Assembly (NCBI GenBank): GCA_028289045.1
Contig: JAQGHB010000005.1
Span: 1-32,438, forward strand
Source: Candidatus Saccharimonadota bacterium
GTDB taxonomy: Bacteria; Patescibacteriota; Saccharimonadia; Saccharimonadales; UBA4665
Length of the DNA stretch: 32,438 nucleotides
Reading direction: 5' to 3'
The notes under the pieces are model-generated. The model did not search any database, was not told the origin of the DNA, and saw nothing but the letters and a program-made list of their open reading frames with translations. Positions 1 through 32,438 of this stretch are shown piece by piece (the first letter of the stretch is position 1; every line of letters starts with the position of its first letter). Both the position numbers and the translations under genes were made by a program.

Positions 1-1
1 G

Positions 2-34
2 ATGATGGGTGCCCTCGGTAATTTGGGTCTTTAG
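2..34 (+). CDS. ybaB: C-terminal tail of YbaB/EbfC-type nucleoid-associated protein (partial, 5' end outside window)
   Basis: Open frame ATG ATG GGT GCC CTC GGT AAT TTG GGT CTT TAG = ...MMGALGNLGL*, ending 12 nt before recR; Gly/Leu-rich tail and ybaB-recR synteny are typical. Confidence 0.45.
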   Translation: MMGALGNLGL

Positions 35-46
35 GAACTGTAGCCA

Positions 47-652
47 GTGAGCGTACTGCCCCCAGCCCTGCAAAATATGGTTGATGCCTTTGGCCTGTTG
101 CCAGGCGTCGGTCCGCGTACGGCTGAGCGCTACGCCTACTATCTGTTACGCCACGCCTCTGACACGCCTCAGAAGCTGTCTCAGGCCTTGCAAGAGCTGC
201 ATAGTGGTATTGGGTACTGCCAGAAGACCTTCGCGCTAGTCCCTGCCGGACAAGAACTATCTGATCTGTACACCGATCCGCGCCGCGACAAAAAGACCGT
301 CGCCGTGGTCGCCGAACCATTTGATCTGGTAGCACTCGAGAAAACCGGCGAATTCCATGGTACATATCATGTATTGGGGGGATTGGTATCACCGATTGAT
401 AACATCGGTCCTGAGGAGCTGCATATTGCCGAACTGGTGCAGCGTGTCGACGAGGATGGTGTCGAGGAGATCATCCTGGCTACCAATGCCAGCGTAGAAG
501 GTGAGTCTACGGCATTATACATTCAGCAGCAGCTGGGTGACCGCAAGGTTAAAATTACTCGTTTAGCACGCGGTCTATCCGTGGGTGTTGATCTGGAGTA
601 TGCAGATCAGATCACTCTAGGGCGCGCACTGGAAGGTCGCCAAGCTATCTAG
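47..652 (+). CDS. recR: Recombination mediator RecR, with degenerate zinc finger
   Basis: MSVLPPALQNMVDAFGLLPGVGPRTAERYAYYLL HhH region, Toprim-like segment and ILATNASVEGESTALYI match RecR; GTG start. Confidence 0.95.
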   Translation: MSVLPPALQNMVDAFGLLPGVGPRTAERYAYYLLRHASDTPQKLSQALQELHSGIGYCQKTFALVPAGQELSDLYTDPRRDKKTVAVVAEPFDLVALEKTGEFHGTYHVLGGLVSPIDNIGPEELHIAELVQRVDEDGVEEIILATNASVEGESTALYIQQQLGDRKVKITRLARGLSVGVDLEYADQITLGRALEGRQAI

Positions 653-669
653 ATCTTGTTGGCGAAGTT

Positions 670-981
670 TTACTGGGAGCTTCTCGCATGCCGGGCTGCC
701 TTAAATTGTTCCCAGAATGGACCACGCCATTGGTCAAGTAAGTTGTCATCTTCTGGTGCCCCAACAAAGCTTCTTATGCGTTGAGGAGTTGTAGCTTCAT
801 CAGGCGCATAGCTTATCTCATCCGCACTGGTTTCGATGATTGCGCTGAGAACTCCCATGGATCCGCCAGCTAAAGCCGTGACCTCATTAGATAATTCAGG
901 AAAGATTTGAAGCTGCGTCCTAAAAGCATGCCTTGCTTCTTCAAGGGATAAAACTCGATATCTTTCAGGGGAACCTTCCAT
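670..981 (-). CDS. Hypothetical small protein (MEGSPERYRVLSLEEARHAF...)
   Basis: ORF; start placed at ATG 981 because TTGACA (rc of 1014-1019) - 17 nt - TAAAAT (rc of 991-996) precedes it by 9 nt. Confidence 0.55.
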   Translation of the reverse strand: MEGSPERYRVLSLEEARHAFRTQLQIFPELSNEVTALAGGSMGVLSAIIETSADEISYAPDEATTPQRIRSFVGAPEDDNLLDQWRGPFWEQFKAARHARSSQ

Positions 982-1078
982 TGTATGCACATTTTAATGT
1001 TTTTATATCTATATGTCAAACTCTGCCTAGCGAGCATGCTAGAGTCGAGCACGCTTACAGATAAGGTATACTGTATGG

Positions 1079-2131
1079 ATGATGTACCCAGAAGCAGTCA
1101 AAATTAAAGAAATCGTCGATAACTCCCAAAAGATCGTTATTATCCAGGCTGATAACCCAGATGGTGACAGTTTGGGCAGTGCGCTGGCACTGGAGCATAT
1201 CCTAGGAGATATGGGCAAGGAGCCGATTTTGTACTGCGGTGTTGATATGCCGAGCTATCTTCGGTATATGCAGGGCTGGGACCGGATTGTGCGCGATATA
1301 CCGCAGCAATTTGATGCCAGCATCATCGTGGACGCCTCCACAACTACCCTATTAGAGAAATTGTATGATTCGGGGCAGCAGAAATGGCTGGCCAGTAAGC
1401 CGAATATTGTGCTGGATCATCATGCTACCGTCGATAATGTGGTGCCATTTGCCTCTGTTATGATCAATGATGGTACCCGTGCCTCGGCTGGCGAGCTCAT
1501 TTACATGATTGCCAGGCAGCTCGACTGGAAAGTCTCGGTGCAGGCTCAGGAGTTTCTGATGACCTCTATCCTCGGTGACACCCAAGGCCTTACTAATCAA
1601 TTAGCGTCGGCTGAAACCTATAGGATTATGGCTGAATTTGTCGAAAATGGGGTCGACAGACCACACCTGGAAGATATCCGACGTGAATACAGCAAGATGC
1701 CGACGCAAATTTTCCGCTACAAGGGTGACCTAATTCAGCGCGCTGAATTTGCAGCCGACGGTGCACTAGCGACAGTTACCATTCCTCAGAAAGAGATCAA
1801 CGAGTACAGCCCGCTGTATAACCCGGCGCCGCTGATCCAGAATGATCTGTTACAGACGCTGGGCGTGCGGGTGGCGATTGTCTTCAAAAGCTACGCCGAT
1901 GGCAAGATCACGGCTGCCATCCGTGCCAATTCAAGCGCGCCAGTTGCCGCTAAACTTGCCGAACACTTCGGCGGTGGCGGCCACACCTATGCCAGCGGTT
2001 TCAAGATCACCGATGGCCGGCCCTTCAACGAGGTAAAATCAGAGTGTTTGCGCACCGCTACCGAATTACTTGCTAAACTTGAAGAAGGAAATACCCATGA
2101 AGATCCACAACACGCTCACGCGACAACTTGA
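1079..2131 (+). CDS. DHH/DHHA1 phosphoesterase (NrnA-like oligoribonuclease / pAp phosphatase)
   Basis: NPDGDSLGSALAL, LDHHAT (DHH motif) and C-terminal GGGGHTYASGF (DHHA1). Confidence 0.9.
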   Translation: MMYPEAVKIKEIVDNSQKIVIIQADNPDGDSLGSALALEHILGDMGKEPILYCGVDMPSYLRYMQGWDRIVRDIPQQFDASIIVDASTTTLLEKLYDSGQQKWLASKPNIVLDHHATVDNVVPFASVMINDGTRASAGELIYMIARQLDWKVSVQAQEFLMTSILGDTQGLTNQLASAETYRIMAEFVENGVDRPHLEDIRREYSKMPTQIFRYKGDLIQRAEFAADGALATVTIPQKEINEYSPLYNPAPLIQNDLLQTLGVRVAIVFKSYADGKITAAIRANSSAPVAAKLAEHFGGGGHTYASGFKITDGRPFNEVKSECLRTATELLAKLEEGNTHEDPQHAHATT

Positions 2132-3515
2132 TACCGTTACACCGCTAACAGATGACACGGTGCGCATCTACTCCTGCGGACCAACCGTCTATGACCACAT
2201 TCATATCGGTAATCTGAGCTCCTTTATCTACGCCGATACGCTACGGCGAGCAGTCGAAGCAGGCGAGCATAGAGTGAAACATGTCATGAATTTTACCGAT
2301 GTTGATGATAAAACTATCCGCCGTAGCCGCGAGAAATATGCTGATCTGGAGCCCAGAGAGGCTCTAAAGCGCCTGACAACCGAATACGGTGATCTATTCC
2401 TGGAAGATATGATGGCAGTGGGTAATGACACCGACGCCATTGAATTCATCAAGGCCACGGATTCTGCGGTGATCAAGGGTATGAAACAGCTCGTAACAGA
2501 TCTGCATCAGGCTGGTTTTGCCTATATTGCCGACGACGGCGTCTATTTCTCGATTGAAGCCTACAAAAAGAGCGGCAAGACGTATGGGCAACTCACGGAG
2601 GTTAGCACCAGTTCCACTAGTGAAGCCCGCATCCAAAACGATGAGTATGACAAGGAGTCAGCACATGACTTCGCGCTCTGGAAGAAGCAGAAGCCAGGTG
2701 AACCGGCCTGGGACTTCACGCTGGATGGCCACGAACTGAACGGCCGCCCGGGTTGGCATCTGGAATGCTCCGTCATGAGCAACCAAACCCTCGGACAGCC
2801 TTTTGACATCCACACCGGTGGCGTTGACCTGATATTCCCGCATCACGAGAATGAGATCGCCCAGAGCACTGCCGGCCAGAAAAATCCTGTCTACGCGTCT
2901 GCTTTCGTGCACAATGAACACCTATTAGTTGATGGCAAGAAGATGAGCAAATCGCTCAATAACTTCTATACGCTTAAAGACATTACCGACAAAGGTTTTG
3001 ATCCGCTGGCGTTTCGCATGCTGGTACTGCAGTCGCACTATCGTAATCAGGCCCATTTTAGCTGGGAAAACCTAGAGAGCGCTCAAAATAGACTCCGTGA
3101 TCTGCGCGCACTGGCCGCCCTGCGATGGCAAGCCCTGCCTGTCACACATGATGGCGCCACATTTGCGCTCGAAGAGGTGCCACTCAATCTAACGTCGCTT
3201 CTCAATGACGACTTGCGTAGCCCGCAGGCCCTGGCATTTTTGAGCGATGTCTCTACCCAATTGCAGGTAGTTCTAATTGAAACTGATGAAATCCGCCACT
3301 TTGAAGCCATGCTGCGCACTATCGACGAATTGCTTGGCCTAAGGCTACAATCTGTTCAGGACATCACTCTGGAGCAGAAACAACTCATTGCCGACCGTGA
3401 GAAAGCCCGAACCGCCAAAGACTGGAACAAATCAGATAAGCTTCGAGATACATTGATCACCCAAGGCATCGGCCTGCGTGATACCAACTACGGAACTATT
3501 TGGTTTCCGTTATAG
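2097..3515 (+). CDS. cysS: Cysteinyl-tRNA synthetase
   Basis: YSCGPTVYDHIHIGN, HLECSVMS, HHENEIAQS, KKMSKSLNNF signature motifs; ATG 2097 preceded by GAAGGAA; overlaps DHH gene by 35 nt. Confidence 0.97.
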   Translation: MKIHNTLTRQLDTVTPLTDDTVRIYSCGPTVYDHIHIGNLSSFIYADTLRRAVEAGEHRVKHVMNFTDVDDKTIRRSREKYADLEPREALKRLTTEYGDLFLEDMMAVGNDTDAIEFIKATDSAVIKGMKQLVTDLHQAGFAYIADDGVYFSIEAYKKSGKTYGQLTEVSTSSTSEARIQNDEYDKESAHDFALWKKQKPGEPAWDFTLDGHELNGRPGWHLECSVMSNQTLGQPFDIHTGGVDLIFPHHENEIAQSTAGQKNPVYASAFVHNEHLLVDGKKMSKSLNNFYTLKDITDKGFDPLAFRMLVLQSHYRNQAHFSWENLESAQNRLRDLRALAALRWQALPVTHDGATFALEEVPLNLTSLLNDDLRSPQALAFLSDVSTQLQVVLIETDEIRHFEAMLRTIDELLGLRLQSVQDITLEQKQLIADREKARTAKDWNKSDKLRDTLITQGIGLRDTNYGTIWFPL

Positions 3516-4623
3516 CTTCGTTGAACTCAGGGGTGCTGATAATCTTCTTACTGCGCAAGTACTCCAGCGACAGGATACGCAGGCAGCCAGCAATAGGAAT
3601 GGCCAACAAACCACCGATGAGGCCACCAAAACTAACACCTATCACGACTGAGGAAAACACTAACAGGGGTGACATATTGGTTGAATTAGCCTGAATGCGA
3701 GGTTGAATCAGGTAGTTTTCGATCTGTTGGTAGAGAATGTAGTAGGCCAAAATGATGAATGCCGCGCCAGTGGAGTGAAACAGTGCGACCGCTGTGACGA
3801 TAATGGCGCCGATAGTGTGACCGACCATAGGGATGAGGCCACAGATAAACACGATCACCATCAGTGCGATGGGGTAACTGATGTGCAGAATGAGAATGGC
3901 CGGCAAAATAAGCGTTGCTGCTAAGGCGGCCAGCGTCACCTGCCCGTTCACGTAGCCTTGTATGACGCGGTACATATCTCTGAGTAGCCGCTCAGCCAGC
4001 GCATGATGCCGATCTGGCACGACTTCGCGGAAGAATTTAAGCCAACGCGGGCCTTCAACCAGCATCATGAAGGTCAGTACCAAGATGGTTAACAGAGAGA
4101 AAATGCTGGTGCCCACACGCTGCGCGCTCGAGAAAACGGTGCCACCGGAGTGTTTCAGACGAGCTGACAGCTGATTAGAGAACGTGTCTACCTGATCCTG
4201 CAGATGGTATCGCCGGATGAGGCGGCCGGTTTCACTGTCCTGACTTCTGAAATCTTTGACGAGGTGGGGTGCGGCGTTGACGAAGCTCTCTGTCTGTTTT
4301 ACCAGAGGGGGGACGATGCTGGCCAGGAAACCACCGAGCAGGACGACAACGATCAAAAAAGACAGCGTGGTGGCTAGGGTGCGATTGCCGCGGCGTTTGC
4401 CTGGCAGATGGCGGCTCACCCAATAGACCGGACCATTTAAGGCCAGTGCCAGAAAGAAAGCAACAAATATAAGCAATAGGGCGTGCGCAGCCTTGTGAAG
4501 CGCCGCCAGCAAGATGATGGTCGTAACAATCAGCAAGGCAATTCGAAAGAACGTTTCGGTGCGGATAGTGATGGCTAGCTCGGGGATGTCCTCGTCGGTA
4601 CGGTTCCTACGGAAATTCATCAT
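3496..4623 (-). CDS. AI-2E family transporter / UPF0118-type permease
   Basis: Multi-TM protein with PMVGHTIGAIIV and QIENYLIQPRIQANSTNMSPLLVFSSVVIG signature; overlaps cysS 3' end tail-to-tail by 20 nt. Confidence 0.88.
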   Translation of the reverse strand: MMNFRRNRTDEDIPELAITIRTETFFRIALLIVTTIILLAALHKAAHALLLIFVAFFLALALNGPVYWVSRHLPGKRRGNRTLATTLSFLIVVVLLGGFLASIVPPLVKQTESFVNAAPHLVKDFRSQDSETGRLIRRYHLQDQVDTFSNQLSARLKHSGGTVFSSAQRVGTSIFSLLTILVLTFMMLVEGPRWLKFFREVVPDRHHALAERLLRDMYRVIQGYVNGQVTLAALAATLILPAILILHISYPIALMVIVFICGLIPMVGHTIGAIIVTAVALFHSTGAAFIILAYYILYQQIENYLIQPRIQANSTNMSPLLVFSSVVIGVSFGGLIGGLLAIPIAGCLRILSLEYLRSKKIISTPEFNEAITETK

Positions 4624-4634
4624 GGCTCTATTAT

Positions 4635-5792
4635 CTATGCACCGCGCCGTTTACGCAATGCCTCCTGGTATATATTGACGAGTTTGCGGCCAACAACGTT
4701 CACGTCGAAGTCTTTGGTAAAGTTTGCACCCCAGGTCTGGGTTTGCTGGCGGGCTGCCTTGTCTTCTAAGAAAAGCTGCAGTTTGCCGGCTAATTCTGCT
4801 GCGTTATGAGGGTCAAATAATAAGTCGGGCCGCTCGCCAATAACAGATCGGTAGCCTGGATTATCACCCGCCAGTACAGCTGCTTGGCCACTGGCCATCG
4901 CTTCAAGCAGTACGATACCGAAACTTTCGCCGCCACTGCTGGGGAAGACAGAAATATCAGCCGAAGCGTAATAACGCGGCTTGTCTTCTTCGCTAACAAA
5001 ACCTGTAAAGGTCACATACGATTTAAGCTCGTTCTCTTTGACGAACTGTTTGAGTTTAGCGTCCAGCTGGCCACGGCCACAGATAACGACTCGAAATTTA
5101 GGTAAATCCGTCTTGTTGGCGAGAAGCGCGATGGCTTCGAGCAGCAGTTGGCAGCCCTTGCGTGGCACGAGACGTCCCAGAAACAGGATCGTCACTGTAC
5201 CGTCATCATACTCAGGAAACGGTTTGGCGCCATGAAACAGGCTATAATCGACGACATTTGGCAGTACGCCGACGTCTTTTAGGCGGAAGCTGTGAGTCGC
5301 GAACTCAGCAGCCACGGGCGATACGGCTATGAGTCGATCGAAGCGTTTCAGTGATGGTCGCAGCCAGAGCCCGAGCAAGCGAGTGCCGACACGAGACAGC
5401 CAGTCATAGGGCAAGATGTGAAAGGTGCCGACCACAGCCGTGCGATCATCAGCGGCCAGGATGAGGCGTTGGGCCATCAGGGGGTGGTGCGGAGTCTGGA
5501 CATGCAGCACATCAAACTTCTCTGCTTCTATAAAACGGCGGAGTTTGCGGCGACTGGTAGGCAAGGGAATAGTCGTGCGATTACCATTGAAGCTGACGGT
5601 AATATTACGCGACAGGCTGTGCAGGTTCGGTAATTGGCGCTTGTCGGTTTGACCGGCTAAGTAGTGAATGTCGTGACCTTGTTGGCGCAGCCATTCACCA
5701 ATGCCTATGACATATTGCTGCACACCGTCCTCCGGATCGAGGGACGTGTCGATAACCAGGCCGATTTTAAGCGACTTTGTGGGTAGTGGCAT
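4635..5792 (-). CDS. Glycosyltransferase family 4 (PimA/PimB-like)
   Basis: DGVQQYVIGIGEWLRQQGHDIHYLAG N-domain, LFLGRLVPRKG, SSGGESFGIVLLEAMASG (EX7E motif). Confidence 0.88.
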   Translation of the reverse strand: MPLPTKSLKIGLVIDTSLDPEDGVQQYVIGIGEWLRQQGHDIHYLAGQTDKRQLPNLHSLSRNITVSFNGNRTTIPLPTSRRKLRRFIEAEKFDVLHVQTPHHPLMAQRLILAADDRTAVVGTFHILPYDWLSRVGTRLLGLWLRPSLKRFDRLIAVSPVAAEFATHSFRLKDVGVLPNVVDYSLFHGAKPFPEYDDGTVTILFLGRLVPRKGCQLLLEAIALLANKTDLPKFRVVICGRGQLDAKLKQFVKENELKSYVTFTGFVSEEDKPRYYASADISVFPSSGGESFGIVLLEAMASGQAAVLAGDNPGYRSVIGERPDLLFDPHNAAELAGKLQLFLEDKAARQQTQTWGANFTKDFDVNVVGRKLVNIYQEALRKRRGA

Positions 5793-6918
5793 AGCGTTTG
5801 AGTGATTCTACGTAGAGCTCTTCGTATTGGTCAACAACATTGGGATAGTTAAATTGCAGTACGTACTCATCTGCCCAGGTTCTCCAAAGCTTCCGCAGAT
5901 CCTGCTCGTGAAGTAGCAGGTCCAAGCGTCGGGCAAATTCCTCGGTGTCCTCGGGATTTATAATCGACAGGCCGCCAAGGCCCTGCATAACACCAACATA
6001 ACCCGAGTTATTGCCAGCAACACAGACTGCGCCGGCGGCCATGGCCTCGAGCAGCACAATGCCAAAACTCTCACCAAACAGGGCAGGCGAACAGAAGAGG
6101 TCGGCTTCGGATAATAAGTCAATCTTCAGTTCTTCGCTCACAAAGCCCAAGAAACTAATATTTTTGAGCTTGAGGTCATCTGCCAGTAATTCGAGCTTTT
6201 CGCGGTCCGGACCATCACCGGCAATGATAAGCTTGGCATCAGGGTTGTCTTGCGAAAGTAGCTGAAAAGCCTTCAGGAGATACTTAACGCCTTTGCGATT
6301 TTCCAGCCTGCCCACGTAGAGAATTGTCTGTCCATCTTTCTTTTTCTGTCGCAAATCAGCACCACGCTGATATTTTTTGAGGTCTATGCCGTTAGGGATG
6401 ATGGTGATGGGCTGCTTGGTAATGCCGGCAGCGTATGATGCTCCAGCGTCGGATACAGCAGTCAGCACGTGCAAATACTTCATGACAGAGTTCAAATACG
6501 GCGCGACGGCTTTAAGGATGGATCGGCTCATAAGCGCGTCGGAGACTTTGGAGTGGAAGGTGGCGATGTTGACGCTAGTGGAGCGTTGGAGCAGTTGGCG
6601 GCTCAGTAGGGGCTGCCATGGCTCATGAAAGTGTAGAATATCGAATTGCTCTTCGGCCAGCATGGCATCGATCTGTTCATTATCAGCTGTACTGGAGACC
6701 TGAGAAGTGGTGTCCGAGAAAGACAGTGTGCGGAAATCGGTTGAGGTGCCAGCATAGATGACATCTGGTTCTGGATCCATTTCATGATTGCGCGGCTTCG
6801 GGGTGATTATCTTGACGATGTGGCCGCGGTCCTCGAGACCAGACTTCAATGCCAACACAACTTCCAGCACGCCGCCAGGACGGTGAATGTTATACGGGCA
6901 TACCAAACCAATCTTCAT
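5767..6918 (-). CDS. Glycosyltransferase family 4 (PimA-like)
   Basis: MKIGLVCPYNIHRPGGVLEVVLAL, ILYVGRLENRKGVKYLLKA, ALFGESFGIVLLEAMAAG; ATG 6918 chosen because the upstream ATG (6927) lies 1 nt from a TATACT box. Confidence 0.9.
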   Translation of the reverse strand: MKIGLVCPYNIHRPGGVLEVVLALKSGLEDRGHIVKIITPKPRNHEMDPEPDVIYAGTSTDFRTLSFSDTTSQVSSTADNEQIDAMLAEEQFDILHFHEPWQPLLSRQLLQRSTSVNIATFHSKVSDALMSRSILKAVAPYLNSVMKYLHVLTAVSDAGASYAAGITKQPITIIPNGIDLKKYQRGADLRQKKKDGQTILYVGRLENRKGVKYLLKAFQLLSQDNPDAKLIIAGDGPDREKLELLADDLKLKNISFLGFVSEELKIDLLSEADLFCSPALFGESFGIVLLEAMAAGAVCVAGNNSGYVGVMQGLGGLSIINPEDTEEFARRLDLLLHEQDLRKLWRTWADEYVLQFNYPNVVDQYEELYVESLKRYATTHKVA

Positions 6919-6938
6919 CTTACTCATTAGTATACCAT

Positions 6939-7868
6939 CTAACGCTTTGCTAGCACGCGTCGTAAACCACTTGGCAGCAACACGCTCATAGCCTTTTTAT
7001 CGGCTAGAATGCTTGGCGTATGCGCCTTGCTACGTGCCACGTACTTGTGATAGCTCTTGAACACAATCAGCATGTGCTGCTTAACAATCTCATTATCAAA
7101 GTAGTGATCCTCTTCGGAAATCACATGGTAGATCGGTAAATCAATTTTTTTGGTGCAGTTGTCAACATTCAGGAATTCGCTGCTCGTCAACCAATGCGTG
7201 CGGACATCATTGGCCTGCCACAGCTGCACCTCGAAATCCATGGTGGCGCTGAATTCCTCAGGTGTAACTTCGATCATGCGCCGTTTGGAATTTGGCAATT
7301 TAGAATACAGCGTGCGGAGTACGGGACCGTTGAGGCAACATCTACGAATAAAAACTGCGAATGGCCGCGTCGCAAAAAACCTTGTGGCATGTATATAGAA
7401 GCGGCGCGTACGCGGCGGATACACGAAATCATCCTTATGCATGAAACCCACGATACTCACCAGTAGATCGACTTTCTTAGTTAACTCAGGGTATTTTTGC
7501 AACATGCGAGTAGCGACGACAAAACCGAATGAGATGCCCACTATGGTGACACGTTTACGCTTATAGCGCAGTTTAATAAGCGCCGCGAGATAGTCTGCAA
7601 AAGCGTCAATAGTCGGCCGCCGACCGATAGTATAGAAGCTATCCATACCACCAAAGCCAGGTAGATCGGGCATGGTGACAGTGCCGTATTCGCCCAGATT
7701 CTCTACCAGGCCCCACCAGCGCTCAATCATGGCGTGATGCCCATATATAAGCAGGATCTCGCGGTCACGCTTGGTGGTGGCCGGCACGTGCAGCATGCGG
7801 CCTTCCAGTCCATTGATATTCAATGGCGCGATATAGTCAGCAGGGGTTTTAGATGGAGTTTTCGGCAT
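6939..7868 (-). CDS. Alpha/beta hydrolase family protein
   Basis: Dxx-G-GMDSF loop, VTIVGISFGFVVATRML nucleophile elbow (GxSxG: GISFG). Confidence 0.8.
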   Translation of the reverse strand: MPKTPSKTPADYIAPLNINGLEGRMLHVPATTKRDREILLIYGHHAMIERWWGLVENLGEYGTVTMPDLPGFGGMDSFYTIGRRPTIDAFADYLAALIKLRYKRKRVTIVGISFGFVVATRMLQKYPELTKKVDLLVSIVGFMHKDDFVYPPRTRRFYIHATRFFATRPFAVFIRRCCLNGPVLRTLYSKLPNSKRRMIEVTPEEFSATMDFEVQLWQANDVRTHWLTSSEFLNVDNCTKKIDLPIYHVISEEDHYFDNEIVKQHMLIVFKSYHKYVARSKAHTPSILADKKAMSVLLPSGLRRVLAKR

Positions 7869-7995
7869 ATTGTGTGAGCTATTTGGACATAATTTTAGCA
7901 GAATTTCATGGTTTCAGCTAGCCGTGCGGGCCTCTAACAGTTGTGCGTTGCGTCTATTTACGCTAAAATCAATCTGTTCTGCACATAATCTGCGA

Positions 7996-8070
7996 TGGGG
8001 CGTCGCCAAGTGGTAAGGCACCAGTTTTTGGTACTGGCATTCGGGGGTTCGAATCCCTCCGCCCCAGCCA
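7996..8070 (+). tRNA. tRNA-Gln (anticodon UUG), CCA encoded
   Basis: TGGGGCG / CGCCCCA acceptor stem, anticodon stem CCAGT / ACTGG with loop TTTTGGT (anticodon TTG), GGTTCGAATCC T-loop, discriminator G8067, CCA 8068-8070. Confidence 0.95.
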
Positions 8071-8085
8071 AGCATAAGCACTTCT

Positions 8086-8110
8086 AAAGACTTCTGAAGA
8101 AGTCTTTTTT
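8086..8110 (+). terminator. Rho-independent terminator downstream of tRNA-Gln
   Basis: AAAGACTTC-TGAA-GAAGTCTTT 9-bp stem (8086-8094/8099-8107) followed by a T run. Confidence 0.85.
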
Positions 8111-8131
8111 GTTCTCGTGTATGCTTGGAAC

Positions 8132-8443
8132 ATGGCACTTTTACTTTTGATTATCATATTAGTACCTATCATACTTGCCTTACGAGAAGCAGTTAGGCAG
8201 CCACGCAAAAGAAAACTGGCCGCAGTACTGATCGGAATACTCGTTGTCGGAGCCGCTGACTTTGCCTTGCATGTGTATTATTTGGCGCGGAGAGATTGTG
8301 GCGCTACATATAATTCTGATACTGGATGCTTAGATGCATTGCCTAGCTGGCTGGCATTAATAGGTTTTATAGCCCTATTAGTAGCCATTATGTTAAGTAT
8401 CGTTATTATTTTTATGCCCCCACGCAATCGTAATACCAACTAA
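8132..8443 (+). CDS. Small multi-TM membrane protein, unknown
   Basis: MALLLLIIILVPIILAL... ~3 hydrophobic segments; TATGCT ends 6 nt before ATG. Confidence 0.6.
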   Translation: MALLLLIIILVPIILALREAVRQPRKRKLAAVLIGILVVGAADFALHVYYLARRDCGATYNSDTGCLDALPSWLALIGFIALLVAIMLSIVIIFMPPRNRNTN

Positions 8444-8501
8444 GCTAGTTTTGGGCTACGCTAAAAGTTCGAAGTACGTACACTAGCCCCAGCCAGCATT
8501 T

Positions 8502-8846
8502 TCACATCTGTTGATTTTGCGATGATTGCCGAAGACCCAGCACATTACCATTCGCATCTTTGACCTGAGCAATGAGCAAGCCTCCGCCAACGTCCTTGAT
8601 GTCCTGATGCGTCGTCGCACCAGCGTCTAGTAAAGTTTGTAGGTCACTTTTGATATCAGCAACATCTGTATAGCTGATGACTGCTTGGCCATTAGGGTCT
8701 AGGCCAACTTCGAGGTCACCCAGCTTATAGCCGACGTAGTATGGTCCATCGGCGTAAGGCTCAACCCCTAAATATTTGCCATACAAAGTTTTTGCCGCGT
8801 CCAGATCGCTAACAGGATACACGATAAGTTTGATGTTCTGAGCCAT
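8502..8846 (-). CDS. VOC (glyoxalase/bleomycin-resistance) superfamily protein
   Basis: MAQNIKLIVYPVSDLDAAKTLYGKYLGVEP...VKDANGNVLGLRQ; AGGAGG Shine-Dalgarno upstream. Confidence 0.88.
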   Translation of the reverse strand: MAQNIKLIVYPVSDLDAAKTLYGKYLGVEPYADGPYYVGYKLGDLEVGLDPNGQAVISYTDVADIKSDLQTLLDAGATTHQDIKDVGGGLLIAQVKDANGNVLGLRQSSQNQQM

Positions 8847-9137
8847 GAAGAGCCTCCTATTGAAAGTGTTCTAGTTGTCTATAAAGCCACGTTACTTGAT
8901 ATTCAGGTACGCGTCAATTATATGTAGATTAAGCTAGTTCTATCCTCATTGCTGCTAGGTGGGTTATACCTGCTTAGCGCCTTCTTCTCAAATCCTTATT
9001 ATTAATAAAGTTGCGAAGTCCGCTAGTAATAAGCGCACTATATCAAGTGACAGGATTAACACGATGCTGATTTGCAAGATATGTTACTGCCTTTGCAATA
9101 CTCCGTAGCTTAGACTGTTAATAAACAGGAGGGCTAC

Positions 9138-9497
9138 ATGGGTACGCCAAAGCTGAGCCGAACGGCATATAATTACGCCAAGAAGCTGATTGATGATGGC
9201 CTGTACATAGCTGACGAGAGGGATGACTGGAGCGAGCATCAGCCAACGTCCAAGCAAGAAAACCAATTCATTGCAGAAAATAGCATTGCAGCTTACGGCC
9301 GCTGGCACTTGGGTGTAGACAGCAGCCAGCCTCGGGACAACAAGCGGCGTTACAAGTTTCCCTATGGTGATTTTGAAAAAGTGCACCGCTGCGGTGTTAT
9401 GGCGGCCGAGGTTAGAGCCGGTCAGTATAAATATGCTGACATCGAGGGGGCTGCGGCACATCTGCACGGTATGATTGATTCTGGAAGGGAGGAATGA
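9138..9497 (+). CDS. Conserved hypothetical protein (KFPYGDFEKVHRCGVMAAEVRAGQYKYADIEGAAAHLHGMID)
   Basis: ORF with AGGAGGG Shine-Dalgarno; conserved-looking C-terminal motif block. Confidence 0.75.
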   Translation: MGTPKLSRTAYNYAKKLIDDGLYIADERDDWSEHQPTSKQENQFIAENSIAAYGRWHLGVDSSQPRDNKRRYKFPYGDFEKVHRCGVMAAEVRAGQYKYADIEGAAAHLHGMIDSGREE

Positions 9498-9500
9498 GCA

Positions 9501-9791
9501 ATGGCTGACGAGCAAACTGACCCGCTTATACCAGACGAAGATGTGGTTGATGACCGCAACACCATTGAAGGGCAGCTGATCGGCCATAGTCCGCACCCGC
9601 GTTTGTCGAATCATATAATGTTGCAAATCCAAAAATATTTAGATGGCCTGAATTATCCAGCCACGAAATACGAGGTTCAGCATTATGCCGCTAGCAGGGG
9701 AGCTGGCAAACAGATCATAGCTGCCTTGGACCGCTTGCAGGGCTCTTCGTATCAGAACTACAACGCTATCAGCAACGAATTAAGCAAATAG
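9501..9791 (+). CDS. DUF2795-like protein
   Basis: IQKYLDGLNYPATKYEVQHYAASRGAGKQIIAALDRLQGSSYQNYNAISNEL resembles DUF2795 (YL.gl.YPAtk.evi..A...). Confidence 0.75.
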   Translation: MADEQTDPLIPDEDVVDDRNTIEGQLIGHSPHPRLSNHIMLQIQKYLDGLNYPATKYEVQHYAASRGAGKQIIAALDRLQGSSYQNYNAISNELSK

Positions 9792-9810
9792 TATTAAGTA
9801 GAGAGTGATT

Positions 9811-10377
9811 ATGCCACAATCAAATAAATTTTCCAGTGAACCAGTTACTACTGTGCTCAGTTGGACAGTAAAGCATGGTAAAGAGCAGCTATTTGAACAT
9901 GTGATGCACGACATCCATAAAGTTGCGCGTACCTTTCCTGGGCATATGGGAGTCACCACGTTACAATCTCCTACGCACAAGGACAGCTTCCAAACTATCT
10001 TACGTTTTGATAATACGAAGCATCTCGAAACCTGGTTGAGCTCACCTATACGTCAAAAGATGATGAAGCCCTTGGAAGAAATTGCCCATATCGATACATC
10101 CGTTAAGGCCACCGGGCTAGAAACCTGGTTTGAGGTTCCTGGCCAGCTAGTCACGCCACCGCCAAAGTGGAAAATGGTAGTAGCCACCTTTATTGCGATT
10201 TACCCAGTAAGCCTGCTCTTCACATTGTTCTTGGCTCCGCACATTGCAACCTGGCATGCCGCAGTCAGAGCATTATTTTTACCAGTTATCGCGCCGATTA
10301 TTTTGACGTACCTGTTTATGCCGTTTTTGACTCAGCGACTTTTAAAACACTGGCTATACAAGAACGACCCGTCTTAA
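9811..10377 (+). CDS. Antibiotic biosynthesis monooxygenase (ABM)-like protein with C-terminal TM segments
   Basis: VTTVLSWTVKHGKEQLFEHVMHDIHKVARTFPGHMGVTTLQSP...ILRFDNTKHLETWLSSP, then two hydrophobic helices. Confidence 0.78.
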   Translation: MPQSNKFSSEPVTTVLSWTVKHGKEQLFEHVMHDIHKVARTFPGHMGVTTLQSPTHKDSFQTILRFDNTKHLETWLSSPIRQKMMKPLEEIAHIDTSVKATGLETWFEVPGQLVTPPPKWKMVVATFIAIYPVSLLFTLFLAPHIATWHAAVRALFLPVIAPIILTYLFMPFLTQRLLKHWLYKNDPS

Positions 10378-10408
10378 ATTCATATACTGGGAAAATTATA
10401 GAGTGTCT

Positions 10409-10642
10409 CTAGCTACGGTCTTTGCCGCCACTGCGATTGTTGATCGCGTTATTGACATCACTCTGCGAGGCGTATTCTTCGTCGGGTAACTCTTGAAATA
10501 AAACAATAATTGCCTGGTCTGCATCAGCATCTTGGGCTGCTACCACAAGCTCATCACGGGTAGCCGGAAAATCTACCTCAATTAAAACTGCATCAACATC
10601 AGCCTGGTCCACGTCGTCGTTATCTTCATCGTTATTAGCCAT
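10409..10642 (-). CDS. Acidic DUF2795-like small protein
   Basis: VDFPATRDELVVAAQDADADQAIIVLFQELPDEEYASQSDVNNAI aligns with the DUF2795-like 9501-9791 product; AAGGAGAGG SD. Confidence 0.7.
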   Translation of the reverse strand: MANNDEDNDDVDQADVDAVLIEVDFPATRDELVVAAQDADADQAIIVLFQELPDEEYASQSDVNNAINNRSGGKDRS

Positions 10643-10710
10643 AATCCTCTCCTTTCTTACTTAATCTATGTACTTAATCACGATAGGGTATATTCAGCGA
10701 TACATTATTT

Positions 10711-10731
10711 CACAGGGGTATAACCGCTGTG
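10711..10731. promoter_or_regulatory. Imperfect 21-bp palindrome between divergent promoters (candidate operator)
   Basis: CACAG-G-GGT-ATA-ACC-G-CTGTG; arms CACAG/CTGTG and GGT/ACC. Confidence 0.4.
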
Positions 10732-10808
10732 GCATAATCGATTGTTTTTTCGGATCATACTCTCGCATAATGAAGCTGTCACTAAATATTTAACGAGAAA
10801 GGTGGCCC

Positions 10809-10979
10809 ATGCGTTCTCCACTCGGCGGCATCATATACGTCATAATCGGTGTAATCGTAGCAAGCAATCGAGGTTACTTCGTGGATATCGCAACAATCCC
10901 GCATTTGCTTTCAGCTGTGCTTGCCATCGCTCTGTGGCCGCTTCTCCTTTTGGGGGTTAACCTACACTTGGCCTTCTAG
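10809..10979 (+). CDS. 56-aa membrane microprotein (absent from the ORF track)
   Basis: ATG 10809 to TAG 10979: MRSPLGGIIYVIIGVIVASNRGYFVDIATIPHLLSAVLAIALWPLLLLGVNLHLAF*; two hydrophobic segments; GAGAAAGGTGG ribosome-binding-like sequence. Confidence 0.7.
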   Translation: MRSPLGGIIYVIIGVIVASNRGYFVDIATIPHLLSAVLAIALWPLLLLGVNLHLAF

Positions 10980-11444
10980 TAGCTGAACGTAACGGTGCGG
11001 ATTTGGGATATATGGCAATTTGACTCCTTGTTGAAAAAACATGCTATAGAACGAAATTGTGCCGTAATCTAAAAGCTTACCGAGGAATGATTGCTCTACT
11101 TCTAGGCTCTTAATGTCCTCGACTTTGTAGACACGCTGGCGTATGTGAAAAATGCCGGTCTCTATGATGGCCTCGCCTCGCCTAAAGATGTAGCGAGTAT
11201 GGGCCCACTTAATGACTAGTCCAGCTATTATAATGGCGTCGGCTGCCTGGATAATAATCGTTGTGATGCCCAGCGCCAGCAAAAGAAGGCTATTGTCGGC
11301 TATGGCATCGATGTTTGCCACCAAAATGGCATTCGCGACCAAGTTAGCCAGGCCCAGGGACAGCTGCACGAAAACAATACGCATACCCAGCGCAAACGTG
11401 CTTTCGTGCACCGGTTCAATATACTCGTCTTTTGCCTGTGCCAT
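10962..11444 (-). CDS. PH-domain (bPH2/YdbS-like) membrane protein
   Basis: Two TM segments then YIFRRGEAIIETGIFHIRQRVYKVEDIKSLEVEQSFLGKLLDYGTISFY; GGAGGTG SD. Confidence 0.82.
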   Translation of the reverse strand: MAQAKDEYIEPVHESTFALGMRIVFVQLSLGLANLVANAILVANIDAIADNSLLLLALGITTIIIQAADAIIIAGLVIKWAHTRYIFRRGEAIIETGIFHIRQRVYKVEDIKSLEVEQSFLGKLLDYGTISFYSMFFQQGVKLPYIPNPHRYVQLLEGQV

Positions 11445-11652
11445 GGCACCTCCACCCCAATAGTAGTGCTGGCTAGACTAATATAATGTAAGAATTGCTA
11501 TAGATCCGTTTGGTCGCACAGCTCGATGCGTTGTTTTCTGCCATGATACAAATATAAAAAAAGTGGTCGATGATGGCAAAAGTGCGACTGGGCATGGCAA
11601 TCGTCAATCGACGGCTTTAGTGCCGAATGAACATTTGTCAACCATAATTGTT

Positions 11653-11874
11653 TTACTTATTTTTAGCCTTTGCCACGATTTGTTTGATTTGACTCCGCGC
11701 ATTCTCCACATGCTTTTGGGCCCAGTCGAACTCCTGAGATAGAACCAGCAAGCCAAGAAACATAACGACAAGGCCTGGGCCAGGCAGGGGGATAAGTATG
11801 ATGCCGAGCACGACCAGAGGGAAGCCGATCAGCGCAGCTATAAACTTACGAATGGTCTTGGTGGTGCGGCTCAT
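11653..11874 (-). CDS. PGPGW-type small transmembrane protein
   Basis: MSRTTKTIRKFIAALIGFPLVVLGIILIPLPGPGLVVMFLGLLVLSQEFDWAQKHVENAR; start reassigned to ATG 11874 (CATACT 6 nt upstream). Confidence 0.75.
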   Translation of the reverse strand: MSRTTKTIRKFIAALIGFPLVVLGIILIPLPGPGLVVMFLGLLVLSQEFDWAQKHVENARSQIKQIVAKAKNK

Positions 11875-11905
11875 GACTTTAGTATGGTGCAGTCTTACGT
11901 GAAGT

Positions 11906-11923
11906 GTGTAAGAATTCTTACAC
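11906..11923. promoter_or_regulatory. Perfect 18-bp palindrome GTGTAAGAATTCTTACAC
   Basis: Exact inverted repeat in the 11875-12061 intergenic region. Confidence 0.6.
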
Positions 11924-11937
11924 CGCTTATGCTTTTT

Positions 11938-12015
11938 GGGGTGTAAATTAATTGTAGTGCTGACCTGCGAACAAGATTTGCGAGCACTCCAAAACACCCC
12001 CTACGGGGTGTTTTT
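11938..12015 (+). ncRNA. Candidate attenuator/riboswitch-like leader or small RNA ending in a terminator
   Basis: GGGGTGT (11938-11944) can pair with ACACCCC (11994-12000), which otherwise forms the terminator stem with GGGGTGT (12005-12011); internal hairpin AGTGCT..GCGAA-CAAGA-TTTGC..AGCACT (11956-11988). Confidence 0.45.
11991..12015 (+). terminator. Rho-independent terminator upstream of the ABC exporter
   Basis: AAAACACCCC-CTAC-GGGGTGTTTT 10-bp stem, T tract to 12015. Confidence 0.85.
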
Positions 12016-12061
12016 AATTGTATACAAGATACAGCTTTGCGGTTATACTGATGTGTAATAC

Positions 12062-12871
12062 ATGTCTGAGTCAATTATTTCCGCTCAAAACGTCACCAAA
12101 AAATTTGGTGACAACACTGCCGTCGACGGCATCTCTTTTGAAGTCAAAAAAGGCGAGATATTCGCATTTCTGGGTCCTAACGGTGCGGGCAAAAGCACCA
12201 CCATCAAGATGATGACAACCATGCTGCGGCCGACAGACGGCGTTCTGAAGCTGGCTGGTCATGACGTGACCACCGAGCGGGATCACGCCCGCAAGGCTTT
12301 TGGGATTGTTTTTCAAGACCCTAGCCTCGATGAAGAATTATCTGCTTACGAAAATATGGACCTGCACGCCACACTCTATAGCGTTCCCAAGAAAGAGCGA
12401 TCGGCTCGCATTCAAGAGCTGCTGGAGCTGGTTGAACTCTGGGGTCGCAAGGATTCTATGATTAAGACCTTTTCAGGCGGTATGCGCCGGCGCCTGGAAA
12501 TCGCCCGCGGCCTGTTACATGAACCCCGAATTCTCTTTCTGGACGAGCCAACACTCGGGCTCGACACCCAAACTCGTAACCTAATGTGGAACTACGTTAA
12601 AAAACTCAGCCAGGAAAAGGGCATGACGATATTCTTTACCACTCACTATCTGGACGAAGCCGAAGATGTGGCCGAACGCATCGCTATTATCGACCACGGC
12701 AGCATTGTGGCCCGCGGCACCACGGCCGAGCTCACCAAGCAAACCGGTACCAAAACACTCGAAGAAGCATACTTGAAGCTGACGGGCTCCACGATTCGTG
12801 ACGATTCTGACGTTGGCAACAACGATGGCCTAAACGCGCGCCTAGCTCGCCGAAACACTAATTTGAGGTAA
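12062..12871 (+). CDS. ABC transporter ATP-binding protein (DrrA-like)
   Basis: FLGPNGAGKSTTIKMM Walker A, FSGGMRRRLEIARGL signature, ILFLDEPTLGLD Walker B. Confidence 0.95.
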   Translation: MSESIISAQNVTKKFGDNTAVDGISFEVKKGEIFAFLGPNGAGKSTTIKMMTTMLRPTDGVLKLAGHDVTTERDHARKAFGIVFQDPSLDEELSAYENMDLHATLYSVPKKERSARIQELLELVELWGRKDSMIKTFSGGMRRRLEIARGLLHEPRILFLDEPTLGLDTQTRNLMWNYVKKLSQEKGMTIFFTTHYLDEAEDVAERIAIIDHGSIVARGTTAELTKQTGTKTLEEAYLKLTGSTIRDDSDVGNNDGLNARLARRNTNLR

Positions 12872-12877
12872 TCCAGT

Positions 12878-13630
12878 ATGCCATTTGATATCATTTACAC
12901 ATTATGGCTCCGACAAGTTCGCCGCTATACACGCAGCGGTTCGCGTGTTATTGGCACACTTGGGCAGCCAGTACTCCTGCTACTCGCATTAGGTTATGGT
13001 ATCGGCGCTATTTACCGCAAAGCCGGTGAAGGCGATTACCTGCAGTTCTTGGTGCCCGGCATCATTACGCAGACCGTGCTGCTGTCATCAGTATTTTGGG
13101 GCATTATTATTTTACAGGATAAGCGCTTCGGATTTTTGTCCGAACTGCTGGTCGCACCCGTAAAGCGTGTCTGGATACTGCTCGGTAGCACGCTTGGCGG
13201 AGCTACAATCTCAATTATTCAGGGCATGCTGGTGTTTATTATTGCGTTGCTATTTGGTTTTCGGCCAGATGATTGGCTGCTCGTCGGACCGGCCTTCCTG
13301 GTCCTGGTACTCATGAGCCTGGCACTTACCAGTTTCGGCGCTGGTATTGCCTCACTGGTCGATGACTTCCAAGGCTTCCAGAGCATAAACAACTTGCTCG
13401 TTATGCCGTTGTTCTTCCTATCGAGCGCGCTGTATCCGCTCACGAGTGTGCCTATTGGTCTCAAAATCATCAGTACCCTCAATCCGGTTAGCTACATGGT
13501 TGACGCACTGCGCTTCCTGCTAGCCAACCAGTCACACTTCGGCTTTGGCAAAGATCTGATCGTGATGACTCTGACATTTGCAGTGTGTATGGTGTTCGCG
13601 GTCAATCGCTTCAACCGCATCCAGATGTAG
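12878..13630 (+). CDS. ABC-2 type transporter permease (DrrB-like)
   Basis: Six-TM ABC-2 profile, directly follows the ATPase gene; ...SINNLLVMPLFFLSSALYPLTSVP. Confidence 0.92.
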   Translation: MPFDIIYTLWLRQVRRYTRSGSRVIGTLGQPVLLLLALGYGIGAIYRKAGEGDYLQFLVPGIITQTVLLSSVFWGIIILQDKRFGFLSELLVAPVKRVWILLGSTLGGATISIIQGMLVFIIALLFGFRPDDWLLVGPAFLVLVLMSLALTSFGAGIASLVDDFQGFQSINNLLVMPLFFLSSALYPLTSVPIGLKIISTLNPVSYMVDALRFLLANQSHFGFGKDLIVMTLTFAVCMVFAVNRFNRIQM

Positions 13631-13631
13631 C

Positions 13632-14576
13632 TTATTGCGCGCTAAAGACGCGTTTTTGTTGAGCGTAGGCAAAAGCTATGGCGCCAACACCGATGGCTAG
13701 CCAGTAGCTAAGCAAGCGATAGAGCAGGGCCGCGGCCAGTGCTTGCGAGCTGGGTACGTGATAGGCGATGAATCCTGCCACGAGGCCGGCTTCGAAACCA
13801 CCCAAACCACCAGGCGTTGGTGTGGCTGTGCCCAAGCCGACACCGAGGGTGAATACCAGCAGCACCATCACAAATGAAGCGCTGCCATGGACAGCCAGCA
13901 GGCAGAAGTACAAGCCCAGGACATTACTTAGCGTCAAACCCATGGACGAGCCAAGCCCGCCTAAGAGGCGCCAAGGCCTTTTGCGAAAATTGAGTAATTG
14001 TTCCGAAAAGCTAATGAGTGTAGCCCTCAAACGACGGCGCCAAGCCGACACCGAAAATGCCAGACCAAGCACGACGGCGACTATCAAGAGTCCGAACCAG
14101 ATAGCTCTATGATTGACACTAAACATATGCACAGGTGGCAGCCGATCATGGTACAGCGACACAATGATAATGACCAGCACGACATGCCCTGCTAGACCCA
14201 AGAAGTTATTAACTGCCACCACGGCGCCAGCTTGGGCAGGCGTATGCTTTTGGCCTCGTAAATACGCGTAGTTAGCACCCAGCGCGCCTATGCCAGCCGG
14301 CAACAGGCGATTGATAAACATGCTGGCGACCTGTACCAGCACCGTGTGCCAGTATCGCAGCTGCCTGAGGCCAATGAGATAATACGTGCCAGCCGCAGCC
14401 AGATAGGTCAAGCCCGTGCATACCGCTGCTGCAATCAGGGCCGTAGCCTGAGCATGGCGGATGAATCCAAGACTCTCATGAAAACTGCCAAACTGTGGCA
14501 CAAGTACGTACAGACCCAGAAGTGCCAGCAAAGGAAACATCAATTGGCGTGGTTTAGGGCTAAACTTGACTGGCAT
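13632..14576 (-). CDS. Lysylphosphatidylglycerol synthase TM / flippase-like (YbhN/AglD-like) membrane protein
   Basis: Multi-TM with NRLLPAGIGALGANYAYLR and TPTPGGLGGFEAGLVAGF; start MPVKF at 14576 supported by GATAAT 9 nt upstream. Confidence 0.8.
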   Translation of the reverse strand: MPVKFSPKPRQLMFPLLALLGLYVLVPQFGSFHESLGFIRHAQATALIAAAVCTGLTYLAAAGTYYLIGLRQLRYWHTVLVQVASMFINRLLPAGIGALGANYAYLRGQKHTPAQAGAVVAVNNFLGLAGHVVLVIIIVSLYHDRLPPVHMFSVNHRAIWFGLLIVAVVLGLAFSVSAWRRRLRATLISFSEQLLNFRKRPWRLLGGLGSSMGLTLSNVLGLYFCLLAVHGSASFVMVLLVFTLGVGLGTATPTPGGLGGFEAGLVAGFIAYHVPSSQALAAALLYRLLSYWLAIGVGAIAFAYAQQKRVFSAQ

Positions 14577-14691
14577 ACTGTGTTCATTATCGCCGACTGC
14601 ACTTATTCGCACAAGCATGTTAAAATTCTTACGCCGACTATGTGATCTATGTGGTTAACTATTAGGGAGCTGAAGAGTTTATATAATACAT

Positions 14692-15633
14692 ATGACCAAC
14701 AACAGAAAATCCACCCCGCCTGCCATACTAAGTCCTTTGCGCTTCTGCCTGTTGCTCGCTGTGGTATATACCACCTTGCTGTTCGTTTTGCCGGCCAACA
14801 AGATAGCAATGCAGGCCTATCATCTGGCCCCGACTCAGTATCATATACTTCTCTTTGTGGTCGTACTGCCGCTCATCCTGATATGGTTCGCAGCTTTCTA
14901 TAGCTACGCCAAACTCGATCAGTACGCGCAGCTCATCTCTAAAACACCGGAAGGTGGTGATTTCGTGGAATTAGCAAGAGGTGTCAGGTGGTTAGCGTGG
15001 GGACTGGCAATTCCTTCACTCCTCTCAATTATTCTTAACTCGATTGCTAATTCGCGCCCTGGCTTTTTGAGCACAGCCTTGATCACGACTAACTATTTTA
15101 GCTTGCTGATTCCGCTTATTGGCTTCAGCATCATACGGAAAGGAGCCCAAGGCTTGACCGAACACGCGAAACTGCGACTAAATTCAGGCAGTGCGCAGAC
15201 CATTATGATAGTCTTCGTGGTGCTCGGTGTGGCCTTTTGCTTCTTTATTTTCCGGCAGCTTAATCTACACAGCTTCAGCTCAAGTAATAACCCCTACTTC
15301 TTGCCAGTGTGGCTGCTCATTTCCACTATTATCGTTCCATATCTGTATGCTTGGTTCTCAGGGCTGCTCGCCGCTCATGATTTAGCACTGTACAGCAAGC
15401 ATGTGTCAGGTGTCTTTTACCGTCAAGCCATGAGGCTCCTCGCTGGTGGCACAGTGGCCGTGATTGCCAGCTCAGTAGCCATTCAGTGCCTGCGCTCCGT
15501 AATACCGCGTAGTGGGCACCTTTCACTCAGCGCAACCCTGGTTATCATTAATATCATTTACGTTATTATGGCGGCTGGTTTTATTATGCTCAGCATTGGT
15601 GCTAACAAGCTCAAGAAAATAGAGGAAATCTAA
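14692..15633 (+). CDS. Multi-TM membrane protein of unknown function
   Basis: ~8 hydrophobic segments; TATAAT at 14682-14687 just before ATG. Confidence 0.65.
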   Translation: MTNNRKSTPPAILSPLRFCLLLAVVYTTLLFVLPANKIAMQAYHLAPTQYHILLFVVVLPLILIWFAAFYSYAKLDQYAQLISKTPEGGDFVELARGVRWLAWGLAIPSLLSIILNSIANSRPGFLSTALITTNYFSLLIPLIGFSIIRKGAQGLTEHAKLRLNSGSAQTIMIVFVVLGVAFCFFIFRQLNLHSFSSSNNPYFLPVWLLISTIIVPYLYAWFSGLLAAHDLALYSKHVSGVFYRQAMRLLAGGTVAVIASSVAIQCLRSVIPRSGHLSLSATLVIINIIYVIMAAGFIMLSIGANKLKKIEEI

Positions 15634-15637
15634 CGCC

Positions 15638-15910
15638 ATGGCTCGGCTTAGCGACAGTATGTTATATGATCAGGTTGTAAAAGTGACATATGTGTACCTG
15701 GGCCCAGCGGCAGACCGCTTTATTGACCGACAAGTCCAGAATCACCTCAATAAACCACCCCAGCAATTGTCCCGCGAAGATCTGCTCAGCCTCATAGACT
15801 GGATTAGGGTGGCCGTGTCACTTCTTACCGAAGACAGTGAAATCGTCGAAGAGTATGCCGCTCAGCTGCACCAGCTCGCCGCGCCGCACGATAAAGCCAA
15901 GAAAGCGTAG
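15638..15910 (+). CDS. Hypothetical 90-aa soluble protein
   Basis: ORF 4 nt after the 313-aa gene and 5 nt before the histidine kinase gene: operon-embedded. Confidence 0.65.
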   Translation: MARLSDSMLYDQVVKVTYVYLGPAADRFIDRQVQNHLNKPPQQLSREDLLSLIDWIRVAVSLLTEDSEIVEEYAAQLHQLAAPHDKAKKA

Positions 15911-15915
15911 CCAGT

Positions 15916-17052
15916 ATGGCCAAAAAAATTGTCATGGCCAAACCTGAGGCCGCTATTACCGAAGAGCAAGCCGAAGTCGAGGCTTTATTTAACAGTATTG
16001 GTGACGGGGCCATTACTACCGATAAGTTTGGCCGCATAACCCGCATCAACCCCATGGCCCAAAGGATTCTGGGCTATGACGAAGCTGAATTGGTAGGTGA
16101 ATGGTTTCCGAAAAAAATTGTTGCTCTGAAGGCCGATGATACACCAGCTAATCTGATTGATCGTCCCATCACCAAAGCCTTTCTGACCGGACACTCCATT
16201 TCCGACAAAATGTATTATCGCCGCAAGAACGGCCAAACGGTACCGGTGTATGTCAGCGTATCGCCAATTCTGATTGACGACAAACCGTACGGTGCCATCG
16301 AAGTTTTTCGTGACATCACGCTGGAAGAGGAAGTCGACCGCATGAAGAGCGAATTTATCTCACTAGCTTCACACCAATTACGCACGCCGCTGTCGGCTAT
16401 CAAAACCTATTCGCACATGTTGGCCGACGGCTATATGGGCGACGTGACTGACGCGCAGAAAAAATCCTTGCGCACCATTATTGGCGCCACGAATCGCATG
16501 AATGAACTCATCAGTACCTTGCTCAACATTACTCGTATCGAGAGCGGCACCATCGCGGTAACTCCAAAGAATCTGCATATCGACAAAGTCGTCGAAGATG
16601 TCATCAAGGAAATTTCGCTCATGGCTGCCGAGAAGTCCATTACGCTGTCATTCTCGGCCAAGGGCACCACCAGTCGAGCTGTCAAGACAGATCAGTTGAT
16701 CCTCAAAGAAGTCGTGACCAATCTCATTACCAACGCCATTAAGTACACACCCGAGGGCGGGACCGTCAAAGTCAGCGTCAAAGCCCAGGTCAGTGATGTG
16801 CTGATCAAGGTCAGCGATAGCGGTTGGGGCATTCCGGCGCATGAGCAGGAGCAGATTTTTACGAAATTTTTCCGCGCGCAAAATATTGTTAAACGCGAGA
16901 CAACTGGCACGGGGCTCGGGCTGTACCTCGTCAAAGGCCTGATAGACGCCTTGGGCGGAGAAATCTGGTTCAAAAGCAGCGAAGACAAGGGCACCAGTTT
17001 TTACATTACGCTGCCCCGCAGACAAACCACTAAAACAATGGGCAACAAGTAA
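15916..17052 (+). CDS. PAS-domain histidine kinase without predicted TM helices
   Basis: PAS (FNSIGDGAITTDKFGRITRINPMAQRILGY), HisKA (SLASHQLRTPLSAIKTYSHML), HATPase (NLITNAIKY, GTGLGLYLVKGL). Confidence 0.95.
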   Translation: MAKKIVMAKPEAAITEEQAEVEALFNSIGDGAITTDKFGRITRINPMAQRILGYDEAELVGEWFPKKIVALKADDTPANLIDRPITKAFLTGHSISDKMYYRRKNGQTVPVYVSVSPILIDDKPYGAIEVFRDITLEEEVDRMKSEFISLASHQLRTPLSAIKTYSHMLADGYMGDVTDAQKKSLRTIIGATNRMNELISTLLNITRIESGTIAVTPKNLHIDKVVEDVIKEISLMAAEKSITLSFSAKGTTSRAVKTDQLILKEVVTNLITNAIKYTPEGGTVKVSVKAQVSDVLIKVSDSGWGIPAHEQEQIFTKFFRAQNIVKRETTGTGLGLYLVKGLIDALGGEIWFKSSEDKGTSFYITLPRRQTTKTMGNK

Positions 17053-17156
17053 GTAATGCAGCGTTTGATTAGGCAAATATGTAAAAAATTCGTTACGGCG
17101 GTTGTCGGCCAATGTGATATAACTAGATGTAGCATATTGAAAAAGGGGAATTATCG

Positions 17157-17564
17157 GTGGCACGTATATTAATCGTAGAAGATGATCGAGATCTTAACGC
17201 GGCGTATGTAACTATTCTCCAAAGTGTGGGGCATGACGTTGTGGCTGCATATGATGGCAAAGATGCTCTCGCCAAGGTTAAAGAATTTGATCCTGAGCTT
17301 ATTTTGCTCGACCTGCTCATGCCGATTATGGGCGGCTTGGAATTCCTACAGCAGTACAAGCTACTCAAAGCTCACCCAAATGTTAAAGTCCTAATCTTTA
17401 CCAATATGGAGAATTCTCCAGAGGTCAATGAAGCTTACAAACTGGGTGCCCACCGCTGCATTATTAAATCATGGACGGCACCTCATAATCTCGCCAAAGT
17501 TATCGACGATACGCTCAAAGCCAAAAACACCGATAACTCTTCGGCAGCAGCTTCCGCCTCATAG
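17157..17564 (+). CDS. Receiver-only response regulator
   Basis: ILIVEDDRDLN, ILLDLLMPIMGG, IFTNMEN, IIKSW receiver motifs; no output domain; GTG start with GGGG SD-like run. Confidence 0.92.
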   Translation: MARILIVEDDRDLNAAYVTILQSVGHDVVAAYDGKDALAKVKEFDPELILLDLLMPIMGGLEFLQQYKLLKAHPNVKVLIFTNMENSPEVNEAYKLGAHRCIIKSWTAPHNLAKVIDDTLKAKNTDNSSAAASAS

Positions 17565-17586
17565 ATCAAACTGTTTCGTGAGTGTG

Positions 17587-18273
17587 TTACAGCGGTTTGA
17601 GATCAGCAATGTATTGATCATTCAGAACCTGCATCAGCTTGCCTAGATCGAGTCGATAGGGCATGTTTTTGCCGTAATTGATAACGCCGCGGTGCTTGAG
17701 CTTGTTGAGCTCGGTGGCGGCTGTTTCGCGGGTGAGACCGGTAAGGTTTGCGAAGTCCTGGTGCGTCAGATCCAGCGATATGTCAATCCGCCCAGGTGAA
17801 ATCGTCGTGCCATGGCTCAGAGCCAGGTAATGCAGAGTGTAGAGCAGCTTGTCGCTAGCGCGGGAATGCTGCAGAGCGTTCAGACGCATTGATTTGCCGA
17901 GTTCGTCTGTCAGATAGTGTTCTAGCTCGCGGTAGAGCAGTTCGGGGCGGCTTTTCACGAAAGTCACGAATTCTTCGCGGTTAACCATATAGAGTACAAC
18001 TTCGGGAGTAAAAGCTTCGTAATAATAGATGGCGCTAGCCGTTTTTCCGTATACCCAAGGGCCTGGGAAGACCGCACCAGCTGAGTAAAAGGCTACAGGT
18101 TTTTCGTCACCATTGACGCTCAGATTATAGGCCTTAACAGTACCGGTCTTCACGACAAAGGCGCCACGGGGAGCCTCACCCTGGAACACAATGATCTCAC
18201 CCTTTTTAAACGTCCTGATCGGATGTCTTTCGAGGAAAACCCTCAGGTAGTTATCTGCAACGTTGTCTGTCAT
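17587..18273 (-). CDS. Crp/Fnr family transcriptional regulator
   Basis: cNMP-binding-like IIVFQGEAPRGAFVVKTGTVKAY and HTH HQDFANLTGLTRETAATELNKLKHRGVI. Confidence 0.9.
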   Translation of the reverse strand: MTDNVADNYLRVFLERHPIRTFKKGEIIVFQGEAPRGAFVVKTGTVKAYNLSVNGDEKPVAFYSAGAVFPGPWVYGKTASAIYYYEAFTPEVVLYMVNREEFVTFVKSRPELLYRELEHYLTDELGKSMRLNALQHSRASDKLLYTLHYLALSHGTTISPGRIDISLDLTHQDFANLTGLTRETAATELNKLKHRGVINYGKNMPYRLDLGKLMQVLNDQYIADLKPL

Positions 18274-18319
18274 CAGTGTACTTATAATACCATCGGAGTG
18301 ATTCGGTGAACAGCGACAA

Positions 18320-19876
18320 TTAGTGAGCGGCGGTTGGAGCAGGTACCTGATCGGCTCCAAGCACCACGATAAAGTCGGAAGTGTAGATGCCCTTGTACGG
18401 ATTTGTGGTGGTGACGCCTTTGCCAAATAGCTGGACGAGTAGGGCGCGGGTGGATGGCTTTTTGCCGGCAGAATTATCAATAATAGTTGTTGTGGCTTGA
18501 TCCGCCAGGGCATCGCCGACATCGGTCACATTGACTTCTTTATCCTGCAAAGTCACTCGCTTCTTGGAAGCGAGACCGCTGGTGGCGGTACCGTTTAGCA
18601 CCGTCACTTTGGCGGCCTCTTGAACGACTGGATTGCTCGAAGTTTGCCGTTTCAAGAAAGCTTGAATATCACTAAAATCATCGAGGCCGGCTGCAGGGAT
18701 GAGCGCCGAGCCGCTACTTGGCGAGCTATAACTGGTCAGCAAATTTACGCCGTCAGCATCATTGAGGCTCAGTGATTTAATATTGCCTGAGCTAATGGGT
18801 TTCACCAGATCATATAAGCGGCGAACTTCGCTTAGTTTCAGGTCAGTTTTGACATTACTACCGATTGCGTCAGATAGGCTGCTCAATTTGGCCGGATTGG
18901 CAATTACACCGGCGCTGACAGCTTTAGATTTGAGGGCGACCAGTAGTTGCCGTTGGTGCTCGGTGCGATCAAAATCACTGGCCGCGAAACCGTAGGAGCG
19001 GTAGGAGTCGCCGCGAGCTCGAGCTAGATTCAAGGCTTGTTGTCCGTTTAGATGATGAACGCCGTTAGTGAGTTTTACCAGCGGGCCGTGTGTGGGGCTG
19101 GAATAATCGATATTTGGATCGTACAGGCCACGCGGGTCACTGCTTTTGACCGTAAAATCAACGCCGCCAACAGCATCGACGGCCTGTTTGAGCGCGTTAT
19201 AGTCAATAAGTGAGTAGTAATCGATGGTAAGGCCCATATTCTCGCTAATCACCTGCTCGAGCTGGCCCATACCGCCATCCGCGTAACCAGCCTGGCTAAA
19301 ATGCTTTTCTTCGCCGGTGACATAGGCGGCGTTGATTTTTTCGTGGCCATCGCTGCTGACATCAACATAGAGATCGCGCGGCACGCTGAGCAGGAAGGCC
19401 TTATTATTCTTTGTGTCAATGCTCATGATCATGATTGAATCAGTTAACTGAGCGCCGCTATGCCCGACATCGTCGGAAGAGTTACCGGCCAACAGAATAT
19501 TGACTCGACCCCTGTCTTCACCCTTGAGCTTTGTAGAGCTCAGGACCCCCAATATATTGCCGCCAAACAGCTTATGAGCGTTATAAATAAATTTGCCGCC
19601 CACAAAGCCGCCAATCAACAGAACAGTGAGTGCCAGCGTAATCACGCTGCGTTTGAGCGTTACCTTTTCGCGCAGGCGATGCCAACGACTAACCCTGACC
19701 ACAGTTGGCCGGCCAGCTGTTTTGTGCCGATCGCGCGGATCGTACTGATAGCTCTGCAGTGTCATTCCGACAGCAGGGAACTGGCCAGCCTGCTTTCTGG
19801 TGGTAATCATATCCTGGCCAGGCCGTGCTTGGGCGGGACGTGAGCGTCGGGGTTGGCGTTTAGGATTTTGGTTCAT
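18320..19876 (-). CDS. LytR-CpsA-Psr (LCP) family protein with LytR_C domain
   Basis: TM then SDDVGHSGAQLTDSIMIMSID...LLSVPRDLYVD, LNLARARGDSYRSYGFAASDFDRTEHQRQLL; C-terminal VTVLNGTATSGLA. Start MNQN (19876) preferred because the upstream ATG overlaps TATAAT (19890-19895). Confidence 0.92.
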   Translation of the reverse strand: MNQNPKRQPRRSRPAQARPGQDMITTRKQAGQFPAVGMTLQSYQYDPRDRHKTAGRPTVVRVSRWHRLREKVTLKRSVITLALTVLLIGGFVGGKFIYNAHKLFGGNILGVLSSTKLKGEDRGRVNILLAGNSSDDVGHSGAQLTDSIMIMSIDTKNNKAFLLSVPRDLYVDVSSDGHEKINAAYVTGEEKHFSQAGYADGGMGQLEQVISENMGLTIDYYSLIDYNALKQAVDAVGGVDFTVKSSDPRGLYDPNIDYSSPTHGPLVKLTNGVHHLNGQQALNLARARGDSYRSYGFAASDFDRTEHQRQLLVALKSKAVSAGVIANPAKLSSLSDAIGSNVKTDLKLSEVRRLYDLVKPISSGNIKSLSLNDADGVNLLTSYSSPSSGSALIPAAGLDDFSDIQAFLKRQTSSNPVVQEAAKVTVLNGTATSGLASKKRVTLQDKEVNVTDVGDALADQATTTIIDNSAGKKPSTRALLVQLFGKGVTTTNPYKGIYTSDFIVVLGADQVPAPTAAH

Positions 19877-20026
19877 TGAAGATGGATCCATTATACCTGC
19901 TTACTTATCTCGGTGCGAATATTTTTAAGGGTATTAGAGTTAGCTGAGAGGTACCTGATAGCCAAGCTCTAAGCTAATCCTCAGTAAGTCACTGTGTAAT
20001 CAGGCTCAGTAAACAAGGAAAAACCA

Positions 20027-21397
20027 ATGAACGTTATTACCCGCGGCATTCGCAATGCCTTTCGCAATACTATACGGACGGTCTCTATCGTGACCATACT
20101 CGGTCTGAGCATCGGACTGAGCCTGGCCATGCTGGTGGCTCACCAAGCAGTCGGAGAAAAAATAAACTCGGTCAAGGCATCTGTTGGCAATACTGTTAGC
20201 ATCTCGCCAGCAGGTGCCCGCGGCTTCGAAGGTGGCGGCAATGCCCTGACAGCCGATCAATTATCCAAAGTAAAATCGCAGGCCCATGTCGTCTCACTGA
20301 CGGAGAGTCTGGGCGATCGCTTGACCACCAGTGACACAAATCTGCAATCTGCTGTTGATGCCGGTTCGTTGGGACAGCGCTTCGCGCAGCGTAGCGGCCA
20401 AAGTATGGGCGGCCCTGGGGGCGGGCCACCAGCATTGAGCCAAGACAGCACATCGAATAGTGGTGGCACAACGACCACCTTTACACCACCAGTGACCGTC
20501 AACGGCACCACCGATCCAACCAACCTTACTTCCAGCGGGCCAGGCGGGGGCGGCTCCTTCACGCTGAAGAGCGGCAAAGTCTTCAGCTCTAGTAGCACCG
20601 AAGATGTCGCGCTGCTGGGTAGCACGCTGGCGACCAAAAATAACCTAAAAGTCGGTTCTACTTTCACAGCCTATAATACGACCATAACGGTAGCAGGCAT
20701 ATTTGACGCCGGCAATGATTTTAGCAATAACCAGGTGATTATGCCGCTGGCCGCTGTTCAGACGCTATCGGCCCAGCCAGGTGCCATCACCAGCGCCACA
20801 GCCAAGGTTGACTCTATTACCAATGTCAGTTCGGTCACCAGCGCCGTTAAAAGCACCCTGGGTTCAGCCACCGACGTCACTAACGCCGCCGACGAATCCA
20901 AGAATACTATCGCGCCTCTGGAAAATATTCAGACCATATCGCTGTACAGCCTGATTGGCGCAGTGGCGGCCGGAGCAGTGATTATCCTGCTGACCATGAT
21001 CATGATCGTCCGCGAGAGACGCCGCGAAATTGGCGTGCTGAAAGCAATTGGCGCTGGTAACGGTAAGGTCGTTGGGCAATTCATGGTCGAAGCAACCACG
21101 CTGACTGTACTGGGTGCCTTCATAGGCATTGCGCTGGGAGTGGTGGCCGGTAACCCAATTACTAAGCTGTTGGTCGACAATAGCTCGAACAGCCAGACCA
21201 TTCAGGGTGGACCTGGCCGTGGCGGACGTGGCTTTGGCTTCGTGCGCGACAATGTCTCCAGCATCCACGCGGCTGTCGGCTGGGATATCATCCTCTACGG
21301 CTTCGCAGCTGCCGTCTTGATTGCCGTCGTCGGCAGCGCTCTGGCCTCATTCGCCATTACCAAAATTCGGCCCGCCGAAGTCATGCGTACCGAATAA
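20027..21397 (+). CDS. MacB/FtsX-type ABC transporter permease with Gly/Ser/Thr-rich inserts
   Basis: N-terminal MacB-like TM1 + extracytoplasmic domain; MIVRERRREIGVLKAIGAGNGKVVGQFMVEATTLTVLGAFIG FtsX signature. Confidence 0.92.
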   Translation: MNVITRGIRNAFRNTIRTVSIVTILGLSIGLSLAMLVAHQAVGEKINSVKASVGNTVSISPAGARGFEGGGNALTADQLSKVKSQAHVVSLTESLGDRLTTSDTNLQSAVDAGSLGQRFAQRSGQSMGGPGGGPPALSQDSTSNSGGTTTTFTPPVTVNGTTDPTNLTSSGPGGGGSFTLKSGKVFSSSSTEDVALLGSTLATKNNLKVGSTFTAYNTTITVAGIFDAGNDFSNNQVIMPLAAVQTLSAQPGAITSATAKVDSITNVSSVTSAVKSTLGSATDVTNAADESKNTIAPLENIQTISLYSLIGAVAAGAVIILLTMIMIVRERRREIGVLKAIGAGNGKVVGQFMVEATTLTVLGAFIGIALGVVAGNPITKLLVDNSSNSQTIQGGPGRGGRGFGFVRDNVSSIHAAVGWDIILYGFAAAVLIAVVGSALASFAITKIRPAEVMRTE

Positions 21398-21415
21398 CCC
21401 CTAAGGAGAAAATAT

Positions 21416-22087
21416 ATGTTAGAAGTAAAAAATCTCAAAAAAAGTTTTCAGTCCGGCGATGCTACTGTCCATGCCGTGGGCGGTGTCAGTTTCAAGGTGC
21501 TGAATGGTCAGTTCGCCAGCATTGTCGGTACCAGCGGCAGCGGCAAGAGTACGCTGCTGAGCTTGCTGGGCGCGCTAGACAAGCCCACGAGCGGCTCTGT
21601 CCAAGTGGACGATCGGGACATTACAAGCTTGCGTGATCACGCTCTTACGACCTATAGGTGCAAGTCCATCGGTTTCGTCTTTCAGGGGTACAATCTGGTA
21701 CCTAATCTGACAGCGCTGGAAAACGTCATGCTGCCCCTGGAGTTCGCCAAACTGCCCAAGGCTAAGCGGGTGGCGCGCGCCACGGAGCTACTAGAACAAG
21801 TCGGTTTCCAGGCAGACCAGATGCAACGCAAGCCAGGCAAATTGAGCGGCGGCCAGCAGCAGCGAGTGGCAATTGCCCGAGCCCTAGCAAATAAGCCCAA
21901 ATTAATTTTGGCCGACGAGCCCACCGGTAATCTGGATAGTCAGACCGGCAAAATGATATTCGACCTACTACACAATCTGGCCAAGAGCGAAAACACTACC
22001 ATCATTGCGGTCACTCACGACCTAAGCATCGCTGGCAAAACCGACGTAACCTTCCGTCTTCAGGACGGAAAATTAAAGGAGAGATAA
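21416..22087 (+). CDS. MacB/LolD-type ABC transporter ATPase
   Basis: [50 protein letters not shown]. Confidence 0.95.
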
Positions 22088-22088
22088 C

Positions 22089-22523
22089 ATGTCCGATACG
22101 AAATCAAAAAATATTAGTACCATGGTTATACTAATCGTGGTCGGCGCAGTAGTGCTCGGCGGCCTCAGCTTCTTGGCCGGAACGGCCTATCAGAAACATG
22201 CAGGTGGCACAGCGAGCGCGCAGCCAGCGGCCGGACTCGCCGGACGGGGCGGCTTTGGCGGCGGACAGCGCATGAACGGCAGCCTGGGCAGTGTCACGGC
22301 TGTATCCGATACCAGCATTACCCTCGACGACCAGCGCAGTAACGCGTCCAAGACCTACACCATCGACAGCCCCACAGCTGTTACCAATAACGGCGCTACA
22401 GCCGCAGTAACCGACATTAAGGTCGGCGACACAGTGCTTGTTAGCTCCGGTAGCGCTACCAGCACTACAGCGACGCGTATTCTGCTTAATCCAAGCTTCG
22501 GTGGCGGTCCGCAGGGCGGCTAG
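22089..22523 (+). CDS. Membrane-anchored DUF5666-like protein, Gly-rich
   Basis: One TM then RGGFGGGQRMNGSLGSVTAVSDTSITLDDQRSNASKTYTIDSPTAV...VGDTVLVSSG; AAAGGAGAG SD; operonic with the MacB-like pair. Confidence 0.75.
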   Translation: MSDTKSKNISTMVILIVVGAVVLGGLSFLAGTAYQKHAGGTASAQPAAGLAGRGGFGGGQRMNGSLGSVTAVSDTSITLDDQRSNASKTYTIDSPTAVTNNGATAAVTDIKVGDTVLVSSGSATSTTATRILLNPSFGGGPQGG

Positions 22524-22571
22524 ACTATTAATTCTGACCCCTGTGGGTTATACTGCTACTAATATTGCTTT

Positions 22572-23516
22572 ATGAAATTAGTCATTCAAATCCCATGCCT
22601 CAATGAAGAAGCCACGCTGCCTTTGGTGCTGCAGAGTATCCCCAAGAGTATTCCTGGTATCGACGACATTATCGTGCTGGTGATTGATGACGGATCAACC
22701 GACAATACCGTAGAAGTAGCCAAGCAACACGGTGTGAAGCATTTTGTCCGCCATGCTCGCAATCAAGGGCTAGGCCGCTCCTTCCACGATGGCGTTCAGA
22801 AAGCGCTTGAACTCGGCGCTGATATCGTCGTGAACACCGATGGCGATAATCAGTACCCGCAAAACCGAATTGATGATCTGGTGCAGCCCATTATTCACGG
22901 CAAGGCCGATATTGTCATCGCCGATCGCCAAACCCATCTCATCGAACACTTTTCGGCCGGTAAGAAGTTTTTGCAGCGACTTGGCAGCGCTGTGGTCAAC
23001 AAGGCCGCGGGCACCAAACTGCCCGACGCCGCCAGTGGCTTCCGTGCCTACAGCCGCGAATCACTGATTCGCCTCAACACCATCACGCGGTTCAGCTACT
23101 GCACCGAAACCATTATTCAGGCCGGCAATAAGGGCCTGCACATCGAGAGTATTCCTATTACCACCAATCCCAAGCTCCGCGAATCACGGTTATTTAAATC
23201 CACTCGTGAGCACGTTACTAAATCAGCCGTCACTATTGTCCGCGCTTACGTCATGTACCGGCCATACATGGTTTTTGGTACGCTTGGTGCCATCTTGTTC
23301 GCACTTGGCCTGATACCATTCGCGCGTTTCATTTATTTTAGTTTTGAAGAAGGGACGACCCGTGGTCACATCCAATCATTGCTGATCGGCTCATTGCTGA
23401 TGATTTCGGCATTCCTCTGCTTTGTACTTAACATCATTGCCGACCTGATCCGCATCAACCGCGTCCTTATCGAAAATAACCTCGAACAAACCAAGCGCCT
23501 TCGCTTCAACAAATAA
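22572..23516 (+). CDS. Glycosyltransferase family 2 (polyprenol-phosphate sugar synthase-like) with C-terminal TMs
   Basis: QIPCLNEEATLPLVLQSIP, VIDDGSTDNT, VNTDGDNQYP. Confidence 0.92.
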   Translation: MKLVIQIPCLNEEATLPLVLQSIPKSIPGIDDIIVLVIDDGSTDNTVEVAKQHGVKHFVRHARNQGLGRSFHDGVQKALELGADIVVNTDGDNQYPQNRIDDLVQPIIHGKADIVIADRQTHLIEHFSAGKKFLQRLGSAVVNKAAGTKLPDAASGFRAYSRESLIRLNTITRFSYCTETIIQAGNKGLHIESIPITTNPKLRESRLFKSTREHVTKSAVTIVRAYVMYRPYMVFGTLGAILFALGLIPFARFIYFSFEEGTTRGHIQSLLIGSLLMISAFLCFVLNIIADLIRINRVLIENNLEQTKRLRFNK

Positions 23517-25037
23517 CTAGTTATTGCCCAGGAACTGCGTTGGCGTGCGATAGCCTGGCGTGATTGGACCTAACGTATTTTGGAGTCCGTGGTTGATGCT
23601 TTTGACAGGATTGCTACCAGGCCAGTACCAGGCGTCATTGCTGCGCAGAATGTATGTCAGCGCGCCGCCGCCCCAGATCAAAGCCAGTATCGCCAACGAT
23701 AACAGCGCAACTTTGACTCGTGGGCGTCTTCGCAGAAGCTCGCTCCAACCCAATACGCCCACCAGAATTACCATAGGCAAAATAGGGAAGAGATAGCGGC
23801 CATTAATGGCGACCGAGTGGCCGGTGTGAACGAAGGCTTTATGCTCCTGCAGCCACAGCAACGCCACATACAGAGCAGTGACGACGCCACTCAGAGCCAA
23901 TGCTTGTTTATCGTAACGACGCCAGATTTGCTTCCCAGTCACGATCACGGCCAGAAACGCCGATGCGCTGAGCGCAATGGCACCAATACCTGGCAATACC
24001 AGTGGTCCACGAGTTTGGAACTGCGTGCTTGGGCCATCTACCGCGAAGAACGAGCGCATCCACATGCCGTAGAACCAATCCACCGTGAAGTTTACGGGAC
24101 TATTTTTCTCGGCAGTCGAGTCGTGGTCTTTACTGAGTTCAAAAGTATGATCTCGAGCCCACGGACCATACTGCTGACACTGCTCGATACTGAGCACCAC
24201 GCCACAATCAGGAATTGGCTCATGGTAACGCATCAGATTGACACCGTATCGTTCCACGAACAAACCGAGCGAAAGCACAAAAACGATGGCCAACACCAGC
24301 TGCGAGCGTCGGGTCAACAGCGTCGCACCGAAGACAAGGCTGTGCAAGAACTTGCGGGCTGTAGGGTATACGCGCCAACATCGGTAGACAATAAAGCCAA
24401 GAATTGCGGCAAAAATAGGCAGGTAAGCAAACTTGATGAGACTGCCGAGCAGGCCCACCGACAACAGAGTTATCAGCACCCGTACATTCACGCGTTTATA
24501 ATCGGTGAGCTCCTGATTTAAGCGCACCGTTAGCAGCAAGCTCGCCGCAGTTGCCGCCAAAAATAGACTATCATAATTGATTTGGGCAGCTAACAGAGGT
24601 ACGACAGGAATAAGCACAAAAATGAGCAGCACCGCATGAATCTGGGCCCGCGAAGACTTAAATTTCAACAAAAGATTTCTGTAGAGTACCAGCGCCCACG
24701 CAAAAATACCGATGTTAATCGCCCTCAGAAACAAGACTTGTAGCGTCTGATCACTCGTAAACGTACTAATCAGTCTGTACGGGAAACTCATCAACCACTG
24801 GTACAGATAGGACGGATCACGAGACACCGCGCCAAAAACATCTGCGCCAGCTGGCTGCGCACTCCAAAACGGACTCCAGTGCTGCGCGAACAATCTGATA
24901 ATTCCCAGATGAAAATCTTCGTCGAAGGCCATCGGATAGCGGCCACTCAGGGCAATCCATGCTGATTGCACGACAAACAGCGCAATAATTACCCAGAAGA
25001 ATGATTTGCGCGACAACAGCGAAGCTATGTTTTTCAT
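23517..25037 (-). CDS. Multi-TM GT-C-like glycosyltransferase / polyprenyl sugar-dependent membrane protein
   Basis: N-terminal FDEDFHLGIIRLFAQHW acidic loop after TM1 followed by many TM helices. Confidence 0.65.
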   Translation of the reverse strand: MKNIASLLSRKSFFWVIIALFVVQSAWIALSGRYPMAFDEDFHLGIIRLFAQHWSPFWSAQPAGADVFGAVSRDPSYLYQWLMSFPYRLISTFTSDQTLQVLFLRAINIGIFAWALVLYRNLLLKFKSSRAQIHAVLLIFVLIPVVPLLAAQINYDSLFLAATAASLLLTVRLNQELTDYKRVNVRVLITLLSVGLLGSLIKFAYLPIFAAILGFIVYRCWRVYPTARKFLHSLVFGATLLTRRSQLVLAIVFVLSLGLFVERYGVNLMRYHEPIPDCGVVLSIEQCQQYGPWARDHTFELSKDHDSTAEKNSPVNFTVDWFYGMWMRSFFAVDGPSTQFQTRGPLVLPGIGAIALSASAFLAVIVTGKQIWRRYDKQALALSGVVTALYVALLWLQEHKAFVHTGHSVAINGRYLFPILPMVILVGVLGWSELLRRRPRVKVALLSLAILALIWGGGALTYILRSNDAWYWPGSNPVKSINHGLQNTLGPITPGYRTPTQFLGNN

Positions 25038-25103
25038 ATAAATCTAGACTTCATTATAGCGCCAAAGCTGAGACTGAGCTTATTTGTTTGTTATAGTTGA
25101 GTC

Positions 25104-25550
25104 ATGCTCATCGCGGAAACAGACAATTTTACCCTAAACAGCAATGATGCTCCTGAAGTTAGTAGAACAGATGGCGGCCACCTAATAATCAATCCAAAAG
25201 TTTCGGTTGAAGATCGAACGAAACTATCGCCAGAGCTGGTGATAGAAATGGCACTTTTTACGAATCTTGCCGGAAAAGCAATGAAAGATGGTCTAGCCGA
25301 GAGGGGTATCCATCTGGGCCGCATCAATTATCAGGATAATGGCAACTGGCGCGCCGAGCTCCATGTTCACTTGTACGGTAGAGCGGTAGACGCCTCATAC
25401 CAAATTTATGGCGAACCTATCAAAGCACCGCGCAAGCCAGAAGGCAAGGTTCCGCAAGAGCCTTTAATGGACGAGGATTGCGTGGCCATTAAGAAAAAAA
25501 TGATAGTTTACGCTGGTGCTCCAGGCTACGAGAGCCTTCATCTTCACTAA
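25104..25550 (+). CDS. HIT-like domain protein (degenerate histidine triad)
   Basis: GGHLIINPKVSVEDRTKL ... GNWRAELHVHLYGRA resembles the HIT core but lacks a full HxHxH. Confidence 0.5.
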   Translation: MLIAETDNFTLNSNDAPEVSRTDGGHLIINPKVSVEDRTKLSPELVIEMALFTNLAGKAMKDGLAERGIHLGRINYQDNGNWRAELHVHLYGRAVDASYQIYGEPIKAPRKPEGKVPQEPLMDEDCVAIKKKMIVYAGAPGYESLHLH

Positions 25551-25571
25551 CTTGTACGCTATCATTAGTCC

Positions 25572-26423
25572 ATGCTGCGAAAATACCTCCGTCCTATAGC
25601 CGCTGTAGCCATTCTGATCATCACCGTTGCTGGCTTCATTTACTACTTTGCCACTCATCAGAATGTTCGGACGCAGCTGGCCAACACGCCGCTCAGCACG
25701 CTGATAATTATCTTCGTGCTCTATCTGGGCACCATGATAGCTTTGGCGCTCATACTTATGGCGACATTACGCCTGTGTAAATTGCGCATCAAGCCGGCGG
25801 AGAGCACACTTGTGACCGCCTATTCGGCGGTGATTAACTTCTTTGGGCCGCTGCAGAGCGGTCCGGCCTTTCGTGCCGTTTATCTCAAGAAAAAATATGA
25901 TTTAAATCTTAAGAAGTACGCCGCGGCTACTCTGGTGTACTACTTCTTCTTCGGCGCGTTTAGCGTGCTGTTTCTGCTGTCTGGCGTGCTGAAATGGTGG
26001 TTGTTGCCGCTGGGAGCCTTAGCTATCGCGTTTACGCTTGGTTTGCGGCAGGTGGACCAGGTCAAAAATCGGCTGGCAGGGCTGGATTTGAGGGGTTGGT
26101 ATCTGCTAGCGCTGGCTACGTTTTTGCAGGTAAGTCTGGTGGCTGCTATCTATTACACAGAGCTGCACAGTGTGATGCCTCATGTCAGTTTCTCGCAAGC
26201 CCTTATCTATACCGGCGCAGCTAATCTAGCGATGTTTGTGTCCATCACGCCTGGTGCGATTGGCTTCCGCGAATCATTCCTGGTGTTTTCCCGCGACCTG
26301 CATCATATCAGCAATAATGTGATTGTGACCGTCAACATCTTGGACCGTGCTATGTATATTGTGCTTTTGGCGGTGCTCGGGTTATTTATCTTTGCCACGC
26401 ACGCACGCAACCAGCTCAAATAG
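25572..26423 (+). CDS. Flippase-like/LPG synthase TM-type membrane protein
   Basis: Multi-TM; NLAMFVSITPGAIGFRESFLVF C-terminal motif typical of this family. Confidence 0.72.
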   Translation: MLRKYLRPIAAVAILIITVAGFIYYFATHQNVRTQLANTPLSTLIIIFVLYLGTMIALALILMATLRLCKLRIKPAESTLVTAYSAVINFFGPLQSGPAFRAVYLKKKYDLNLKKYAAATLVYYFFFGAFSVLFLLSGVLKWWLLPLGALAIAFTLGLRQVDQVKNRLAGLDLRGWYLLALATFLQVSLVAAIYYTELHSVMPHVSFSQALIYTGAANLAMFVSITPGAIGFRESFLVFSRDLHHISNNVIVTVNILDRAMYIVLLAVLGLFIFATHARNQLK

Positions 26424-26463
26424 TTCTCAGCTAATTTTCATACCAACCGGTATAATTACAGCT

Positions 26464-27144
26464 ATGCGAATACTTGTTATCGAAGATGAGCCCAAAATTG
26501 CTCAAGCCGTGAAGCGCGGCCTAGAACTCAAGGGCTACGCCGTGGACATGGTGCACGACGCCGATACCGGCCTATCCTATGGCCGCGACCAGGATTATGA
26601 TGCCATCGTGCTGGACCGCATGCTGCCAGGCAGCATGGACGGCGTGGAGCTCTGTCAAACCCTGCGTACCGAGGGAATTAGCACGCCGATTATCATGCTG
26701 ACTGCCCGTGGTACGATTGGCGACAGAGTAGAGGGGCTGAACAGCGGTGCCGACGATTACTTAGTGAAGCCATTCTCGTTTGAGGAGCTAACCGCGCGTG
26801 TGCGGGCTTTGCTGCGACGCCCCACAAATCAAGTTGGCACTGAACTGTGCATCGAAGATCTGCGGCTCAATACTGCCACCTATGAAGTTCACCGCGGCGA
26901 AGAGGCCATTAAACTCTCGCACAAGGAGTTCACACTGCTGGAATATTTTATGCATCATCCTGGACAGGTTATAACCAAAGATATGATCGTTAGTCACGTC
27001 TGGGATGAGGATGCCAATATTTTGCCCAACACTATTGAGGTCTACATAGGCTATCTGCGCAATAAGATTGACCGGCCATTTCCCACTGCCCAACCGCTCC
27101 TGCAGACAGTTCGCGGTTTCGGTTACAAACTGAGCGCCTCATGA
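26464..27144 (+). CDS. OmpR/PhoB-family response regulator
   Basis: MRILVIEDEPKIAQAVKRGLELKGYAVD, VLDRMLPGSMDG, VKPFSFEELTARV; winged helix LSHKEFTLLEYFMHHPGQVITKDMI. Confidence 0.96.
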   Translation: MRILVIEDEPKIAQAVKRGLELKGYAVDMVHDADTGLSYGRDQDYDAIVLDRMLPGSMDGVELCQTLRTEGISTPIIMLTARGTIGDRVEGLNSGADDYLVKPFSFEELTARVRALLRRPTNQVGTELCIEDLRLNTATYEVHRGEEAIKLSHKEFTLLEYFMHHPGQVITKDMIVSHVWDEDANILPNTIEVYIGYLRNKIDRPFPTAQPLLQTVRGFGYKLSAS

Positions 27145-28163
27145 ACAGCATGTTTCGCTCGGCCACTTTCAAATTGACTGTTTGGTACCTGGGCATCATT
27201 ATGCTCATTTGTCTCGGATTTAGCCTTGCACTGTACCAAGTGACCACCGGCGAGCTGAACCGCGGCCTACACCATGAAAGTGATCGGATTTCACGACAAT
27301 ACCCCATATTTCAGAATGATCCGGCGCTGCGACCTGACCTCAACTTCGACAGCAGCGCACGGCGAATTCTATGGCGCCTAGTTGGTTTCAACGCCGTAGT
27401 TCTAGTTGGTGCCGGTTTTGCCAGCTACTGGCTAGCCCGCCGTACCCTGGAGCCAATCCAAGAGGCACACGAGCAGCAGAAACGCTTTACAGCCGATGTT
27501 AGCCACGAACTGCGCACGCCATTAACCGCTCTGCGAATGGAAAGTGAAGTCGCGCTGCTCAATAAAAAGAACGACGAAGCGGCTTTGCGCGAAACTATAG
27601 CCAGCAATCTGGAAGAAGTCACAAAAATCGAGGTCCTCATCAACAGCCTGCTGCGCTTGACCCGCCTAGAAAGTGATGTGCTGCAGCAACAATTCACGCC
27701 GCTAAGAATTTCCAAACTAGTCGAAGAAGCCCTGGACCATGTCCAACCCCTTGCGGGCGCAAAAAATATTACCATCGACACCTCCAGTGTTACCGATGCC
27801 ACAGTTAACGGGGATCACGACAGTCTCGTTCAGCTCCTTGTTATCTTGCTCGACAACGCCATCAAATACAGCCCCAGAGACAGCACTATCACGATTAACG
27901 CCAAGCCAGAGGGTGATCATGTCAGCATTAGTGTCGCCGATAAAGGCATCGGGATCAAGAAAGAGGCTTTGGATCATGTTTTCGATCGCTTCTACCGCGC
28001 CGATACATCGCGCGCGAAAGTCCACACAGAAGGCTACGGACTCGGACTATCTATTGCCCAGATGATCACCGATCTCCACCATGGCACCATCACCCTCCGT
28101 AGCCGTGCCGGCCATGGCACTACCGCTACCGTGACGCTTCCGCTTGTAGCCAAAAATGCTTAA
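27141..28163 (+). CDS. Membrane sensor histidine kinase
   Basis: Two TM segments, FTADVSHELRTPLTALRMESEVALL, LLDNAIKYSP, GYGLGLSIAQMI; ATGA overlap with the response regulator gene. Confidence 0.96.
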   Translation: MNSMFRSATFKLTVWYLGIIMLICLGFSLALYQVTTGELNRGLHHESDRISRQYPIFQNDPALRPDLNFDSSARRILWRLVGFNAVVLVGAGFASYWLARRTLEPIQEAHEQQKRFTADVSHELRTPLTALRMESEVALLNKKNDEAALRETIASNLEEVTKIEVLINSLLRLTRLESDVLQQQFTPLRISKLVEEALDHVQPLAGAKNITIDTSSVTDATVNGDHDSLVQLLVILLDNAIKYSPRDSTITINAKPEGDHVSISVADKGIGIKKEALDHVFDRFYRADTSRAKVHTEGYGLGLSIAQMITDLHHGTITLRSRAGHGTTATVTLPLVAKNA

Positions 28164-28192
28164 AATACTAGCCGTGATATGATGGAGCCTAT

Positions 28193-29026
28193 ATGGGCAT
28201 TGTAGAAGCAATCATACTGGGTATTATCGAGGGCGTAACCGAGTTTCTGCCGGTTTCCAGCACCGCCCACCTGACGATTGCCGAAAAATTGTTTGGCCAC
28301 TCTATAAACAGTCCGGATGTCGTGGCTTTCACGGCCATTATCCAGATTGGTGCCGTGCTGGCGACTCTAGTATATTTCCGCCAGGATATTTGGCGTATTG
28401 TGACTGGTTGGCTTCGCGGCCTCACCAATAGCAGTCAGCGGCAAGGCGACTATCGGTTCGGCTGGGCGGTGATTATCGGCTCGGTTCCGATCGCCATTGT
28501 TGGCTTACTGTTTAAAGACAAGGTCGAGCACAATCTGCGCAGCTTATGGCTGGTGAGCACCGCTCTGGTGTTGTGGAGCGTGGTTATGTGGTGGGCCGAC
28601 AGGACCGCCAAACAGAATCGGCACGAAAAAGACACTACCTGGCGCGACACCTTGATAATCGGCCTCACTCAGTGTCTGGCACTTATACCAGGTGTCTCTC
28701 GTTCGGGAGCCACCATGTCGGCTGGTTTATTCCGCGGCCTAGACCGCGTCGCTGTAACCCGTCTATCGTTTTTCTTATCGATTCCAGCTCTTCTGGCCGC
28801 TGGTCTGCTGGAAGCAACCAGCAAATCAAGCGATATATCCAATGGTGTAGGCTGGACAGCTACGCTGATTGCTACGGTCGTCAGTTTTATCGTCGCCTAC
28901 GGCTCGATTGCCTGGTTGCTGAACTTCATTGCCAAGCATAGTTTCAATGTTTTTATCGTCTACCGAATTATTCTAGGTCTGGGGCTCATACTTCTCTTGG
29001 CCAGCGGCGTACTTTCAGCCCACTAA
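28193..29026 (+). CDS. uppP: Undecaprenyl-diphosphatase UppP/BacA
   Basis: GVTEFLPVSSTAHLTIAEKL and PGVSRSGATMSAGLFRGLDR signatures. Confidence 0.97.
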   Translation: MGIVEAIILGIIEGVTEFLPVSSTAHLTIAEKLFGHSINSPDVVAFTAIIQIGAVLATLVYFRQDIWRIVTGWLRGLTNSSQRQGDYRFGWAVIIGSVPIAIVGLLFKDKVEHNLRSLWLVSTALVLWSVVMWWADRTAKQNRHEKDTTWRDTLIIGLTQCLALIPGVSRSGATMSAGLFRGLDRVAVTRLSFFLSIPALLAAGLLEATSKSSDISNGVGWTATLIATVVSFIVAYGSIAWLLNFIAKHSFNVFIVYRIILGLGLILLLASGVLSAH

Positions 29027-29047
29027 TAATGCTATAGTAGAGAAAGC

Positions 29048-29938
29048 ATGAGAGGTATCAAAAAAGCGTGGTTGGGTGCGGTGGTGCTGGCTTTCGCCGT
29101 GCTGTCGGCCCTGATCTTGCTCCGGCATAGCAATTTTGCTGTTTTAAACCCGCAAGGACCGATTGGCGAGCAGGAGCGGCATCTATTTATAATCGTGACT
29201 ATGCTTGGTCTGATCGTGATTATTCCGGTATTCGCGCTGCTGTTTGGATTTGCCTGGCGCTACAGGGAAGGGAACACCAAGGCAAAGTATAGTCCGGAGT
29301 TGGGTGGCAGTCGGGTCGCGGAAACTATTTGGTGGTTGATCCCGCTGGCTATTATTTCAATCGTCTCGGTTTTGACCTGGCAGAGCAGCCACGATCTGGA
29401 TCCGTTCCGAAAGCTGGCTTCAGACAAGAAGCCGCTGACCGTCCAGGTGGTGGCATTGCAGTGGAAATGGCTGTTCATCTATCCCGATCAGCATATCGCC
29501 AGTGTCAACGCGCTGCATTTCCCCGAAAAAACACCGGTTAATTTTCAGATCACGGCTGACGCGCCGATGAATTCATTTTGGATCCCACAACTCGGTGGCC
29601 AGATATACGCCATGGCCGGTATGAGCACTCAATTGCACCTAATGGCAGATAAAACCGGCAACTTTACCGGCTCATCCGCCAATCTGAGCGGCAAGGGCTT
29701 TTCGGATATGCGATTTGTGGCCACCGCCAGCACCCAAAACGATTTCGATAATTGGGTGCAGCAAGTGAAGCGGTCACCTAACCAATTGACCAGTGACACC
29801 TACGAAACATTAGCTCAGCCGCGAAAGGGTTATCCCGCAACCTATTACGCTTCCGCCCAACCAAGCCTGTACGATGACATCATCATGAAATACATGATGC
29901 CGGGCATGAGCCACATGCACATGGAGGGAATGGAATGA
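29048..29938 (+). CDS. cyoA: Cytochrome bo3-type quinol oxidase subunit II
   Basis: Matches remembered E. coli CyoA blocks: [53 protein letters not shown]; no CuA ligands. Confidence 0.96.
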
Positions 29939-31911
29939 ATCTGTTCGCTGGGCTTCTCGGTCGCTTAAATTTTGATGCATTTCCACATGACATTATCACT
30001 GGTTTTGGGGCCTTGAGCGTCGTCTTTGGTGCTCTGACAATAGCCGGACTCCTGACCTACACCAAGCGCTGGACCTGGCTTTGGAAGAACTGGCTGACCT
30101 CGCTCGACCCCAAGAAAATTGGCGTCATGTACATCGTGATTGCGCTGGTTATGTTGCTGCGCGGCTTTGCGGATGCTTTGCTTATGCGCACCCAACAGGC
30201 GGTTTCGGTTGGATCGTCGCATGGCATTCTGTCGTCCGATCATTTCCAGCAAATATTTTCGGCGCATGGCACGATGATGATTTTCTTTGTGGCCATGGGC
30301 CTGATGTTTGGGCTGATCAATCTGGTACTGCCACTCCAAATCGGGGCCCGTGACGTCGCCTTTCCATTCCTGAATTCAGTGAGTTTCTGGCTGTTCGCGG
30401 CAGGTATGGTCCTGGTCAATCTGTCGCTGGTGATTGGTGGCTTTTCGGCGGCAGGCTGGTTGGCCTATCCGCCATTATCTGAATTGCAGTTCAGCCCGGG
30501 AGTCGGAGTCGACTATTGGATATGGAGCCTGCAAATTGCCGGCGTTGGCAGCTTGCTGTCCGGCATTAATTTCCTGGTGACAATTCTGAAAATGCGTGCG
30601 CCAGGCATGACACTGATGAAAATGCCCATGTTCGTCTGGAGTGTACTATGCAGCATGTCGCTGGTGGTTTTCGCTTTCCCAATTCTAACCGCCACGCTAG
30701 CCATGCTTGCGCTGGACCGCTCACTGGGCATGCACTTCTTTACCTCCGATACCGGCGGAAATCCTATGATGTACATTAATCTTATCTGGGCGTGGGGGCA
30801 TCCCGAGGTGTACATCCTAGTGCTGCCAGCCTTTGGTGTGTACTCAGAGGTGGTAGCGACCTTTGCGCGCAAGCGGCTTTTTGGCTACACCTCGATGGTC
30901 TGGGCGCTCATCGCCATTACGTTCTTGTCGTTCCTAGTGTGGCTGCATCACTTCTTCACCATGGGCGCTGGCGCCAATGTTAATGCCTTTTTCGGCATTA
31001 TGACTGGTGTGATTGCCATTCCCACCGGTGTTAAAATCTTTAACTGGTTATTCACCATGTTCCGCGGACGTATCCTTTTTGCCACGCCGATGCTGTGGTT
31101 CATCGGCTTTGTGGTAATCTTCAGCATTGGTGGCCTAGCCGGCGTGCTGATGTCTGTGCCAGCCATCGATTTCCAGGTACATAACAGCCTATTTTTGGTG
31201 GCACACTTCCACATGATGATTGTTGGCGGCGTCGTATTTGGTTACCTTGCTGGCCTGACCTATTGGTTCCCGAAAATTTTTGGCTTCACGCTCAATGAAC
31301 GACTCGGCAAGTACGCTTTTTGGTGCTGGCTGGTCGGCTTCACGACTGCCTTTACGCCGCTGTACATTCTGGGCTTGATGGGCGCCACGCGTCGACTGGA
31401 TCATTACGATGCTTCAATGGGCTGGCAGGGACTATTTATCGTGGCCGGCATCGGCGTGCTGATTTTGGCGCTGGGGCTCAGCTTGCAAGTGGCACAATTC
31501 GGTGTAAGTATCTGGCAGCGCAAACAAAATCGTGATACGACAGGCGATCCCTGGAATGGCCGCACTCTGGAATGGTCGACCGCTTCGCCCGCGCCCGCGT
31601 ATAATTTCGCCGTCATACCGACGGTTACGGACCGCGACCCATTCTGGGCTAGCAAGCAGGCCAAAAAAACGACTGAGAAACCCCATTATACTGACATTTA
31701 CCTGCCCAAGAACACCGGCATGGGCATATTCATCGCCGGCTTCGCCTTCCTGCTTGGCTTCGCTATTATCTGGCATATTCTCTGGCTGGGTGTTATCGGC
31801 CTAGCTGGCATTATTGCCTGCGTGATTATCCGGACCACCAGCGATGAAGAAAGCGAATACCTCATAACCGCTAAAGAAGTTGCGAAGATTGAATCCGAGG
31901 CAAGAGCATGA
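29935..31911 (+). CDS. cyoB: Cytochrome bo3-type quinol oxidase subunit I
   Basis: [82 protein letters not shown] overlap with cyoA. Confidence 0.98.
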
Positions 31912-32438
31912 GTGTAGAACAACAAATCGCCGAACACGAGACGGCCCATAAAACGATCTTTGGCTTCTGGATCTACCTGATGACCGACTGCGTGCTGTTC
32001 GCCAGCCTATTTGCCACTTACGCCGTGCTGCGCGGCAATACTTTCGGCGGTCCATCAGGCCGCGAGCTATTTAGCCTGCACTTTGTTTTGATCGAAACCT
32101 TGATCTTGCTGTTCAGCAGTTATACCTGTGGTCTGGCTATGCTGGCCGCGCACCGACAAGACAAGCGCTCCGTGCTGCTTTGGTTCGGCATTACATTCCT
32201 GCTTGGTGCCGCGTTCTTGACCATGGAACTGACCGAATTCCACAACCTCGTGCAGGAAGGCAATAGCTGGCGTCGCAGCGGCTTCCTATCAGCGTTCTTT
32301 ACACTGGTCGGCACGCACGGGCTGCACATCTTCACCGGCTTGATCTGGATGGCCGTCCTGCTCAAGTTAGTCTGGCGCCGTGGCCTGACCGCTGCCGTAA
32401 CGCGCCGATTGACGCTGCTAAGCATGTTCTGGCACTTC
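31908..32438 (+). CDS. cyoC: Cytochrome bo3-type quinol oxidase subunit III (partial, truncated by window end)
   Basis: [58 protein letters not shown] overlap with cyoB. Confidence 0.96.

Follow-up and report, generated by a model that had tools for sequence, protein, structure and literature searches.

A conserved, intrinsically terminated element beside an ABC exporter operon in Saccharibacteria is probably a free-standing small RNA gene

The window, which is the whole 32,438-nt stretch of DNA analyzed here, is contig C35 of a genome of 649 kb with 73% completeness. Its positions 11938-12015 probably represent a free-standing small non-coding RNA gene with its own intrinsic terminator, the product being about 80 nt long here and reaching about 107 nt in relatives. 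Comparison across related genomes demonstrated a conserved, structured, terminator-ended element that is independent of the neighboring exporter, and from these comparisons we infer three further points: the element acts as a small RNA gene, a promoter of its own drives it in the window, and its bulged stem serves as a recognition element. The predicted transcript is about 78 nt long, with a putative 5' end and a 3' end at the T-run of the terminator. The element is flanked by a minus-strand gene for a PGPGW membrane protein and a plus-strand gene for a DrrA-like ABC ATPase, in agreement with the initial annotation, which had placed a terminator between two divergent genes and whose motif coordinates all proved correct to within one base. 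The relevant features are listed below (DR, read directly from the sequence).

Start at about 11873, minus strand: PGPGW-family membrane protein, divergent from the ABC ATPase
11906-11923: perfect palindrome GTGTAAGAATTCTTACAC, its left half containing the -35-like GTGTAA...
11906-11933, plus strand: likely small RNA promoter, putative in function (-35-like GTGTAA...; -10-like TATGCT at 11928-11933)
11938-12015, plus strand: candidate small RNA gene (eight members, covariation, exact-core pattern search matching members only)
11938-11944, plus strand: GGGGTGT (DR)
11956-11988, plus strand: conserved bulged hairpin (AGTGCT/AGCACT stem, upper stem TGCGAA/TTTGCG, loop CAAGA)
11956-11961 and 11983-11988, plus strand: lower stem arms AGTGCT and AGCACT (DR)
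11962-11965, plus strand: 5'-side bulge GACC, inside the conserved hairpin
11967-11971 and 11977-11981, plus strand: GCGAA and TTTGC (DR)
11991-12015, plus strand: intrinsic (Rho-independent) terminator of the small RNA, kept in all eight members (DR)
11991-12000, 12001-12004 and 12005-12014, plus strand: terminator arm AAAACACCCC, loop CTAC and terminator arm GGGGTGTTTT (DR)
11994-12000, plus strand: ACACCCC, within the 5' arm of the terminator (DR)
12020-12049, plus strand: promoter/operator of the ABC operon (GTATACAAGATACAGC ... TATACT; sigma-70-like match at 12021-12049)
12044-12049, plus strand: TATACT (DR)
12062-12871, plus strand: DrrA-type ABC transporter ATPase (PF00005 and TIGR01188 above cut-off)
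12878-13630, plus strand: neighboring ABC-2 membrane permease (PF01061)

DNA and covariance-model searches of 93 genomes of one GTDB family revealed eight members of the RNA family in eight genera. The DNA search yielded two intergenic matches covering both hairpin and terminator, aligned over 102 nt at 69% in G025 and over 64 nt at 75% in G091, and a first covariance model built from these two and the window recovered G078, G074, G031, and G055, while the resulting seven-member model added G010. The exact pattern GTGCTGAC-N10..40-GCGAGCAC matched six members and nothing else in the 93 genomes (one match for the reversed control pattern), with G025 and G091 carrying compensated variants of the exact core. 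The element was present in a single copy in the genome of the window and in one copy in each of the six genomes matched by the pattern. A scan of 84,980 species genomes with the exact core gave 75 matches, of which the only one labeled as Saccharibacteria was a known member (contig JAQBRQ010000039.1); the others, most of which came from GC-rich genomes outside this phylum, were taken as chance. Three weak family-level DNA matches (L067, L074, and L076) were rejected, as none had the second stem arm and L074 and L076 lay within coding genes, and the inspected order-level covariance-model matches beyond the eight members were plain terminators.

Across the members, the core comprises GUGCUGACMWGC, a loop, and GCGAGCAC, followed by an A-rich linker and the terminator, and can be generalized as 5'-GUGCY-[GRCM]-WGC-(variable stem + loop)-GCG-RGCRC-3' with a short A-rich linker and a C-rich/G-rich terminator. 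The arms GTGCTGAC and GCGAGCAC were identical in six of the eight genera and compensated in the remaining two, the bulge GAC(A/C) was almost invariant, the upper stem and apical loop varied with compensation, and the leader was variable. Standard pairs accounted for 94% of pair cells in the eight members, and changes on both sides were found in 7 of 20 pairs (reached in 2 of 500 shuffles) and in 12 cells (0 of 500 shuffles), although the alignment was fitted to the covariance model, which favors pair counts somewhat. The covariation score was 0.286, compared with 0.151 in shuffles (none of 500 reached it) and at most 0.143 when the partners were slid. The terminator was also kept with compensatory changes in all eight members, and the element displays the conserved, covarying secondary structure expected of an intrinsically terminated small RNA. 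Folding of a 137-nt stretch of the window gave -38.8 kcal/mol, against -29.7 kcal/mol for dinucleotide shuffles (z = -2.5), which taken alone is modest evidence; the conservation with compensatory changes in eight genera is stronger. A window RNA starting exactly at 11938 was energetically predicted to favor a core-disrupting pairing through GGGG (-29.0 vs -24.8 kcal/mol), and one starting at least one base later folded into the conserved core. A K-turn reading of the bulge was discarded upon inspection, as sheared G-A pairs cannot be placed.

In the initial annotation, the element was read chiefly as a leader attenuator or riboswitch governing the ABC exporter, in which GGGGTGT pairs with the 5' arm of the terminator and thereby blocks termination; under this model, a ligand would act by stabilizing this P1 helix. 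The perfect 7-nt complementarity and two-state geometry in the window, the intrinsic nature of the terminator, and the location of the G078 element, also within about 850 nt upstream of an ABC orthologue, agree with such a mechanism, but it is largely refuted by the evidence below and is now considered very improbable. The ABC ATPase occurred in 45 of the 93 family genomes, and in 9 of its 12 closest orthologs, the window included, GTATACAARRTATAGY was followed after about 10 nt by TRTATAMT, 40-43 nt before the ATG, bearing out the earlier caveat that the TATACT box may give the ABC gene its own downstream promoter. None of the other eight box-carrying orthologs among these 12 had a terminator upstream of the ABC gene. 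Since the ABC promoter (12020-12049) lies entirely 3' of the terminator and eight orthologs keep it without a terminator, the terminator is not part of the ABC leader, and the element does not occupy the riboswitch position between the promoter and coding region of a regulated gene. Furthermore, the match between GGGGTGT and the terminator arm was 7 nt long in the window only, the longest match in other members being 0-5 nt, and forcing the P1 pairing gave a state 6.6 kcal/mol weaker than the terminator state, which is the minimum. No mutually exclusive terminator/antiterminator pairing was therefore conserved, and of the triad and hairpin pairing on which the two-state proposal had depended, the hairpin and terminator are kept in eight genera, whereas the leader GGGGTGT is not. 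Nor was the element associated with one gene function across genomes, with five of the eight members located before rpmG and one standing alone. The GTATACAARRTATAGY box overlaps the ABC promoter and is strongly conserved in nine orthologs; it is possibly the operator of a regulator of the drug-efflux type.

Analysis of genomic context revealed three kinds of neighborhood among the eight members (rpmG, ABC, or neither), as expected of a free-standing unit. In G010, G025, G031, G055, and G074, the element was located upstream of rpmG (ribosomal protein L33), either directly or within about 380 nt. Three of these were 41-58 nt after tRNA-Thr(UGU) and the G025 member followed tRNA-Thr(GGU), giving a tRNA-Thr linkage in at least four of the five, with the contig of G055 ending too close to tell. 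A typical rpmG promoter (TTTACA...TGTTAAWAT) came after the terminator in those rpmG-linked members that were inspected closely. In G091, the element occupied an otherwise empty gap, with a divergent gene on one side and the end of a convergent gene on the other. In G078, it directly followed a same-strand cupin gene, and ChaB-like and MPG-like genes (named by inspection) lay between it and the ABC orthologue. These relatives away from the exporter, next to tRNA-Thr and rpmG or alone, support what had been proposed only as a fallback, namely an independent small RNA of about 75-100 nt.

Such positions also bear on whether the element is only a terminator or insulator that ends upstream or antisense transcription, in the manner of a 3' UTR or tRNA trailer, with an incidental upper stem. 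In G078 and the four members following tRNA-Thr, the element could be a 3' UTR or trailer, and its near-symmetric A/T flanks would permit two-way termination. This explanation nevertheless appears unlikely, because termination would not require a further stem that has an invariant bulge and is kept by compensatory changes, non-members at the tRNA-rpmG site usually have no terminator, and no rightward gene precedes the element in the window and G091. Similarly, the differing genomic locations and the positions at the 3' ends of tRNA-Thr genes in four members might point to a short element of the mobile or repeat type (REP/MITE-like) or to a remnant of tRNA-targeted integration carrying a terminator hairpin, and G025 (L080, 1344-1444) has, immediately before the small RNA, a duplicated 3' end of tRNA-Thr of the kind that such integration leaves. 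However, the single copies in the genomes counted above, the maintenance of the structure by compensatory changes, and the rpmG position common to five members render this origin highly doubtful.

The region upstream of rpmG harbored other candidate RNAs as well. In G037 and G006 (L110 and L115), a different hairpin-plus-terminator RNA, GCTTG...GACGTCAAGC, with a common inner stretch, was found between tRNA-Thr and rpmG and had no Rfam match. A further recurrent element was located upstream of rpmG at L118, L119, L121, L134, L244, L246-L248, L252, L257, and L270; most copies carry TTGCAAGAAG and then a terminator whose loop is TGATCA, and the element had no Rfam match where tested.

With regard to transcription, the gene preceding the element is divergent in the window and in G091, and the RNA would thus need its own promoter there. 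The small RNA of the window would be transcribed from a promoter at about 11906-11933, while the tRNA-Thr-adjacent members may be co-transcribed with the tRNA and then cut free. The 40 nt upstream of the window element, compared without gaps at an equal offset from the core, matched those of G078 at 23 of 40 positions (0 of 2000 shuffles) and those of G025 at 19 of 40 (23 of 2000 shuffles), consistent with a conserved promoter; the hexamers themselves are poor matches to the sigma-70 consensus. Exact copies of the palindrome at this site, (G)TGTAAGAATTCTTACA(C), occurred in only 4 of the 93 family genomes; the genome of the window has two, and the copies are at 11906-11923, G000:C28:3091-3106, G088:C1:301060, G010:C23:51715, and G015:C19:3142. 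At G000:C28 and G088, it is about 80-90 nt upstream of similar ORFs of 27-28 aa (MTTEQW.../MTIEQM...), which suggests a putative operator for some regulator.

In comparison with known systems, the element resembles intrinsically terminated bacterial sRNAs in being a short, free-standing, intergenic, and lineage-restricted gene with a stem-loop body and a 3' intrinsic terminator with a T-run, but its conserved part is a bulged double strand rather than a single-stranded seed, and it comes from a lineage in which sRNAs are little described. The likeness to riboswitch and attenuator platforms is confined to the window copy, in which the 5' arm of the terminator has a potential pairing strand upstream; the element differs from them in that this strand is not conserved, the downstream genes vary, and the ABC promoter is 3' of the terminator. 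Like 6S RNA (RF00013) and the bacterial small SRP RNA (RF00169), the element is small, structured, and single copy, but it differs from both in size, bulge, and distribution, and either identity was rejected as it matched neither model in cmscan. Moreover, its presence in only 8 of the 93 family genomes, unlike the distribution of a housekeeping RNA, indicates that it is not one. In a separate survey of 14 Saccharibacterial genomes, no small SRP RNA (RF00169) was detected at E up to 0.001, with 11 of 14 control genomes positive, and four genomes showed weak, sub-threshold 6S-like matches of equal length. The initial annotation had recognized no known riboswitch class and had proposed an Rfam scan. 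The Rfam 15 scan (cmscan) of the window returned only a distant tRNA and no family at the gathering threshold for the element, and when the loci of the members were scanned with E values up to 5 allowed, nothing convincing was matched, so that the element indeed matches no Rfam family.

As for its function, the small RNA most likely acts in trans. Because the near-invariant part is paired and carries a 4-nt bulge while the leader and apical loop vary, binding of the bulged stem to a protein or a structured RNA partner is more likely than antisense pairing. In addition, the terminator would incidentally protect the ABC promoter from read-through. The RNA is confined to part of one family and most members of that family lack it, a distribution that argues for an accessory regulator. 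More speculatively, and with considerable doubt, it could represent a new class of structured trans-acting RNA in Patescibacteria that would bind a dedicated protein or the ribosome through its invariant bulged stem (GUGCUGACM / GCGAGCAC) and whose usual tRNA-Thr-rpmG home would reflect a role tied to translation.

Saccharibacteria are ultra-small, host-dependent bacteria with reduced genomes, and few regulatory RNAs have, to our knowledge, been described in them; no description of a small RNA in Saccharibacteria was found in the open-access full-text literature. Intrinsically terminated bacterial small RNAs are a known kind, and the present family appears to be new. The exporter is not under riboswitch control, which removes a false lead, and the covariation-supported RNA family in eight genera provides a concrete, testable locus in these bacteria.
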